From Arthrobacter sp. zg-Y1110 (GTDB lineage: Bacteria; Actinomycetota; Actinomycetes; Actinomycetales; Micrococcaceae): a DNA stretch of 64,000 nt. The notes below the pieces were generated by a model. The model searched no databases, had not been told where the DNA came from, and was given only the letters and a program-made list of their open reading frames with translations. Made by a program: the position numbers and the translations under genes. This document shows positions 1-64,000 of this stretch, piece by piece (position 1 is the first letter of the stretch; the number at the start of each line of letters is the position of its first letter). The stretch is taken from assembly GCF_025244865.1 (NCBI RefSeq), contig NZ_CP104272.1, forward strand, positions 2,914,001-2,978,000, in the 5' to 3' direction.

Positions 1-270
1 CCGCAGCTGGACCTCATCTATCTGGTGTCCGACGGAACCCAGCACCTGATGTGGTTCCACAACGTTCCGGCCGTCGCCACTGCGCTCGCGGCCGCCGTCG
101 ACACCCCGCAGTGGTGCCAGCGCTATTCCACACTGATGGTGCCCGGCGGATTCGATTCGGATGCCCGGAGTTCTTTTTTCTACTTGGCCCGGCCGGAGCG
201 GGTGGTTCCATGCAACGGCTCCCTGGTTCGGGCCCCGGAAACTGAGCGGGTCGAAAAGGCCGGGTCCTAG
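1..270 (+). CDS. Partial protein of unknown function (C-terminal end)
   Basis: The reading frame is open from the first base of the window to a TAG at 268-270, so the gene begins outside the window and only the last 89 residues are visible. The fragment has aromatic and small residues but no motif I recognise, no clear membrane segment and no cysteine pair that would suggest metal binding. It is followed at once by a hairpin (278-315), which supports this being a real gene end. A GTG at 25-27 could be an internal start, but the upstream codons read well as protein, so a longer gene is more likely. Function unknown. Confidence 0.5.
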   Translation, partial: PQLDLIYLVSDGTQHLMWFHNVPAVATALAAAVDTPQWCQRYSTLMVPGGFDSDARSSFFYLARPERVVPCNGSLVRAPETERVEKAGS

Positions 271-277
271 CCGTTCG

Positions 278-315
278 GCTCTGCCCCGGGATCCCAACGG
301 ATAACGGGGCAGAGC
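278..315. terminator. Hairpin between convergent genes
   Basis: Eleven-base perfect inverted repeat (GCTCTGCCCCG at 278-288, CGGGGCAGAGC at 305-315) with a 16-base loop. It lies 8 bases after the stop of the partial gene and before the end of the convergent CPBP gene. There is no T-tract, so termination by this hairpin alone is uncertain. Confidence 0.45.
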
Positions 316-421
316 AAGCTACACGGAGGAAACCGGTCGCAGTGGAACGGCGGGGTGCGTGCCCTCCGCTACGAGGCCAGCCACGGACCCCGGCGTTAGC
401 TGTCCAGAAGGCAGACGGCAG

Positions 422-1186
422 CTACTGCTGCAGCAGCTCCGGCGGCACGCTGTAGATGAGGATGACGCCCAGCAGGTTTTTGGCGGCGTGCACACCGTAG
501 GAAAGCATGAAGTTGTTTCCGGCCCAGACGTAGATGCCCACAAGGGTGGCACCCATCGCCAGGTAGGGCATCAGCACCGGGAGGGACAGGGATTCCTTGC
601 CCACAATGTGGATCGAGGCGAACAACAGGACCGACAGGATGCAGCAGCCCCAGAGATTCCAGTAGCGGCTGAGCTTGCCGATCAGCAGGTGCCGGAAAAT
701 GTACTCCTCGACAAAGGGCGCCAGCACCACCAGCAGCGGCACCACCAGCCACGGCGAAACGGACCCCACAAATCCCTCTACGGCTTCCTGGTTTACCGCC
801 GTTTCGACCTGCCCGCTCAGCAACGCCCCGATCATGGTGACAATAAGCATGGCGATGACGCCGCCAGGAATCAGGGACAGGGACAGCACCGGCCGAGTGG
901 CCAGGATCTTGGCTTCGCGCACCACGTAGGGCCGGGCCGCGAGGAAAGCCAAGAGGCCGGCAACCCCGTAAAACGCCAGGTTCAGGACGTAGGCAGCTGC
1001 AACCGGATCCGGAACCAGCATCACCAGGACAGGCATAACGAGTCCGGGCGCAAAGCTCAGGACCAGCAGGAACAACACGTAGAAACCTGCTGCCACGGCG
1101 TCACGGCGGGTGAAACGGTAGGAAAGCCACGGAATTTGGGCCGCAGGTCGCCCCGGAGGGCCGGTCCGGTATTCGTTCGCTGTCAT
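422..1186 (-). CDS. CPBP family intramembrane metalloprotease
   Basis: 254 residues, almost entirely hydrophobic with about six to eight membrane segments after a short polar N-terminus. The CPBP (CAAX protease and bacteriocin-processing, Abi) signature is visible: the glutamate pair E160-E161 with R165 in the segment VEEYIFRHLL, and a second motif ending in H193 in the segment FASIH. In this family these residues bind the metal and attack a peptide bond inside the membrane; the substrate here is unknown. The frame stays open upstream to 1351, but the ATG at 1186 is preferred because TATCCT ends exactly six bases before it, giving a leaderless start. Convergent with the partial gene at 1-270. 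Confidence 0.85.
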   Translation of the reverse strand: MTANEYRTGPPGRPAAQIPWLSYRFTRRDAVAAGFYVLFLLVLSFAPGLVMPVLVMLVPDPVAAAYVLNLAFYGVAGLLAFLAARPYVVREAKILATRPVLSLSLIPGGVIAMLIVTMIGALLSGQVETAVNQEAVEGFVGSVSPWLVVPLLVVLAPFVEEYIFRHLLIGKLSRYWNLWGCCILSVLLFASIHIVGKESLSLPVLMPYLAMGATLVGIYVWAGNNFMLSYGVHAAKNLLGVILIYSVPPELLQQ

Positions 1187-1192
1187 TACCTC

Positions 1193-1198
1193 AGGATA
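1193..1198 (-). promoter_or_regulatory. -10 hexamer TATCCT of CPBP gene
   Basis: TATCCT followed by six bases and then the ATG at 1186. Transcription would begin at or next to the start codon (leaderless mRNA). No good -35 was seen. Confidence 0.5.
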
Positions 1199-1227
1199 TG
1201 GGCCGTTCCGCCGGGATACAGCCCTCG

Positions 1228-2109
1228 CTAGCTCAACTCCGCGATCACCGGCGGCATGGCCTCGAGCAGTTCCCGTGCCAGGAAGCTGAGCGGTCCCCGC
1301 GAGGCGGAGAGCCGGTCCCCGCTCACCGCGTGCAGATAGGTGCCCCAGCACGCTGCCTGTTCCGGCGTCGCACCGCGGGCCAGGAACCCTCCCACCGCAC
1401 CGGCAAGGACATCCCCGGACCCGGAAGTACCCAGGCCCGAGTTCCCGGCCGGCACTTCCCAGCTCCTTCCGTCAGGCGCGGTAATGACGTTGTGCGCGCT
1501 GACCACCGCGGAGTATTTCCGTGCCACCTCCAGCGAGGCTTTCGGCAGGTCCAGAGAGTCTTCGTCGGCATCCTCGTCCTCGAGGAGACGCAGGATTTCT
1601 GCACCGTTCGGGGTCAGGACCAGCCTGCCGGCCAGGGTGTCGTAAAGTTCCGGCAGCCCGGGCAGCACTCCCAGGGCAAAGGCGTCCAGTACCACCTGCG
1701 TCTTTTTCCCGAGCAGAGGAACCACTGACTGCAGGAGCGCTGCGGCCTGCTCGGCGTCGTCCAGGCCGGGACCGATTACCACTGCCGACGCCGTCGAAAG
1801 ATCGGATTCGAGCACCTTGCCTGCCGCAGCGCCGTCAATCCCGCCGTCTTCCTCCGGCAGTCCCACCACCCCGGATTCGGGGATGGCCACGGCGACGGCG
1901 ATCGCTGCCGATTCCGCCAACCCCATGGTCAGGCGGCCTGCGCCGACCCGCAGCCCGGCAAGCCCGGTCAGCATCACCGCTCCCGGAGTGCTCCGGGCTC
2001 CGCCGACCACCAGCACGGTGCCGCGGTCCTCCTTGCCGGAGGCCTCGGTGGAAAGCCGCCAGCCGCGCAGCAGCGCGGGGGTAACAAGCTCAGCGGGGGT
2101 GGATGTCAT
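1228..2109 (-). CDS. nnrD: ADP-dependent NAD(P)H-hydrate dehydratase
   Basis: 293 residues of the ribokinase-like NnrD/CARKD family, which uses ADP to dehydrate the damaged cofactors NADHX and NADPHX back to NADH and NADPH. The N-terminal nucleotide region contains VLVVGGARSTPGA, the middle has VLTPNGAEILRLL, and the C-terminal GTSGSGDVLAG holds the Gly-rich anion hole and catalytic Asp of the family. An epimerase (NnrE) domain is not fused here. I chose the ATG at 2109 because AGGAG lies five to six bases upstream; an ATG at 2124 is possible but has no ribosome site. The start overlaps the end of the upstream phosphatase gene by 20 bases, so the two are co-transcribed. Confidence 0.88.
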   Translation of the reverse strand: MTSTPAELVTPALLRGWRLSTEASGKEDRGTVLVVGGARSTPGAVMLTGLAGLRVGAGRLTMGLAESAAIAVAVAIPESGVVGLPEEDGGIDGAAAGKVLESDLSTASAVVIGPGLDDAEQAAALLQSVVPLLGKKTQVVLDAFALGVLPGLPELYDTLAGRLVLTPNGAEILRLLEDEDADEDSLDLPKASLEVARKYSAVVSAHNVITAPDGRSWEVPAGNSGLGTSGSGDVLAGAVGGFLARGATPEQAACWGTYLHAVSGDRLSASRGPLSFLARELLEAMPPVIAELS

Positions 2110-2830
2110 CAGTTTCTCCTGCATGTTCGGTTACCGGTGCTCCACTGTCCTGCAGGTGGAGCACGCTGTTGAAGGTGTGCAGCTTCCAGGGCCCGGTGCC
2201 GGCGGGGCGCACCAGCCGGGTCACTGAGCCGTTCCGCACGCTGTTGGCGGCGGCGGTGTCCAGCAGTTCCTGCTCGCTCATCCGTTCCAAAACGTAGCGG
2301 ATCAGCAGGATCACGGCGTCGTGGCAGACCACTGCCACACGCTTGCCGTCTTCCTCGTCGTCAAGGTCCCGGAACACCGAACGCAGCCGCAGCGCGACGT
2401 CGGCCCAGGACTCGCCGCCCGGCGGACGGTAGGCGAATTTCCCCAGCCAGGACCGTCGTTCGGCTTCCTCGGGATAGCGCGCTGCGACGCCGGCGGAGGT
2501 CAGCAGGTCCAGGATCCCCAGTTCCCGGTCCCGCAGGCGCTCGTCAATCCGCATGACGCCGGTGAGGCCGGCCAGCCCCGCCAGTTCCGCTGTCTGCCGG
2601 GCCCGCAGGTAGGGCGAACACCAGACGGACTCGGGCAGCTCATCGGCGGGAAGCCCGGCAATCCAGCGGCCAAGCGCTGCAGCCTGCTCCTCGCCGTCGG
2701 AGCTGAGCGGGACGTCGGGGTCCCGCCAGGGAAGGTCAATACGTTCGGCGCCCTCGCGGCCGGCGCGGGTAGCGGCCACGTTGCCGGCGGATTCACCGTG
2801 ACGGACCAGAATCAGTTCAGTTGCACCCAT
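2090..2830 (-). CDS. Histidine phosphatase family protein
   Basis: 246 residues. The N-terminal LILVRHGES (R10-H11-G12-E13) is the phosphohistidine motif of the phosphoglycerate-mutase-like superfamily. Later come SPYLRARQTAE, which supplies the phosphate-binding Arg, an acidic RDRELG segment, and VVCHDAV with the second catalytic His. The length fits a broad-specificity phosphatase better than a true glycolytic mutase. The substrate cannot be read from the sequence. First gene of a two-gene unit with nnrD. The ATG is preceded by TAGAGT plus six bases, so it is probably read from a leaderless transcript. Confidence 0.82.
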   Translation of the reverse strand: MGATELILVRHGESAGNVAATRAGREGAERIDLPWRDPDVPLSSDGEEQAAALGRWIAGLPADELPESVWCSPYLRARQTAELAGLAGLTGVMRIDERLRDRELGILDLLTSAGVAARYPEEAERRSWLGKFAYRPPGGESWADVALRLRSVFRDLDDEEDGKRVAVVCHDAVILLIRYVLERMSEQELLDTAAANSVRNGSVTRLVRPAGTGPWKLHTFNSVLHLQDSGAPVTEHAGETDDIHPR

Positions 2831-2836
2831 GCTCCG

Positions 2837-2842
2837 ACTCTA
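2837..2842 (-). promoter_or_regulatory. -10 hexamer TAGAGT of phosphatase-nnrD unit
   Basis: TAGAGT, six bases, then the ATG at 2830. CTTGGC at 2860-2865, 17 bases further upstream, is a possible weak -35. Confidence 0.55.
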
Positions 2843-2867
2843 CCCGCCGGTATCCGGAGGCCAAGGG

Positions 2868-4103
2868 TCAGGAGGCACCGGAGCGAGTGTCCACCCTGCC
2901 GCCGTTGCGCACCGTGAACGTCAGCAGCAGGGCGACGGCGGCAAAAGCCGCAAGCAGCATCAGGCCCACGAAATAGCTGCGGTTCGCCGGGTCATAGGTT
3001 GCCCCCATAACCAGCGGCGGGAAGTAGCCGCCTAGCCCGCCGGCGGCGGCAATAATCCCGCCGACGGTACCCACATCCTGCGCCGGAGCGGCACGGCCCA
3101 CCCAGGCGAACACTCCGCCGGTGCCCAGCCCCAGGAACAAGGCCATCAGGATGAACGCCGTACCGTAGACCTCCTCTTCCTCCGGGCGGAGGGCAACGAT
3201 AACGGCCAGGACCGCCGTGCCGGCAAAGGAAACGAGCGTGACCAGCTTCGGCCCCACCTTGTCCGCGATGGTGCCGCCGATCGGCCGGGCGATGACGGCG
3301 GCCACGGCGAAGCCTGCGGTCCGGGTTCCTGCCGCGGTCGCGTCGTAATCGTAGACATTGCCCAGATAGGTGGGCAGGTAGTTGGAGAACGCCACAAACG
3401 CACCGAACACCACGCCGTACAGGAAGCACAGCTGCCAGGTGACGCGCAGGGTGAAGGCGTGGGTGATCTTCGGCAGCACCGGTTCCGTGGGTCGTGACCA
3501 TGCCGGGGATTCACGCAGGATCAGCCAGCTCAGCACCGCCATGGCCGCGACGACGACGGCGATGGTGATGTGGGTGCCCATGTAGCCGACGGCGGCCACC
3601 AGCCGCGGGGTGAAGAACGCCGACACGGCCGTCCCCACCATGCCGGCCCCGAACACGCCGGTCGCGAAGCCCTTCCGGCTGCGTTCGTACCAGGCGGAGC
3701 AGAAGGGGATGCCGATCGCGAAGACGGTCCCGGCAATGCCGAGGAAGAACGCGATGACCACCAGGAACGGGAAGTTTCCCTGCTGGCCGACGATTCCGGT
3801 GAGCAGCACCAGCGGCGCCGTCACTCCCAGGATCACGGTGAACATAACGCGCCCGCCGTATCGGTCCGTCAGGGCGCCGACGGGGATCCGGGCCACCGAG
3901 CCGACCAGGATGGGCATGGCCACAAGGACTGAGGTTTGTCCGGCCCCCAGGTCCATGTCTGCGGCGTAGCGGCTGGAGAGCGGCCCGATGATCGTCCAGG
4001 CCCAGAACCCCACCGTGGAGGCAATGGTTGCCACGATGAGGTTCCGCAGCTGGCCGGACCGGAGGTCTGCGCCTGCGGCCGGAGGAGAAGATGCTGTGGA
4101 CAT
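2868..4103 (-). CDS. narK: Nitrate/nitrite transporter, NarK type (MFS)
   Basis: 411 residues, about 12 membrane segments. It carries the major-facilitator loop RIPVGALTDRYGGR between segments 2 and 3 and the Gly-rich nitrate-porter segment GIAGTVFAIGIPFCSAWY; a second Gly-rich stretch occurs near the C-terminus. Members of this family import nitrate and/or export nitrite across the cytoplasmic membrane. It is the last gene of the narGHJI-narK group, 33 bases after narI, so the substrate inference is strong. Single NarK domain, not the fused NarK1-NarK2 form of some proteobacteria. Confidence 0.9.
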   Translation of the reverse strand: MSTASSPPAAGADLRSGQLRNLIVATIASTVGFWAWTIIGPLSSRYAADMDLGAGQTSVLVAMPILVGSVARIPVGALTDRYGGRVMFTVILGVTAPLVLLTGIVGQQGNFPFLVVIAFFLGIAGTVFAIGIPFCSAWYERSRKGFATGVFGAGMVGTAVSAFFTPRLVAAVGYMGTHITIAVVVAAMAVLSWLILRESPAWSRPTEPVLPKITHAFTLRVTWQLCFLYGVVFGAFVAFSNYLPTYLGNVYDYDATAAGTRTAGFAVAAVIARPIGGTIADKVGPKLVTLVSFAGTAVLAVIVALRPEEEEVYGTAFILMALFLGLGTGGVFAWVGRAAPAQDVGTVGGIIAAAGGLGGYFPPLVMGATYDPANRSYFVGLMLLAAFAAVALLLTFTVRNGGRVDTRSGAS

Positions 4104-4136
4104 GGGCTGCCTGCCTTCCGCCAGATGAACTCGGTT

Positions 4137-4952
4137 CTAAGGTGTGCCCGGGCGGTCCCGATCGGGGGTCCCCACGGGGTCCCAGCCGCCGCGCGGCGTC
4201 CTCGCACCGGGAACCGGCCGCCGGCCCCGCGAACGGTAGACGATGTAGGGCCGGAACAGATAGTGCACGGGCGCGGTAAACGCGTGGACCAGGCGGGTGA
4301 AGGGCCAGAGGGCAAAGAGCACCAGCCCGAAGACCGTATGGATCTTGAAGGACATGGAGGCAGCCGTCATTCCCGTGATGTCGGGCTGCAGGATGAAGAT
4401 GGAGCGGAACCACGGCGCCACGGTGTCCCGGTAGTTGACGATGTTCGTGTCGAAAACGGAAAAGACCGTGGTCGCCAATCCGGTCAGGATCGCCGCCAGC
4501 AGGAAGATGTACATCCCCTTGTCATTGCGGGTGGTGGCCATGAATACCGGGCCGGTGGTCCGGCGTCGGTAAATCAACAGGACTATCCCCACCAGCGTGG
4601 CTATGCCGGCCAGGACGCCCACGCTCAGGGCGAAGAAATGGTAGGTGTCCTCGTTGAGTCCGATCGCGTCCATCCAGGTTTTCGGAATCACCAATCCGAC
4701 GAAATGCCCCACGATCACCGCCAGGATCCCGAAGTGGAAGAGCGGGGAAGCAATCCGCAGCAGCCTGGATTCGTAGAGCTGGGATGACCGGGTGGTCCAG
4801 CCGAACTGGTCATACCGGTACCGCCAGATGGAACCGAGCACCAGGATGGCCAGCACCAGATACGGCAGCACGCCCCAAAGCATGACGTCGTCCACGCCCA
4901 CCTGCACGTTCTCCGGCGGCGGCACGTCCAGCGGTGGAGGTACGGCAGTCAT
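4137..4952 (-). CDS. narI: Respiratory nitrate reductase gamma subunit (cytochrome b)
   Basis: 271 residues with five membrane segments. NarI anchors NarGH to the membrane, oxidises menaquinol and passes electrons through two b-type hemes to NarH. Candidate heme-ligand histidines are in the segments LFHFGILAVIVGHFVG and KIHTVFGLVLFALWPFTRLVHAF. The C-terminal 30 residues are Pro/Arg-rich and probably disordered in the cytoplasm. The start overlaps the narJ stop by four bases (ATGA), indicating translational coupling. Confidence 0.93.
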   Translation of the reverse strand: MTAVPPPLDVPPPENVQVGVDDVMLWGVLPYLVLAILVLGSIWRYRYDQFGWTTRSSQLYESRLLRIASPLFHFGILAVIVGHFVGLVIPKTWMDAIGLNEDTYHFFALSVGVLAGIATLVGIVLLIYRRRTTGPVFMATTRNDKGMYIFLLAAILTGLATTVFSVFDTNIVNYRDTVAPWFRSIFILQPDITGMTAASMSFKIHTVFGLVLFALWPFTRLVHAFTAPVHYLFRPYIVYRSRGRRPVPGARTPRGGWDPVGTPDRDRPGTP

Positions 4953-5647
4953 GGGTGGCTCCTTTCGCTCACCGGCAGCAGCCGCGAGCTGTACGGTTCC
5001 AGACCCACGGTTTCGGTGGGCGGACCGTAGCCCGCCGTACGCATCACGGCGGCCTGGGTCTCGGGGGACGCACCGGGAAGGGTGGAGCAGACCAGGGTCA
5101 GGACGCCTTCGTAGGGCAGGTCGTCGTCCCGCAGGGCCAGCCGGAGCAGTTCCACTGACGGACGGTAGCGCTGCAGCAGTTCGTACCCGTCCTCCGGAGA
5201 AACCTTGGCGGCGAATTCCAGCACCAGGGGCAGGTAGTCCGGCAGCTCGGTGCCTTCCGGCAGCACGCCGTGGGAGCGGTAGATCTCCTTGAAGGCGGCG
5301 AGCGCCTCGCCCCGGCGGCGGGTATCCCCGTCGGTCCAGTAGGTCAGGTGCAGGCTGTGCCGCTTGGACAGGTCGAATTCCTGCACATAGGCGGCCTGCA
5401 CCTCCGGCAGCGGCCGGGACGACAGCCAGGCGAAGAGAGGTTCCAGCTCCCCTGCCGGCGCCCCGGCTTCAGCCAGGGCCGCGCGGATTCCCGGGATCAG
5501 TTCCACCAGCTGCTCGTTGGGGTATTCGAGCAGCAGGGCAGCCGCCTGCCGGATCACCCGGCTGCGGCCGGGCCGGGCATCGGCGTAGGGCTCGGGCTCA
5601 AGGGTGCCCTTCCCGGGTTTGCCGAGCAGTTTCTCCAGCAGGCTCAT
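4949..5647 (-). CDS. narJ: Nitrate reductase molybdenum cofactor assembly chaperone
   Basis: 232 residues, soluble and helical, of the NarJ/DmsD-like chaperone family that keeps apo-NarG competent for molybdenum cofactor insertion and is not part of the final enzyme. Recognisable elements are the early AALLLEYPNEQLVELIPGIR region and the central YVQEFDLSKRHSLHLTYW segment, typical of NarJ. Overlaps narH (ATGA, 5644-5647) and narI by four bases each, so all three are translated in step. Confidence 0.92.
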   Translation of the reverse strand: MSLLEKLLGKPGKGTLEPEPYADARPGRSRVIRQAAALLLEYPNEQLVELIPGIRAALAEAGAPAGELEPLFAWLSSRPLPEVQAAYVQEFDLSKRHSLHLTYWTDGDTRRRGEALAAFKEIYRSHGVLPEGTELPDYLPLVLEFAAKVSPEDGYELLQRYRPSVELLRLALRDDDLPYEGVLTLVCSTLPGASPETQAAVMRTAGYGPPTETVGLEPYSSRLLPVSERSHP

Positions 5648-7416
5648 GGCTGCGGCCCGCCCCGGTCAGCCCTGCCTTGATCCGAGCCAGGCCCATCGCC
5701 CTCTGCCTGGTCGTATCCGGCACCCATGCCCTCGCCGGCACCCTCATCGGGTGCGCGCCGGTTGTTGTTGGCTGGGAACAGCCCCTGCGGCGAGCCCCGC
5801 CCGTCCCAGTTGAGCAGGTTCACCCGCCCGCCCAGGTTGCCGTTGCCCGTCGGGTCCTCCCCGCGCTGGCGGGCCTGCAGGGCTTCGAAGTTCTCCACAG
5901 CCACGGGCATCGGCCGCCCGGAAGCCTCACCGAAGACCCCTGTCTGTCCCATCCCGGGGCCGCCCTCCACATCCAGGGAGCAGCCAATCTCTTCCAGGTT
6001 GTGGGCGTCCTCCGCGTGCGCTGCGGGAATCACGTACCGCTCCTCATATTTCGCAATGGCCATCAGCCGGTACATCGCGACAATCTGCTCGCCGGTCATG
6101 CCGACGTCGGCCGCGATCCTCTCGTCAGGCTCATCACCCAGGGTGATGTTCCGCATGTAGGCGCGCATGGCGGCAAGCTTCCGCAGCACTGCGGTGACCA
6201 GGTCCGTGTCCCCGGCCGTGAAGAGTTCGGCGAGGTATTCCACCGGAATCCGCAGGGCCTCAATGGCGCCGAAGAGATTCTCCGCCGCCTCGCCGTCGTG
6301 CCCCTGCTCCTTCAGCACGTCCACGATCGGGGACAGCGGCGGCACGTACCAGACCATCGGCATCGTGCGGTATTCCGGGTGCAGCGGCAGCGCCACCCGC
6401 ATTTCCTTGGCCAGGGCGTAGACCGGCGAGCGCCGGGCGGCGTCCAGCCAGTCCTCCGGGATGCCTTCGGCCCGGGCACCGGCAATGACCTCCGGGTCAT
6501 TGGGATCCATCATCAGGTCCAGCTGCGCCTCGTAGAGGTCCTGCTCGTTGGGCACGGACGCGGCTTCGGTGACCCGATCGGCGTCGTACAGGAAAATCCC
6601 GATGTACCGCAGCCGGCCCACACACGTTTCGGCGCAGACCGTGGGGATGCCCACCTCGATGCGCGGATAGCAGAACGTGCACTTCTCCGCCTTGCCCGAG
6701 CGGTGGTTGAAGTACATCTTCTTGTACGGGCAGCCGGTGATGCACTGCCGCCAGCCCCGGCAGCGGTCCTGGTCCACCAGCACAATGCCGTCCTCTTCAC
6801 GCTTGTAGATCGCACCGCTTGGGCAGGAGGCCATGCAGGAGGGATTCAGGCAGTGCTCGCAGATCCTCGGCAGATAGAACATGAAGGTGGAATCGAATTC
6901 CAGCTTCACCTTCTCCTCCGCGTCCCGGCGCATTTTCTCGAGCACCGGGTCCTGGCCGCCGGTCCGCTCGGATCCGCCCAGGTCATCGTCCCAGTTGGCC
7001 GACCAGGTGATTTTCATGTCCTGGCCGGTGATCAGGGACTTGGGTTTGGCCACCGGAAAGTCGTTGCCGGCCGGCGCGTTGATCAGGTTTTCGTAGTCGT
7101 AGGTCCAGGGCTCGTAGTAGTCGTTCAGCTCCGGCTGGACCGGACTGGCAAAGATGCCGAAGAGCTTGGCGAGCCTCCCGCCGGCTTTGAGCTTCAGCCT
7201 GCCGCGGTTGTTCAGCTCCCAGCCGCCCTTCCACCGCTCCTGGTCTTCGTACCGGCGCGGATACCCCTGCCCGGGCCGGGTCTCCACGTTGTTGAACCAC
7301 ACGTACTCGGTGCCGGCCCGATTGGTCCAGGCCTGTTTGCAGGTCACCGAACAGGTGTGGCAGCCGATGCACTTGTCCAGCGCCATCACCATTGCTGTCT
7401 GCGCCATGATCCGCAT
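5644..7416 (-). CDS. narH: Respiratory nitrate reductase beta subunit (iron-sulfur)
   Basis: 590 residues. It carries the four cysteine clusters that ligate three [4Fe-4S] and one [3Fe-4S] centres: CIGCHTCSVTC near the N-terminus, CEHCLNPSCMASC, CRGWRQCITGC (the Trp replaces a Cys, as expected for the 3Fe cluster of NarH) and CTFCYPR with a later Cys. These carry electrons from NarI heme to NarG. The frame runs open into narG, but the ATG at 7416 overlaps the narG stop as TGATG and has AGGAGG about ten bases before it, so it is the true start. The C-terminal tail of about 60 residues is rich in Gly, Asp and Pro. Confidence 0.95.
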   Translation of the reverse strand: MRIMAQTAMVMALDKCIGCHTCSVTCKQAWTNRAGTEYVWFNNVETRPGQGYPRRYEDQERWKGGWELNNRGRLKLKAGGRLAKLFGIFASPVQPELNDYYEPWTYDYENLINAPAGNDFPVAKPKSLITGQDMKITWSANWDDDLGGSERTGGQDPVLEKMRRDAEEKVKLEFDSTFMFYLPRICEHCLNPSCMASCPSGAIYKREEDGIVLVDQDRCRGWRQCITGCPYKKMYFNHRSGKAEKCTFCYPRIEVGIPTVCAETCVGRLRYIGIFLYDADRVTEAASVPNEQDLYEAQLDLMMDPNDPEVIAGARAEGIPEDWLDAARRSPVYALAKEMRVALPLHPEYRTMPMVWYVPPLSPIVDVLKEQGHDGEAAENLFGAIEALRIPVEYLAELFTAGDTDLVTAVLRKLAAMRAYMRNITLGDEPDERIAADVGMTGEQIVAMYRLMAIAKYEERYVIPAAHAEDAHNLEEIGCSLDVEGGPGMGQTGVFGEASGRPMPVAVENFEALQARQRGEDPTGNGNLGGRVNLLNWDGRGSPQGLFPANNNRRAPDEGAGEGMGAGYDQAEGDGPGSDQGRADRGGPQP

Positions 7417-10400
7417 CAGTACTGCACCTCCTGGGAACGTTTGCGCACCACGGAGACAATGTCCCGTTGGTTGCCGGTGGGGCCGAGATAGTTGAAGGCC
7501 CAGGACAGCTGGGCATACCCGCCGATCATGTGGGTGGGTTTGACCAGGATCCGGGTCACGGAGTTGTGGATGCCGCCGCGCCGGCCGGTGGCTTCGGACT
7601 TGGGCACGTCGATGATGCGTTCCTGCGCGTGGTAGACGTAAATCACTCCGGCCGGCATCCGGCTGCTGACAATCGCCCGGCCCACCAGCACCCCGGAGTT
7701 GGACACGCATTCCACCCACTCGTTGTCCGACACCTCGATCAGCGCGGCGTCCTGCGGGCTCATCCATACCGAGGTTCCGCCGCGGGACAGCGAGAGCATC
7801 AGCAGGTTGTCCTGGTATTCGGAGTGGATGGACCACTTGTTGTGCGGGGTCAGGTAGCGCACTGCCACGGAGAGCTCCCCGCGGGTGCCCAGCTGCGGTT
7901 CCCCGAACAGGCGGTGCATGTCCAGCGGCGGCCGGTAGATCGGCAGGGCCTCGCCCATGTCCAGCATCCAGTCATGGTCGAGGAAGAAATGCATCCGCCC
8001 GGTGAGCGTGTGGAAGGGTTTGAGCCGTTCGATGTTGATCGTGAACGGTGCGTAGCGCCGGCCCCCGGTCTCGGAGCCGGACCACTCCGGGGAGGTCAGC
8101 ACCGGCGTCGGCCGGTCCTGGGTGTCGCGGAAGGTGATCTGCCGGTCCTCGGCGCCCTCGGCTAGATCCACGAGCGGCGTTCCGGTCCGTTTCTCCAGGG
8201 TCCGGAAACCCTGCACGGCCAGTTCCCCGTTGGTGGTGCCGGAAAGCAGCAGGATCGCCTCGGCCATGCGGGCGTCGGTGTCCACCGCCGGGCGGCCCGC
8301 CGCCGCGCCCCGGTCAAAGACCCCGTGCTTGCGGGCCAGCTGTTCCAAGGGCCGCGTCACGTCGTACTTGACGTATTTGGTGGTGAATCCCAGTTTGTCC
8401 GCCAGCGGTCCGACGGCGGCGAACTTCTCGGCGATGGCCGTATAGTCCCGCTCCACCACGGCAAGGGAGGGCAGGTTCTTTCCCGGGACCGCCGGGATGT
8501 CGGTGCCCTTCCAGTCCGGGGCGTGCCCGCCGGGCTGCGCGATCTCCCCGGGCGTGTCATGCGTGAGCGCCGTGGCTACGAGGTCCCTGCGTACCCCGAG
8601 GTGCTTCGCGGCCTGCCGGGAGAACTCCTCGGAGAGCAGGCGGAACAGGTCGTAATCCGTCTTCGCTTCCCACGGCGGCGGGATCGCGGGGGTAAACGCG
8701 TGCACATAGGGGTGCATGTCTGTGGAGGAAAGGTCGTATTTCTCGTACCAGGTGGCAGCGGGAAACACGACGTCGGACAGCAGCGTGGAGCTCGTCATCC
8801 GGAAGTCGGCGGAGACGAGCAGATCGAGTTTGCCCTGCGGTGCGTCTTCCCGCCAGACGACGTCGCGTGGCCGGGACTCGTTGTGATCCTCGCCCATCAC
8901 GTTGTTCAGCGTGCCGAGCAGGTGTTTCTGGAAATATTCTTCCCCCTTGGCGGAGGAGCCCAGCAGGTTCGACCGCCACAGGATCAGCGTCCGCGGCCAG
9001 TTTTCCGGGGCGTCAACGTCCTCCACGGCGAACCGCAGCCGCCCGTCCTTGAGTTGCTGCGCCACCCACCCCGGCTCGTCGGGTGCCTCGCCGCGGGCCA
9101 CCCCTGCTGCCGCCTCGTCGGCGACATCGAGGGAGTTCTTTGCATCGAACTGCGGGAAGAAAGGCATCCAGCCCATCCGGGTGGACTTCGCGATGACGTC
9201 GGCGGTGTGCAGCCCGCGCAGGTGTCCGGCGGCCAGGGGCGACTGCATCGAATCGGAGGAGTAGCCGTCGGAGCGGAACTGGTCGGTATGCATGTACCAG
9301 AATGCGGTGCCGATCATAAAGCGCGGCGGCCGGTTCCAGTCCCCGGCTGAGGCCATGGCCGCCCAGCCGGTAATCGGCCGGCATTTTTCCTGGCCCACGT
9401 AGTGCGCCCAGCCCCCTCCGTTGCGGCCCTGGCAGCCGCAGAGCATCAGCATCGCCAGGATCGCCCGGTAGGTCACGTCCCCGTGGTACCACTGGCAGAT
9501 GCCGGCGCCGAGGATGATCATGGACCGGCCGTTCGATTTCTCCGCGTTGGCGGCGAAGTCCCGGGCCGTGCGGATCACGGCGTCGGGAGTCACATTGGTG
9601 ATCTCCTGCTGCCACGCCGGAGTGTAGGGGGTGCCGGCGTCGTCGTACCCGGCCGCCCAATCCCCCGGCAGGCCGTTCCGCCCGAGCCCGTACTGGGCGA
9701 GCATCAGATCGAACACGGTGGTGACGGTTTTCCCTGCCACGGTGGTCACCGGCACGCCGCGGCGCAGGACGGAGCCCGTGCCGCCGGGGTCCGTAAAGGC
9801 GGGCAGGTCCACCCGGCTGGTCCCCTGCCGGACGGTAGCGGCATCCGCGATGGACAGTGCCGGCACCACGCCCTGCAGGTCCAGGTTCCATTTGCCGGCG
9901 TCGGCCTCGTTGTACCGGAAGCCCACCGATCCGTTGGGCACTACGGGTGTGCCGGCCTCGCGGTCCAGCAGGACCGTCTTGAACGCGGAGTCGGAGGCCT
10001 TGGCTTCGCGGCGTCCCAGGTCCGCGGCGGTGAGGAACTTCCCGGGCACCACGGTGCCGTCGTCCCGCTCCTCGAGCGTGACGAGGAACGGCAGGTCGGT
10101 GTACTGCAGCACATAGCCCTCGAAGAACGGCACGCGCCGGTCCACGAAGTTTTCCTTGAGGATGACGTGTCCCATGGCCATGGCGAGCGCGCCGTCGGAG
10201 CCGGCGGCGGCAGGCAGCCATTCGTCCGCGAACTTCGTGTTGTCCGCATAGTCGGGGCTGACGGAGACCACCTTGGTCCCGCGGTAGCGCCCTTCCACCA
10301 TCCAGTGCGCATCCGGGGTGCGGGTCACCGGGATGTTGGACCCCCACATCATCAGGTAGGTGGCATCCCACCAGTCTCCGGATTCGGGGACGTCCGTCTG

Positions 10401-11135
10401 GTCGCCGAACACCTGCGGGCTGGCCACGGGAAGGTCCGCGTACCAGTCGTAGAAGCTGTTCATCACCCCGCCGATGAGGTTGATGAACCGGGCTCCGGCC
10501 GCGTGCGACACCATGGACATGGCCGGAATCGGCGAGAAGCCCGTGCAGCGGTCCGGGCCGTAGTTCTTGATCGTGGAGATATGTGCTGCGGCCGTCATCT
10601 CCAGGGCTTCGGCCCAGCTGGAACGCACCAGCCCGCCCTTGCCGCGGGCCTGCTGGTACTTCCGGCGGCGCTGCGGGTCGCGGACGATCTCTTCCCAGGC
10701 CAGCACCGGGTCTCCGGTACGCTGTCTGGCTTCCCGGTACATTTCCAGCAGCACCCCGCGGATATAGGGGAACCGGACCCTGGTGGGGGAATAGGTGTAC
10801 CAGGAAAAGGCTGCTCCGCGGGGACAGCCGCGGGGCTCATACTCCGGCCGGTCCGGTCCCACCGAGGGATAGTCGGTTTCCTGCGCCTCCCAGGTGATGA
10901 TCCCGTCCTTGACGTACACCTTCCACGAACAGGAGCCCGTGCAGTTCACGCCGTGGGTGGAGCGCACCACCTTGTCGTGGCTCCACCGGTTCCGGTAGAA
11001 GGCGTCTCCTTCACGGCCGCCTTCCCGGAACACGGCGCGTCCGTCACCCGTTTCATCCCACCGGGTGAAGAACCTGCCGAGAGAGAGCATTGCATCGGAA
11101 GCGGGGCCATCGATCCCCGAAACGGAGCCAGCCAT
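7416..11135 (-). CDS. narG: Respiratory nitrate reductase alpha subunit (molybdenum)
   Basis: 1239 residues, normal length for membrane-bound NarG, the catalytic subunit that reduces nitrate to nitrite on a bis-MGD molybdenum cofactor facing the cytoplasm. The N-terminal cluster motif uses a His ligand (H61, C65, C69, C104), as in NarG of other bacteria. The Asp of YADLP corresponds to the molybdenum ligand. There is no twin-arginine signal, consistent with the cytoplasmic-facing enzyme. First gene of narGHJI-narK, divergent from menB, whose product helps make its electron donor menaquinol; the 149-bp gap holds an inverted repeat at 11198-11219. Confidence 0.96.
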   Translation of the reverse strand: MAGSVSGIDGPASDAMLSLGRFFTRWDETGDGRAVFREGGREGDAFYRNRWSHDKVVRSTHGVNCTGSCSWKVYVKDGIITWEAQETDYPSVGPDRPEYEPRGCPRGAAFSWYTYSPTRVRFPYIRGVLLEMYREARQRTGDPVLAWEEIVRDPQRRRKYQQARGKGGLVRSSWAEALEMTAAAHISTIKNYGPDRCTGFSPIPAMSMVSHAAGARFINLIGGVMNSFYDWYADLPVASPQVFGDQTDVPESGDWWDATYLMMWGSNIPVTRTPDAHWMVEGRYRGTKVVSVSPDYADNTKFADEWLPAAAGSDGALAMAMGHVILKENFVDRRVPFFEGYVLQYTDLPFLVTLEERDDGTVVPGKFLTAADLGRREAKASDSAFKTVLLDREAGTPVVPNGSVGFRYNEADAGKWNLDLQGVVPALSIADAATVRQGTSRVDLPAFTDPGGTGSVLRRGVPVTTVAGKTVTTVFDLMLAQYGLGRNGLPGDWAAGYDDAGTPYTPAWQQEITNVTPDAVIRTARDFAANAEKSNGRSMIILGAGICQWYHGDVTYRAILAMLMLCGCQGRNGGGWAHYVGQEKCRPITGWAAMASAGDWNRPPRFMIGTAFWYMHTDQFRSDGYSSDSMQSPLAAGHLRGLHTADVIAKSTRMGWMPFFPQFDAKNSLDVADEAAAGVARGEAPDEPGWVAQQLKDGRLRFAVEDVDAPENWPRTLILWRSNLLGSSAKGEEYFQKHLLGTLNNVMGEDHNESRPRDVVWREDAPQGKLDLLVSADFRMTSSTLLSDVVFPAATWYEKYDLSSTDMHPYVHAFTPAIPPPWEAKTDYDLFRLLSEEFSRQAAKHLGVRRDLVATALTHDTPGEIAQPGGHAPDWKGTDIPAVPGKNLPSLAVVERDYTAIAEKFAAVGPLADKLGFTTKYVKYDVTRPLEQLARKHGVFDRGAAAGRPAVDTDARMAEAILLLSGTTNGELAVQGFRTLEKRTGTPLVDLAEGAEDRQITFRDTQDRPTPVLTSPEWSGSETGGRRYAPFTINIERLKPFHTLTGRMHFFLDHDWMLDMGEALPIYRPPLDMHRLFGEPQLGTRGELSVAVRYLTPHNKWSIHSEYQDNLLMLSLSRGGTSVWMSPQDAALIEVSDNEWVECVSNSGVLVGRAIVSSRMPAGVIYVYHAQERIIDVPKSEATGRRGGIHNSVTRILVKPTHMIGGYAQLSWAFNYLGPTGNQRDIVSVVRKRSQEVQY

Positions 11136-11197
11136 ACCTACAAGCTTGGGGCAGTGCGCCCGAACCCGACAGTGGTAAGCGGAGAACTGACCCCGGA

Positions 11198-11219
11198 CCC
11201 GGGCACTCCGGTGCCCGGG
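11198..11219. promoter_or_regulatory. Inverted repeat in narG-menB divergent region
   Basis: CCCGGGCAC, four bases, GTGCCCGGG. Perfect 9-bp arms about 65 bases upstream of the narG and menB starts. It could be an operator for nitrate or oxygen control or simply a hairpin in a leader; no regulator can be assigned. Confidence 0.35.
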
Positions 11220-11272
11220 CGGGTGCTTCGCCGAACAGGAGCCCGCCGTCCGGAGGTTTTGCCCACGGGCGA

Positions 11273-11278
11273 TAAACT
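11273..11278 (+). promoter_or_regulatory. -10 hexamer TAAACT of menB
   Basis: TAAACT, six bases, then the GTG at 11285; no ribosome-binding site lies in between, which supports a leaderless men transcript. Confidence 0.5.
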
Positions 11279-11284
11279 CGGTTT

Positions 11285-12238
11285 GTGAGCACAGAACTTC
11301 CAGTACAGGTGTCCGATATCTTCGACCCGCAGCAGTGGCGTCTTGTTTCCGGGTTCGAGGACCTGCAGGACATGACGTACCACCGTCAGGTGGAGCGCGA
11401 CGCCGACGGTGCAGTCGTGCGTGACCTGCCGACCGTGCGTATCGCGTTCAACCGGCCGGAGGTCCGCAATGCCTTCCGCCCGGGCACCGTGGACGAGCTG
11501 TACCGGGCCATGGACCACGCCCGGATGACGCCGGACGTCGCCACCGTCCTGCTCACCGGCAACGGCCCCTCCCCCAAGGACGGCGGCCACTCCTTCTGCT
11601 CCGGCGGGGACCAGCGGATCCGCGGCCGCGACGGGTACCGGTACGCCGAGGGAGAGACGAAGGAAACCATCGACCCGGCACGCGCCGGCCGGCTGCACAT
11701 CCTGGAAGTGCAGCGCCTGATGCGCACCATGCCCAAGGTGGTCATCGCCGTTGTGAACGGCTGGGCAGCCGGCGGCGGCCACAGCCTGCACGTGGTCTCG
11801 GACCTGACCATCGCCTCGCGCCAGCACGGCAAGTTCAAGCAGACCGACGCGACCGTGGGCAGCTTCGACGCCGGTTACGGCTCGGCGCTCCTGGCCCGGC
11901 AGATCGGCCAGAAAAAGGCCCGCGAGATCTTCTTCCTGGCCCGGGAATACTCCGCCGAGGAGATGGTGGCCATGGGTGCCGTCAACGAAGCCGTGGACCA
12001 CAAGGACCTGGAAAAGGTCGCCCTGGAATACGCCGCAGACATTGCCCGGCAGTCGCCGCAGGCCATCCGGATGCTCAAGTTCGCCTTCAACCTGGCCGAC
12101 GACGGCCTGGCCGGGCAGCAGGTCTTTGCCGGCGAGGCGACGCGGCTGGCCTACATGACGGACGAGGCGGTGGAGGGCAAGGAAGCATTCCTGGCCAAAC
12201 GCGACCCGGACTGGTCCTCATTCCCCTACTACTTCTAG
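11285..12238 (+). CDS. menB: 1,4-dihydroxy-2-naphthoyl-CoA synthase
   Basis: 317 residues of the crotonase fold. MenB closes the second ring of the naphthoquinone by Dieckmann condensation of o-succinylbenzoyl-CoA in menaquinone synthesis. Seen: FNRPEVRNAFRPGTVDEL, the oxyanion-hole region VNGWAAGGGHSLHVVSDLT, and the MenB-specific stretch DATVGSFDAGYGSALLARQIG, which separates it from ordinary enoyl-CoA hydratases. The N-terminal 40 residues are an extension usual in actinobacterial MenB. GTG start, leaderless-type promoter. menE follows after seven bases. Confidence 0.95.
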   Translation: MSTELPVQVSDIFDPQQWRLVSGFEDLQDMTYHRQVERDADGAVVRDLPTVRIAFNRPEVRNAFRPGTVDELYRAMDHARMTPDVATVLLTGNGPSPKDGGHSFCSGGDQRIRGRDGYRYAEGETKETIDPARAGRLHILEVQRLMRTMPKVVIAVVNGWAAGGGHSLHVVSDLTIASRQHGKFKQTDATVGSFDAGYGSALLARQIGQKKAREIFFLAREYSAEEMVAMGAVNEAVDHKDLEKVALEYAADIARQSPQAIRMLKFAFNLADDGLAGQQVFAGEATRLAYMTDEAVEGKEAFLAKRDPDWSSFPYYF

Positions 12239-12245
12239 GACCCCC

Positions 12246-13382
12246 TTGGAACTGCTCCCAGTCCTGATTACCCCCGGCTTCGACGCCGGCATGCTGCTCT
12301 CCCCGCTTGCCGATGCCCTGGCCGGGGAAGGCCCCGCGGTGGCACCGCACACCGACCCGGACCAGACGTTCGAGGGTGAACTGCCCAATGACGACATAGC
12401 CCTGGTGGTCAGCACCTCCGGCTCCACCGGCACCCCGAAGCAGACCATGCTCAGCACGGACGCGCTGGCCGCGTCCTCGATGGCCACCGCCATGGCCCTG
12501 AAGTCGGACGGGCAGTGGCTGGCGGCCCTGCCGGTCAACTACATTGCCGGAATCCAGGTCCTGGTCCGCTCCCTGTACGCCGGGACGCAGCCGGTCTTTA
12601 TGGACCTTTCCGTGCCGTTCAGCGCCGAGGTGTTCACCCGTGCCGCCGAGGACATGACGGACCGCAACCGCTTCACCTCGCTGGTGCCCACCCAGCTTCA
12701 CCGCCTGCTGCAGGATCCGGCGCCGGAAACCCTGCGCGTGCTGCGCCGGTTCAACGCCATCCTGCTCGGCGGCGCACCGGCCGGCGCTCCCCTGCTGGAA
12801 AAGGCCCGCGGCTACGGGCTGAACGTCGTGACCACCTACGGGATGAGCGAAACCTGCGGCGGGTGCGTTTACGACGGCGTTCCGCTGCCCGGCGTCGACG
12901 TCATCCGGTGGGAGGGGCGCCTCTGGATTGCCGGTGACGTCCTTTCGGACGGTTACATGGGCCGGCCGGACCTGACCGAGGACCGTTTCCGGTTTAACTC
13001 CGGACGCCGCTGGTTCCGCACGGATGACACCGGCACAGTGGACGACGCCGGCAGGGTCACCGTCTCCGGCCGGCTGGACGACGTCATTGTCAGCGGCGGG
13101 ATCAAGGTCTCCGCGCAGGCCGTGGCCGAGGTAGTGGAGACGGTTGCCGGGGTCGAGCAGGCGTTTGTGCTGGGCCTGGACGACGCCGAATGGGGCTCCC
13201 GGGTGGGCGCCGCCGTCGTGGGCAGCGTGGACCCCGAACTGATCCGCGACGCCGTCCGCTCCCGGCTGGGCGCCGCTGCCGTCCCGAAGGTGGTCCTGCT
13301 GCTGGAATCCCTGCCCTTGCTCCCCAACGGCAAGGCGGACCGCATGACGCTGCTGCGGCTGCTGGCCGCCGCGCGGCACTGA
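12246..13382 (+). CDS. menE: o-Succinylbenzoate-CoA ligase
   Basis: 378 residues, an AMP-forming acyl-CoA synthetase that activates o-succinylbenzoate for MenB. Motifs: phosphate-binding STSGSTGTPK, the A5-type TYGMSET, the hinge region GRLDDVIVSGGIK and the C-terminal catalytic lysine in LPNGKAD. It is shorter than the roughly 480-residue Bacillus enzyme because the N-terminal subdomain is reduced, as in other actinobacterial MenE proteins. TTG start only seven bases after the menB stop; no other start fits the spacing, so it is co-transcribed and probably translated by coupling. Confidence 0.92.
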   Translation: MELLPVLITPGFDAGMLLSPLADALAGEGPAVAPHTDPDQTFEGELPNDDIALVVSTSGSTGTPKQTMLSTDALAASSMATAMALKSDGQWLAALPVNYIAGIQVLVRSLYAGTQPVFMDLSVPFSAEVFTRAAEDMTDRNRFTSLVPTQLHRLLQDPAPETLRVLRRFNAILLGGAPAGAPLLEKARGYGLNVVTTYGMSETCGGCVYDGVPLPGVDVIRWEGRLWIAGDVLSDGYMGRPDLTEDRFRFNSGRRWFRTDDTGTVDDAGRVTVSGRLDDVIVSGGIKVSAQAVAEVVETVAGVEQAFVLGLDDAEWGSRVGAAVVGSVDPELIRDAVRSRLGAAAVPKVVLLLESLPLLPNGKADRMTLLRLLAAARH

Positions 13383-13430
13383 CCCGTCTTTTACGCACCT
13401 GTCTCAACTCAAGAACTAAGGAAAAACACC

Positions 13431-14315
13431 GTGGCTACAGCCGCCCAATGGTTAGAAGGCGCCCGTCCCAGGACGCTGCCGATGGCAATCGCGCCGGTCA
13501 TTATCGGATCCGCCGCCGCGTACGACCTCGGCGGTTTCTCACCCGTCCGCGCCGTCCTGGCCGCCCTGATTGCCGTACTGCTGCAGGTGGGCGTGAACTA
13601 CGCGAACGATTATTCGGACGGCATCCGCGGCACGGATGACAACCGGGTGGGGCCGCTGCGGCTGACCGGCTCCCGGCTGGCATCCCCGAAGCAGGTCAAG
13701 TACGCGGCGTTCGGCTGCTTCGCCGCCGCAATGCTGGCGGGCGTGGCCCTCGTGGTCCTGGCCGGCACCCCGTACCTGATCCTCGTGGGAATCGGCTGCG
13801 TTGCCGCTGCCTGGGGCTACACCGGCGGGAAGAACCCCTACGGCTACCGGGGGCTGGGCGACATCTTCGTCTTTGTGTTCTTCGGACTGGTGGCCACGCT
13901 GGGAACCACCTACACGCAGGCACTGGAAATCAACACAGCCTCGGTGCTGGGCGCCATCGGTACCGGCCTGATCGCCATGGCCCTGCTGATGGCCAACAAC
14001 GTCCGCGACATCCCCACGGACCGGGTGGCCGGCAAGCGGACCCTCGCCGTGCGGCTGGGCGACGGCGCTGCACGGATCAGCTACGTGATGATGCTGGCCC
14101 TGGCGCTGCTGCTGCCGCTCTTCATCGCGGGCAGCTACCCGTGGATACTGCTGGTGCTGCTGCTCATTCCGGCGTGCATCCTGCCCTGCGGGCTGATGCT
14201 CACGGGTAAAAAGGGTTCCAGCCTGATCCCGGTCCTGAAGCACACCGGCCTGATCAACCTCGGCTTCAGCGTGCTCTACGGCGCCGGACTCGTCCTCACG
14301 CGGCTGCTGGCCTAG
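13431..14315 (+). CDS. menA: 1,4-dihydroxy-2-naphthoate polyprenyltransferase
   Basis: 294 residues, about eight to nine membrane segments, UbiA superfamily. It attaches the polyprenyl tail to dihydroxynaphthoate in the membrane, the step that yields demethylmenaquinone. The two Asp-rich motifs that bind Mg-diphosphate are visible: NDYSDGIRGTDD and NNVRDIPTDRVAGKRT. GTG start with AAGGAAAA about nine bases upstream. Third gene of menB-menE-menA, so the last three dedicated quinone-building steps except methylation are together. Confidence 0.95.
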   Translation: MATAAQWLEGARPRTLPMAIAPVIIGSAAAYDLGGFSPVRAVLAALIAVLLQVGVNYANDYSDGIRGTDDNRVGPLRLTGSRLASPKQVKYAAFGCFAAAMLAGVALVVLAGTPYLILVGIGCVAAAWGYTGGKNPYGYRGLGDIFVFVFFGLVATLGTTYTQALEINTASVLGAIGTGLIAMALLMANNVRDIPTDRVAGKRTLAVRLGDGAARISYVMMLALALLLPLFIAGSYPWILLVLLLIPACILPCGLMLTGKKGSSLIPVLKHTGLINLGFSVLYGAGLVLTRLLA

Positions 14316-14323
14316 GTTTACCG

Positions 14324-14370
14324 CGTCGCCGCGGCAGGCTAGGCGTCGCGGCAGGCTAGGCGTCGCGGCG
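14324..14370. repeat. Short tandem repeat at menA/DUF4229 junction
   Basis: Two and a half copies of a 17-20 bp unit built on CGTCGCGGCAGGCTAGG lie between the two convergent stop codons. The second copy supplies the TAG stop of the minus-strand gene, so repeat slippage would not change the protein beyond its last residues. Confidence 0.5.
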
Positions 14371-14661
14371 GCGGTCGTTGTCGATCTGGACGTCCGGGTT
14401 CTCGGCGACCAAGGTGTCCTCTGCCGCGGAATCATCCAGTTCGCCGCGGTTGCGCTTGGGTGCACGTTCCTCGGTGAAGCGCCGCTGTACCGTACGGGCC
14501 GCTTCGTCCCGCATATCACGGGCAAAAAGATAGGTGACGCACCACGCCAGCACGGCGGCGGCAAGCGCCGAAAGCACGATGCCGAGTTGCAGCAGCATGC
14601 AGATCACGAAGAAGACGGCCACCAAACCCAGGCGGAGAGCAGTAAATTTCCAGAAAGCCAC
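14356..14661 (-). CDS. DUF4229 small membrane protein
   Basis: 101 residues: a short N-terminus, two membrane segments (about residues 8-25 and 28-46), then a charged, acidic C-terminal tail of about 50 residues that would lie in the cytoplasm. This pattern and its place next to menA match the actinobacterial DUF4229 family, whose function is not known. GTG start with TAGAAT exactly six bases upstream; it is divergent from the next gene, whose start has the same arrangement. Confidence 0.75.
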   Translation of the reverse strand: MAFWKFTALRLGLVAVFFVICMLLQLGIVLSALAAAVLAWCVTYLFARDMRDEAARTVQRRFTEERAPKRNRGELDDSAAEDTLVAENPDVQIDNDRRRDA

Positions 14662-14667
14662 GCCTTC

Positions 14668-14673
14668 ATTCTA
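14668..14673 (-). promoter_or_regulatory. -10 hexamer TAGAAT of DUF4229 gene
   Basis: TAGAAT, then GAAGGC, then GTG. Purine-rich GAAGG is too close to the start to act as a normal ribosome site. Confidence 0.55.
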
Positions 14674-14733
14674 GGCGCTCGGCGTCCTCAGCGTTCCTTC
14701 CGTCCACCCGACGCCACGGACCGTGCCCTCCAC

Positions 14734-14739
14734 TACAAT
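14734..14739 (+). promoter_or_regulatory. -10 hexamer TACAAT of PLDc_N gene
   Basis: TACAAT, then GTCCGT, then ATG at 14746; leaderless arrangement. Confidence 0.6.
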
Positions 14740-14745
14740 GTCCGT

Positions 14746-15117
14746 ATGCCCCGTCTTGTCTTGTTCGGCGTCATCATCGTCGCTGCCGTGATCATTTACG
14801 CCGCCATTGACTGCCTCATGTCCCGGGCAAACGAGGTGCGCAGCATCTCCAAGGTGTCCTGGATGTTCACCATCGTCCTGATTCCGGTCCTGGGCGCAGT
14901 GCTCTGGTTCCTGTTCGGCCGGCCCTCCGCAGGGCCCGGGCCGCGCGAGCCGCGGCGCCCCTCGGCGCCCGACGACGATCCGGAGTTCCTGCGCAACCTC
15001 GAGGTCCGGCGCCGCCAGGCACAGAAGGAAGCCGAGCTGCGGGCCCGGGAGGCCCAGCTGCGGGCCAAGGAAGAAGGCAGGGATAAACAGAACGACGACG
15101 GCAAGCCCGGCGCCTGA
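14746..15117 (+). CDS. PLDc N-terminal domain membrane protein
   Basis: 123 residues. Two membrane segments (about residues 3-22 and 36-56) ending in WFLFGRP match the PLDc_N (phospholipase D-nuclease N-terminal) module, which is an integral membrane domain without the catalytic HKD motifs. A charged tail of about 60 residues follows, rich in Arg, Glu and Ala with a coiled-coil look. No catalytic domain is attached, so enzymatic activity is not expected; role unknown. The frame is open upstream to 14587, but the ATG at 14746 with TACAAT six bases before it and homology of the start segment decide the start. Confidence 0.75.
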   Translation: MPRLVLFGVIIVAAVIIYAAIDCLMSRANEVRSISKVSWMFTIVLIPVLGAVLWFLFGRPSAGPGPREPRRPSAPDDDPEFLRNLEVRRRQAQKEAELRAREAQLRAKEEGRDKQNDDGKPGA

Positions 15118-15161
15118 GGTCCCTGCAGCACTTCACAGACATAAGCTGATCACCGCATAAA

Positions 15162-15196
15162 AAAGACCCGTTCCGGATGTCCCGGAACGGGTCTTT
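15162..15196. terminator. Bidirectional intrinsic terminator
   Basis: Perfect 15-bp stem AAAGACCCGTTCCGG / CCGGAACGGGTCTTT with a five-base loop. It is preceded by a run of A and ends in TTT, so it can end both the plus-strand PLDc_N transcript and the minus-strand cytochrome c operon. Confidence 0.85.
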
Positions 15197-15249
15197 CAGT
15201 GTCTGTGGGGCCGGGCGGCCAGCCCCTGTGGAGCTAGACCCCGGTTGAG

Positions 15250-16290
15250 TTAGACGCCGGAGTAGCTGTGCAGGCCGGAGAAGAACATGTTGACGATCGT
15301 GAAGTTGAAGACCACGCAGAGGTAGCCGACGATCGACAGCCAGGCGGAACGGGTCCCGGTCCAGCCGCGGGTGGCACGGGCGTGCAGGTAGCCTGCGTAG
15401 ACCACCCAGATAACGAAGGTCCAGACTTCCTTGGTGTCCCAGCCCCAGTACCGGCCCCACGCCTGTTCGGCCCAGATGGCGCCGGCCATGAGGGTGAAGG
15501 TCCACAGGACGAAGGCCACTGCGTTGATGCGGTAGGACAGGTTCTCCAGGCTCTGCGCGGAAGGCACGATGCGCATGAACGGCAGCCGTTCCTTGCGTCC
15601 GGCGCGGATCCGGGTTTCCCGGTCAGCCTGCAGGAGCTGCAGGACGGACATGGCGAACGTCAACGTGAACAGTGCCGACGCAATCACGGCAACCGAAACG
15701 TGGATGATCAGCCAGTAGCTCTGCAGCGCCGGAACCAGGTGTGCCACCGGCGTCGGGAACCCGATGGTGGCGGCCATCATCATAACAAGCACCAGGCCCA
15801 CCACCACGGTGCCGAGGAAGCGCAGGTCACGGCGGGTCAGCACCAGCAGGAACACCACGGCTACCACCAGGGCGCCCGTAGTGCAGAACTCGTACATGTT
15901 GCCCCAGGGGACGCGGTGCGCCGCCATACCGCGGGTTACGACGCCGGCCGCGTGGATGGCTGCCGCCAGCACGGTCAGGGCCACGCCTACCCGGGCTGCG
16001 TTGCGCCGCGGACCGGTGTAGCCCATGGCGCTGTCAGCGGTCTGTGCCTCGCGGCTGCCGTCGGCGTCCCAGTCCCGGGCGGAGCCGTTGCCGGCACCGG
16101 CGCCGGCGCCGGCGGGAACGGTTTCACGCACGGAGGTCTTCTGTTCCAGCCGGCTTTCCACCGATCGGATGGTTTTACTGCTCTTGGCAAGGTCCCACGT
16201 GAACGCCAGGAAGGCGATCGTGTAGGCAAATGCCGCCAGCAGCATAAAGAGCTCGCTGTAGCTGGCGAGGGTGTAATCAATGGAGGGCAT
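15250..16290 (-). CDS. ccsB: Cytochrome c biogenesis protein CcsB (ResC/CcsA type)
   Basis: 346 residues, about eight membrane segments with a Gly/Ala-rich cytoplasmic linker near residues 50-90. The signature WGRYWGWDTKEVW (W278 to D285 region) is the Trp-rich heme-handling loop of the HHP family. With ResB it forms the System II synthetase that exports heme and attaches it to CxxCH apocytochromes c outside the membrane. Its ATG overlaps the resB stop (TAATG at 16288-16292). Last gene of a five-gene operon ending at the terminator 15162-15196. Confidence 0.92.
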   Translation of the reverse strand: MPSIDYTLASYSELFMLLAAFAYTIAFLAFTWDLAKSSKTIRSVESRLEQKTSVRETVPAGAGAGAGNGSARDWDADGSREAQTADSAMGYTGPRRNAARVGVALTVLAAAIHAAGVVTRGMAAHRVPWGNMYEFCTTGALVVAVVFLLVLTRRDLRFLGTVVVGLVLVMMMAATIGFPTPVAHLVPALQSYWLIIHVSVAVIASALFTLTFAMSVLQLLQADRETRIRAGRKERLPFMRIVPSAQSLENLSYRINAVAFVLWTFTLMAGAIWAEQAWGRYWGWDTKEVWTFVIWVVYAGYLHARATRGWTGTRSAWLSIVGYLCVVFNFTIVNMFFSGLHSYSGV

Positions 16291-18074
16291 TACTGGTCCT
16301 TACCTGATTCTTCTGTGGCGGTGCTATCTGCCGATGCGTGTGCGGAGACGGTGGCCCGTCCAACATTTTGTCCTTCTGCGTCCTGCCCTGCCAACCACTT
16401 CTCAGCGAACAGTCCGCGGAGTGCAGCTGCTTCACTGGTCAGGCGGGGATCTTCGCCCCGGGCCAGCAACCCGTATTCAACCATTACCCGTCCGTCGGGA
16501 TGCTGGCCGGCCCGCACCCAGACCCGCCGGCGTGCCAGGAACAGCGAGGCAGCCAGACCGGACAGGGAGAGCACGGCAAACACGAGGACTCCGGTCTTTC
16601 CCGGATCGTAGTGGATGTCCAGGGCTGCGTACCGTTTGAGGCCGTCGAAGGTGATGGATCCCTTGCCGTCGGGGAGTTCATACGTCTCGTTGGCGCCCAG
16701 CACAATGCCGCCGGCGTCGAGGTCGCGGTTGTTCAGCGGCGTCAGGTCTTCGGTTTCCAGCACGTAGACGTTGGAAGGCACTCCTTCGTCCAGCCCCAGG
16801 TCCCCGTAGTAGGAGTTGAGGTTCAGCTGGGGATTGATCGGATCCGGGTCGCCGGAGTAGCTGACTCCGGCTTCGTCGATCATGGCGGTCGGCAGGAAGA
16901 ACCCGACGAAGCCGAGCTGGTCCGGCTTGGCATCCGGAGCCTTGACCACGGCCAGGGAGGTGTACATGGCATCGGTGGGCACGGCCACCACCGGGCCTTC
17001 CAGCGCCACGTTGCCCTCGCCGTCGCGCACCGTCACCATCGGGGCGTAGCCGTTGCCCACCAGGTACACCCGGGTGCCGCCCAGCGTCAGGGGCGAGTTG
17101 ACCTTCAGGACCTGTTCCTCGGCCTCGGCCTCGGGGTCTTCCTTCACCGTCACGTTCGCCGTGAAGTCCAGGGGCTGTCCGTAGTGGGTCTCGGATTCGC
17201 GGTCGAATTCGATCTCGAAGTCGTCCAGCGTCAGGGAATAGGGGCTCAGCTGGTCTTCGGTGAAGTTGGAGCCGGGCGTGAAGGTGTCATAGCTGACCAG
17301 GGTGTTAACGAAGGACTCGCCCTCCACCACGATCTTCTGTCCGCTGTAGCCGAACAACCCGCCCAAAGCCACGCAGGCCAGGACGCCGATCAGGCTGGTG
17401 TGGAACACCAGGTTGCCCAGTTCCTTGGCGAAGCCGCGCTCGGCGCCGACGGAAGGACGTTCGCCGTCCTCGTCCCGGATGTCCACGCGGTAACCGCGGC
17501 GGCGCAGGATCTTCGCGGCGTCGCGCACGGCATCCGCCGGTGTCAGTGACAGCTGCGCCGGAACCGTGAGCGTGCCGTACTCGGGCATCCGGGAAAGACG
17601 GCTCGGCGTGCGCGGAGGCTTGGAGCGCATGGCCTTGAAGTGGGCCTTGGCCCGGGGAATCACGCAGCCGATCAGCGAGATGAACAGCAGGAGGTAGATC
17701 GCCGAGAACCAGACGGAGGAGTACACGTCGAAAAGCTGGAAGCGGTCCAGCCAGGGCCCGGTTTCGGGATTGTCCTTGATGTACTGCGTGACTACCGAAG
17801 GATCGGCGGGGCGCTGCGGAAACAGTGATCCCGGCACGGCGGCGACGGCGAGCAGCAGCAGCAGGAACAGCGCCGTCTTCATGCTGGTCAGCTGGTTCCA
17901 GGCCCAGCGCAGCGTGCCAAGCAGGCCCAGTGCGGGCAGCGCAACGTCGTCCCGGCGTCCCTTGGCGGGGCGGGGGTTGGACGGGCGGGGCGTTGTTGCT
18001 TTGTCTGTCACGTCATCCGGTCCGGGGGTCAAGGTGTTCTCATTGGTCGTCTGTTCTTCACTGGGTTTCGGCAT
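16290..18074 (-). CDS. resB: Cytochrome c biogenesis protein ResB
   Basis: 594 residues. A disordered Pro/Thr/Arg-rich N-terminus of about 45 residues precedes three membrane segments, a large extracytoplasmic beta-rich domain (roughly residues 240-500) and a last membrane segment followed by a cytoplasmic tail. This is the ResB/Ccs1 layout. ResB works with CcsB in heme delivery to apocytochrome c. Start overlaps or abuts the ccdA stop at 18074 and stop overlaps ccsB, so the operon is tightly packed. Confidence 0.9.
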   Translation of the reverse strand: MPKPSEEQTTNENTLTPGPDDVTDKATTPRPSNPRPAKGRRDDVALPALGLLGTLRWAWNQLTSMKTALFLLLLLAVAAVPGSLFPQRPADPSVVTQYIKDNPETGPWLDRFQLFDVYSSVWFSAIYLLLFISLIGCVIPRAKAHFKAMRSKPPRTPSRLSRMPEYGTLTVPAQLSLTPADAVRDAAKILRRRGYRVDIRDEDGERPSVGAERGFAKELGNLVFHTSLIGVLACVALGGLFGYSGQKIVVEGESFVNTLVSYDTFTPGSNFTEDQLSPYSLTLDDFEIEFDRESETHYGQPLDFTANVTVKEDPEAEAEEQVLKVNSPLTLGGTRVYLVGNGYAPMVTVRDGEGNVALEGPVVAVPTDAMYTSLAVVKAPDAKPDQLGFVGFFLPTAMIDEAGVSYSGDPDPINPQLNLNSYYGDLGLDEGVPSNVYVLETEDLTPLNNRDLDAGGIVLGANETYELPDGKGSITFDGLKRYAALDIHYDPGKTGVLVFAVLSLSGLAASLFLARRRVWVRAGQHPDGRVMVEYGLLARGEDPRLTSEAAALRGLFAEKWLAGQDAEGQNVGRATVSAHASADSTATEESGKDQ

Positions 18075-18871
18075 CAGATCGGCAGGGTCACGTTACCCAA
18101 CCAACCTTGGAGCTGGTTGATCCACTGGTTCCAGACTCCGCTGACCATCAGCAGGCCCAGGGCAATCAGCATGCCGCCCCCGAAACGCTGCAGGGCCAGC
18201 CGGTGCCGGCGGAAGATGCCAAGGGCGCCCATGCCGCGGCGGAACCCGACGGCGATGAGCAGGAAGGGCAGCCCCAGTCCGAGGCAGTACACGAAGGTCA
18301 GCAGGGCTCCCTTTGCGGCGCTGGCGTCGCTGCCGGAGAAGGAAAGCAACTGGACTGCCGAAAGCGTGGGGCCGATGCACGGTGCCCAGCCCAGCCCGAA
18401 GGTGATGCCGAGCACCGGAGCTCCCCAGAGCCCGGCCGGCGGCTTGGCTTCGATCTTGCGGTCCCGCTGGAACCAGCTCATGCCGCCCATAAACACGATG
18501 CCCAGCAGGATCACGACGAGGCCCAGGACCTGCGAAATCCAGGCCTGTTCGGAGCCTTTCAACCACGCACCCAGCTGTCCGATTCCGGCGCCCAGGGCCA
18601 CGAAGACCACGGAGAAGCCGAGCACGAACAATCCGATGCCGGCGAACATCCGTCCCCGCCGCTGCTTTTGCAGGTCGACGCCGGTCAACCCGGTGACATA
18701 GCCGAGGTAGCCCGGAACCAGGGGCAGCACACAGGGGGAAAGGAAGGATACGAGGCCGGCGAGGGCAGCCACGGGGATAGCCAGCAGTACGGACCCGTTC
18801 AGGACGGTGTCTGCAAAGGTATTGGCGGTGGACTCGGTCACCGGGGCCACGACGGCAGTAAGGAAGGACAC
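18074..18871 (-). CDS. ccdA: Cytochrome c biogenesis protein CcdA
   Basis: 265 residues, six membrane segments. The two redox cysteines of the CcdA/DsbD-beta family are in FLSPCVLPLVPGYLG and GWAPCIGPTL. CcdA passes reducing equivalents from cytoplasmic thioredoxin across the membrane, here probably to the neighbouring TlpA-type protein, to keep the heme-binding cysteines of apocytochromes reduced. GTG start six bases after the tlpA stop, with GGGA close upstream. Confidence 0.93.
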   Translation of the reverse strand: MSFLTAVVAPVTESTANTFADTVLNGSVLLAIPVAALAGLVSFLSPCVLPLVPGYLGYVTGLTGVDLQKQRRGRMFAGIGLFVLGFSVVFVALGAGIGQLGAWLKGSEQAWISQVLGLVVILLGIVFMGGMSWFQRDRKIEAKPPAGLWGAPVLGITFGLGWAPCIGPTLSAVQLLSFSGSDASAAKGALLTFVYCLGLGLPFLLIAVGFRRGMGALGIFRRHRLALQRFGGGMLIALGLLMVSGVWNQWINQLQGWLGNVTLPI

Positions 18872-18876
18872 TGTCC

Positions 18877-19512
18877 CTACGCTGCCAGCGAGTCGCTGAT
18901 CAGGGCCTTCAAGGTGCCCTTGTCTGCCAGTCCGAGGATGCGGGCAGCCACGCGGCCCTGCCGGTCCAGCACCAGCGTGGTGGGTACGGCCGACGGCGGA
19001 ACGAACTTGGTCATGGCCAGCAGTACGCCGCCGTCCTTGTCCCGGAAGCTGGGGTACGGAATATTGAAGTTCCGTTCGAACGCTTCCGCGGTGGCCTTCT
19101 CGTCCCGGATGTTCACGCCGTAGAAGCGGGCACCGGCACCGGCGAACTCATCGTGCAGCTCCACCAGGTCCGGGGCTTCCTTCCGGCACGGGGCGCAGGC
19201 CGCGTACCAGAAGTTGAGTACGACGACGTCGCCCGCCCAGTCAGCGGAGGTCACCTCGGTGCCGTCGAACAGGGAACCGGAGAACTGCACCGCTTCTCCG
19301 CGCTCGGCTGCGTCGTATTCAGTGACGGAGCCGTCGCCGGCAATGTAGTTCTTGTTGTCTCCAGCGTTGGCCTGTTCGGCCAGGGGGTCATCCGTGGAGC
19401 AGCCGGTGGCAGCTGCGGCAAAGGGGACGGCGAGGGCCAGCCCGGCACCGAGCCGAAGGAAGGAACGTCGCCCAAGGGCTTCCGGCTCAGCAGGGCGTGT
19501 GCGGTTCTTCAA
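18877..19512 (-). CDS. TlpA/ResA-like thiol-disulfide reductase, Tat lipoprotein
   Basis: 211 residues from the TTG at 19512. The N-terminus holds a twin-arginine motif (GRRSFLRLG), a hydrophobic stretch and a lipobox-like AATGC, so the protein is probably exported folded by Tat and lipid-anchored. The mature part is a thioredoxin fold with the active site WYAACAPCRKEAP. In System II maturation this protein reduces the CxxCH cysteines before heme attachment. An alternative GTG at 19548 lengthens the N-terminus by 12 residues; I prefer 19512 because it gives a normal Tat n-region, but the ribosome site (TGGAAA) is weak for both. Confidence 0.85.
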   Translation of the reverse strand: MKNRTRPAEPEALGRRSFLRLGAGLALAVPFAAAATGCSTDDPLAEQANAGDNKNYIAGDGSVTEYDAAERGEAVQFSGSLFDGTEVTSADWAGDVVVLNFWYAACAPCRKEAPDLVELHDEFAGAGARFYGVNIRDEKATAEAFERNFNIPYPSFRDKDGGVLLAMTKFVPPSAVPTTLVLDRQGRVAARILGLADKGTLKALISDSLAA

Positions 19513-19571
19513 GGATTTCCAGCTTTCATCGCGGCAGGGAGGAGCCACTTCTACAACGCGTAGTAATTCTA

Positions 19572-20234
19572 TTATGCTCCCGGAACATTTGCTGCACCGG
19601 GAAGGAGGTCCGCGCTGGGCTCGGCGTAGCGCACGCCGGTGAGTACGGCGCCGTCGAACTCCAGGGTGGTGACGGACGTCAGGGTGCACTCGCGCTGGCG
19701 GGGGTCATGCCAGAGCTTCCGGCCCTCGGCTGCGAGCCGGGTGACCCAGATGGGCAGCTGGTGGCTGACCAAAACGGCTTCGGCATCATCTCCGCCAAGT
19801 TCCACGGCGCGCATCCGTGCATCATCAACGGCGGACATCACACGGGCAACCTGCTTGGCGTACGGCTCCCCCCAGGAGGGACGCATGGGATTGCGCAGGA
19901 GCGGCCAGTACCGCGGATTGCGCAGCTGGCTCTTGATGCGGGACATGCCCTCAAAGCGGTTTTCCGCCTCTATGATCCGCTCGTCCGTGGCGATTTCCAG
20001 GTTCAGTCCGGCCGCCAACGGGGCGGCGGTCTCCTGGGCCCGGGTCAGCGGCGAAGCAACCAGGTAGACCAGGTTGGCCCCCTTGCTGCGCTCTTCGATG
20101 AAGTGTTCCGCCACCCGGTCCGCCATCTGGCGGCCGAGGTCGGACAAATGGAACTCCGGAAGGCGTCCGTAAAGGACCTTGTCCGGATTGAAGACTTCAC
20201 CGTGGCGCACGAGGTGTATGGATGAGCGGGACAT
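19572..20234 (-). CDS. Histidine phosphatase (phosphoglycerate-mutase-like)
   Basis: 220 residues. HLVRHGEVFNP (RHGE near residue 10-13) is the phosphohistidine motif, SPLTRAQETA the phosphate-binding segment and VLVSHQLPIW the second His. A protein of this type precedes tlpA-ccdA-resB-ccs in many actinobacteria, but its substrate in that setting is unknown to me. GGGA lies just upstream of the ATG. First gene of the cytochrome c maturation operon, divergent from the yceI gene. Confidence 0.82.
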   Translation of the reverse strand: MSRSSIHLVRHGEVFNPDKVLYGRLPEFHLSDLGRQMADRVAEHFIEERSKGANLVYLVASPLTRAQETAAPLAAGLNLEIATDERIIEAENRFEGMSRIKSQLRNPRYWPLLRNPMRPSWGEPYAKQVARVMSAVDDARMRAVELGGDDAEAVLVSHQLPIWVTRLAAEGRKLWHDPRQRECTLTSVTTLEFDGAVLTGVRYAEPSADLLPGAANVPGA

Positions 20235-20329
20235 GTGTCCCAGTTTCGCAGAGTTGGAGCCGTCAGCTAAATCTTCGAAATCGACGGACCCATTTCACTT
20301 GAACCTTTAACCAAACCGTGCAACACTGT

Positions 20330-20341
20330 ATGCAAATGCAT
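20330..20341. promoter_or_regulatory. Palindrome upstream of yceI-like gene
   Basis: ATGCA-AA-TGCAT, perfect 12-bp palindrome 52 bases before the start codon, downstream of a possible -35 TTGAAC at 20299-20304. It may be an operator overlapping the transcription start; no regulator is identifiable. Confidence 0.3.
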
Positions 20342-20392
20342 GAAAGTGCCGTCGGGGCCTCCCGGCAGCACCGCTACCAGAAGGAGCTCTCC

Positions 20393-20932
20393 ATGATCCC
20401 CAGCGGCCTCACCACCGGAACCTGGAATTTCGACGCCTCCCATAGCGAAGTGGGCTTCACTGTCCGTCACGCCGGCATCAGCAAGGTCCGCGGCAACTTC
20501 GACAAGGTCGAGGCTACCCTCGTGGTCGGCGAGACCCTGGCTGACACCGTGGTCACTGCCGTGATTGCCGCTGACTCCTTCAACTCCAACGACGCCAATC
20601 GTGACGCCCACGTCAAGAGCGCGGACTTCTTCGACGTCGAGCAGTTCCCGGAGCTGACGTTCACTGCGACCGGAATTGAAGGCGCCGGTTCCACCTACAA
20701 GATCACAGGCGACCTGACGATCAAGGGCATCACCCACTCCGTCGTCATGGACACGGAGTTCAACGGTGTGGCCGTGGATCCCTTCGGCGCCACCCGCTCC
20801 GGCTTCTCCGCCAGCACGGTTATCAGCCGCAAGGATTTTGACCTGACCTGGAACGCGGCACTGGAAACCGGCGGCGTCCTGGTGGGCGACAAGGTCACCA
20901 TCAACGTTGACGCAGCCTTCGTAGCAGCCTAG
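20393..20932 (+). CDS. YceI family protein
   Basis: 179 residues of the YceI lipocalin-like beta-barrel family, which binds isoprenoid-type lipids in its structurally known members. Typical features: the opening GTWNFDASHSEVGFTVRHAGI, VRGNFDKVEATLVV, the ADSFNSNDANRDAHVKSADFFD stretch split over two strands, and a final DKVTINVDAAF. There is no signal peptide, so it is cytoplasmic, as is common for actinobacterial members. ATG at 20393 has AAGGAG at 20381-20386. Ends in a strong terminator. Confidence 0.9.
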   Translation: MIPSGLTTGTWNFDASHSEVGFTVRHAGISKVRGNFDKVEATLVVGETLADTVVTAVIAADSFNSNDANRDAHVKSADFFDVEQFPELTFTATGIEGAGSTYKITGDLTIKGITHSVVMDTEFNGVAVDPFGATRSGFSASTVISRKDFDLTWNAALETGGVLVGDKVTINVDAAFVAA

Positions 20933-20941
20933 CCCCCCATT

Positions 20942-20952
20942 CCCCCCCCCCC
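20942..20952. repeat. Poly-C tract of 11
   Basis: Homopolymer of eleven C between the yceI stop and its terminator (a shorter run of six lies at 20933-20938). It is outside any gene, so length change would not shift a reading frame. Confidence 0.6.
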
Positions 20953-20958
20953 ACAGGG

Positions 20959-20993
20959 CGGCCCCGGACCCATTGGTCCGGGGCCGTTTTTTT
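20959..20993 (+). terminator. Intrinsic terminator of yceI-like gene
   Basis: Perfect 12-bp stem CGGCCCCGGACC / GGTCCGGGGCCG, four-base loop CATT, followed by seven T. Confidence 0.93.
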
Positions 20994-21095
20994 GGGGCTG
21001 TTTTCCGGGACTGTCCTCGGGGCTGTACTCCGGGGCCGTCTTTCCGGGACTGTTTTCGGGGACCATCTTTCCGGGACCCCTGACCGTCCCGGACC
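20994..21095. repeat. Degenerate 12-15 bp tandem repeat
   Basis: About seven imperfect copies of a unit built on GGGRCTGTNNTCC follow directly after the terminator T-tract. No convincing gene covers it; the region up to 21195 is the leader of the next gene. Confidence 0.55.
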
Positions 21096-21195
21096 CACCG
21101 CGATACGCTGGATGTTTGGCTGCGGGGGCGCCCCGGCCACGCCGACGGCACCTTCGTCCAGCCGCTTCGAGACACCAACCAGCAAGCAGGCGGAC

Positions 21196-21915
21196 ATGAG
21201 CACACCAGAGAACACTCCCGAGCCAGGGCGCGAGCCCAACCACCCGACCAATCCTGACGGCACAACCAGCCCCGAGGGTGCAGGCGGCGCTGCGAATCCC
21301 GATGGATTTACTGTTCCCGGAACCGGTCCCGGATCCCGTCCGGAGCCGCAGTACGGTCAGTATGCTCCAGGCGGCCCCTACGACAAGTCCGTCCCCTCCG
21401 GCTACCCCCAGCCCTCCGGCTACGCCCAGCCCTACTCCTATGCACCGCCGGTAAAACCGGCTAAGGGACCTGCCCCGCGCGAGGTCATCATCGGATCGTG
21501 GTTGATCCTTGCTGCCGGCGTGCTGAGCCTCATCAACAACGTCATCACCTCCTTCAGCCTGCCGTCGATCATGACTTCCCAGGAGCAGGAGGCGTTCGCC
21601 GAAACCGGTTTGGACGAAGAAGGCGTGAGCTCCTTCCTCATTTCCTTTGGCATCGTCGTGGCCCTGATCGGCTTTGCAATCTACGTGCTGATCGCGTTCT
21701 TTGTACGGAGGGGAAAAAACTGGGCCCGCATTCTGGGCACCGTGTTTGCCGCCTTCTCCTTAATCGGCATCTTCACCATGCTGGGCGCTTACTTCACCTC
21801 ACCACTAAGCCTGATTTCGCTGGCCTCCAGCCTGCTGGGAATTGCCGGGATCGTGATGCTGTATCTGCGGCCGTCCACCCCGTACTTCCGCAAGGCTCCG
21901 CTGTACCCCTACTGA
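21196..21915 (+). CDS. Pro/Gly-rich N-terminus, four-helix membrane protein
   Basis: 239 residues. The first 90 are low-complexity and rich in Pro, Gly, Ser and Tyr, with QYGQYAPGGPY and repeated YPQPSGYAQPYS-like units, a cytoplasmic tail seen on many actinobacterial membrane proteins. Four membrane segments follow, roughly at residues 96-118, 147-168, 177-198 and 201-220. No enzymatic motif. The ATG at 21196 is preferred over the open frame further upstream because that part is the repeat 20994-21095; AGGCGG lies before it. Function unknown. Confidence 0.7.
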   Translation: MSTPENTPEPGREPNHPTNPDGTTSPEGAGGAANPDGFTVPGTGPGSRPEPQYGQYAPGGPYDKSVPSGYPQPSGYAQPYSYAPPVKPAKGPAPREVIIGSWLILAAGVLSLINNVITSFSLPSIMTSQEQEAFAETGLDEEGVSSFLISFGIVVALIGFAIYVLIAFFVRRGKNWARILGTVFAAFSLIGIFTMLGAYFTSPLSLISLASSLLGIAGIVMLYLRPSTPYFRKAPLYPY

Positions 21916-21923
21916 GTTCGCAC

Positions 21924-21947
21924 AGTCCCGTCGGTTTCGGCGGGACT
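21924..21947 (+). terminator. Hairpin after small membrane protein gene
   Basis: AGTCCCGTCG / CGGCGGGACT with one G-U pair and loop GTTT, followed by TCTCCC rather than a full T-tract; probable weak terminator. Confidence 0.55.
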
Positions 21948-22076
21948 TCTCCCTTGCCGGATCGGGTTTCGCAGTGGAGGGGTCACACGCCGACCGTGCC
22001 CGCGTAGCGTTGTGTTCTCTTCCGGCGGCGAGTTGCTACGCAACGGCCCCGGAGTTCCGCCGTGAAGGGGAGGACC

Positions 22077-24050
22077 ATGGCAGCTCTGCTTCCTAACCCG
22101 CAGCAACAAAAAACCCGTATTCCCCTGCGCAACCGGGCAGCCGATTCTCCGGAGTATGCAGGGCCCAACATCTTCATCCCGGAAGTACCGCTCCATCCCC
22201 CGACGGTATCCGGGGGCTCCCCGGCAGGCCCCGGCAGCGGATCCGGGAAACGGGAGGAACCTACCTCCCCTGAACCCGGCTCACCCTCAGGGATCGGGGA
22301 GAACGGCAGCGGCCACGCCCTCTACGTCTGGCTCCGGGCAGGGTTCCAGGGCGTCATCGCCTGGATTGGCAGCGGCCTTCATGGCACCTTTACGTGGTTG
22401 GGTGCAGGACTGCGGGGTATATCTGCCTGGCTTCGCGTCGGGGCGGGAGGAACCGCCGCCTGGCTCCGCACCGGGGTGCAGGGAACTTACTCCTGGCTCC
22501 GCAGCTTGGCACGCAGCGCATCCAATCATGTCCAAGCCGCGGCGCATGCCACCTCCAATCAAGCCCGGGCGGGAGCCCGGGCTACTTCTGCCGGCGTCCA
22601 TACAGGGGTTGTCCGGGTCCGCGCCGGAGCACACGCCGTTTCGCTGCGGGTTCAAGCCGGGGCCCAGGCAACTTCTGCCGGAGTCCATGCCGGGGCGCAT
22701 GCAACATCCATTCAGGTTCAAGCCGGCGCCCATGCCACCAGCGCTGCGGTCCAGTCCGGGGCCAACCGAGTTGGCGCCGGAGCCCGTGCCGCCTCGGCAT
22801 GGCTCCAAGCCGCGGCCCATGCCGTCTGGAACTGGATACTTTCCGCTGCACACGCCGCATCGGCGGCGATTCAATCCGCGGTGCACTCGACTGTCGCCGG
22901 GGCGCGCGCTGCCGCCCATGCGGTGTCGGTGGCGGCCCGCGCCACGGCCCACGCCGTTTCGATGGCCGCCCGCACCACGGCCCACGCCGTTTCGATGGCC
23001 GCCCGCACCACGGCCCACGCCGTTTCGATGGCCGCCCGCACCACGGCCCACGCCGTTGCCGTCGCAGTCCGCACCATCGGAAATGCCATCTCCGTTGCCG
23101 CCCGGACAACAGCGCACGCCACAGCCGTAGGCGCCCGCGCCGTCGCCGACGCCGTTTCGACGGCCGCCCGCACCACAGCACACGCCACGGCCGTAGGCGC
23201 ACGAACCACAGCACACGTCACGGCCGTAGGCGCCCGCACAACAGGGCACGCCACAGCCGTCGGTGCCCGCGCCGTCGCACACGCCGCCTCGGTGGTAGCC
23301 CACACCGTTGCACATGCCATAGCCGTTGCAGCCCGCACCACAGCGCACGCCACAGCCGTCGGTGCCCGCGCCGTCGCACACGCCACCTCGGTGGTAGCCC
23401 GCACCGTTGCACATGCCATAGCCGTTGCAGCCCGCACCACAGCGCACGCGATAGCCGTGGTGGTGCGGGCCGTACAGCGCCACCTGCCGGCGAACACCGG
23501 CAACCCGGTTCCTGCCATTGCCGCCGCATTCGCGCTGATTTCAGGTGCCGGCCTGCTCAATCTGTGGGGCACCATTACAACCGTTTCGCGGATGCCCATA
23601 CCGGATTCGCTGCCGCCCGCCATTGCCCTCCTCGAGCGGTACGGAGTGACCGGCACCCACTATGCCAGGACGCAGGCGGCGGTAGAGCTCGCCTATGCCC
23701 TGGTGATCCTGGGATCCGCCCTCCTGCTTGCGGTTGCCGTTCGGGACCGGCACCGCTGGGCGCGGATAGCCACCGCGGTCCTTGCGGGCACGGCACTGTT
23801 CTACGCGACGAACGCAGGAACCGGCACCCAGTCTCTCGCGGCAGCCCTGGGCGTCGCAGGAGCCGTGATCACCTTCACCAAGGGAGCAGCTCCGTGGTTC
23901 CGCCCGCGGGTACTCTCGGCTGAGCCGTTCGCGCCGCAACGGCACCAAACAAAGCCGCACCAACACCTAGGAGGCCAGGCGGAACCCCTGCCGTCGGAAC
24001 CGGTCCTAGCGCGCCAGGCGGGCCCGGGCGGCGATCTGCGAAACCTGTGA
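22077..24050 (+). CDS. Undecad-repeat membrane protein, 35 x 11 residues
   Basis: 657 residues. Residues 1-83 are Pro/Gly/Ser-rich. Residues 84-468 are 35 consecutive 11-residue units with no insertion or deletion. Early units read like AWLRTGVQGTY with Trp at position 2; late units read like AVSMAARTTAH or ATAVGARAVAH with Arg at 7 and His at 11. Residues 469-600 hold about four membrane segments (near 480-500, 534-555, 564-579 and 586-600), and a polar tail follows. An 11-residue period fits three turns of an extended alpha helix, as in apolipoproteins, synuclein and group 3 LEA proteins; I infer a long amphipathic, membrane-lying helix. ATG at 22077 with GGGGAGG close before it; GTG at 22062 is an alternative. 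No known family recognised. The 3' end overlaps rex by 45 bases. Confidence 0.85.
   Translation: MAALLPNPQQQKTRIPLRNRAADSPEYAGPNIFIPEVPLHPPTVSGGSPAGPGSGSGKREEPTSPEPGSPSGIGENGSGHALYVWLRAGFQGVIAWIGSGLHGTFTWLGAGLRGISAWLRVGAGGTAAWLRTGVQGTYSWLRSLARSASNHVQAAAHATSNQARAGARATSAGVHTGVVRVRAGAHAVSLRVQAGAQATSAGVHAGAHATSIQVQAGAHATSAAVQSGANRVGAGARAASAWLQAAAHAVWNWILSAAHAASAAIQSAVHSTVAGARAAAHAVSVAARATAHAVSMAARTTAHAVSMAARTTAHAVSMAARTTAHAVAVAVRTIGNAISVAARTTAHATAVGARAVADAVSTAARTTAHATAVGARTTAHVTAVGARTTGHATAVGARAVAHAASVVAHTVAHAIAVAARTTAHATAVGARAVAHATSVVARTVAHAIAVAARTTAHAIAVVVRAVQRHLPANTGNPVPAIAAAFALISGAGLLNLWGTITTVSRMPIPDSLPPAIALLERYGVTGTHYARTQAAVELAYALVILGSALLLAVAVRDRHRWARIATAVLAGTALFYATNAGTGTQSLAAALGVAGAVITFTKGAAPWFRPRVLSAEPFAPQRHQTKPHQHLGGQAEPLPSEPVLARQAGPGGDLRNL
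22326..23480 (+). repeat. 33-bp coding tandem repeat, 35 units
   Basis: 1155 bp without a break in period. Three adjacent copies (22953-23051) are identical in all 33 bases, and a 99-bp higher-order block (23250-23348) is repeated at 23349-23447 with only two differences. Early units have diverged, so the 3' part has expanded most recently. Confidence 0.95.
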
Positions 24051-24764
24051 ACGCTGTGCGTGGTAGGCAAGGATCTGCAGTTCGGTCGCCATGTCCACTT
24101 TGCGGATCTGGACATCTTCGGGCGCCTGCAGCACTACGGGAGCAAAGCTGAGGATGCTGGTAATGCCGGACTCCACGAGGCGGTCGCATAGATCCTGGGC
24201 AACCTCGGCGGGCACCGAAAGCACCGCCATGTTCGCCTCCGTCTTCGCGAGCACTGCTTCAAGCGAGTCCACCGGGCTGATCCTTAGCCAGCCCACCTCC
24301 TGGCCGATAACCATCGGGTCGGCGTCGAACAGTGCCACAACCTCGAAGCCCCTTGAGCCGAACCCGGGATAGCCTGCCAAGGCACGGCCGAGGTTGCCGG
24401 CTCCTACTATGGCTACCCGCCAATTCAATGTCAGGCCAAGCGCGGCGGAAATCTGTCCGCTGAGATACGGGACGTCATATCCAACGCCGCGGGTCCCGTA
24501 GGACCCCAGATAGGACAGGTCCTTGCGCAGCTTGGGCGAGTTAACTCCGGCCGCTTCGGCCAGCTCTTCAGAGGACACACGTTCTATCCCGTCGGCGAGC
24601 ATGACGGACAGCGCCCTCAAGTAGATAGTCAACCGCGCCAGCGACGCCGGCGGTATGTGCCGTCCTGCACCCGCACCGGCCGACGATGGTCGGGCCGCCT
24701 CGCCGCTGTTGGCCGTTCCGCCCTCCAGGGCGGATCGTTCCGACCGGACTTCCTCGGGTGTCAT
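24006..24764 (-). CDS. rex: Redox-sensing transcriptional repressor Rex
   Basis: 252 residues. A polar N-terminal extension of about 38 residues is followed by the winged-helix domain (SLARLTIYLRALSVM and the recognition region VNSPKLRKDLSYLGSYG), a Rossmann domain with AIVGAGNLGRAL, and a C-terminal swapped helix. Rex binds NADH/NAD+ and releases DNA when NADH rises, controlling respiratory genes. ATG overlaps the glutaredoxin stop as TGATG, so the two are one operon; a GTG one codon upstream is possible. In many actinobacteria hemA follows rex; here the next gene is the convergent repeat-protein gene. Confidence 0.95.
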   Translation of the reverse strand: MTPEEVRSERSALEGGTANSGEAARPSSAGAGAGRHIPPASLARLTIYLRALSVMLADGIERVSSEELAEAAGVNSPKLRKDLSYLGSYGTRGVGYDVPYLSGQISAALGLTLNWRVAIVGAGNLGRALAGYPGFGSRGFEVVALFDADPMVIGQEVGWLRISPVDSLEAVLAKTEANMAVLSVPAEVAQDLCDRLVESGITSILSFAPVVLQAPEDVQIRKVDMATELQILAYHAQRSQVSQIAARARLAR

Positions 24765-25015
24765 CACGCCCCCAGCAGACGCCGCAGCCGTGTTTCGTCG
24801 ATTTTCCAGAAGTCCCGTTGGACGCCGTCGATGAACAACACCGGGATCTCCTCGCCGAAGCGGACGGCGAGTTCCGGGTCATCCTCGGCGCTGCGTTCCT
24901 GCCAGGGAATGCCAAGGTCCTCCCCCACGCGCCGGAGCACCAGGCGGGCGTCTTCGCACAAATGGCAGCCCGGTCGGGTAAGGAGGACGACTTCCGGTCC
25001 GACGGATTCACTCAT
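24764..25015 (-). CDS. Glutaredoxin-like protein (DUF836 type)
   Basis: 83 residues, thioredoxin fold. The redox motif is RPGCHLCEDA near the N-terminus (CHLC), and the cis-Pro loop is EIPVLFIDG. Small proteins of this type are predicted thiol-disulfide oxidoreductases; the partner is unknown. It heads the operon with rex, which fits a redox role. The frame is open far upstream, but that lies over the divergent HAD gene. The ATG at 25015 has TATTTT exactly six bases before it. Confidence 0.85.
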   Translation of the reverse strand: MSESVGPEVVLLTRPGCHLCEDARLVLRRVGEDLGIPWQERSAEDDPELAVRFGEEIPVLFIDGVQRDFWKIDETRLRRLLGA

Positions 25016-25021
25016 ATGTCC

Positions 25022-25027
25022 AAAATA
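25022..25027 (-). promoter_or_regulatory. -10 hexamer TATTTT of glutaredoxin-rex operon
   Basis: TATTTT, GGACAT, ATG; leaderless arrangement, facing the HAD gene promoter 42 bases away. Confidence 0.5.
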
Positions 25028-25069
25028 GCCCCAATACGTCGGATTTCCGCGCTCAGGCCGGGTTTTGCG

Positions 25070-25075
25070 TAGACT
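25070..25075 (+). promoter_or_regulatory. -10 hexamer TAGACT of HAD gene
   Basis: TAGACT, CGGACC, ATG at 25082; leaderless arrangement. Confidence 0.6.
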
Positions 25076-25081
25076 CGGACC

Positions 25082-25894
25082 ATGCCCCGAGCCACTGTAG
25101 TCCGAGCCACCGGAACCACAGACGCCGCGGGCAAACCTGGCGAAGCCGCCTTTTTCGACGTCGACAATACGCTCATGCGCGGTGCCAGCCTGTTCCACGT
25201 GGGCCGGAAAATGTACCAGCGGAAAGTCTTCACGATCCGTGAAGCAGCCGGGTTCGCGAGCAAGCAGCTGAGGTTCATGCTCCAGGGTGAAAACCTCAAG
25301 GACGTCCACTCTGTCCGCGACGCCGCCTTGGCCTTCGCCGTTGGTCTCTCTTCGGAGGATGTGCGCACGCTGGGCGAAGAGGTCTACGACGAAATGATTG
25401 TCTCCAAGATCTGGCCCGGCACCCGGGCCCTGACCCAGCAGCATATGAAGTCCGGCCGGCCGGTTTGGCTGGTCACCGGAACGCCCATCGAAGTTGCTTC
25501 GGTCATCGCCAGCCGGCTCGACCTCACCGGTGCCCTCGGCACTGTCAGCGAGGTCACCGACGGCATGTACACCGGACGCCTGGTGGGTGAGTTCCTGCAT
25601 GGGCCAGCCAAGGCTGCCGGTGTCCGGGCGCTGGCCGAGAAGGAAGGCCTGGATCTGCAAAGCTGCTGGGCGTACAGCGATTCCTACAACGACGTTCCGC
25701 TGCTGAGCCTGGTGGGGCATCCGGTGGCGATCAATCCGGACGCACGCCTGCGCCGTCATGCCCGTGAGCGCAACTGGCCCGTGTACGACTTCCGGTCAGG
25801 CCGGAGGGCAGCAACGCTGGGCCTGAAGTCGGCGACCGTTGCCGGGGCGACGTACGGACTGTGGCGGGGGTTCTCCTGGGTGCGGGCCCGCTGA
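25082..25894 (+). CDS. HAD-IB family phosphatase (SerB-like)
   Basis: 270 residues. The nucleophile motif FFDVDNTLM (D26, D28) is HAD motif I, VTGTP motif II, and YSDSYNDVPLL motif IV with the metal-binding Asp pair. An all-helical cap of the phosphoserine-phosphatase type lies between them. The last 30 residues include a Gly-rich stretch that may contact the membrane. Substrate uncertain: it could act on phosphoserine or a lipid-linked phosphate. Leaderless-type start. Confidence 0.85.
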   Translation: MPRATVVRATGTTDAAGKPGEAAFFDVDNTLMRGASLFHVGRKMYQRKVFTIREAAGFASKQLRFMLQGENLKDVHSVRDAALAFAVGLSSEDVRTLGEEVYDEMIVSKIWPGTRALTQQHMKSGRPVWLVTGTPIEVASVIASRLDLTGALGTVSEVTDGMYTGRLVGEFLHGPAKAAGVRALAEKEGLDLQSCWAYSDSYNDVPLLSLVGHPVAINPDARLRRHARERNWPVYDFRSGRRAATLGLKSATVAGATYGLWRGFSWVRAR

Positions 25895-25936
25895 CAGCCC
25901 AGCAGAGCTGACCGCCCGGCGGCTGCTTAAAAACCG

Positions 25937-25968
25937 GAGCCCGCCTATCCCTAGGGACTGGCGGGCTC
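25937..25968 (-). terminator. Intrinsic terminator of bS22 gene
   Basis: Stem GAGCCCGCC / GGCGGGCTC with a 14-base loop that contains the palindrome TCCCTAGGGA. On the minus strand it is followed by CGGTTTTTAAG, so it ends the leftward bS22 transcript; it may also stall the convergent HAD transcript. Confidence 0.8.
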
Positions 25969-26033
25969 TGCCGTAGCGGACCCAGCACTGCATGTGCAGC
26001 GGGGGCCAGCTGACAACGGTCGCTAAGAAGGAC

Positions 26034-26132
26034 CTACTTCTTATTGCGACGCTGGTGGCGGGTCTTGCGAAGCAGCTTGCGGTGCTTCTTCTTGGCCATA
26101 CGCTTGCGGCGCTTCTTGATTACTGAACCCAC
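26034..26132 (-). CDS. 30S ribosomal protein bS22 (AURKAIP1/COX24 domain)
   Basis: Only 32 residues, too short for most gene finders: it begins VGSVIKKRRKRM, continues AKKKHRKLLRKTRHQRRNKK and stops at TAG. More than half of the residues are Lys or Arg. This matches the tiny actinobacterial small-subunit protein bS22, which sits near the decoding centre in mycobacterial ribosomes. GTG start with GAGGA five bases upstream. It lies next to a BldC-like gene, a pairing usual in actinobacteria, and ends before the terminator at 25937-25968. Confidence 0.93.
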   Translation of the reverse strand: MGSVIKKRRKRMAKKKHRKLLRKTRHQRRNKK

Positions 26133-26341
26133 AGAGTCCTCACAAACTTATTAGGAGTCACCGGTTCCCCTCCCCTGTTGCCGTGGGCACAGGAGCTGGT
26201 TGCCGGTAGTTACTGGCTTTCGGTTAAAACGTTCCTTAACAGGGTACAGCTTCGGGGCTGTGGAATTTGCCAGCCCGGAACAGCAGCCGGGAACGGCGCG
26301 TCCCGGCGCTGTTCAGTGAAGCGGTGTACCCGAGGCAGGGC

Positions 26342-26554
26342 TTAGGCAGTGTCTGTACGCCGGTCAATAACGGCGTCGCGGAGCACCTTCTGGACGGCCG
26401 ATTCAGGCACACGGTAGGACCGGCCGAAACGGACGGCCGGCAGCTCGCCGGAATGGACCAGCCGGTACACAGTCATCTTGGAGACCCGCATGACATCGGC
26501 AACTTCCGATACCGTCAGAAACCGCACATCCGAGAAGTTTCCCTCGTCTGCCAT
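26342..26554 (-). CDS. BldC-like helix-turn-helix regulator
   Basis: 70 residues, essentially one MerR-type winged helix: FLTVSEVADVMRVSKMTVYRLVHSGELPAVRFGRSYRVPESAV. It has no effector domain, as in BldC and excisionase-like proteins, which bind DNA as head-to-tail oligomers. BldC itself controls development in Streptomyces; the role in this organism is not evident. ATG with AAAGGA and GGGA upstream. Neighbour of bS22 in the same direction, 210 bases apart. Confidence 0.85.
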   Translation of the reverse strand: MADEGNFSDVRFLTVSEVADVMRVSKMTVYRLVHSGELPAVRFGRSYRVPESAVQKVLRDAVIDRRTDTA

Positions 26555-26752
26555 TTAGTCCCGTTCCTTTGCTCATTGCCGCCGCTCCCGACAGCAAGCC
26601 ATGTGGGAGCACCTGTGGCTGAAGGATATCGCGTCACCGGCCTGTTGCGACGTGCGTCACTGATGGCCCCGTATGGTCCCTACTGTAGTGGCAGGAGTAA
26701 CCATAGTGGAAGTTCTTTCCGCAGCCACGGGGCCCGGGCCGTGCAAGCCGGC

Positions 26753-28123
<1,371 letters not shown>

Positions 28124-28196
28124 TTAGGACTACGCTAGCCCCGCGGATGCCGGGGATGCGATGCAAGGCGGGCCAAAGTGCCTGCGGGCCGCGTCC

Positions 28197-28676
28197 CTAG
28201 GGCCGGCGGCGGCGGAATTTCGGGAACTGGCCGAACAGGTCGGCGGCCCGCTCTGCGGCCCGTCCCACGGTGCGGCCGAGGTTCTGCACGCCGGCGTCCA
28301 CCGGCAGCGGGCGGGTCTCCGCGGCGCCGGGCACCAGCGCACCGGCCGCCGCGGCAGCCGCGGTGGCGGGTTGGTGGCTTGCCGAAACGGATGCCAGGCG
28401 GGACTCCGTCAGCGACGCGAGGTCAAAGGCCCGCAGCCACAGGACCAGTTCCTCGAGCGGGGCAGTTTCCAGCGAGTAGTACCGGCGCTGGCCTTCGGCC
28501 CGCATGGAGACGAGTCCGGCTTCGCGCAGCACTTTCAGGTGCTTGGAGACCGTGGGCTGGCTGACCTCGAGTTCCTCCACCAGTGTCCCTACGGACTTGT
28601 CGCCGGTACGCAGGGCGCCCAGGATTTCACGCCGCGTACCTTCCGCGATTACTGCAAACACATCGTCAAAGACCAT
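28197..28676 (-). CDS. ArsR family transcriptional regulator
   Basis: 159 residues. The winged helix runs from VFAVIAEGTRREILGAL through VSQPTVSKHLKVLREAGLV to RRYYSLE. No ArsR-type metal-binding Cys motif is present, so a metal sensor is unlikely. The C-terminal 70 residues are Ala/Pro/Arg-rich and probably flexible. The frame opens further upstream, but the ATG at 28676 fits the domain and lies seven bases after TAGGGT. A palindrome at 28702-28716 overlaps the -35 position and may be its own operator. Confidence 0.8.
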   Translation of the reverse strand: MVFDDVFAVIAEGTRREILGALRTGDKSVGTLVEELEVSQPTVSKHLKVLREAGLVSMRAEGQRRYYSLETAPLEELVLWLRAFDLASLTESRLASVSASHQPATAAAAAAGALVPGAAETRPLPVDAGVQNLGRTVGRAAERAADLFGQFPKFRRRRP

Positions 28677-28683
28677 GGCATTT

Positions 28684-28689
28684 ACCCTA
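28684..28689 (-). promoter_or_regulatory. -10 hexamer TAGGGT of arsR-type gene
   Basis: TAGGGT, seven bases, ATG at 28676. The palindrome 28702-28716 covers the region where a -35 would lie. Confidence 0.5.
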
Positions 28690-28701
28690 GCGGATATGGG
28701 A

Positions 28702-28720
28702 CCGGGAGCATCCCGGAGGA
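28702..28720. repeat. 19-bp direct repeat, copy 1 (palindromic core)
   Basis: CCGGGAGCATCCCGGAGGA, identical to 29020-29038. The first 15 bases form the inverted repeat CCGGGA-GCA-TCCCGG. This copy is in the promoter of the ArsR-type gene. Confidence 0.8.
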
Positions 28721-28794
28721 CCACCGTATGCTCGCTGCGGCCGGTGCCTCGTTGCACTGCAGGAGCCGCGGGTTGAACCAGCGGTTCTGCTGGT

Positions 28795-29043
28795 TTACCG
28801 TACGCCGACCGCGTTGTTGATCATGTCCACCAGCTGGTTCGGGTCATCAACCGTGATCACGAGACGGTCAAATTTTTCCGCGGGGTCCAGTGCGATGACG
28901 ACGGCGCGGTCATATCCGGAAATATTCCAGAACTGCTTCCGCCCGCCCGCGTGGAAGGTGCCGGACAGCTTGCCCGGCAGGCCCAGGCCGGGACCCCGCC
29001 AGTTTATCCGTACCCTCAGCCGGGAGCATCCCGGAGGAACCGC
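28795..29043 (-). pseudogene. Remnant of a PH-like domain gene downstream of acuC
   Basis: From just after the acuC stop to TAA at 28795-28797 the minus strand reads 82 sense codons of protein-like character (WRGPGLGLPGKLSGTF, then KQFWNISGYDRAVVIALDP and VDDPNQLVDMINNAV). The pattern resembles the C-terminal half of small bacterial PH-like domain proteins. There is no ATG, GTG or TTG before the conserved part, so the N-terminus is missing. It is in the same frame as acuC, separated only by the acuC TAG. A stem-loop (28776-28795) follows. Alternative: an intact short gene with a non-standard start, or a readthrough extension of AcuC. Confidence 0.45.
29020..29038. repeat. 19-bp direct repeat, copy 2 (palindromic core)
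   Basis: Same 19 bases as 28702-28720, 318 bases away, at the 5' edge of the gene remnant and six bases from the acuC stop. Confidence 0.8.
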
Positions 29044-30252
29044 CTAGTCGAACCACGGATCCAGCCCGTGCAGCGGGAACAATTCCTTGCGGGTCGCCAT
29101 CACGGTCCGGTCGATCTCGTCATTCGGGTCGTAGCCCACTTCCCAGGAACGCCACCAGATATCCGCCCCGTCTCCCAGCGTCTCGCCGGACTTCACGCCG
29201 TGCTTTTCCAGCACGTACTCGCGCCAGGCCGGGGGCAGCGGGGTGGCGGGACGCACCCGCCCGTTGGCAGCCACTGACATCAGCAACGCCCAGGACCGCG
29301 GCACCACGGAGGCGACGTTGTAGCCGCCTCCGCCGGTGGCGATCCAGCGGCCTTCGCACAGGCGGCCGGCCAGGTCGCTGATGGTCAGGGCAGCCTGCCG
29401 CTGGGCCTCCACGCTGACCCGGAGGCTGGTCATGGGATCATCCGTGTGGCTGTCACAGCCGTGCTGGCTGACAATTACTTCCGGAGCAAAGGCCTCAGTC
29501 AGCTGGGGTACCACTGCGTGGAACGCCCGCAGCCAGCCGGCGTCGGTGGTGCGTGCCGGTACGGCGATGTTGACCGCGGTTCCTTCGGCTGCCTTGCCAC
29601 CGGTTTCGTTGGCGAAACCCGTCCCCGGAAACAGGGTCAGGCCGCTTTCATGCAGCGAGATGGTCATAACGCGGGGATCGTCCCAGAAAATGTTCTGCGT
29701 GCCGTCGCCGTGGTGGGCGTCGACGTCGATGTACACCACCCGCTGCACACCCTTGGCAAGGAGCCGCGCGACGGCGGCCGCGGCGTCGTTATAGACGCAG
29801 AATCCGGACGCTTTTTCATAGCCGGCATGATGCATGCCGCCGGCGAAGTTGACCGCGTGTGTCGCCTCGCCGGACAGGATGGCGTCCGCAGCGGCCAGGG
29901 AACCGCCGACCAACCGGGCGCTGGCTTCGTGCATGCCGGCGAAGACCGGCGTGTCCTCGGTACCCAGCCCCAGCAGGGTGTTGCAGTTCGCGGGGTCGGC
30001 TCCGGCGGCCTGCACGGCGCTGATGTAGTCGAAGCCATGGACGGTCAGCAGGTCGGCTGCCGAGGCGACATACGGCTCGGTCATGGAGACCCCTTCGAGG
30101 TCGAAAAGTCCCAATTCACGGGCCAGCCGGGCCGTCAGGTCCAGGCGCGCCGGGCTCATCGGATGGCCTGCGCCGAAGTCGTAAGCCAGCATGGATTCAT
30201 CCCAGACAATGCACGTCGGCATAATGGGAAGGCTTAGCCCGGAACTGATCAT
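29044..30252 (-). CDS. acuC: AcuC-type class I histone-deacetylase-like hydrolase
   Basis: 402 residues. The zinc-deacetylase motifs are HHAGYEKASGFCVYND (tandem catalytic His) and DVDAHHGDGTQ (metal Asp/His), with a C-terminal GGGGYN oxyanion loop. In Bacillus and other bacteria AcuC removes acetyl groups from lysines, including that of acetyl-CoA synthetase; an acs gene lies at 60028 in this window. The ATG at 30252 has TAGCCT exactly six bases before it; an internal ATG at 30222 is an alternative. Confidence 0.88.
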   Translation of the reverse strand: MISSGLSLPIMPTCIVWDESMLAYDFGAGHPMSPARLDLTARLARELGLFDLEGVSMTEPYVASAADLLTVHGFDYISAVQAAGADPANCNTLLGLGTEDTPVFAGMHEASARLVGGSLAAADAILSGEATHAVNFAGGMHHAGYEKASGFCVYNDAAAAVARLLAKGVQRVVYIDVDAHHGDGTQNIFWDDPRVMTISLHESGLTLFPGTGFANETGGKAAEGTAVNIAVPARTTDAGWLRAFHAVVPQLTEAFAPEVIVSQHGCDSHTDDPMTSLRVSVEAQRQAALTISDLAGRLCEGRWIATGGGGYNVASVVPRSWALLMSVAANGRVRPATPLPPAWREYVLEKHGVKSGETLGDGADIWWRSWEVGYDPNDEIDRTVMATRKELFPLHGLDPWFD

Positions 30253-30258
30253 GCAGAC

Positions 30259-30264
30259 AGGCTA
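30259..30264 (-). promoter_or_regulatory. -10 hexamer TAGCCT of acuC
   Basis: TAGCCT, GTCTGC, ATG at 30252; leaderless arrangement. Confidence 0.5.
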
Positions 30265-30362
30265 CGTGATGCGGGCGCTACTCTGATATTGGTGTCCGCG
30301 CCCATCTGCCGGATAAGTGCTACTACTGTGCGGAACCACCGCGGAAAAGAACTGGACCACCC

Positions 30363-31772
30363 ATGGCAATCCCACGGCAATCCCTGCTGGAGAAAGAGCA
30401 GCACAGCGGTCCCGCCATCGTTGCCGGGATCCGCGAGTTTGTGGGCGGGCTGGTCACCGGCCGGCCGGCGCGGCTGGCGCTTATCGTGTTCAGCCTGGTC
30501 ATCCTGCTCTTTACCGCCCTGCTGAGCCTGCCTGCCGCTTCCAGCAGCGGGGAATCCGCCCCGCTGCACGATGCCTTCTTTACCGCTGTATCGGCCGTCT
30601 GCGTCACCGGCCTCACCGTGGTCTCCACCGCCACCTACTGGTCCGCCTTCGGACAGGTGCTGATCCTGATCGCGATCCAGGTGGGCGGTCTGGGCATCCT
30701 GACCCTGGCCTCGCTGCTGGCACTGGCCGTGAACAAGCGGCTCGGCGTCCGCGGCAAGCTCATGGCCCAGGAAGGTATGAACACGGGCCGGCTCGGCGAA
30801 GTGGGCCACCTGCTGCGCATCGTCTTCAGCACCGCCGTCGTAATTGAACTGGCCCTTGCCCTGATCATGGCGCCGCGGTTCATGATCCTGGGTGAGTCCC
30901 CCGGCCAGGCAATCTGGCATGCGGTCTTCTATTCCATTTCCGCGTTCAACAACGCCGGTTTCACGCCGCACTCCGACGGTTTGGTGCCGTACGAAGAAGA
31001 CCTGTGGATCCTGATTCCGCTGATGCTCGGTGTATTTATCGGCTCGCTGGGCTTTCCGGTCATCATGGTCCTGCTGCAGACCCGTGCGCGGGTCAGCAAA
31101 TGGAACCTGCACACCAAGCTGACCGTGCTGGTGTCCTCCATCCTGCTGGTGGCCGGCGCGATAATCTGGGGCGCCTTCGAGTGGTTCAACAGCCGCACCA
31201 TCGGCGACCTGTCCCTGGGGGACAAGATCATCCACTCGATCTTCGCCTCGGTGATGACCCGATCCGGCGGCTTCAACCTGGTCTCCATGACGGACCTGGA
31301 TTCCAGCACCCTGCTCATAACCGACATGCTGATGTTCGCCGGCGGCGGTTCCGCCTCCACGGCAGGCGGCATCAAGGTCACCACCATCGCCGTCCTGTTC
31401 CTGGCCGTGGTGGCCGAGGCCCGGGGCGACTCCGACGTCCGGGCCTTTGGCCGCACCATCCCGCAGGGCGCCATGCGGGTGGCAATCTCGGTGACCATCC
31501 TCGGCGCCACCCTGGTGGCGGTGGCCACGTCGGCATTGCTGGTCATCACCAATGAATCCCTGGAGCCGGTCCTCTTCGAGGTTATTTCCGCCTTCGCCAC
31601 GGTGGGGCTGAGCACCGGCCTCAGCGAAGCCCTGCCGCCGTCCGGAAAGTACGTCCTGTCGATGCTTATGTTCGCCGGACGCGTCGGCACCATCACCCTT
31701 GCCGCGGCACTTGCCGTGCGCCACCGCAGCACCCTCTACCACTACCCCGAAGAAAGGCCGATCATTGGCTGA
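30363..31772 (+). CDS. Potassium uptake channel subunit, KtrB/TrkH type
   Basis: 469 residues with the fourfold M1-P-M2 repeat of the K+ transporter superfamily. The four selectivity-filter loops are visible in order: SAVCVTGLTVV, SAFNNAGFTP, VMTRSGGFNLV and SAFATVGLSTG, each with the conserved glycine. The length and simple ends suit KtrB rather than TrkH. It moves K+, often with Na+, and needs the cytoplasmic RCK subunit encoded next door. No clear ribosome site before the ATG; a leader of a few tens of bases is likely. Confidence 0.9.
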   Translation: MAIPRQSLLEKEQHSGPAIVAGIREFVGGLVTGRPARLALIVFSLVILLFTALLSLPAASSSGESAPLHDAFFTAVSAVCVTGLTVVSTATYWSAFGQVLILIAIQVGGLGILTLASLLALAVNKRLGVRGKLMAQEGMNTGRLGEVGHLLRIVFSTAVVIELALALIMAPRFMILGESPGQAIWHAVFYSISAFNNAGFTPHSDGLVPYEEDLWILIPLMLGVFIGSLGFPVIMVLLQTRARVSKWNLHTKLTVLVSSILLVAGAIIWGAFEWFNSRTIGDLSLGDKIIHSIFASVMTRSGGFNLVSMTDLDSSTLLITDMLMFAGGGSASTAGGIKVTTIAVLFLAVVAEARGDSDVRAFGRTIPQGAMRVAISVTILGATLVAVATSALLVITNESLEPVLFEVISAFATVGLSTGLSEALPPSGKYVLSMLMFAGRVGTITLAAALAVRHRSTLYHYPEERPIIG

Positions 31773-32433
31773 CAGACCTCCCCACAATGCACCGGTCCTG
31801 GTCATCGGACTCGGCCGATTCGGTGCCGCCACCGCCGAGCAGCTTGTCCGGCAGGGCCGCGAGGTGTTGGCCGTGGAACGCGATCCGGCGCTCGTCCAGA
31901 AGGCTTCCGGCCTGCTGACGCACGTGGTCCAGGCCGACGCGACCAACATCGAGGCACTCAAGCAGCTGGGCGCCGAGGACTTCTCCGCCGCCGTCGTGGG
32001 CGTGGGCACCTCGATCGAGTCCAGCGTGCTGATCACCGTGAACCTGGTGGACCTGGGCATTGAGCACCTGTGGGTCAAGGCCATCACGCCGGCGCACGGC
32101 AAGATCCTTACCCGCATCGGGGCGAACCACGTGATCTACCCGGAGGCCGACGCCGGACGGCGGGCCGCGCACCTGGTCGGGGGCCGCATGCTGGACTTCA
32201 TCGAGTTCGATGACGGTTTCGCAATCGTGAAGATGTACCCGCCGAAGGAGACGCAGGGCTTCACCCTGGGCGAGTCCAATGTGCGGGCGAAGTACGGCGT
32301 CACCGTGGTCGGCGTGAAATCCCCCGGTGAGGACTTCACCTACGCGCAGCCCGATACCAAGGTCTCCAGCCGCGACACCCTGATCGTGTCCGGGCACGTG
32401 GATCTGCTGGAACGGTTTGCGGCCCGGCCGTAG
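31765..32433 (+). CDS. Potassium uptake regulatory subunit, KtrA/TrkA type
   Basis: 222 residues: an N-terminal RCK Rossmann domain (VIGLGRFGAATAEQL, acidic ribose-binding VERDP) and a C-terminal TrkA-C domain from about residue 140. The octameric ring gates the membrane subunit in response to ATP/ADP or NAD(H). The TTG at 31765 is the start that fits: AAAGG lies eight bases upstream and it overlaps the end of the channel gene by eight bases, so the subunits are co-translated. Confidence 0.9.
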   Translation: MADRPPHNAPVLVIGLGRFGAATAEQLVRQGREVLAVERDPALVQKASGLLTHVVQADATNIEALKQLGAEDFSAAVVGVGTSIESSVLITVNLVDLGIEHLWVKAITPAHGKILTRIGANHVIYPEADAGRRAAHLVGGRMLDFIEFDDGFAIVKMYPPKETQGFTLGESNVRAKYGVTVVGVKSPGEDFTYAQPDTKVSSRDTLIVSGHVDLLERFAARP

Positions 32434-32472
32434 GTCGGTTTTCCTGTTGCCTGCCGGGCCGCCTTCAGGGGA

Positions 32473-32591
32473 GGCTCCGGCGGCGGGGCACCTGCGGGTC
32501 GCCTCCAGGCATGGCTCCGGCGGCGGGCACCTGCGGGTCGGCTTCAGGCATGGCTCCGGCGGCAGGGCACCTGCGGGTCGCCTCCAGGCAT
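32473..32591. repeat. Left 39-40 bp tandem array
   Basis: Three units starting GGCTCCGGCGGC and containing CACCTGCGGGTCG, at 32473, 32513 and 32552; a fourth unit at 32592 runs into the inverted arm. Confidence 0.85.
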
Positions 32592-32593
32592 GT

Positions 32594-32656
32594 CTCCGGC
32601 GGCAACGAAATTCCTCGCTCGCAGAGCTCGCTTGGAATATTAAAGCCGCCTCCGCC
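32594..32656 (+). repeat. Inverted repeat, left arm (63 bp)
   Basis: Matches the reverse complement of 33143-33206 except for one single-base indel and one substitution. Contains the AT-richer core GGAATATTAAAGCCGCC. Confidence 0.9.
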
Positions 32657-32999
32657 ACGCCTTACGGCGGTTAGCACCTGCACGAGCGTCGCCTGCAGAG
32701 CAAGTCAGAGCTACGGGGTCAGTTGGTTCGTAGCTTCCGATGCCCGGGCCGCTGTGCACGGGCACCGGACTCGCTGATGCGTGCAATCACCCGAGGCATA
32801 GGCGCCAGCAGGAATCAGAGCAGCCCGCACAGCCGACAGCGCCGGTGATGCCTGTCGACCGAACGCAAAACCCTGCGGTTTGTGTAAAGACCCTGCGGTT
32901 TGTGCACTTCCCTCCGCCGCGCGGCGCAGGGATTGCCACAAACCGCAGGGAACCCGACAAACCGAAGGGATCCTGGGCGCAGTGCTGGCCTTGCAGCGT

Positions 33000-33154
33000 C
33001 ACCCGTCCGCCCGAAGGGATCCTGACAGAGGCGGCAGCGGCACCCGTCCGCCCGAAGGGATCCTGACAGAGGCGGCAGCGGCACCCGTCCGGCCGCAGGG
33101 CCTGGCCGAGGCGGCAGCGGCACCCGTCCGGCCGAAGGGCCTGGCGGAGGCGGC
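33000..33154. repeat. Right 39-41 bp tandem array
   Basis: Units start CACCCGTCCG at 33000, 33041, 33082 and 33121. The first two are identical over 41 bases; the third is 39 bases and the last merges with the inverted arm. Confidence 0.9.
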
Positions 33155-33206
33155 TTTAATATTCCGAGCGAGCTCTGCGAGCGTAGGAATTTCGTTGCCG
33201 CCGGAG
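33143..33206 (-). repeat. Inverted repeat, right arm (64 bp)
   Basis: Partner of 32594-32656; the two arms enclose 486 bases. Confidence 0.9.
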
Positions 33207-33254
33207 CCAGGCCCGAAGGCCGGCCCAGCCACCCAGCCGGCCCAGCCAGCAGAC

Positions 33255-34100
33255 CTAAGCAGTCAGCTGCTTCGTGATCTCTTCGGCCCGAGCCGCTGCC
33301 GCACGGGCGCCGGCCTCGATCACGCCGGGCAGGTTCATCTCGTCGAAGGTCCGGATGGCCGCTTCCGTGGTGCCCTTGGGGCTGGTGACGGCTCGGCGCA
33401 GGGCCGGAGCATCGGCGTCGGGCTCGGCCAGCATGTATCCGGCACCGGCCACAGTTTCGCGGGCCAGCAGGGCCGAGAGGTCCGGGTCCAGACCGAGCTC
33501 GACGCCGGCCCGGGCCATGGCCTCGGCCAGGTAGAACGCGTAGGCGGGGCCGGAACCGCTGACGGCGGAAACGGCGTCGACTTGTTCTTCGGGCACCTCC
33601 ACCACGGTGCCGGTGGCGGACAGCACGCGGCGGGCCAGGTCCATCGCGTCCGGACCGGCGGAACTGCCTGCGGAGATGGACGTGACGCCGCGGCCGAGGC
33701 GGGACGGGGTGTTGGGCATCGCACGGATAACGGACTGGCCTTCCGGCAGCAGCGACTCCATCAGGGCCAGCGGCACCGCGGCAGCCACGCTCAGGACGAC
33801 GGCGCCGCGGGGCAGGTCCGCAGCGATTTCGCGCAGCAGGTCAGCCACGCCTACGGGCTTGACGCCCACAATGACGAGGTCGGCTCCGGCGACCGCTTTC
33901 CGGTTCGCGTCCGGATCCTCGCTGCCCGCAAGGACGGTGATGCCGTGGGCCGTGCGAAGCTCTTCGGCCCGTTCGGCCCGCCGGACGGTGGCGGTTACCT
34001 GCTCGGCGGCAAGGCCCCCGGCGAGGATTCCGCCGAGGATGGCTTCGTTCATCGAGCCGCAGCCAAGGAATGTCAGTCGGGGATTCTGTGCGCTTTCCAT
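33255..34100 (-). CDS. proC: Pyrroline-5-carboxylate reductase
   Basis: 281 residues. N-terminal Rossmann domain LTFLGCGSMNEAILGG (GxGxMxxAI typical of ProC), then VKPVGVADLLREI, and the C-terminal dimerisation/catalytic region SAVSGSGPAYAFYLAEAM and VTSPKGTTEAAI. It reduces pyrroline-5-carboxylate to proline with NAD(P)H. The frame is open to 34349, but the ATG at 34100 fits the family start; CAGAAT lies seven bases before it and no ribosome site is seen. Confidence 0.95.
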   Translation of the reverse strand: MESAQNPRLTFLGCGSMNEAILGGILAGGLAAEQVTATVRRAERAEELRTAHGITVLAGSEDPDANRKAVAGADLVIVGVKPVGVADLLREIAADLPRGAVVLSVAAAVPLALMESLLPEGQSVIRAMPNTPSRLGRGVTSISAGSSAGPDAMDLARRVLSATGTVVEVPEEQVDAVSAVSGSGPAYAFYLAEAMARAGVELGLDPDLSALLARETVAGAGYMLAEPDADAPALRRAVTSPKGTTEAAIRTFDEMNLPGVIEAGARAAAARAEEITKQLTA

Positions 34101-34168
34101 GACTTCGATTCTGTCATGCCGCGAATATGCCGCTTCTACGCCGGTTGCGGACCGCCGACGGCGGCCGG

Positions 34169-35005
34169 CTATCCGGCGTCGTGCCCGGCCAGGACTGTTT
34201 TGGGCCGGAGGTGCTCCCGCGCGAATTCCAGGGTCTGCTTCAACTGTTCCTCGCGCTCCCCCGCTCCCCGCGCCTTTCGGGTGCTGACTTCCACGGCCAC
34301 CACGCCGTCGAACCCGCCGTCGGCCAGGTAGGACAACGCCTCGGCGCACCGTTGCGTACCCTCACCGGGCAGCAGATGCTCATCCTTGCCGTTGGGAGTT
34401 CCGTCCGTGAGGTGGACGTGCCGGAGCCGATCCCCGAGTTTACGGATCTGCTCAAAGGAGTCCATACCGGCGATGGCAGCGTGGGAAAAGTCCCAGGTGA
34501 CGTTTTCATACGGCTCGGGGATCGGGTTCCAATGCGGCAGGTAGGCTTTTGCCTCACGCCCCCGGACCCGCCATGGATACATGTTCTCCACGGCGATGGT
34601 GACGCCGTATTGTTCGGCGATGTCCTTCACGCCTTCGGCGAAGTTCTCCGCATAACCCGTCTGCCACCGGAACGGCGGGTGCGCCACCACTGTGGAAGCA
34701 CCTACTTCCGCGGCCATCGCCGCGGACAGTTCGATCTTTGTCCAAGCCGCACCCCAGACCTGCTGCGTCAGGAGCAGGGTGGGAGCGTGGATGGCCAGGA
34801 TCGGCTGCTGGTACTGCTCGCTCAGCTCCCTAAGGGAGTCCGGGTCCTGACTGACCTGGCTGTTGGTGACCATGATTTCCACACCGTCATAGCCCAGGTC
34901 ATGAGCCACCGCGAAGGTGTCATGTACGGACAGCGGGTACACGGATGCACTGGACAGCGCCACCGGAATAGCGGCGCGTCCGGGCAGCGGGAGAGACGTC
35001 GGCAT
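34169..35005 (-). CDS. Sugar phosphate isomerase/epimerase (xylose-isomerase-like TIM barrel)
   Basis: 278 residues of the AP endonuclease 2/xylose-isomerase-like barrel. Likely metal ligands lie in GYDGVEIMV, AIHAPT, VVAHPP, VAVENMYPW, TWDFSHAA, HVHLTDG and VAVEVSTR, which trace the successive strands. A protein of this family sits between ppx and proC in other actinobacteria; the substrate is not established. The ATG at 35005 follows the ppx stop directly with GGAAAG ten bases upstream; an ATG at 35023 overlapping ppx is an alternative. Confidence 0.8.
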   Translation of the reverse strand: MPTSLPLPGRAAIPVALSSASVYPLSVHDTFAVAHDLGYDGVEIMVTNSQVSQDPDSLRELSEQYQQPILAIHAPTLLLTQQVWGAAWTKIELSAAMAAEVGASTVVAHPPFRWQTGYAENFAEGVKDIAEQYGVTIAVENMYPWRVRGREAKAYLPHWNPIPEPYENVTWDFSHAAIAGMDSFEQIRKLGDRLRHVHLTDGTPNGKDEHLLPGEGTQRCAEALSYLADGGFDGVVAVEVSTRKARGAGEREEQLKQTLEFAREHLRPKTVLAGHDAG

Positions 35006-35006
35006 G

Positions 35007-36029
35007 TCAGCTTGGCTTTCCATTGGACGAAGGACCCGCCCCTGCAGCCACGAGGAATTCCTCCCCTTCGGCGGGGCCGCGCGGCAGGTCGCCGGTTGTT
35101 TCAAAGCGAAGCGTGTCGAATCGGCGCAGGATCAAACCCTCGCGCAGGGCCCAGGGGCAGATCTTCAGGGACTGCACATCGAAGGCTTCCATGGCAGCCT
35201 GCGCCACCAGCGCTCCGGCAAGCATCTGCGGTGCGCGCAGCGCGGACACCCCGTCCAGTCCGGCACGGTCCCGGGCACTCAGGGCCCCCAACCGCTTGGT
35301 CCAGAGGGACAGGTCCTCCAACGTGAGCACGCGGGGCACAAACGGTCCGGCGGCCGACGGCGCGGCGCCGGCAATGCGCGCCAGCGACCGGAAGGTCTTG
35401 GACGTTCCGGCAACGAGGTCCGGTCGGCCGAAGGCGCTGAACTCCTCAGCCGCCTCCCCGACCATGCCGCGGATGTATTTGCGCAGCTTTTTGATGCTTT
35501 TGGGCGAGGGCGGATCCTCGGGAAGCCAGTCCCGGGTCAGCCGACCGGCACCGAGCGGCAGGGACCGGGCGATTTCCGGAAGCTCGTCCTGGCCCAGTGC
35601 CATCTCGAAGGAACCTCCGCCGATATCCAGGTCCAGGATGGAACCGGCACCCCAGCCGTACCAACGGCGGACGGCGAGGAAAGTCATCGCCGCTTCGTCT
35701 CCGCCGGAGAGTTCCTCCAGGTGCACCGGAGTCTCCCGGTGCACCCGGGCCAGGACCTCGGCGCCGTTGGCCGATTCCCGGATGGCCGAGGTGGAGAAGG
35801 CCAGCAGGTCCTGCGCACCGTGCCGGCGGGCGAAGTTCCAGGCCTCGTTGACGAACCCGATCAGTTCGTCCTGCCCGGCCTCGCTTATCGCGCCGTCGGC
35901 GTCCAGATAGGACACCAGCTGCAGCGGGCGCTTGTGCGAGGCGAAGGAGACGGGACGCGCACCGGGATGGGCGTCCACCAGCAGGAGGTGGACGGTGTTG
36001 GACCCGATGTCGAGAACGCCTAGGCGCAT
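35007..36029 (-). CDS. Ppx/GppA family phosphatase
   Basis: 340 residues of the actin-like ASKHA fold. N-terminal LGVLDIGSNTVHLLLVD is phosphate motif 1 and LDLDIGGGSFEMALG phosphate motif 2; AFSTSAIRESANG holds the catalytic Glu. It lacks the C-terminal HD domain of long exopolyphosphatases, as in mycobacterial Ppx1. It hydrolyses polyphosphate and/or pppGpp. The ATG has GATAAT exactly six bases upstream. Same direction as the isomerase and proC. Confidence 0.88.
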   Translation of the reverse strand: MRLGVLDIGSNTVHLLLVDAHPGARPVSFASHKRPLQLVSYLDADGAISEAGQDELIGFVNEAWNFARRHGAQDLLAFSTSAIRESANGAEVLARVHRETPVHLEELSGGDEAAMTFLAVRRWYGWGAGSILDLDIGGGSFEMALGQDELPEIARSLPLGAGRLTRDWLPEDPPSPKSIKKLRKYIRGMVGEAAEEFSAFGRPDLVAGTSKTFRSLARIAGAAPSAAGPFVPRVLTLEDLSLWTKRLGALSARDRAGLDGVSALRAPQMLAGALVAQAAMEAFDVQSLKICPWALREGLILRRFDTLRFETTGDLPRGPAEGEEFLVAAGAGPSSNGKPS

Positions 36030-36035
36030 GATTCC

Positions 36036-36041
36036 ATTATC
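36036..36041 (-). promoter_or_regulatory. -10 hexamer GATAAT of ppx-type gene
   Basis: GATAAT, GGAATC, ATG at 36029; leaderless arrangement inside the topA-ppx gap. Confidence 0.5.
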
Positions 36042-36054
36042 GCTCTACCGGCCC

Positions 36055-38790
36055 CTACTTCTTCGCCGGAGCTTTCCGAGGCGCCGCGCGCTTCTTCACG
36101 GGTTTCTTCGCCGGGCCCTTCTCGCGCTTCTCCGCCAGCAGCTCAATGGCCTGCTCCCGGGTCAGCTCCTCGATGGCCGTGGAGCGGGGCACCGTGATGT
36201 TGGTGATGCCGTCCGTGATGTAGGGACCGAAGCGGCCGTCCTTCACCACAATCGGCTTTTCCGACACGGGATCAGCACCGAATTCCGCGAGCGGTGCCGC
36301 AGCCTGCCGGCCGCCGCGCTGCTTGGGCTGGGAATAGATCTCCAGCGCCTGCTCGAGCGTGATCGTGAAGATCTCCTCTTCGGAACCGATGGACCGTGAA
36401 TCCGTGCCCTTCTTCAGGTACGGACCGAACCGGCCGTTCTGCACCGTGATCTCGTTACCCTCGGCGTCGGTGCCCAGGACGCGCGGCAGCTTCATCAGCT
36501 TCAGCGCCTCTTCCAGGGTCACCGTTTCCACGCTCATGGACTTGAAGAGCGAGCCGGTGCGCGGCTTGACCTTCACCGGCTTCTTCGGAGGCTTGGGCTT
36601 GCCGTTCTTGTAGTACTCCACCGGCTGGTTCGCCAGGTCCTCTTCGGTGGGTTCCGGGATCAGCTCGATCACGTACGGGCCGTAGCGGCCGTTGCGGGCC
36701 ACGATGGTCCGGCCCGTCTCCGGATCGGTACCCAGCACGCGCTCTTCGGGAGCGGCGGTCTCCATCAGTTCCACGGCCTTTTCGGCGGTGAGTTCGTCAG
36801 GGGCCAGGTCCTCGGGAACGTTCGCCCGCTCGGGCTCGGTCCCTTCGGGTGCGTCTGCGGGCAGCGGACGCTCCAGGTAGGGGCCGAACTTGCCCACGCG
36901 CAGCACAATGCCGTCGGCAATCTCGATCGAGTTGATCGCCTTGGCGTCGATTTCGCCGAGATCGTTCACGATGGTGTGCAGGCCGGTCTGCACCCGGTCG
37001 CCGTAGTAGAACTGGTTCAGCCACTCCACGCGGCCGGCTTCGCCGCGGGAGATACGGTCCAGGTCCTCTTCGAGCTCCGCGGTGAAGTCGTAGTCCACGT
37101 AATCCGTGAAGTGTTCCTCCAGCAGGCGGACCACGGAGAACGCGATCCAGCTCGGCACGAGTGCCTGGCCGCGGCTGGTGACATAGCCGCGGTCCATGAT
37201 CGTGGAGATGGTGGCGGCGTACGTGGAGGGGCGGCCGATGCCAAGTTCTTCGAGCATCTTCACCAGCGACGCTTCAGTGAAACGCGGCGGCGGGGAGGTC
37301 TCGTGGCCGCCGGCAGCGATGTCTGCAGCGGTCAGGGTGTCCTGGGCCTTCAGCACCGGCAGGCGGGCGCCTTCGGTACCCTCGGCCTCGTCGTCGTCGC
37401 GGACGGCGTCGCGGCCCTCTTCATAGGCAGCCATGAAGCCGCGGAAGGTGATGACCGTACCGGAAGCCGAGAACTCGGCGTCGCGCCCGTCAGCGGACAC
37501 CGCACCGATGCGCACGGATGCCGTGGAACCCTTGGCATCGGCCATCTGGGAGGCGACGGTGCGCTTCCAGATCAGCTCGTAAAGCCGGAACTCGTCGCCG
37601 CGCAGCGAGGAGGCAACCTGTGCCGGAGTGCGGAAGGAGTCACCGGCGGGGCGGATGGCTTCGTGCGCTTCCTGGGCGTTCTTGGACTTGCCCTTGTAGA
37701 CGCGCCGGGCTTCGGGCACGTACTCGGGGCCGTAAAGCTCCGAGGCCTGGCGGCGGGCGGCGTTGATGGCCTGGTCCGACAGCGCCGGAGAGTCTGTACG
37801 CATATAGGTGATGTAGCCGTTTTCGTACAGCCGCTGGGCCACCTGCATGGTCACCCGCGAGGAGAAGCGCAGCTTGCGGCCGGCCTCCTGCTGCAGGGTG
37901 GAGGTGGTGAACGGCGCGGCCGGACGGCGGGTGTACGGCTTGGTGTCGACGGAACGGACGCTGAACGCGGCCGATTCCAGGCCGGCGGCGAGCGACACGG
38001 CTGCTGCTTCGTCCAGGTGCACGGCGGTCTTGGACTTCAGCTCACCCCGGTCGGTGAAGTCCTTGCCGGTGGCTACGCGGGAGCCGTCAACGGAGACCAG
38101 GCGGGCCTTGAATTTCTCGGCGGCTTCCGTGGCGAAGGTTCCCACGAGGTCCCAGTACGACGCCGCGCGGAACGCCATGCGCTCCCGCTCGCGTTCGACC
38201 ACGAGTCGGGTGGCGACGGACTGCACGCGTCCGGCGGACAGGCCGCGGGCAACCTTGCGCCACAGCACGGGGGAAATCTCGTAGCCGTAGAGCCGGTCAA
38301 GGATACGGCGGGTTTCCTGGGCATCCACCATGGCGACGTCGACGTCGCGCATTTCCAGCAGGGCGCGCTGGATGGCTTCCTTGGTGATTTCGGGGAAGGT
38401 CAGGCGGTGCACCGGGACCTTGGGCTTGAGCACCTGGAGCAGGTGCCAGGCAATGGCTTCACCTTCGCGGTCACCGTCAGTTGCGAGGTAGAGTTCGTCG
38501 GCGTCCTTGAGGGCCGCCTTGAGCTCGGCGACCTTCTTCTTCTTGTCCGCGGAGACCACGTAATACGGCTCGAAGTCATTGTCGAGGTCCACGGCAAACT
38601 TGCCGACGCCCGTCTTCTTCAACTCGGCGGGCAGGTCGGAGGGCTGCGGAAGATCACGGATGTGACCCATCGACGCCGTCACCTCGAAGCCTTCGCCGAG
38701 GTACCCGGCGATGGTCTTGCCCTTGGCCGGAGACTCGACAATTACAAGCTTCTTCTTGCCGGTCTTCTTGTCCGTTGCCTTAACTGGCAC
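36055..38790 (-). CDS. topA: DNA topoisomerase I
   Basis: 911 residues, type IA. TOPRIM domain with VIVESPAKGKT (E19) and the Asp-rich ATDGDREGEAIAW; catalytic tyrosine Y329 in ITYMRTDS. After residue 600 come four or more topo I C-terminal repeats (each with NGRYGPYV or NGRFGPYL) instead of zinc fingers, then a Lys/Pro/Ala tail, the standard actinobacterial arrangement. It relaxes negative supercoils behind polymerases. GTG start with AGGAG seven bases upstream. Confidence 0.96.
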   Translation of the reverse strand: MPVKATDKKTGKKKLVIVESPAKGKTIAGYLGEGFEVTASMGHIRDLPQPSDLPAELKKTGVGKFAVDLDNDFEPYYVVSADKKKKVAELKAALKDADELYLATDGDREGEAIAWHLLQVLKPKVPVHRLTFPEITKEAIQRALLEMRDVDVAMVDAQETRRILDRLYGYEISPVLWRKVARGLSAGRVQSVATRLVVERERERMAFRAASYWDLVGTFATEAAEKFKARLVSVDGSRVATGKDFTDRGELKSKTAVHLDEAAAVSLAAGLESAAFSVRSVDTKPYTRRPAAPFTTSTLQQEAGRKLRFSSRVTMQVAQRLYENGYITYMRTDSPALSDQAINAARRQASELYGPEYVPEARRVYKGKSKNAQEAHEAIRPAGDSFRTPAQVASSLRGDEFRLYELIWKRTVASQMADAKGSTASVRIGAVSADGRDAEFSASGTVITFRGFMAAYEEGRDAVRDDDEAEGTEGARLPVLKAQDTLTAADIAAGGHETSPPPRFTEASLVKMLEELGIGRPSTYAATISTIMDRGYVTSRGQALVPSWIAFSVVRLLEEHFTDYVDYDFTAELEEDLDRISRGEAGRVEWLNQFYYGDRVQTGLHTIVNDLGEIDAKAINSIEIADGIVLRVGKFGPYLERPLPADAPEGTEPERANVPEDLAPDELTAEKAVELMETAAPEERVLGTDPETGRTIVARNGRYGPYVIELIPEPTEEDLANQPVEYYKNGKPKPPKKPVKVKPRTGSLFKSMSVETVTLEEALKLMKLPRVLGTDAEGNEITVQNGRFGPYLKKGTDSRSIGSEEEIFTITLEQALEIYSQPKQRGGRQAAAPLAEFGADPVSEKPIVVKDGRFGPYITDGITNITVPRSTAIEELTREQAIELLAEKREKGPAKKPVKKRAAPRKAPAKK

Positions 38791-38956
38791 TGTTCTCCTA
38801 CGTAACGGGGTGGTTCAAATAAGTTCGGGGCGCTTCGTTCCGGCGCTTTGGTGCATCGGCAGTCCGGTACATCCACAGACAGTATGCGCGATGCCCCAGC
38901 ACTAGGGTAACCGGAAAGCACCGCAGGCATGATCTGCACCGGGACAGGCGCGGGGC

Positions 38957-40576
38957 CTACCAGCGGTCCGGAACGAGGAACCCGTCCAAGACCAGATTAC
39001 GCACTTCCGCGATCAGGTTTTCGCCAAACTCAGGTTCCGGGCGGTCCAGCAGGGCGGCGAGGGCTGAGACTATCTGACCCACGGAGAGCTCGCCGTCGCA
39101 GGCTGACACGAACCCGGTGAGCTCCGTGCTCATGAGGTTGGTCCGCCGCAGTCCCGCGCCCTGACGGAGCAGAATCACCCCCGGATGCTCGGCCCCGGGG
39201 CGCTGATGGCGTTCCTCCGTCACGTCGTCGGCGACCAGAAGGTGCACTGTTTCCAGCTTGGTGCGGCTGCTGACCCAGTCGAACCGGCGTACGGCGGCAT
39301 CCAGGTGCGGCCCCACGGGCTGTTCGATGGGGTGGGTGATTTCCTCGAACCTGCGCAGCGGCTCGGCGCCGGGCTTCCGCCGTCGGCGCAGCCAAAGTGA
39401 GCCGAACCCCACAGTGCCGACATCCCGGGAAGCAAAATCCTCCAGGTAGCCGGCGTACGCCGCAGCGTATTCCTCGCGTTCGCGGCCCTGCGCGGCGTCG
39501 CGGAGCCACATTTCGGCGTACTCCGTAGGGGTGAGCGTTTCGCGCTGGATAACCCAGGCGTCCGTCCCGTCCGGAAGCCATTCCTCGAGCCGGGCGGACC
39601 ATTCCTCGTCGCGGCCGGCCGGGATCTCCCAGTTGCCCAGCATCTGGGCGGTGCCGCCCGGACGCAGGACCTCCTCGAGGCCGGCCACCAGGGCAGCGAC
39701 GATGCCGTCACCGGCCAGGCCGCCGTCGCGGTAGGTGTACCTCTCATCGTCGTCGCCGCCCGTGCGCGGAGTGATGACGAACGGCGGGTTGGAGACCACC
39801 AAATCAAACTTTTCGCCCGCCACCGGCTCCAGCAGGCTGCCCAGCCGGAGGGTGAACCGATCCTCGGGCTGGTCCGGATCGATGTCCAGCTGGGGCGCGT
39901 TGAGCAGCAGGTTGAACCGGGCGAAGCCGAGGGCACGCTCGGAAATGTCGGTTGCCGTGACATGGTCCGCGTGCCGGAGCAGATGGAAGGTCTGGATCCC
40001 GCATCCGGTGCCCAGATCCAGGGCACGTCCCACGGGCGCGCGTACGGTGAGCTGGGCCAGGCTCAGGGAGGCCTGCCCGATGCCAAGGACGTGGTCGCGG
40101 CGCAGTACGCCGGGCCGCTGGTGGCTGCCCAGGTCGCTGGCCACCCAGAGGTCACCGTCGGGGTTCCCGGCGGAACCGGTGCCGCCGTCGTCGGTGCCGT
40201 AGGGTCGCAGGTCCACTGCTGCACGGAAGGTGCCGAAGATGCGTCCGCGTTCAATGAGCCCGAGTTCCAGCAGGCCTTCGGTGCCGGTGCGCGGGAACGC
40301 GCTGTCCAGTTCGACCCGCTCAGCTGTTTCCCCCAACAGCCAAAGCTGGATGGGAACCGCCACTCGACGCGGCGATGCCGCTTCCGCTTCCGCACGGCAG
40401 GCCAGCAGGGCCGGAACCAGCTGGTCCCGCTGCAGGGCCGCCGAGGCGGCCTCGCCAAGGAACCCGGCCACACCGTTTACGGTGTATCCGGCCTCCTCCA
40501 GATCGGCGGCGAGCGCCTTGAGGAGCCAGGTGTCGCGGCTCAGGGGGGCGGAAGGAACGGAAGAGAAATCAATCAC
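38957..40576 (-). CDS. Class I SAM-dependent methyltransferase (NPPF type)
   Basis: 539 residues. Residues 1-170 form an N-terminal domain without a familiar motif, then the methyltransferase core starts with LDLGTGCGIQTFHLL (SAM loop), VTATDISERAL, and VSNPPFVIT, the NPPF motif of enzymes that methylate planar nitrogens in rRNA, DNA or glutamine. The C-terminal 150 residues include a winged-helix-like end. It resembles the large actinobacterial methyltransferases of unknown target. GTG start; TAGACT lies seven bases upstream with GGGGG between. Confidence 0.82.
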   Translation of the reverse strand: MIDFSSVPSAPLSRDTWLLKALAADLEEAGYTVNGVAGFLGEAASAALQRDQLVPALLACRAEAEAASPRRVAVPIQLWLLGETAERVELDSAFPRTGTEGLLELGLIERGRIFGTFRAAVDLRPYGTDDGGTGSAGNPDGDLWVASDLGSHQRPGVLRRDHVLGIGQASLSLAQLTVRAPVGRALDLGTGCGIQTFHLLRHADHVTATDISERALGFARFNLLLNAPQLDIDPDQPEDRFTLRLGSLLEPVAGEKFDLVVSNPPFVITPRTGGDDDERYTYRDGGLAGDGIVAALVAGLEEVLRPGGTAQMLGNWEIPAGRDEEWSARLEEWLPDGTDAWVIQRETLTPTEYAEMWLRDAAQGREREEYAAAYAGYLEDFASRDVGTVGFGSLWLRRRRKPGAEPLRRFEEITHPIEQPVGPHLDAAVRRFDWVSSRTKLETVHLLVADDVTEERHQRPGAEHPGVILLRQGAGLRRTNLMSTELTGFVSACDGELSVGQIVSALAALLDRPEPEFGENLIAEVRNLVLDGFLVPDRW

Positions 40577-40583
40577 ATCCCCC

Positions 40584-40589
40584 AGTCTA
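40584..40589 (-). promoter_or_regulatory. -10 hexamer TAGACT of methyltransferase gene
   Basis: TAGACT, seven bases, GTG at 40576. The spacer GGGGGAT could also serve as a ribosome site on a longer transcript. Confidence 0.45.
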
Positions 40590-40676
40590 GGGCCGCGCTA
40601 TCGGCGGTCCGTGCAATCGGCGGACGGGCACCCCCTTCGCTTTCCGGATGCACCCGTCCGCCTGCCGGAGAGCCCG

Positions 40677-42491
40677 CTACCCGGCTGTGCCCTGCACTCC
40701 GGCCACCGACGCCGGTGCTTCTGCCGGTGCTGCTGCCGGTACCGCCGGTTCTGCTGCCGGTGCCGACATAAATGCCGCCGGTGCTGCCGCCGCAGGGCCC
40801 ACAGCGGAGAGCCCGTGCGCAGCCGCGTGCCGGGCAGCGCGGTAACCGAAGACCACGGCCGGTGCGATGGTTGCCCCGGCCCCTGGATAGGTGCGGCCCA
40901 TGACCGACGCAGTCGTATTTCCAGCGGCATACAGGCCGGGAATGACACTGCCGTCCTCGCGGAGCACACGCGCATCGGCGTCCGTCACCAGACCGCCCTT
41001 GGTGCCCAGGTCCCCGGGGTACAGGCGCACGGCGGAAAACGGCCCCTTTTCCAGCGGACCCAGGTTCGGGTTCGGCTTCACCCGCGGATCGCTGTAGTAG
41101 TTGTCATAGACGGTGTCGCCGCGATGGAAATCTTCGTCGACTCCGGTCTGCGCGAAGCCGTTGAACCGTTCCACAGTGGCCTGCAGGGCGGCCGGCGGGA
41201 CACCCATCTTCTCCGCCAGGCCCGCCACCGTGTCGTCCCGAAGCAGCAGTCCCTGCCGCGTCCAGTCCTTGCGCCCGATCAGCAGGGCGTTGAACAGGTA
41301 GCGGCGGGCGTGCCTGGCTTCGAACACCAGCCAGGCGGGATCGCCCGGTACTTTTCTGTTGTTCTCGAGCATGTGGTGACCGAAATCCACGTAGGATTCG
41401 GACTCGTTCAGGAACCGCTTGCCCGTAGCGTCCACCACCAGGGAGAACGGCATGGACCGCTCCGCAAGGGTGAAGGTGACCTTCCCCTTGGGCCCGACGG
41501 CGGTCGGCCCCCACCAGGCATCGTCCATGAGCGCCAGCGCGCCGCCCCGGGAGGCCACAATGTCGATGGCCTGTCCGAGGTCGCCTTCCGGCGCCGAGGA
41601 GTATTCCTTCTCGAGGCCCTGGTATTTTTCCCGCCATTCGGCGTTTCGTGCAAAGCCGCCGGCGCCCAGCACCACGCCGTGCCTGGCCCGAATCCGGACG
41701 TCCCGCCCCTGACGGCGGACGACGGCGCCCAGCACCGCGCCGTCGTCGTCCTGGACCAGATCCGTCAGCGGTGCCGAGAGCCAGACCGGCGTCTGCTGGT
41801 TACGCACGATGTACATCAGCGACGAGGACAGGGCTCCGCCCAGACCGTACAGCCGTTTGCCGCGGACCAGGCCCCCGAGGGTGCGGAAAACGAAGCGTGC
41901 GCCGCGGATGAACCCGCTCGGCGTAGACCAGGCCCTGGAGAGCTCCCAGACATCGTCGGTGGCCAGCGGTGCGGGAATGCCCGACGCCGCCGGACGGGAC
42001 TGCTTGAACCACGGCCCCAGCAGTTTCGTGTCGAAGGCCTTCACTTCGAGGGAACGTCCGACCATGCCGCCGGGCCGGTCCGGGTAGTAGTCCGGGTAGT
42101 CCTTGGAGCGCATCCACTGCACCCCGAGACCGCCCAGGAACGTCACGACCTCGGGCACGGTGCGCAGGAACGCGAGCTTGCGTTCGCGGGAGGAGACGGG
42201 GCCGACGTCGGCAATCACCTCTTCCATGTAGGTGAGCGCGTTCTCCTGGCTGTCCTGCACCCCTGCCTCTTTCATCAGGGGGTTGTTGGGCATCCAGAGG
42301 CCGCCGCCGGAAATGGAGGTGGTGCCGCCCCAAAGCTTGGTGCTTTCCACAACCAGGACATCCAGTCCCTCGTCAGCTGCCGTGATGGCCGCTGTCAGCG
42401 CGGCTGCTCCCGATCCCACCACCAGGACATCGACTATCCGGTCCCAGTCATTTGTCGTCTTTGCGGCGTCCGCCGTGTCAACCGTTTCCAT
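40677..42491 (-). CDS. FAD-dependent oxidoreductase, 3-ketosteroid dehydrogenase type
   Basis: 604 residues. DVLVVGSGAAALTAAITAA is the FAD Rossmann motif, GGTTSISGGGLWMPNN the KstD/fumarate-reductase signature, and NTTASVMGRTYPGAGATI the C-terminal FAD-contact region. Members oxidise ring A of 3-ketosteroids or related enones; with no steroid genes around, the true substrate is open. The last 45 residues are almost only Ala, Pro, Val and Glu, an unusual tail. Strong ribosome site GGGGGAG before the ATG. Confidence 0.85.
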   Translation of the reverse strand: METVDTADAAKTTNDWDRIVDVLVVGSGAAALTAAITAADEGLDVLVVESTKLWGGTTSISGGGLWMPNNPLMKEAGVQDSQENALTYMEEVIADVGPVSSRERKLAFLRTVPEVVTFLGGLGVQWMRSKDYPDYYPDRPGGMVGRSLEVKAFDTKLLGPWFKQSRPAASGIPAPLATDDVWELSRAWSTPSGFIRGARFVFRTLGGLVRGKRLYGLGGALSSSLMYIVRNQQTPVWLSAPLTDLVQDDDGAVLGAVVRRQGRDVRIRARHGVVLGAGGFARNAEWREKYQGLEKEYSSAPEGDLGQAIDIVASRGGALALMDDAWWGPTAVGPKGKVTFTLAERSMPFSLVVDATGKRFLNESESYVDFGHHMLENNRKVPGDPAWLVFEARHARRYLFNALLIGRKDWTRQGLLLRDDTVAGLAEKMGVPPAALQATVERFNGFAQTGVDEDFHRGDTVYDNYYSDPRVKPNPNLGPLEKGPFSAVRLYPGDLGTKGGLVTDADARVLREDGSVIPGLYAAGNTTASVMGRTYPGAGATIAPAVVFGYRAARHAAAHGLSAVGPAAAAPAAFMSAPAAEPAVPAAAPAEAPASVAGVQGTAG

Positions 42492-42650
42492 ACTCCCCCG
42501 CCTTTTGGGCTGCGCCCGAATCCGGGGTGCCCGGCAGACGCCGGTTCCGCTCAGGCCTTTTCCGGGCGTCAGCGCCCGTGCCGCGATGCTAACAACGGAG
42601 GGTGGGGAAGTACATAGGCAGTTAGCCGCAACCTAAGTAATTTTCGGGCG

Positions 42651-43544
42651 TCACCCGTCGCAGCCGTCAGGGCAGCGGAGCGTGGCGGGGTCCGAGGCGC
42701 AGTCCGCGCAGTACAGGGTCAGCTTGCGGCAGGACGGGTTGGAGCAGTTCTCGAACTTGCTCGTGGGGGCCTGGCAACGCACGCACTGGCCGATGGTCAC
42801 GGCGTCGTCCGTGAATTCGGTGTGCATCCGCTTGTCAAAGACGTAGAGCGAACCTTCCCAGAGGCCCTTGTCGCCGTAGGTTTCCCCGTACCGGACGATG
42901 CCGCCCTTCATCTGGTAAACCTCGGAGAACCCGCGGTTCACCATCAGGCTGGAGAGCACCTCGCAGCGGATGCCTCCGGTGCAGTAGGTGACCACCGGCT
43001 TGTCCTTGAGGTCGTCGTACTTGCCCGATTCCAGTTCGGCGATGAAGTCGTGGGTGGTGGACACGTCGGGCACCACGGCGCCCTTGAACTTGCCGATCTG
43101 CGCTTCGAACGCGTTGCGCCCATCGAAAAAGACCACTTCCTCGCCGGCCTTTTCCTTCTCTTCCACCAGCTGGTGGAGTTCTTCCGGGCGCAGGTGCGTT
43201 CCACCGCCGACCACGCCGTTCTCGTCCACCTTCAATTCGCCCGGTGCGCCGAAACTCACTATCTCGTTGCGCACCTTCACGCTCAGGCGCGGGAAATCCT
43301 CTGCCGAACCCTCGGAGTACTTGATGTCCATCTTCTTGAAGGCGGGGTATTCCCGGGTGGCCTTGACGTAGGCCTTGACGGCGTCCAGCTCTCCCCCGAC
43401 GGTGCCGTTGATGCCGTCCTGCGAGATCAGGATGCGCCCGCGCAGGCCCAGTTTTTCGCAGAGCGCGCGTTGCCAGAGGCGGATTGCATCCGGGTCGGGA
43501 AGAGGAGTGAAAGCGTAATACAGTGCGATTCGGTTCAGTGCCAC
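42651..43544 (-). CDS. trhO: tRNA uridine 5-oxyacetic/hydroxylation protein TrhO (rhodanese)
   Basis: 297 residues, YceA/UPF0176 family: an N-terminal acylphosphatase-like domain ([16 protein letters not shown]), a rhodanese domain with active-site C188 in [10 protein letters not shown], and a C-terminal Cys-rich zinc-like module (CVRCQ, CSNPSC, CADC). TrhO hydroxylates U34 of certain tRNAs as the first step to 5-alkoxyuridines. The GTG at 43544 has TACCCT exactly six bases before it. Divergent from the GNAT gene, whose start has the same arrangement. Confidence 0.9.
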
Positions 43545-43550
43545 AAGACA

Positions 43551-43556
43551 AGGGTA
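43551..43556 (-). promoter_or_regulatory. -10 hexamer TACCCT of trhO
   Basis: TACCCT, TGTCTT, GTG at 43544; leaderless arrangement. Confidence 0.55.
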
Positions 43557-43615
43557 GACCGAGGCAGGCATCCGCATTTCATCTCGGATGCATACCGTTC
43601 ACACCGGGTGGCCGC

Positions 43616-43621
43616 TAGTGT
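43616..43621 (+). promoter_or_regulatory. -10 hexamer TAGTGT of GNAT gene
   Basis: TAGTGT, GCATCT, ATG at 43628; leaderless arrangement. Confidence 0.55.
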
Positions 43622-43627
43622 GCATCT

Positions 43628-44281
43628 ATGAGAGCGCTGGATGACGATTTGCTTGAGACCTGGGTCTCCGGGTGGGCCCAGGCCAGGGGGTACCGGACAC
43701 GCCATGAGGGCCGCTTTCCGGCAGCACTCCTGCATGACCGGACCAATGACTGGGAGTATTTCGCGCTCGAGCCTTCCCACGACGAGTTCGCCGCCCTGGC
43801 TTCCTCCGCCCGGCACAGCCCTACCCGGCTGTTCACCATCGTGACTACGCGGGTTCATGAAATCCACGGCGCGGCCTCGGTGTACGGGCTGCAGATCCGT
43901 TCAAGCGACGAGGTCCTGATGGCCGCCGATATGGAGGGCCAGGACATCGAATACCCCGTGCTGCCGTGGGATAACTATGAAACCGAAAGCACCCACGAGA
44001 ACCAGGTGGGTGCCGTGACGGTGTTCGATGCGGGGCAGCCGATAGCGCAGGGACGGGTCGCCGTAATCGACGGTTACGCCGTGTTTGACCGGATCATCAC
44101 CGAGCCTGCATACCGGCGCCGGGGTTTGGGAAGCTACGTAATGCGGGCATTAACCGCGCTGGCCTTGGAGGACGACGCCGATTCCGGGCTGCTTATCGCC
44201 TCCTTGGACGGGCAGGAGCTCTACCGGTACCTGGGCTGGGAGTCCCTCGCCGCCGTCGTAATGTTCGAGCCGCGGCTCTGA
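43628..44281 (+). CDS. GNAT family N-acetyltransferase
   Basis: 217 residues. The C-terminal half is the GNAT fold: FDRIITEPAYRRRGLGSYVM holds the acetyl-CoA pyrophosphate loop (RRRGLGS) and YRYLGWESLAAVVMF the last strands. The N-terminal half has no motif I recognise and may be a second, degenerate GNAT lobe. Acceptor unknown. Leaderless-type start; the helicase gene follows after 69 bases in the same direction but with its own hexamer. Confidence 0.8.
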   Translation: MRALDDDLLETWVSGWAQARGYRTRHEGRFPAALLHDRTNDWEYFALEPSHDEFAALASSARHSPTRLFTIVTTRVHEIHGAASVYGLQIRSSDEVLMAADMEGQDIEYPVLPWDNYETESTHENQVGAVTVFDAGQPIAQGRVAVIDGYAVFDRIITEPAYRRRGLGSYVMRALTALALEDDADSGLLIASLDGQELYRYLGWESLAAVVMFEPRL

Positions 44282-44338
44282 TCTTCGACCCCATTTTCCC
44301 CCGGCAGTGAACATGCGTGCCCGCCGATTTCCGGGTGG

Positions 44339-44344
44339 GACAAT
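44339..44344 (+). promoter_or_regulatory. -10 hexamer GACAAT of helicase gene
   Basis: GACAAT, GAGCAC, GTG at 44351; leaderless arrangement. Confidence 0.5.
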
Positions 44345-44350
44345 GAGCAC

Positions 44351-46690
44351 GTGGCTCTTCATGATTCCCTGATTCCGCTGCTGGGCGGCGGCGCCGAGCC
44401 CGAGCAGCTGATGCACGTGCACCACATTCCTGCGCGCCGTGCCGTTCCCGCGCCGTGGCCCGAATGGGCGCACCCCGACGTCGTTTCCGCCTACCAGCGC
44501 CGCGGCATCCACGAGCCGTGGGCGCACCAGATGGAAGCCGCCGAAGCAGCACACAGCGGGCAGCACACGATCATTGCCACCGGCACGGCTTCGGGAAAGT
44601 CGCTGGCCTACCAGCTGCCCGTCCTCGACGCGATCCACCGCACTTCCCTCGATGACCGTGCCACGCTGGAGCCGTCCGGCGCCGTCGCGCTGTATCTGGC
44701 CCCCACCAAGGCGCTGGCCGCCGATCAGCTTGCCGCCGTCAAGTCGCTGCAGCTTCCCACGGTCCGGGCCGAGACGTACGACGGCGACACGGACACGGGT
44801 GCCCGGCGCTGGATCCGTGACCATGCCAACCTCGTGCTCGCCAACCCGGACATGCTGCACTTTGGCGTCCTGCCGAACCACGCCTGGTGGGCGCGGTTCT
44901 TCCGCCGCCTGAAATACGTCATCATCGACGAGGCCCACAGCTACCGCGGGGTCTTCGGTTCGAATGTCGCCAACCTGATGCGCCGGCTCCGGCGGATCTG
45001 CCGGTACTACGGTGCCGATCCCGTGTTCATCGGCGCCTCGGCCACGTCCGCCGAACCGTCGGATTCCTTCAGCCGCCTGATCGGCGCACCGGTCACCGCC
45101 GTGACGCAGGACCATTCGCCGCACGGGTCCACCACGGTGGCCCTGTGGGAGCCGCAGCTGACCGAGCTGAAGGGCGAGAACGGAGCGCGGTCGCGGCGCA
45201 CGGTGGTCGCGGAGACTGCCGACCTGCTGGCCAATCTGGTCGCAGCGCAGGTCCGCACCATCGCTTTCATCAAATCCCGCCGCGGGGCCGAAACCATTGC
45301 CACCATCACCCGGCGGCTGCTGGACGAGGTACATCCTTCCCTGCCGGACCGGGTGGCGGCCTACCGTTCCGGATATCTGCCGGAGGAACGGCGGGAGCTG
45401 GAACGGCGGCTGCGCAGCGGTGAACTGCTGGGCATCGCCAGCACCTCGGCGCTGGAACTGGGCATCGACATTTCCGGGCTGGACGCGGTGCTGGTGGCCG
45501 GCTGGCCGGGCACCCGCGCGTCCCTGTTCCAGCAGATCGGCCGGGCCGGGCGGTCCGGGCAGGATGCGCTGGCCGCTTTTGTCGCCAGCGACGATCCGCT
45601 GGACACCTATCTGGTGCATCATCCCGAAGCCATTTTCGATATTTCGGTGGAGGCGACGGTCTTCGACCCGTCCAACCCGTACGTGCTGGGACCGCATCTG
45701 TGCGCTGCCGCGGCCGAGCTGCCGGTGACACCGGACGAGCGGGAGCTGTTCGGTCCCACTGCGGGAGGGCTGCTGGAGCAGCTGGTGGACCAGGGCTATC
45801 TGCGGCGCCGGCCCTCCGGCTGGTTCTGGACGCATCCGGAAAGCGCCGCGTCCATGGTCAACCTGCGGGCGGCAGGCGGGGGGCCGATCAACATTGTCGA
45901 GACCGAAACCGGCACGCTGCTGGGCACCATGGACTCCCCGCAGGCGCAGTACCAGGCGCATACCGGGGCGATCTACGTCCATCAGGGGCAGACGTTCCTG
46001 GTGGATGAACTCAACGAGGCCGACCACTGCGCCATGGTCACCCGCACCAATCCGGAGTTCTACACCCAGGCGCGTGACATCACGCAGGTAGAGGTGCTGG
46101 AAACGGACCGCACCTCCGAGTGGAACGGCATCCAGGTCTGCTTCGGCACGGTGAAGGTCACCACGCAGGTGGTCTCCTACCAGCGCAAGGCCCTGATCTC
46201 GAACGAGATCCTCGGCGAGGAGCCGTTGGAGCTGGAGGCCAAGGAACTGTTCACCAAGGCCGTGTGGTTTGTCATCGACGAGAAGTTCCTTGTCTCGGCG
46301 GGGCTTGCCCCTGCCGATTTCCCCGGTTCCCTGCATGCCGCCGAACATGCGTCCATCGGCATGCTGCCGCTCGTGGCCACCAGTGACCGCTGGGACATCG
46401 GCGGTGTCTCCACTGCCCTGCATGCAGACACCGAGAAGCCGACCATCTTCGTGTACGACGGGCATCCCGGCGGTGCCGGCTTTGCCGAGCGCGGCTACGA
46501 GGCGGCACGGATCTGGCTCGCCGCCACCCGTGATGCCATCCGTGCCTGCGAGTGCGACGGCGGCTGTCCCTCCTGCGTGCAGTCCCCCAAGTGCGGCAAC
46601 AAGAACAATCCGCTGGATAAGAAAGGCGCCGTCACGCTCCTGAATGTGCTGCTGGACCACGCCCCGGAGGCCCTGGCCCTCACGTCCTAG
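44351..46690 (+). CDS. DEAD/DEAH-box helicase with DUF1998 domain (MrfA-like)
   Basis: 779 residues. Superfamily 2 helicase: Walker A GTASGKS, DEAH box IIDEAHSY, SAT-like GASATSAEP, and motif VI QQIGRAGRSGQD. The C-terminal DUF1998 module holds a four-Cys cluster in CECDGGCPSCVQSPKC. This matches Bacillus MrfA/YprA and Mycobacterium homologues, 3'-5' helicases in repair of mitomycin-type damage. GTG start, leaderless-type. Its stop overlaps by four bases the end of the convergent tadE-like gene, a fixed neighbour in actinobacteria. Confidence 0.9.
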   Translation: MALHDSLIPLLGGGAEPEQLMHVHHIPARRAVPAPWPEWAHPDVVSAYQRRGIHEPWAHQMEAAEAAHSGQHTIIATGTASGKSLAYQLPVLDAIHRTSLDDRATLEPSGAVALYLAPTKALAADQLAAVKSLQLPTVRAETYDGDTDTGARRWIRDHANLVLANPDMLHFGVLPNHAWWARFFRRLKYVIIDEAHSYRGVFGSNVANLMRRLRRICRYYGADPVFIGASATSAEPSDSFSRLIGAPVTAVTQDHSPHGSTTVALWEPQLTELKGENGARSRRTVVAETADLLANLVAAQVRTIAFIKSRRGAETIATITRRLLDEVHPSLPDRVAAYRSGYLPEERRELERRLRSGELLGIASTSALELGIDISGLDAVLVAGWPGTRASLFQQIGRAGRSGQDALAAFVASDDPLDTYLVHHPEAIFDISVEATVFDPSNPYVLGPHLCAAAAELPVTPDERELFGPTAGGLLEQLVDQGYLRRRPSGWFWTHPESAASMVNLRAAGGGPINIVETETGTLLGTMDSPQAQYQAHTGAIYVHQGQTFLVDELNEADHCAMVTRTNPEFYTQARDITQVEVLETDRTSEWNGIQVCFGTVKVTTQVVSYQRKALISNEILGEEPLELEAKELFTKAVWFVIDEKFLVSAGLAPADFPGSLHAAEHASIGMLPLVATSDRWDIGGVSTALHADTEKPTIFVYDGHPGGAGFAERGYEAARIWLAATRDAIRACECDGGCPSCVQSPKCGNKNNPLDKKGAVTLLNVLLDHAPEALALTS

Positions 46691-47307
46691 CCCGGAGGTC
46701 CGGCACGTGCCCGGGCCACGGCTGGCACCGGAAGTGCAGGGACCTGCACTTCCGTTGCCACGGTGACGGTGCCGGAACGTGGATCCGCGGTGCAGTCGCG
46801 CAGTGCAGCGTTGTTGCGCGCGGCTACTTCTCCGGCCACGCCGCAGGCGTTCCCGGTGCCGGCAGCTGTGCCTGCCCCGGCATCGAGGCGACTGGAACCC
46901 TGGTTGCCGGCATCGTAGTCCGCGATAGGAGCTGCTCCGGACGGCCCCAGCCCGCGTAGGGCATCCGCACCGGCGAGCGCGGCGAGATCCGCGGCAGCGG
47001 CGGCCCTTACCGCAGCCACCGATGCCTGCACCATCACCAGCGCGGCCGCGGAGAACCCCAGCAACACCATGCAGATCGCCAGCGTGGCAACCGTTCCGGC
47101 ACCCCGGTCATTCGGCTCGGTGTTAGCAGGTCCGGAGTTGGCCGGTTCCGTTCTGCCTAGCGTCCTGGCTGCCATCCTGGCTTCCGTCCTGGCTGCCGTT
47201 CTGGCTGCCGTTCTGCCTTGCGTCCTGCCCGGACGGCTGGCTTCGGCTTCCCCTTGGGCTCCGGCCACAACGTCGGATTGGGGTTTATCCGGTGGACGGA
47301 ATGCCAT
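46687..47307 (-). CDS. TadE-like protein of helicase/secretion neighbourhood
   Basis: 206 residues. Residues 1-70 are a polar tail with a four-residue repeat (ARTAARTEARMAARTLGRT), coded by a 12-bp DNA repeat. A single membrane helix follows at DRGAGTVATLAICMVLLGF with the Gly before a pilin-like cleavage site, then an Ala-rich pseudopilin helix (VRAAAAADLAALAGADAL) and an outside domain with a Cys pair. This is the minor pilin-like protein that ends actinobacterial tad clusters. It overlaps tadE by 23 bases. Confidence 0.82.
   Translation of the reverse strand: MAFRPPDKPQSDVVAGAQGEAEASRPGRTQGRTAARTAARTEARMAARTLGRTEPANSGPANTEPNDRGAGTVATLAICMVLLGFSAAALVMVQASVAAVRAAAAADLAALAGADALRGLGPSGAAPIADYDAGNQGSSRLDAGAGTAAGTGNACGVAGEVAARNNAALRDCTADPRSGTVTVATEVQVPALPVPAVARARAGPPG
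47162..47233. repeat. 12-bp tandem repeat inside tadE-like gene
   Basis: Six in-frame 12-bp units of the type GTCCTGGCTGCC (plus-strand view), coding the four-residue Ala-Arg-Thr repeat of the protein's cytoplasmic tail. Unit number can change without a frameshift. Confidence 0.85.
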
Positions 47308-47686
47308 GCGGCAGGCCTCCGTCCCCCGGGAAAGCGACGGCGTCCGCGGAGAGTTCCAGCGGGAGCAGGCTCAGCACGGGCAGGGTCAGGGAGCTGCGGA
47401 CCTCCACGGCGGTCCAGCGCCCCTCAACGGAAAGGATCAGCTCGGCCGAATCTCCGGCCAGCCGCTGAACTGCAGCCGCCGCGGCGGGCTGATCTGCGCG
47501 CATGACCTCACGCGCCGCCGCCCGGGCTGCTTCCTCCAGCCGAAGCTGGGTGATACCTGCCGAAATACCGGTCAGGCCTCCCACTAGGACAAGCACAATG
47601 GCTGGCAGCGCCACCGCAAATTCGGCTGTCACCGCTCCCCGGTCGCTCTGTTTCGGAGTCTCGCGTGCCGAACCGGCGGCTGTCAT
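47285..47686 (-). CDS. TadE family pilus assembly protein
   Basis: 133 residues. KQSDRGAVTAEFAVALPAIVLVLVGGL, read in two overlapping parts, is a TadE pseudopilin N-terminus: the Glu five residues after the cleavage Gly/Ala is present, followed by one membrane helix and an Arg/Ala-rich amphipathic helix. The ATG at 47686 has GAGG six bases upstream; an ATG at 47758 with GGGA is also possible. Part of the tad operon after the DUF4244 gene. Confidence 0.82.
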   Translation of the reverse strand: MTAAGSARETPKQSDRGAVTAEFAVALPAIVLVLVGGLTGISAGITQLRLEEAARAAAREVMRADQPAAAAAVQRLAGDSAELILSVEGRWTAVEVRSSLTLPVLSLLPLELSADAVAFPGDGGLPHGIPSTG

Positions 47687-47799
47687 CTTCTGCCTCACGT
47701 CCTGTGGTTTCCCGGCTGTGATCCCCGTTGACTCCGCTGTGATTGCTGGTCCAGGCATGTTTGTCCCGTTGGCACTTTCCCGCGCTCCGTTCCCTCCGC

Positions 47800-48165
47800 C
47801 TACCCCAAAGTCAGTGCGGACCGGATGAGCGAGACCAGCATGCCGCGGACCTCGTCGCCGCCCAGGATGATGGCCAGCAAACCCGCAAAAGCCACGGCCG
47901 CCAGTGTGGCAATGGCATATTCGGCGGTGGCCATACCGGCCTCCCGGTCGGTCCACGGCGGATCCGCCGGTGCCTGCGTTTCCGGCAGCGGCTTCACCAG
48001 TGTCAGGCGGGGTTTATCCGCGGCAGTGCGCCCGGACAGGCTGTATGCCCCGTGGCTGCCGTCCGATTCCGGGTTCGGGCAGGCTGGCCCCGGTCCTCCC
48101 CCGTCCATTTCGGAGGGGGCAGCGTCTCGGGATGGTGCGGAGACGGATCTGGTGCTGAGTGGCAT
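47800..48165 (-). CDS. DUF4244 protein, Flp-like major pilin candidate
   Basis: 121 residues. About 75 polar residues, then EAGMATAEYAIATLAAVAFAG, a class III signal with cleavage expected between Gly and Met, a Glu at position 5 of the mature form, and one hydrophobic helix with a short end. The mature part is only about 45 residues, which fits a Flp pilin. AGGAGG lies ten bases before the ATG, the strongest ribosome site of the cluster, consistent with the most abundant subunit. Confidence 0.8.
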   Translation of the reverse strand: MPLSTRSVSAPSRDAAPSEMDGGGPGPACPNPESDGSHGAYSLSGRTAADKPRLTLVKPLPETQAPADPPWTDREAGMATAEYAIATLAAVAFAGLLAIILGGDEVRGMLVSLIRSALTLG

Positions 48166-48315
48166 GTGTCTTTCCTCCTGCTGAAAGGGTCTGAACTTCG
48201 ATCCTGCCTCCGGCCGCCACCCGACGGTTGCAGCTCCGATACCGATGGGGACAACCCCGGTCCGGCGGCTGGTTGTGGAGGAACAAACAGGTGAAACCAG
48301 CCCTGCCCAAACCGG

Positions 48316-48942
48316 TCAATTCCACCCCGGCAGCAGGGACATCAGCAGCGGCACCACGGTCAAAGCCACAAACGCGGGCAGCGAACACAGCCCCAGCGGC
48401 ATCACCAGACGAACCCCGAGCGCCGCTGCCCGCCGCCTGCTCTCCGTCTGTCGGCGCCGTCGAAGGGCGTCCGCCTGGGAATGAAGCACCGCAGCTGACG
48501 GGGCCCCCGTAACGGCCGTGAAGCGCAGGGCCGGACCGAGTGCCGCGAGTGCCGAGATTGGCATTCCGCTGGCCCGGGATACCCGTTCCGCGTCCGCTGG
48601 TTCCGCACCCGCTGGCTGCGCTCCCGCGGGGGCGGAAACGGCGGACAACTGCCACGCGGCATCCCAGGGAATTCCGAGGTCCAACGCCCGAAGGAGCCGC
48701 TCAAGATCGCGTGACGTAGCCGGGTCCACACCGCCGCGCAGGATGGCCAACGCCGAGGGCAGCGGTTGTCCCGCTTCCAACATCGCCGCAATCAGGTCCA
48801 GCATCAGGGCGGGGTCGCCGGTGCTGCCCTCCGACCCGGGTTCGGTCCTCTGCCGGAGGTGCTGCTGCCGCGGATGCCCGCCGGATCCGGTCAGGAGCAG
48901 GGCAGCCGTCGAAAGGAACGCGAATACCAGCAGGCCGGTCAT
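48316..48942 (-). CDS. Type II/Tad secretion platform protein TadC
   Basis: 208 residues with membrane segments near the N-terminus and at the C-terminal end (MPLGLCSLPAFVALTVVPLL). The helical T2SSF domain lies between (LDLIAAMLEAGQPLPSALA and ALGPALRFTAVTGAPSAAVL). The open frame extends upstream to 49044, but ATG at 48942 overlaps the tadB stop as ATGA and removes a tail that would lie inside tadB. Forms the inner membrane platform with TadB. Confidence 0.83.
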   Translation of the reverse strand: MTGLLVFAFLSTAALLLTGSGGHPRQQHLRQRTEPGSEGSTGDPALMLDLIAAMLEAGQPLPSALAILRGGVDPATSRDLERLLRALDLGIPWDAAWQLSAVSAPAGAQPAGAEPADAERVSRASGMPISALAALGPALRFTAVTGAPSAAVLHSQADALRRRRQTESRRRAAALGVRLVMPLGLCSLPAFVALTVVPLLMSLLPGWN

Positions 48943-49745
48943 CCGGAATTGCCCTGCACCGGAGCCTGGGCGTTCCGCACCAGCCGTGAGGACCATAGAC
49001 GCCCTGCCAGCCAGAACCCGGTTCCGGTTGCCGCCGCAAGCCACCCCAGCGGCGTCGCTGTCAGGATCTGCAGCGGGTTGCCGCCCAGCAGGTAGCCCAG
49101 GAGTATCCCGCCGCCCGGCAGCCAGGTCAGGAGCCGCATGGTGGCACGCGGGCCGGCCATTGCCGCCTCCCGGTCCGAGGCGGCATCACGGGCGGCTTCC
49201 AGCTGCCCGGCATACCGGCTGAGCACAGCGGCCAGCGGGGCGCCGCTCCGCTCCGACACGCGCAGGCAGACAGCCAAACCGGACCACAGCTGCTGCAGCG
49301 CCGGATCCGTTTCCCCGTTGCCTGCCCGCTCCGCGGCGGCAAGCACCGGCACGGGACTAAGACCCAGCGCTGCCGACGCCGCGGCCGCCTTCAGCACCGG
49401 GGAAAAGGGGTGAACGGGGGTCTCCGCCGAGCCAGGGACTTCGTACAGTGTGGCTGCATCCGCCCAGATCCGGTGGGCCGAGCGTCCCGCCGCCAGCAGC
49501 CCTGCCAGTTCCCGCACCAGCAGTGCCGGGGCATCACTGTCGAGTTTTGGGCGACGGCGACGGCGAGGGCGACGCCGTCGTGGTCGTAGAAGAAGGCCGT
49601 CCGGTATGCGGGCAGACCTGCGGCGGGCAACCGGCGGCCGGGGCGGCGGAACCCCGAGCGTCAGGGCCGCTGCCGCGGCGAGGAGTACCGCGACGGTCAG
49701 CCCTGCCACGCCGACACTAACGGCCTGCCGGCACGGATCCGGCAC
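48939..49745 (-). CDS. Type II/Tad secretion platform protein TadB
   Basis: 268 residues. An N-terminal membrane helix, a very basic patch ([14 protein letters not shown] at about 54-67), the T2SSF helical domain (LLVRELAGLLAAGRSAHRIW, VCLRVSERSGAPLAAVLSRY) and two C-terminal membrane helices. The start is a GTG at 49745 that overlaps tadA by 29 bases; a GTG at 49709, after the tadA stop, would remove 12 residues and is almost as likely. Confidence 0.83.
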   Translation of the reverse strand: MPDPCRQAVSVGVAGLTVAVLLAAAAALTLGVPPPRPPVARRRSARIPDGLLLRPRRRRPRRRRRPKLDSDAPALLVRELAGLLAAGRSAHRIWADAATLYEVPGSAETPVHPFSPVLKAAAASAALGLSPVPVLAAAERAGNGETDPALQQLWSGLAVCLRVSERSGAPLAAVLSRYAGQLEAARDAASDREAAMAGPRATMRLLTWLPGGGILLGYLLGGNPLQILTATPLGWLAAATGTGFWLAGRLWSSRLVRNAQAPVQGNSG

Positions 49746-50967
49746 CGTTTTCAGCGGCTGCCCGTACCTCCAGCCGCTGTTCGAGCTCGGACCACCCGCT
49801 GCCGCGCCGGTATTTCCCTCCGCTGAGGACCAGGGCCGGAACGGCAGTCAGTTTTCCGTCGGCGATCATCAGGACCGCAATCTCGGCAATGGTGCGGGTG
49901 CCGGCCGACCGGTGCAGATGGACCACCACGTCCAGCGCTGCTGCCGCCTGCAGTGCCACTGCTTCCGGCGCCATACCGGCAAGTGCACCCAATGCCACCA
50001 ACCGGGCCGGCACTCCCGCGGCAGAGTTGGCGTGAATGGTTCCGCCGGCACCGTCATGGCCGGTGTTCAGCGCTGCCAGGAGTTCCCGGACCTCGGCTCC
50101 CCTGCACTCGCCCACCACGAGGCGGTCCGGCCGCATGCGCAGGGCCTGCCGCACCAGTTCGGCCTGATCCAATACCCCGCTGCCCTCCACGTTTCCGTGC
50201 CGGCTCTGCAGGCCCACCACGTGGGGATGGTCCGGTTCCAGTTCGGCTGCGTCCTCCACCAGCACCAGCCGTTCCTGCGGACCACTGATGGAAAGCAACG
50301 TGGAGAGAAGCGTCGTTTTCCCGGTGCCGGTGGCTCCGCTGACGAGAAAGTTCAAGCGTCGGCGGACAATGGCGCGGAGCAGGGCTTCACACTCCCGGTC
50401 CAGGGTTCCGCCGCGTGTCAGTTCCGCCAGGGTGAAAGACCGGCTCCGGTGAATTCGGACCGAGAGGAGCGTAGCCCCGGTGGAAACCGGGCGGAGCACT
50501 GCATGCACGCGGTACCCCTGCAGCTGGACATCGACGCAGGGACAGGAATCGTCCAGCCGCCGACCCCCGGCCGCCACCAGGCGCGTGGCAAGGGCCTGCA
50601 CCTCCGAATCGGAGGCAAACCGGATAGCGGTCAGTTCCAAGCCGCGGCCGGCATCCACCCAGACCCGGTCCGGACCGTTCACCAGGATGTCGCTTACGCC
50701 GGGAAGCAATGCCAGCGGCTGAAGCGGCCCCAGGCCCTGCAGCTCGGCACGCATGCGGTCCACCGCGTGCAGTGTCCCCTCGGAACCCAGCAGCTGGCCG
50801 CTCGCCTGCACCGCTGCCGCGAGCCGTGCTCCGGTCACCGGTTCGGAGCGTGCCAGCATCCGGTCCCGCACCCGTGCCAACAGCGGATCCGGACCAAGCG
50901 GTTGGCCAAGCGGCTGACCCAGCCGTTGGCGGTGCACTCCGCCGCTTCCGGCACCGGACATACTCAC
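49717..50967 (-). CDS. TadA/CpaF-type secretion ATPase
   Basis: 416 residues, VirB11/GspE superfamily. Walker A GATGTGKTT (K217), Walker B region LVVGECRGAEV, and the His box GHDGAGGTIHANS are complete, so it should hydrolyse ATP and drive pilus assembly. The N-terminal domain (SDILVNGPDRVWVD) is typical of CpaF. GTG start overlaps the ssd stop (GTGA at 50964-50967). The C-terminus overlaps tadB. Confidence 0.9.
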   Translation of the reverse strand: MSMSGAGSGGVHRQRLGQPLGQPLGPDPLLARVRDRMLARSEPVTGARLAAAVQASGQLLGSEGTLHAVDRMRAELQGLGPLQPLALLPGVSDILVNGPDRVWVDAGRGLELTAIRFASDSEVQALATRLVAAGGRRLDDSCPCVDVQLQGYRVHAVLRPVSTGATLLSVRIHRSRSFTLAELTRGGTLDRECEALLRAIVRRRLNFLVSGATGTGKTTLLSTLLSISGPQERLVLVEDAAELEPDHPHVVGLQSRHGNVEGSGVLDQAELVRQALRMRPDRLVVGECRGAEVRELLAALNTGHDGAGGTIHANSAAGVPARLVALGALAGMAPEAVALQAAAALDVVVHLHRSAGTRTIAEIAVLMIADGKLTAVPALVLSGGKYRRGSGWSELEQRLEVRAAAENGAGSVPAGR

Positions 50968-52136
50968 GGCGCCGCTCCAACCGGCACGGGCACCACCGTC
51001 GCCAGAATCCGCTTTGACACGCGCCTGATCCGCGGGCGCCCCGCACCCGCCAGTACCTGGCCGTACTCCCGGCCCGTTCCCCGTTGGAAGGGGAGGTAAC
51101 CGGCCAGCGGCAACCCCAGGGCTTCGGCCACCAGGACTTCGTCCAATCCGTTCCCGAGCGGACCGCGCACCACTACGTAGGCCGGTACCTCCCGGAGATA
51201 CCGCAGCAACGCCTGCGCCCCCAGGACCCCGCCGGTCCGGCCCGGCACCACCAACAGCACCTGGTCGCAGAAACGCAGCAGCGACGCTGCGCCGACGGTT
51301 CGGCCCAAATCAACAACGGTCAGCTGATATCCGCTCCGCGCTGCATCCACGACTGCAGTGGCAACTGCCTCATCAGCCGGAGGTATCCCCGTCCCCCTGC
51401 CCAGAAGCGAAAAGCCTGCGAGCGCCGGTAAACCGGCCGCGAGCTGCACGGGATTCAGGCTGCCGCTTAGCCCCTCCAAATCCGGCCAGCGGATTCCCTC
51501 CAGATCTGCAGCGCCCAGGGCCCACTCCAAGCCGGCTCCCCAGGCATCCCCCTCCAGCAACAGCACCGATTGGCCGATCTCAGCGGCATTGGCACTCAAC
51601 CAGCACGCCACGGTGGAGGTGCCGGCTCCGCCGCCGCCCAAGACACCCAGGACCGTACCTCCGGAGAGGCTGCGCCGTCTGCCCAGAAAGCCCGCGAGCC
51701 AGCCGGCTGCTGCGGGGAGAACCGCGACCCGGCCCGCAGAACTTCCCGCAGCTGCGTCCCAGACGGCGGAGTCCTCCGCCAGGCTGACCACAATGACCTC
51801 GGGTTTCCCCGTTCCTGCCGAACCGGCTCCCGCAGCGGCGAGCGCGCGCCACGGTCCTCCTTGTTCGGCCAGGAACCGGAGGTGCCCGCTGCCCAACAGC
51901 AGCACATCCGGTGCCAACGCCATCGCCTCGGGGATACCCGGAGCCACGGGAATTTCCACGCCCGCAGCTGCAGCGACCCGGGCCACTTCATCCTGCAGCG
52001 CCTGGTCCCCGGCCACGAGCACAGCGACGGCGGCGTCCCCGCCCGCCGTGCCCGACAGCCTGCGGCCGGACCGCGTTTCCGGCAGCCGTCGGGTCCGTGC
52101 GCGGCCGGCGCCCGGCCCACCTCGTTCCATGTCCAT
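50964..52136 (-). CDS. Septum-site/CpaE-like ParA family protein (Ssd)
   Basis: 390 residues from the ATG at 52136. After about 40 disordered residues there is a receiver-like domain (AVLVAGDQALQDEVARVAAAAG), then a MinD/ParA fold. The deviant Walker A is GVLGGGGAGTSTVA: both lysines normally found (KGGxGKT) are missing, as in mycobacterial Ssd, so classical ATP hydrolysis is doubtful. Ssd/CpaE proteins place the Tad machine or influence division. The open frame extends to a TTG at 52211; the start is uncertain. First gene of the tad operon. Confidence 0.78.
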   Translation of the reverse strand: MDMERGGPGAGRARTRRLPETRSGRRLSGTAGGDAAVAVLVAGDQALQDEVARVAAAAGVEIPVAPGIPEAMALAPDVLLLGSGHLRFLAEQGGPWRALAAAGAGSAGTGKPEVIVVSLAEDSAVWDAAAGSSAGRVAVLPAAAGWLAGFLGRRRSLSGGTVLGVLGGGGAGTSTVACWLSANAAEIGQSVLLLEGDAWGAGLEWALGAADLEGIRWPDLEGLSGSLNPVQLAAGLPALAGFSLLGRGTGIPPADEAVATAVVDAARSGYQLTVVDLGRTVGAASLLRFCDQVLLVVPGRTGGVLGAQALLRYLREVPAYVVVRGPLGNGLDEVLVAEALGLPLAGYLPFQRGTGREYGQVLAGAGRPRIRRVSKRILATVVPVPVGAAP

Positions 52137-52380
52137 GCGCCCAACCGTCGCACCACGGACCGGTCTGATGTATCTGCCGGCCGAAACACCATTAGAAAGT
52201 GCCGCCGGCAAGAAGGTTGTGGAGGAAAGGTCCCGCCGGGTCAGGCTGCCTCCGGCTGCATCGGCTACCGTCGGAGGAATCCGATAGGGTCGGCGCTAAC
52301 CGGGAGCGGACTATCCGGCAGGAACGCTTCGGCACCGACATCCCGGCGCAGCGGCGCGCCGGCGAAGGAAGCGGGGAGTC

Positions 52381-54804
52381 ATGGAAACCGATATGGAACA
52401 CCTGGACGTGCTGGTCATCGGCGCCGGCCTGAGCGGCATCGGCGCGGCCTGCCGCCTGCGCATGGACCATCCGGGCCGTTCCGTCGCCCTCTTGGAGACC
52501 CGCGGCCGCGCAGGCGGCACCTGGGACCTGTTCCGCTACCCCGGGATCCGCTCCGACTCGGACCTCTACACCTTCGGCTATGACTTCCGCCCGTGGCGTG
52601 AAGAGAAAGCCATTGCCGACGGCCCGAGCATCCTGCATTACCTCAAGGAGACCGCCGCAGAATACGGCGTGGATTCCCTGATCCGGTACCACCACCGCGT
52701 GCTCTCCGCGGACTGGTCCAGCCGGGACGCATGCTGGACCGTCACGGTCGAGCGCACCCGGACGCCGGAAGCCGGCCCTGACCTTGCCCCGGCCGAACCG
52801 GTGGGAACCGGGGAAATCCTGCATCTCACCGCCGGCTGGATCTTCAACGCCGCCGGCTACTACCGCTACGGGGAGGGCTACGCGCCGGAGCTGCCCGGGC
52901 GGGAACTGTTCGCCGGACCGGTGGTGCATCCGCAGCACTGGCCCGAGAACCTGGACGTCGCAGGGAAACGGATTGCCGTGCTTGGCAGCGGAGCCACGGC
53001 CGTCACCCTCGTTCCGGCGCTGGCGGAGCTGGGCGCCCGCGTGACAATGGTCCAGCGCACGCCTACCTATATCCTTCCCGTCCCGGCGGAGGATCCGCTG
53101 GCCCGGCGGCTGCGCGGCGTCGTCGGGCCCGAACGGACCGGCCGGATCATGGCCGAGGTCAGCGCCCGCCGGCAGCGTGCCATCTGGGTGTTCTGCCAGC
53201 GCTGGCCGGACCTGGCCCGGAAGCTCATCCGCGGTACCCAGGCCCGTAATGTACCGGAGGGTTTTGAGCTGGATAAGCACCTGAACCCGCCGTACCGGCC
53301 GTGGGACCAGCGGCTGTGCGCGGTGCCGGACGGCGATTTCTTCACCGCCCTGCGCAGCGGCAACACAACCGTGGTGACCGGCCGGACCACCGGGTTTACC
53401 GAGCGCGGCCTCCGGCTGGCTTCCGGTGAAGAGGTGGAGGCCGACGTCGTGGTGACCGCCACCGGATTCACCGTCCAGGTGCTGGGCGGTATGGAATTAA
53501 AGCTCGACGGCGTGCCGGTAAACCTGGCCGAGCACGTCGCCTACCGCGGAGTGATGCTCAGCGGCATCCCCAACATGGCGTTCGCCATCGGTTACACCAA
53601 CGCTTCCTGGACGCTAAAGGTCGGGCTGCTGACGCAGTGGTTCTCGCGGCTGCTCAGCTCCATGGACCGGCACGGCTACACATCGGCCGTCCCCGTCGCG
53701 CCGCCGGACATGCATACCCGGCCGCTGCTGGACTTTGGCGCCGGCTACGTCCAGCGCAGCCTTTCTTCCCTGCCCCGGCAGGGCGACCAGGCTCCCTGGC
53801 TGATGACCATGAACTTCCTGGCCGACCGGAGGGACCTGCAGAAAGGTGCGCTGGCGGATGAGTACCTGCACTTCAGCGGTGACGCCGGCGGGGCCGACAA
53901 TTCGGCGGAGGACCGGTTCGTCACCCTCGGGTCCGGGCTGCGGCTGTGTTACCGGATCGAGGGGCCCGACGACGGCGAGCCGGTGGTCCTTTTGTCCGGC
54001 CTCGGCCTGGACCTGGAGGCGTGGCCGGCCGCATTCGTGCAGGGCCTGACCGCTGCCGGTTACCGCGTCATCCGGCCGGATAACCGCGACGTCGGACGCT
54101 CCTGCCGGATGGACACCCCCACACCCACCCTGCTGCATCAGGTGCTGGCCCGGCCGATGCCCGGCGCCTACCGGATTGAGGACATGGCCGACGACGTCGC
54201 GGGGCTGCTCGAACACCTGCAGGTGGGCCGGGCCCATGTGGCGGGGATGTCGCTGGGCGGCATGATCGCCCAGTCCGTGGCCGCCCATCACCCGGACCGC
54301 GTCCTGACCCTGACCTCCATCATCTCCACCACCGGAGCCCGGGACGTGGGTGGCGCAACTTTCTCCACTAAGCGCCGGTTCGCGGCACGGCCTCCGAGGA
54401 CCCGCGAGGAGTTCATCCGGGCACGGGTAGCCCTGATGCGTCATCTTTCCGGGCGGACCAACCCGGCGGATCCGGCGACGGAAGCCGAACTGGCCGGCCT
54501 GGCCTGGGACCGCGGAGCCTATCCGGACGGCGGGGCGGCCCGGGCCCGGCAGCTCGGTGCTATCAATGCCTCCGCCGACCGCACCGGGGCCCTGGCCGGA
54601 ATCCGGGTTCCGACGCTTGTAATCCACGGCGACCGGGATCCGATTGTGCATCCCAGCGGGGGCGCGGCGACGGTGGCCGCCATTCCCGGCTCACGGCTGG
54701 CCACGATCCCCGGAATGGGCCACTACTTCTCCCCCGCGGTGGTGCCCGAACTGCTGAGGCTCGTCGCCGGGCACCTGGGTGCCCGCACCGCGGATTCCGC
54801 CTGA
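52381..54804 (+). CDS. Baeyer-Villiger monooxygenase fused to alpha/beta hydrolase
   Basis: 807 residues, two enzymes in one chain. Residues 1-495: FAD motif VIGAGLSGIG (13-22), GTWDLFRYPGIRSDSD, the Baeyer-Villiger fingerprint FAGPVVHPQHWP (177-188, matching FxGxxxHxxxWP), and the NADPH motif GSGATAV from 202. Residues from about 510: alpha/beta hydrolase with nucleophile elbow GMSLGG (S624), acid D753 in HGDRDP and H781 in GMGHYF. The first domain would turn a ketone into an ester and the second could cleave it. Known relatives of each half occur as separate proteins. GGGGAG lies before the ATG; TAGGGT at 52285-52290 is a possible -10. Confidence 0.9.
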   Translation: METDMEHLDVLVIGAGLSGIGAACRLRMDHPGRSVALLETRGRAGGTWDLFRYPGIRSDSDLYTFGYDFRPWREEKAIADGPSILHYLKETAAEYGVDSLIRYHHRVLSADWSSRDACWTVTVERTRTPEAGPDLAPAEPVGTGEILHLTAGWIFNAAGYYRYGEGYAPELPGRELFAGPVVHPQHWPENLDVAGKRIAVLGSGATAVTLVPALAELGARVTMVQRTPTYILPVPAEDPLARRLRGVVGPERTGRIMAEVSARRQRAIWVFCQRWPDLARKLIRGTQARNVPEGFELDKHLNPPYRPWDQRLCAVPDGDFFTALRSGNTTVVTGRTTGFTERGLRLASGEEVEADVVVTATGFTVQVLGGMELKLDGVPVNLAEHVAYRGVMLSGIPNMAFAIGYTNASWTLKVGLLTQWFSRLLSSMDRHGYTSAVPVAPPDMHTRPLLDFGAGYVQRSLSSLPRQGDQAPWLMTMNFLADRRDLQKGALADEYLHFSGDAGGADNSAEDRFVTLGSGLRLCYRIEGPDDGEPVVLLSGLGLDLEAWPAAFVQGLTAAGYRVIRPDNRDVGRSCRMDTPTPTLLHQVLARPMPGAYRIEDMADDVAGLLEHLQVGRAHVAGMSLGGMIAQSVAAHHPDRVLTLTSIISTTGARDVGGATFSTKRRFAARPPRTREEFIRARVALMRHLSGRTNPADPATEAELAGLAWDRGAYPDGGAARARQLGAINASADRTGALAGIRVPTLVIHGDRDPIVHPSGGAATVAAIPGSRLATIPGMGHYFSPAVVPELLRLVAGHLGARTADSA

Positions 54805-54811
54805 GTTTGAG

Positions 54812-55078
54812 CTAGTCGCCCATCCCGGGCTGCACCGGAACGACATTGATCTTGTTGGCGCCGGGGAAAACCTTCTTCGGTACGCGGGAGAAACCCTTGG
54901 CATCCAGGTGGTTCTTTGCGCGGAAAACGGCCACGGCGTCGTCGTACGCCTGATTCAGCCGGGCACCGGTGAGCACTTCGCTGGTGCCGTCGCTGAAGCG
55001 GACCGCGATGGAAGCGGAGGCCGGGAAATGCCGGTCCATCCGAATAAAGCCGTCATTGTCCTGCTGAAGAGTGATCAA
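54812..55078 (-). CDS. Small protein of unknown function
   Basis: 88 residues from a TTG (an ATG lies at codon 14). No membrane segment or signal. The chain is beta-like at first (FPASASIAVRFSDGTSEVLTG) and helical/basic later (NQAYDDAVAVFRAKNHLDAKGF), ending KINVVPVQPGMGD. It is convergent with the monooxygenase gene and divergent from the polymerase gene. GGCGGA lies before the TTG. I recognise no family. Confidence 0.6.
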   Translation of the reverse strand: MITLQQDNDGFIRMDRHFPASASIAVRFSDGTSEVLTGARLNQAYDDAVAVFRAKNHLDAKGFSRVPKKVFPGANKINVVPVQPGMGD

Positions 55079-55194
55079 GTGGTTCCGCCCTGAGAGTTGG
55101 TGAGCTTCCAGTCTCCCCTATCGCCGCGCCGCAGGTTTCCCCGCGACCGAAGCGGCTAAAGCACGGTGCCGCGGTTCCGGGTGAGAATAGAAGC

Positions 55195-56907
55195 ATGTAC
55201 ATCGTCCTCGCACCCGGCACCGGCGCTGCCCAGGCGAAGGACGAGACCTGGACCCTGCAGGAAACCGACGACGCCGGCCTTCCGTCCGCGCCCGCCGTCG
55301 TGATTACCCGAGACCGGTTGCCCGCGGCCGTGCGGCACTATGAACAACAGCCGGTCCGCTGGGTCTGGGACTCTGCCCGCGCAGTCTATTCCCGGCTGCT
55401 GGCTGCCGGACTCACGGTGGAGCGCTGCCACGACCTCGCACTGGTGCGCGGGATCCTGCGGTTCGCCGAGTCGGTGCCCTCCACTCCCTACATCGAAAAA
55501 CTGCGCGCCGCGGAAGAGGCTCCAGACCCGGCGCCCCGCCAGCTGCTCCCGGTCCAGCACTCCCCCGACCAGACCTCCATCTTCGATACGCTCGACGCCC
55601 CCGCCGGAGCGGCGGCCGGTCCGCAGCAGGCCACCGCTGCCGAGCTCGCCGCCGAATTGGCGGACCAATTGGATGCGATCGCCCGTTCCACGTCGCCGGC
55701 GAAACTGAACCTGCTGGCCGTCGCGGAGTCCACCGGCGGCCTGATCGCCGTGGAAATGGAACACTCCGGCATTCCGTGGCGCCGGGACATTCACGAGGCC
55801 ATGCTCCGGGAGAGCCTCGGCGAGCGGCCGCCGGAGGGCCAGCGCCCCGAAAAGCTCGAACAGCTTGTTGCCGAGCTGCGCCTGCTGCTGGGCAACCCCG
55901 GCTTCAACCCGGACTCCCCGCAGGAGCTGCTGCGGGCCCTGCACCGCGCCGGCATCGAGGTCCGCAGCACCCGCTCCTGGGAGCTGCAGCAGCAGGACCA
56001 TCCCGCCATCGAGCCGCTGCTGGAGTACAAAAAGCTCTCCCGGCTCCTCACCGCCAACGGGTGGGCCTGGCTGGATGCCTGGGTGGACGGCGGCCGCTTC
56101 CGGCCCGAATACGTAGTGGGCGGCGTGGTGTCGGGTCGCTGGGCCTCCCGCGGCGGCGGTGCGCTGCAGATTCCCAAGACGGTACGGGACGCCGTTCGCC
56201 CGGACCCCGGCCACCGGCTCATCGTGGCCGACGCAGCGCAGCTGGAACCCCGTGTCCTCGCCGCCCTGGGGCAGGACAATGCTCTGGCGGCAGCGGCCCG
56301 CGGCAAGGACCTCTATCAGGGCATCGCAGACCGCAGTTTCGACGGCGACCGGGCCAAGGCAAAGATGGCAATGCTCGGGGCCATGTACGGGGCCACCAGC
56401 GGGGAATCGGGCCGGCTGATGCCGGTGCTGACCCGCGCCTACCCGCAGGCCATCGGCGTGGTGGAACGCGGCGCCCGGGCGGGTGAAGCCGGGCAGGTGG
56501 TGAGCAGCCACCTGGGCCGCAGTTCGCCGCCGGTATCGGAACGCTGGGTCCGCGCCCAGCAGAGCACCAGCGCCGAGGAACAACGCCGCGCAGATTCGCT
56601 GGCCCGCGCCCAGGGCCGGTTCACCCGCAACTTCGTGGTCCAGGCGACGGCGGCGGAATGGGCGCTGTGCTGGCTGGCGGAGATACGACGGCGGCTGCGG
56701 GCGGCGTCGTCGTCCGCCCCTGCAGGAGAACTGGTGTTTTTCCTGCATGACGAGGTGATGCTCCAGGTGCCTGCCGAACGGGTCGAGGAGGTCAGCGCAC
56801 TGGTGACGGAGGCCGCGTCGGCAGCCACACGGCTGCTGTTCGGGCCGATTCCGCTGGAGTTCCCGGTGGTAGCCGTTGCCGTGGACTCCTACGCGGACGC
56901 CAAGTAG
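55195..56907 (+). CDS. Family A DNA polymerase with degenerate motifs (bifunctional 3'-5' exonuclease/polymerase type)
   Basis: 570 residues. The C-terminal half is a PolA palm/fingers domain: motif A IVADAAQLEPRVLA keeps the metal Asp (D346) and the steric-gate Glu (E351) but differs from the usual DYSQIELR; motif B keeps R386, K390, G395 and Y398, but the usual Phe/Tyr at the fourth place after the Lys is L394; motif C HDEV (518-521) is intact. The N-terminal 200 residues correspond to a shortened exonuclease-like region whose acidic residues I cannot place. A second PolA-like enzyme of this kind is common in actinobacteria. GAGAAT lies six bases before the ATG. Confidence 0.82.
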   Translation: MYIVLAPGTGAAQAKDETWTLQETDDAGLPSAPAVVITRDRLPAAVRHYEQQPVRWVWDSARAVYSRLLAAGLTVERCHDLALVRGILRFAESVPSTPYIEKLRAAEEAPDPAPRQLLPVQHSPDQTSIFDTLDAPAGAAAGPQQATAAELAAELADQLDAIARSTSPAKLNLLAVAESTGGLIAVEMEHSGIPWRRDIHEAMLRESLGERPPEGQRPEKLEQLVAELRLLLGNPGFNPDSPQELLRALHRAGIEVRSTRSWELQQQDHPAIEPLLEYKKLSRLLTANGWAWLDAWVDGGRFRPEYVVGGVVSGRWASRGGGALQIPKTVRDAVRPDPGHRLIVADAAQLEPRVLAALGQDNALAAAARGKDLYQGIADRSFDGDRAKAKMAMLGAMYGATSGESGRLMPVLTRAYPQAIGVVERGARAGEAGQVVSSHLGRSSPPVSERWVRAQQSTSAEEQRRADSLARAQGRFTRNFVVQATAAEWALCWLAEIRRRLRAASSSAPAGELVFFLHDEVMLQVPAERVEEVSALVTEAASAATRLLFGPIPLEFPVVAVAVDSYADAK

Positions 56908-56916
56908 CAGCGCAGG

Positions 56917-57600
56917 CTAGAGAGCCGGAACGATTTCCCGGCTCTCATCCCAGGGCAGGGTCCAGCCCAGTTCATCCAGCACGGCGTTGAGGGTGATGCC
57001 GGTGAAGCCCCACACCAGCACTCCGTTCACGCGGAAGGCCGGCGAACGGTACGTCCGAGAGCCGTTCGTGATGACGGCGGTGCGCCGGTTTTCCGGATTG
57101 AGCAGGTCGGCCACCGGTACGCGGAACACCGATGCCGATTCCCCGTAGTCCACCACGTCCACCGGCGTGGGCCGGTCCCACCAGCCCAGCACCGGGGTGA
57201 CCAGGAAGTTGCTGACGGGCAGTCCCACCTCCGGCAGGGTCCCGAGGACCGTAACGCCGTCGGGGTCCAATCCCGTTTCCTCCCGGGCTTCGCGCAGGGC
57301 TGCGGCTTCCGGGCCGGCGTCGGCGGCATCCAGGGAGCCGCCGGGAAAGGCCACCTGGCCGGGGTGGTCGTTGAGTGTGGCTGCCCGCTCGACCAGCAGG
57401 ACATCGAGTTCGGCGGGGACCCCGGCGGAACGGAAGTCCGCTGGCTTGTCATCCAGGTTGCCGAAGAGGATCAGCACGGCGGCACGGCGGGCCGTGGCCG
57501 GGTCCACGCTGCGTCGCATCAGTTCCAGGTTCGCGTCGAAGTAGGTGGTGCGGGCGGCTGCGGAGACACCCAGCGCCCGCAGATCGGCGTAGGCGCTCAT
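56917..57600 (-). CDS. Nudix hydrolase, CoA pyrophosphatase type
   Basis: 227 residues. The Nudix box is complete: [10 protein letters not shown] followed by [12 protein letters not shown]. The neighbouring [21 protein letters not shown] is the extra CoA-binding signature of NudL-type enzymes, which cut CoA to phosphopantetheine and 3',5'-ADP. ATG overlaps the nth stop as ATGA (57597-57600), so the two are co-translated. The nth-nudix pair is also found in mycobacteria. Confidence 0.88.
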
Positions 57601-58394
57601 GCTTCCAGGCCGAAGCCGGCGGCCCGCAGCTGGGCCCGGGTTTCGGCGGCCATCATCCGGGCGTGCAGTTCCTCGCGGCCGGGCGCCAGCTCATACTTGA
57701 GCAGTTTGCGTGCCTTCGCGGGGTCCGTTTCGCCTTCACCGTAGGAGGGGCAGAGCTGGGCGACGGGGCAGGCGCCGCAGGCTGGTTTCTTGGCGTGGCA
57801 GACCCGCCGGCCGTGGAACACCACCCGGTTGGAAAGCGGGGTCCAGTCCTTCGGCTCGAACAGCGCCGCGACGTCTTCCTCCACCTTCACCGGGTCTGTG
57901 GCGGTGGTCCAGCCGAACCGGCGGGACAGGCGCCCGAAGTGGGTGTCCACCGTGATTCCGGGAACGCCGAAGGCATTGCCCAGCACCACGTTGGCGGTCT
58001 TCCGGCCGACGCCGGGCAGGGTGACCAGGTCTTCGAGCCGGTCCGGCACTTCGCCGTCGAACTCATCGACCAGCCGGGTGGACAGTGCTTTCACACTGGC
58101 CGCTTTCGCACGGAAGAATCCGGTGGGCCGGAGAATCTCCTGCAGCGTCTCCTCGTCGGCCTCCGCCATCGCCTTGGCATCGGGGTACCGGGCAAAGAGG
58201 ATGGGCGTGACGGCATTGACCCGGATGTCCGTGGTCTGCGCCGAAAGCACAGTGGCCACCAGCAGCTCAAACGCGTTGGTGAAGTCCAGCTCGGCCACGG
58301 CGTAGGGATAAACCTCGCCGAGCATCCGGTTGATCCGCCGTGCCCTCCGCTTCAAAGCGAGGAGGGACGGATCGCTGCCGGTTGCCTTTGCCAC
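57597..58394 (-). CDS. nth: Endonuclease III
   Basis: 265 residues. Helix-hairpin-helix [15 protein letters not shown] with the catalytic Lys, catalytic Asp in [10 protein letters not shown], and the [4Fe-4S] cluster [17 protein letters not shown] (spacing 6-2-5). It removes oxidised pyrimidines and cuts the abasic site. The C-terminus extends about 45 residues beyond the cluster, as in other actinobacteria. GTG start with AAGGA upstream. Confidence 0.95.
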
Positions 58395-58468
58395 TGCTGG
58401 GTGTCCTTCTACTGACGGTTGGATGCTGCTGATGGCCCCTGATGCTGTTCGGCCCTGCTGCGAACGGC

Positions 58469-59722
58469 CTACTGGTCGGCGTCGACGCGCTCAATGTTGC
58501 TGAGGTCGCGCAGCACGCCGATGCGCCCGGTGCGCTTGTCCTGGACCAGGAATTCGTCACCGCGGTCCTCAAGGCCCAGTTCCCAGTCACCCGGGTGGAA
58601 CATAAACAGCGGCAGGCCGGTGCGCTCGTCCACAATCTGGCGCGGCGTGCCCACGGCGAACCAGAAGGCTTCCACCACTGCCTCGGACTCGTCACGGGTA
58701 GCGGTAATGGGTTCCGCGTTGCCGGCTTCGGCTTCGTGGGCCCCTGCTGCGGACGCTTCGGGGGTTCCGGCGTCGCGGACCACCGGATTCACGGTCGTGG
58801 CGGCCATGGGTTCCTCGGCCTGCATTCCGGCGGCCGGAGCGGCAGCGGGCTGCGCCTGCGTAGCCGGTGATGCCGTGGCGGGGGAAACCTGCGTCGAGGG
58901 GGTGGATGCAGCGTGCGCGGAGGTGGCGGGAGCGGCTGCTGCCGCCCCGGCGGTGGGGGTTCCGACGACGGCGGTGCCGCCCGGAGCGGAAACATCGGTG
59001 CCGCTCTGGCTCGGCGCGTCATGCACGGTGGTGCGGGCGTCCTCGTTGCGGCGCAGCGGGTTGGTGAAACGGCGGGCACCGGCGGCGTTCTCCGTCTCCG
59101 GCTTCGCTTCAGGCTTCGGGCGGGCCGGACGCGGACGCAGCGGCAAAGCATCGCGGGCAGTCAGCGCCGCGGCAGCTTCGGGGCGGTTACGGAATTCCCG
59201 GGCAAAGAAGGGAAGGTGCGGCGCCAGGGTGGTGGACACCACCAGGCCCAGGGAACCGACCAGCGCGACCATCGCGCCGACGCTGAAATCGGTCACCGTC
59301 TGGATGAAGAAGAAAGCCAGGGCCAGCACAGCTGCCACGGAGGCGAACTGGTCCAGGGAGAGCGATCCTACGCGGGGCTTCATCGTGGGCGCGAGGCGGC
59401 GGCCGGCAAACAGTCCGGCTACCAGCAGCGGCAGCAGGATGCCGATGCCGATGAAGAACAGGGAAAACGCATTCCAAAGGTTGAAGTCCTCTTCAAACCC
59501 GAGACGGGTCACCGTGAAGAACGGCAGGATGCTGCCCACGAGCATCACGAGGACCGAGCCGCCTACAACGGTGTCGCGAAGCCCGAAGGGCCCAACGAGG
59601 GCTTCCTGGTCCGTGGCGGCCGGATGTGCCGGCAGGCCCTTGTCCGTCGCGGAGGGATGTCCGCCGGTTTCCGAAGATCCGGCCGTGGTGCGGGCCTCGT
59701 TCTCAACAGGGGGGTTGTTCAT
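58469..59722 (-). CDS. Membrane protein with Ala/Pro/Thr-rich linker and C-terminal domain
   Basis: 417 residues. A polar N-terminus of about 45 residues, four membrane segments (roughly 54-72, 86-108, 128-146 and 150-170), then some 170 residues of low-complexity linker rich in Ala, Pro, Thr and Ser, and a folded-looking C-terminal domain of about 70 residues ([50 protein letters not shown]). No catalytic motif. ATG at 59722 chosen because GGAG lies six bases upstream; the frame also opens at 59734. Function unknown. Confidence 0.75.
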
Positions 59723-59752
59723 ACTGATCTCCATTCACGACCCCCCTGTCCC

Positions 59753-59775
59753 TTGACCGCACGGGGTGCGGTCAA
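59753..59775. promoter_or_regulatory. Inverted repeat upstream of membrane protein gene
   Basis: TTGACCGCAC-GGG-GTGCGGTCAA, perfect 10-bp arms 31 bases from the membrane protein start. Operator or leader hairpin. Confidence 0.4.
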
Positions 59776-59925
59776 GAACTGGAGGTGCGCATCTACGGTA
59801 CGTAGGCGGTTGCTTCCTTCAGACAGCCTAATCAACGACGGCGAGGCAGACTAGCGCAGGGGCGGCGCGTCCCGGCGGAGTGACATACCGCTCACCGCAT
59901 AATCGCGCCGTTTTGTGACTGATTA

Positions 59926-59941
59926 TGTGAGCGCGGACACA
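59926..59941 (+). promoter_or_regulatory. CRP/GlxR-like site at acs promoter
   Basis: TGTGA-GCGCGG-ACACA matches TGTGA-N6-TCACA at nine of ten positions. It ends 18 bases before TAGGGT, so it covers the -35 region, a class II activator position. acs genes are often under cAMP-receptor control. Confidence 0.45.
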
Positions 59942-59959
59942 GTGGCATAAAACCGGGGA

Positions 59960-59965
59960 TAGGGT
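59960..59965 (+). promoter_or_regulatory. -10 hexamer TAGGGT of acs
   Basis: TAGGGT 62 bases before the acs ATG, preceded by the CRP-like site; unlike many genes here, acs has a leader with AAAGG at 60015-60019. Confidence 0.5.
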
Positions 59966-60027
59966 GGTTTGCAGCCATGCACGATTCCCCTAGTGATGGA
60001 TTTTCAGCGAAGTGAAAGGGTTCAACC

Positions 60028-62016
60028 ATGTCTGATCAGTCCCCTGCAAAGAAGCACGGAGACGCCTTCGAGAACCTGCTGCATGAAAGCCGCAGCTTCC
60101 CGCCGAGTGCCGAATTTGCAGCATCCGCAGTGGCCCGTCCCTCGCTGTATGAGGAAGCGGCAGCCGATGGGCCCGAGTTCTGGGCGCGGCAGGCACGGAG
60201 CATTCTCTCTTGGGAACAGGATTTCACCCAGGCGCTGGACTGGACTGATGCTCCGTTCGCCAAATGGTTTGTCGGCGGCAAACTCAACGCGGCGTACAAC
60301 GCCCTGGACCGGCATGTCGAAGAAGGCCGCGGAGACCGGGTGGCCATTTACTTCGAGGGCGAACCCGGGGATACGCGCACCTACACCTATGCGCAGCTGA
60401 CCGAAGAGGTCAAGAAGGCGGCGAACGCGTTCGAATCCTTGGGTGTCACCAAGGGCGACCGCGTGGCGGTGTACCTGCCGATGATCCCCGAAGCGGTCAT
60501 CACCATGCTGGCCTGCGCCCGGATCGGCGCCGTGCACTCGGTGGTCTTCGGCGGTTTCTCCGCCGACGCCCTGCGCAGCCGGATCGACGACGCCGAGGCG
60601 AAGCTTGTGGTCACGGCGGACGGTTCCTACCGCCGCGGCAAGCCCAGCGCACTCAAGCCCGCCGTGGACGAAGCCCTCGCCAAGGACGGCCATACCGTCG
60701 AAAACGTGCTGGTGGTCCGCCGCAACGGGGAGCCCGTGGAATGGAACGACGGCCTGGACCGCTGGTGGCACGATGTTGTGGACACCGCGAGCGCCGAGCA
60801 CTCCCCCGTAGCCCACGACTCCGAGCATCCGCTGTTCATCCTCTACACATCGGGAACCACGGGTAAGCCCAAGGGCATCCTGCACACCACCGGCGGGTTC
60901 CTCACCCAAACGGCCTTTACGCACTTGAATACCTTCGACCTGCACCCCGAAACGGACGTGTACTGGTGCACCGCGGACATCGGCTGGGTTACCGGCCACA
61001 GCTACGTCACCTACGCCCCGCTGATCAACGGAGCCACGCAGCTGATTTACGAAGGCACCCCGGATACCCCGCACCAGGGCCGCTGGTGGGAGCTGGTGGA
61101 GAAGTACAAGGTGTCCATCCTCTACACGGCTCCTACCGCCATCCGCACCTGCATGAAGTGGGGCCGGGATATCCCCCAGAAGTACAACCTCGAATCCATC
61201 CGGGTCCTGGGTTCGGTGGGCGAGCCGATCAATCCCGAAGCCTGGATGTGGTACCGGCAGGTCATCGGCGCCAACGGCGGCAAGAAGGAAAACCCGGCCC
61301 CGATCGTGGACACCTGGTGGCAGACCGAGACCGGTGCGCACATGATCGCCCCCATGCCCGGCATCACGGCCACCAAACCGGGTTCGGCACAGGTGGCCGT
61401 GCCCGGCATCTCGGTGGACGTCGTCGATGAGATGGGCGAGCCGGTCCCCAACGGTTCCGGCGGATTCCTGGTGGTCAAGGAGCCGTGGCCGTCCATGCTG
61501 CGCGGTATCTGGGGCGACCCGGAACGGTTCAAGGAAACCTACTGGTCCCGGTTCGACAACATGTACTTCGCCGGGGACGGTGCCAAGAAGGACGAGGACG
61601 GCGATATCTGGCTGCTGGGCCGCGTGGACGACGTGATGAACGTTTCCGGCCACCGGCTCTCCACCACGGAGATCGAGTCCGCGCTGGTGAGCCACCCGTC
61701 GGTGGCCGAGGCCGCCGTCGTCGGGGCCGCGGACGACACCACCGGCGAAGCCGTGGTGGCCTTCGTGATCCTTCGCGGCAGCGCCAAGGACGACGACGAC
61801 ATTGTCACCACCCTGCGCAACCACGTTGGCAAGGAAATCGGCCCCATCGCCAAGCCGCGGCATATCCTGGTGGTCCCCGAGCTGCCCAAGACCCGCAGCG
61901 GCAAGATCATGCGGCGCCTGCTCAAGGACGTGGCCGAGGGACGCGAAGCCGGCGATTCCAGCACGCTGGCTGACAATACAGTGATGCAGCAGATCGCGGC
62001 TTCCCTCAAGAAGTAG
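60028..62016 (+). CDS. acs: Acetyl-CoA synthetase (AMP-forming)
   Basis: 662 residues, full length. Phosphate loop [11 protein letters not shown] (273-283), core [10 protein letters not shown], and the C-terminal PKTRSGK with catalytic K626, the lysine whose acetylation turns Acs off in other bacteria. The AcuC-type deacetylase at 29044-30252 is a candidate for reversing this. It converts acetate and ATP to acetyl-CoA. Ribosome site AAAGG, nine bases before the ATG. Ends in a strong terminator. Confidence 0.96.
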
Positions 62017-62027
62017 GCCCCGCAGAA

Positions 62028-62069
62028 AACAGCAGGTGCCGTCCCCTGATCGGGACGGCACCTGCTGTT
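62028..62069. terminator. Bidirectional terminator acs/ohr
   Basis: Perfect 18-bp stem AACAGCAGGTGCCGTCCC / GGGACGGCACCTGCTGTT, loop of six, flanked by AAAA on the left and TTT on the right; placed between convergent acs and ohr. Confidence 0.9.
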
Positions 62070-62086
62070 GTTTAACCCTGTGCGAC

Positions 62087-62509
62087 TTAGCCGACGGTGA
62101 CGTCCAGGAACACGTCAATGTTGCCGCGGGTGGCGTTGGAGTAGGGGCAGACCTGGTGGGCGGCCTGGGTCAGCTTGTCCGCAGTGGCTTCGTCGACGCC
62201 GGACATCTCCACGTGGAGTTCAACGCCCAGCTTGAAGCCGCCGTCGTCGTTCTTGAAGATGCTGACGTCCGCCGTCACGGCGGCATCCGAGATGGGTGCC
62301 TTTTCCGCGCGGGCAATCATCTTCAGTGCGGAGAGGAAGCATGCGGCGTAGCCGGTGGCAAAAAGCTGCTCCGGGTTCGTGCCTTCGCCGGAACCGCCCA
62401 TTTCGGTCGGAGTGGACAGGTTCACCTCGAGCTTGCCGTCGCTGGTACGGGCTTCACCGTTGCGGCCGTCGCCGGTGGCGGTGGCGGCGGCAGTGTACAA
62501 AGCGCTCAT
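62087..62509 (-). CDS. ohr: Organic hydroperoxide resistance protein
   Basis: 140 residues, OsmC/Ohr fold. The two peroxidatic/resolving cysteines are C57 in ATGYAACFLSA and C121 in VCPYSNATRGN; the PYSNATRGN ending marks Ohr rather than OsmC. It reduces organic hydroperoxides using lipoylated proteins as electron donors. ATG at 62509 has AAGGAG six bases upstream. Divergent from a TetR gene rather than the MarR-type OhrR usually found. Confidence 0.93.
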   Translation of the reverse strand: MSALYTAAATATGDGRNGEARTSDGKLEVNLSTPTEMGGSGEGTNPEQLFATGYAACFLSALKMIARAEKAPISDAAVTADVSIFKNDDGGFKLGVELHVEMSGVDEATADKLTQAAHQVCPYSNATRGNIDVFLDVTVG

Positions 62510-62537
62510 GGGGAACTCCTTTTGTGGGGAAAACTTG

Positions 62538-62571
62538 GTAGACCTCAAGGTAGACTAACTAGTACGTCTAC
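62538..62571. promoter_or_regulatory. Probable TetR operator between ohr and tetR
   Basis: Near-perfect 22-bp palindrome at 62550-62571 (GTAGAC-N10-GTCTAC with ACTAGT at its centre) plus one more GTAGAC at 62538-62543. It overlaps the likely promoters of both divergent genes. Confidence 0.65.
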
Positions 62572-62602
62572 TGCAAATGAGGAACAACGAATGAGGGGAC
62601 CC

Positions 62603-63178
62603 ATGACGGCAGCTACACCCGTGCGGGAGCGGATCCTGGCACGGGCCTCCCTCCTGTTTTACCGAGAGGGCATCCGGGCAGTCAGTGCCGACAAGATCAT
62701 TGCCGCTGCCGGCACCACGAAGGTGACCTTCTACCGCTACTTCCGCTCGAAGGATGACCTCGTGGTCGCCTACCTGCGGGAGCAGTCGGCGGCGATGCGG
62801 GCGCGGGCAGCGGAGCTGGACCCGGATCCGTGCACCGGGCTGCTGCAGTTCGCCGAAGCGATGGGTTCCGAGGCCTGCAGTGCAGGCTTCCGCGGCTGCC
62901 CGTTCATCAATGCGGCGGCGGAATATCCGGACCCGGGCCATCCCGTCCGGGTGGTTGTTTCCGAGCACCGCGCGTGGCTGCATGCCCTCGTTAGCGAACG
63001 GCTGGAGCAACTGGGCGCCGCGGACGCCGGACAGCTCGCGGACCAGCTGCTGATGCTGCGGGACGGCGCAATGGTGCACGGATACGTGGCGGACGGCACC
63101 GCCGTCGAACCGGCACTGATCACGGCCGGAAAGGCACTGGTCCTCCCGCACCTTCCGGAGCCGGGACAGTCCTCCTAG
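62603..63178 (+). CDS. TetR family transcriptional regulator
   Basis: 191 residues. N-terminal helix-turn-helix ILARASLLFYREGIRAVSADKIIAAAGTTKVTFYRYF, shown here in overlapping halves (ILARASLLFYREGIRAVSA, then AAAGTTKVTFYRYFRSK). The ligand domain has three cysteines (C77, C92, C99) in a stretch ending GFRGCPFINAAAEY. Divergent from ohr with a palindromic operator between, so it probably represses ohr and itself; the cysteines could sense peroxide. ATG at 62603 has GAGGGG four bases upstream; an in-frame ATG at 62591 is an alternative. Confidence 0.85.
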   Translation: MTAATPVRERILARASLLFYREGIRAVSADKIIAAAGTTKVTFYRYFRSKDDLVVAYLREQSAAMRARAAELDPDPCTGLLQFAEAMGSEACSAGFRGCPFINAAAEYPDPGHPVRVVVSEHRAWLHALVSERLEQLGAADAGQLADQLLMLRDGAMVHGYVADGTAVEPALITAGKALVLPHLPEPGQSS

Positions 63179-63257
63179 CTCCGCCGAAATCCGGACCAGT
63201 GTGACGTTGGACTCATGGACTTGGTGAAACCCTCCACTGCTAGGACAATTCCTGTCT

Positions 63258-64000
63258 GTGTCTACTACACCCGCAGCGGCCGCACTGCCCGCTTCCCCCA
63301 CCCCCTCCTCTTCCAAGATGGCCCGCAAAGTTGCGGGCGCATCGTTTATCGGCACTGCTTTGGAGTCCTACGACTTCTATGTTTTCGGCACCGCCGCAGC
63401 CCTGATCCTGAACCGGATCTTCTTCCCAGACGTGGATGCGGCAACAGGCATCCTGCTGTCCTTCCTCACCCTGGGCATGGGCTTCATCGCCCGACCCCTG
63501 GGCGCCATTCTCTTCGGCCACATCGGTGACCGGGTAGGACGCAAAACGTCCCTGATCGGAACCATCGTCCTGATGGGTACCGCCACCGGAGCCGTGGGCC
63601 TGCTGCCGGACTACAACACCATCGGGATCTGGGCGCCGCTGCTGCTGGTGGCGCTGCGCCTCCTCCAGGGCCTGGCTGTCGGGGGTGAATGGGGCGGTTC
63701 CATCCTGATTGCCACCGAGCACGCCGCTCCCCGAAAGCGGGCGCTGTACGCGGCCATTCCGCAGATCGGTTCGCCGGTAGGCACCATCATGGTCACCGGC
63801 ATCTTCCTGCTGCTTACCCAGGTTTCCGACGAGGACCTGGCAGCCGGGGTCTGGCGCATTCCGTTCCTGCTGGCCTTCCCCTTTATGGGCATCGCCCTGT
63901 ACCTGCGGCTGGCCATCGATGAAACCCCCGTTTTCAAGGGCGTGGCACAGGCGCACCAGATCACCCGGGTTCCGCTGCTGGAGGTGCTCCGCACCCAGTG
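63258..64000 (+). CDS. MFS transporter, metabolite:H+ symporter type (partial)
   Basis: 247 residues visible; the gene runs past the window end. A polar N-terminus of about 20 residues is followed by six to seven membrane segments. GHIGDRVGRKTSL is the MFS loop 2-3 motif, FIGTALESYDFYVFG the opening of the MHS (ProP/ShiA/KgtP-like) group, and VGGEWGGSILIATEHA the conserved segment of TM5. Substrate likely an organic acid or osmolyte. GTG at 63258 chosen (GACAAT eight bases before it); ATG at 63318 is possible but would cut the tail. Confidence 0.85.
   Translation, partial: MSTTPAAAALPASPTPSSSKMARKVAGASFIGTALESYDFYVFGTAAALILNRIFFPDVDAATGILLSFLTLGMGFIARPLGAILFGHIGDRVGRKTSLIGTIVLMGTATGAVGLLPDYNTIGIWAPLLLVALRLLQGLAVGGEWGGSILIATEHAAPRKRALYAAIPQIGSPVGTIMVTGIFLLLTQVSDEDLAAGVWRIPFLLAFPFMGIALYLRLAIDETPVFKGVAQAHQITRVPLLEVLRTQ

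Follow-up and report, generated by a model that had tools for sequence, protein, structure and literature searches.

The window is a stretch of 64,000 nucleotides from Arthrobacter sp. zg-Y1110 (contig NZ_CP104272.1, positions 2,914,001 to 2,978,000), and all positions given here are counted within it. A reading frame that is open from the ATG at 22077 to the stop at 24050 on the forward strand encodes a protein with a Pro-rich tail, a long array of 11-residue repeats and a membrane domain (Table 1). It lies between a paralogue and a convergent gene that, on our reading of its sequence, we take to encode Rex. Letters identical or similar to the Shine-Dalgarno-like sequence before the ATG precede the starts of the other array-bearing genes of the genus.

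Table 1. Features of the repeat-protein locus, with positions in the window
Feature	Position	Strand	Basis or remark
Upstream paralogue, with Pro/Tyr-rich tail and 4-TM domain like that of the repeat protein	21196..21915	+	
Shine-Dalgarno-like AAGGGGAGG before the ATG	22065..22073	+	Sequence; same or similar letters in array-bearing orthologues
Repeat-protein gene, 657 aa	22077..24050 (stop included)	+	Orthologues in 11 further genomes of the genus
N-terminal Pro-rich tail, residues 1–83	22077..22325	+	Start motif common to array-free forms; dN/dS 0.45–0.62
Array, 35 units of 11 residues, residues 84–468	22326..23480	+	Lag identity, helical period, stripe
Trp block, units 1–6	22326..22523	+	Highest hydrophobic moment of the blocks, 0.36
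Middle block, units 7–17	22524..22886	+	Lowest moment of the blocks, 0.14
Late block, units 18–35	22887..23480	+	Arg at position 7, His at position 11; moment 0.20
Four-helix membrane domain, residues 469–612	23481..23912	+	Model pLDDT 85.5; family relatives
C-terminal tail, residues 613–657	23913..24047	+	
rex-like gene, convergent	24006..24767	-	Shares 45 bases (24006–24050) with the 3' end of the repeat gene

Comparison of the window gene with seven orthologues by the Nei-Gojobori method gave dN/dS values within the array of 0.16–0.45 for the Trp block, 0.18–0.35 for the middle block and 0.22–0.43 for the late block, the last of these being rough because the pairing of its units is uncertain. 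In the same comparisons the N-terminal tail gave 0.45–0.62 and the membrane domain 0.20–0.95, its high values (0.76 and 0.95) being those of the two closest pairs, in which changes are few. Conservation in 11 further genomes, the ribosome-binding site and these ratios rule out a wrong frame or a pseudogene, and it is virtually certain that the repeat ORF is a genuine gene. A promoter scan gave no matches, terminator-like sites were not above chance and Rfam gave no matches. Synonymous divergence is uneven along the gene. Against one orthologue (L002) it is approximately 0.10–0.12 in the N-terminal tail and the membrane domain, but 0.25–0.35 in the array, and against this and a further orthologue (L003) the rise extends to the Trp block, where the alignment is good. 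The flanks may have recombined, or units may have been exchanged with one another; either could account for the difference.

The sequence-only reading had described residues 84–468 as 35 units of 11 residues without a gap. This description holds, with an identity at lag 11 of 0.516, where 2000 composition shuffles average 0.155 and never exceed 0.203; the best other lag from 2 to 21 gives 0.223. Chance or composition as the source of the repeat is ruled out by the shuffles. The marker residues of that reading are also present as described, with Trp at position 2 in all six of the first units and in none of the remaining 29; of the last 18 units (18–35), 17 have Arg at position 7 and 15 have His at position 11. 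The richness in Ala with few charges is likewise as described. The 385 residues include 124 Ala (32%), 31 Arg, 27 His, no Glu and no Lys, and the one Asp is the sole negative charge. Some 33 bp and 99 bp copies within the array are recent, and the 35 units comprise 31 distinct sequences.

An 11-residue period had been expected to form an amphipathic helix, and the geometry of the array agrees with this. The hydrophobicity signal of the window array peaks at 98.5 degrees per residue, which is the period of an 11/3 helix, and the polar residues are segregated. Among the 12 arrays found in the genus, the hydrophobicity signal peaks at 98.5–98.75 degrees in 10, those of genomes G013 and G002 peaking at 162 degrees instead, and the polar-residue signal peaks at 98.25–99 degrees in all 12, each periodicity peak being above its own 200 shuffles. 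When the window array is placed on an 11/3 helix, 91% of its polar residues, mainly Arg and His, lie within 60 degrees of one line. In the eleven other arrays this share is 0.89, 0.88, 0.91, 0.91, 0.80, 0.91, 0.88, 0.90, 0.88, 0.49 (G013) and 0.71 (G002), so that the stripe holds 80–91% of polar residues in 10 of the 12 arrays and is weaker in G002 (71%) and G013 (49%). The stripe persists in a leave-one-out analysis, where the phase is taken from the neighbours and the scored residue itself is excluded. The two central bins have polar fractions of 0.85 and 0.77, and from -180 to -90 degrees (1003 positions) the fraction is 0.00 as printed, with 0.14–0.15 in the bins at 105 and 135 degrees on the opposite side; a shuffled control is flat at 0.18–0.24. 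Array positions are not independent of one another because of duplication, though in the six gapless arrays 132 of the 203 units are distinct.

The angular centres are at -15 degrees for Arg and +15 degrees for His, with Ala beside the stripe and Thr/Val and Gly opposite. In the first block the six Trp are opposite Arg. Each of the 12 arrays has between 0 and 4 acidic residues. The earlier reading of an amphipathic helix can therefore be refined: the polar side is a narrow, nearly acid-free stripe of Arg and His. In three other repeat proteins 0.38–0.43 of polar residues lie within 60 degrees, but these controls are 44–49% polar, compared to 20% here, and are not matched in composition. A hendecad coiled coil has a narrow apolar seam and a wide polar surface; the window array is the reverse of this, with a narrow polar stripe. 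It is very likely that the array forms a helix. A full-length structure model had a pLDDT of 38.9 and was not used. The mean hydrophobic moment of the array, calculated with our own script, is 0.21, and the weak moments in most of the array count against strong insertion by single units.

The array had also been described as joined to a membrane end of four helices. When residues 458–612 were modelled on 43 related sequences, four long helices were obtained with a pLDDT of 85.5, in agreement with the description; a Kyte-Doolittle scan with a threshold of 1.6 marks the first two of the four only. The domain is homologous to that of the protein encoded by the upstream paralogue (tblastn), and a profile of long and short forms retrieves both the neighbour genes and the genes of a third form. 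With the alignment of short forms as the query, 715 relatives were found among 7999 database candidates scored. The best 120 of these 715 include 15 with PF19779 (DUF6264), two with PF23636 (DUF7144) and one with PF07690. At E 0.01, DUF7144 is matched by 14 of 43 related domains, and the membrane domain of the window protein itself has no Pfam match. Judged by these similarities, the membrane end is part of a wider family of short 4-TM proteins (DUF7144/DUF6264/DUF4064-like), in which the homologous domain is found as it is in the array-free orthologues and the upstream neighbour. Unlike the repeat protein, these short proteins have short, mostly disordered tails with no 11-residue array. Searches of the family named no function for its members, so the membrane end did not lead to a well-studied family, an outcome that would have counted against the sequence-only reading. 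Structure comparison with the membrane-domain model gave common helical bundles only, with no clear fold match, and a PDB profile search with the domain gave three matches at E 0.05–0.83. Basic residues flank TM1, fill the loop between TM2 and TM3 and follow TM4. By the positive-inside rule, this placement suggests that both ends of the protein are cytoplasmic, and the array is therefore probably cytoplasmic as well.

An array is present at this locus in 12 of 29 genomes of the genus, including the window genome, and the other 17 have an array-free gene that is also beside rex. The rex-like gene is found in all 29 and by coordinates is in each the convergent neighbour of the repeat gene or its orthologue. 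The 12 arrays have 22 to 36 units (35, 33, 31, 36, 35, 33, 33.4, 29.4, 27.4, 29.4, 24.6 and 22.3), which corresponds to 245 to 396 residues. Six are exact multiples of 11 residues; four have a remainder of 4, and two others have remainders of 7 and 3. With remainder steps of 4 and 7 the helical phase is roughly kept. Close pairs differ by whole units, at 22, 11 and 66 residues. The array of database protein P0002 is 22 residues apart from that of the window, and P0003 and the G012 array are 33 residues apart. These whole-unit changes among close relatives make it unlikely that the array is a ruler of fixed length.

The array-free genes are of two kinds, a short form in eight genomes, seven of which have a clear start motif, and the third form, with a Pro/Ala-rich tail, in nine. 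The short form of G004 (L014 592–1932) has an acidic, repeated tail rich in Glu, Pro and Thr in the place of the array; the linker that bears the array elsewhere has in this case gained a quite different repeat. The short form of G014 (L020, L085) has a broken frame, the gene being split over two frames; it may be truly disrupted, or the sequence may contain an error. A tree of the ResB-like and Rex-like proteins places the 12 array genomes apart from the 17 without an array, at a local support of 1.000. The presence of the array in one clade only, with array-free orthologues at the same place, suggests that a variable tail was altered in that clade. From these sequence comparisons, an older 4-TM protein seems to have been elaborated there, the array taking the place of a non-array tail.

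Searches of 295 genomes of the family, with four first-look candidates scored per genome, gave matches in 61. Those listed outside the genus are in the membrane domain, with the exception of three weak array matches (G289, G061 and G102). Among 396 genomes of the order, scored in the same way and seemingly including no other array genome of the genus, eight besides that of the window match the array weakly (E 2e-6 to 8e-4). On translation, these 11 weak matches are short or other-frame repeats, acid-rich coiled coils, a protein of Lys/Glu 11-mers and unrelated proteins. No array of this type was therefore found outside the genus in the 295 family and 396 order genomes at four candidates per genome, and more distant arrays may be missed because so few candidates were scored. 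Two of the order sequences, L042 (G425) and L043 (G047), have helical stretches of the 11-residue type directly before a TM segment. One is an array of Lys/Glu 11-mers before a single TM, and the other is in a kinase-like membrane protein. The Lys/Glu 11-mer protein, with its C-terminal TM stretch, is presumably DUF3618-like.

In the protein database, the query with the window protein (P0001) found two relatives, P0002 and P0003, among about 8000 candidates scored. Both begin inside the array (compare window 22881–24050), and the approximately 270 codons upstream show in-frame conservation across 11 other genomes. It is therefore probable that gene callers cut array genes short, and other proteins of this type may escape notice for that reason. 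The sequence-only reading knew of no described family with this layout, and none was found above the cut-off in Pfam, NCBIfam, PHROGs, PADLOC or the PDB; nor was a description of the protein found in the open-licence literature of PubMed Central. With PHROGs giving no families at E up to 1, PADLOC giving none, and none of 21 stretches of viral contigs that fit a pattern encoding a relative, a phage or defence origin is rejected.

Below the cut-off, Pfam profiles matched by the 12 members are ApoLp-III (3 of 12, best E 0.058), Apolipoprotein (3 of 12, best E 0.074), Senescence (1 of 12, E 0.025) and DUF7429 (1 of 12, E 0.73). The window protein scores 13.7 bits with an apolipoprotein-type profile, for which the cut-off is 36.3. 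At E up to 1 there is no perilipin, synuclein, LEA or antifreeze model among the Pfam matches of the 12 members. A PDB sequence search has an unrelated dehydrogenase first (E 0.049) and synuclein behind it (E 0.30–0.86), and a PDB profile search gave one match, to a designed helical repeat (E 0.27). The only named lipid-binding families seen are thus ApoLp-III, Apolipoprotein and synuclein, all of them below the cut-off.

The 11-residue lipid-binding helices of apolipoproteins A1, A4 and E, apolipophorin III and alpha-synuclein are nevertheless a likeness, although apolipoprotein and synuclein helices carry many acidic residues and the array nearly none. Another is human perilipin 4. In the study concerned, this protein has 29 repeats of 33 residues, forming long gapless tandem 11-mers in an 11/3 helix; longer constructs bind lipid droplets better; and the helix, called the weakest known by its moment, has a HeliQuest value of 0.257, with 0.30 listed for synuclein and 0.39 for apolipoprotein A-I (PMC5889406). 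The array is lower still, at a mean of 0.21 and 0.14 in the middle block, a comparison that is approximate only, as our own script is set against HeliQuest. Perilipin 4 and the array are alike in their long tandem 11-mers, in an 11/3 helix with polar and apolar faces and in a low moment. Perilipin 4 is charged both positively and negatively, is poor in aromatic residues and lacks a TM anchor, and it coats lipid droplets, whereas the repeat protein has only Arg and His, a Trp block, much Ala and a 4-TM domain, and no sequence relation was found. By analogy, the repeat protein may work as the helices of perilipin 4 or the apolipoproteins do; Pfam and PDB sequence searches do not make it a member of either family. 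In Pex11 a basic amphipathic helix is joined to TM helices in one chain, as it is here, and the protein prefers and tubulates anionic membranes (PMC6164224). The helix of Pex11 is short, however, and belongs to eukaryotic peroxisomes without a repeat array; its sequence relation to the repeat protein was examined by Pfam.

The preferred reading, held at about even confidence, is of a giant amphipathic helix on the cytoplasmic face of the membrane, tethered by the C-terminal anchor. A narrow stripe on an otherwise small and apolar surface is unlikely to exist alone in water, and a tethered helix would most simply lie on the inner leaflet. If continuous, the helix would be about 58 nm long (385 x 0.15 nm) along this leaflet, with the wide face of Ala, Val, Thr and Gly and the Trp block toward the lipid. 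The Arg/His stripe would lie among the headgroups, where anionic lipid would attract it. Single units would bind weakly, and the long row of units together with the anchor would hold the helix to the bilayer. Changes of length by whole units are easier to reconcile with weak binding that adds up than with a ruler of set length. Counted against a membrane helix are a moment below that of perilipin 4, the two arrays with a weak stripe, the 17 of 29 relatives with no array and a topology derived from a rule of thumb. We infer the cellular role from this arrangement, and any single role is at best doubtful; the likely effect would be that an anionic patch of membrane is coated, packed or bent, or is marked for partners of the Pro-rich tail. 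The line of His could make binding dependent on pH; a basic helix of Spo20 with three His is reported to read membrane charge.

The same narrow stripe and wide Ala/Gly/Thr/Val surface would also suit close packing of helices. They could form an oligomeric barrel or bundle in which several copies contact one another through their small-residue faces and the Arg/His/Gln stripes face the interior; the result would be a cationic groove or tube that the 4-TM domain keeps at the membrane. The steps of 4, 7 and 11 are those of coiled coils, and the pilot tube of phiX174 protein H has hendecads with guanidinium and amide groups on one line facing the lumen (PMC7354561). Protein H is however a phage protein with many acids and Lys and without a 4-TM anchor, and the array has no PHROGs match. 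Coiled-coil proteins place only 38–43% of their polar residues within 60 degrees (controls twice as polar and not composition-matched), and helices with high positive charge and no acids would tend to resist packing together in the absence of a bound polyanion, which makes the barrel unlikely. A somewhat less likely role is that of a polyanion binder, in which the anchored Arg/His helix keeps DNA, RNA or polyphosphate near the membrane. It draws on the 31 Arg and 27 His against one acid, and on the 0 to 4 acids of each of the 12 arrays, but the charge density is low, with about one Arg and less than one His per 11 residues, and the Trp block resembles a lipid-facing helix more.

A stiff spacer that holds the Pro-rich N-terminus off the membrane toward a partner would account for the tail ahead of the array and the helical period throughout it. 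This is improbable given lengths of 245 to 396 residues that in close species are 22 or 66 residues apart, and a wide apolar face is not likely to be free in water. Lability of length is what would be expected if 33 bp units, themselves contributing little function, arise by slippage and build up in a variable tail, and the fast change in unit number, the recent 33 bp and 99 bp copies and the unrelated tails at the locus, one with acidic repeats, agree with such tolerated expansion. Retention of the stripe in diverged units (132 of 203 distinct in six arrays), dN/dS below 0.5 and the presence of the array in all 12 clade members argue against it, and it is rated slightly below the spacer. A stress-protective or ice-binding helix in the style of LEA or type I antifreeze proteins is barely credible: the Ala-rich 11-residue units and the Thr of the late block recall these, but no such Pfam model is seen in the 12 members at E up to 1, the Thr positions shift between orthologues and the protein is membrane-anchored.

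What is new is a clade-specific, Arg/His-striped 11-mer array on a 4-TM domain; giant 11-mer lipid helices are already known from animals. Extending the preferred reading of a tethered membrane helix, it is possible, but rather doubtful, that a giant membrane-coating 11/3 helix evolved within one genus from a non-repetitive tail, convergent with perilipin 4 and permanently tethered, with an Arg/His stripe that zips electrostatically onto anionic lipid in a pH-dependent manner and whose strength species tune by gain or loss of whole 33 bp units. Array-free orthologues at the same place in neighbouring clades make the origin of a giant amphipathic helix traceable, and the range of 22 to 36 units among close species offers a natural series of lengths for relating the number of repeats to membrane affinity. 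That polar residues stay almost completely segregated while the array changes fast clearly exemplifies selection acting on the geometry of the helix. Repeats of other kinds are found elsewhere in the window, with imperfect 13–14 bp repeats ahead of the upstream paralogue (20994–21078) and two arrays, each of about four copies of 40–41 bp repeats, at 32450–32604 and 32993–33154.
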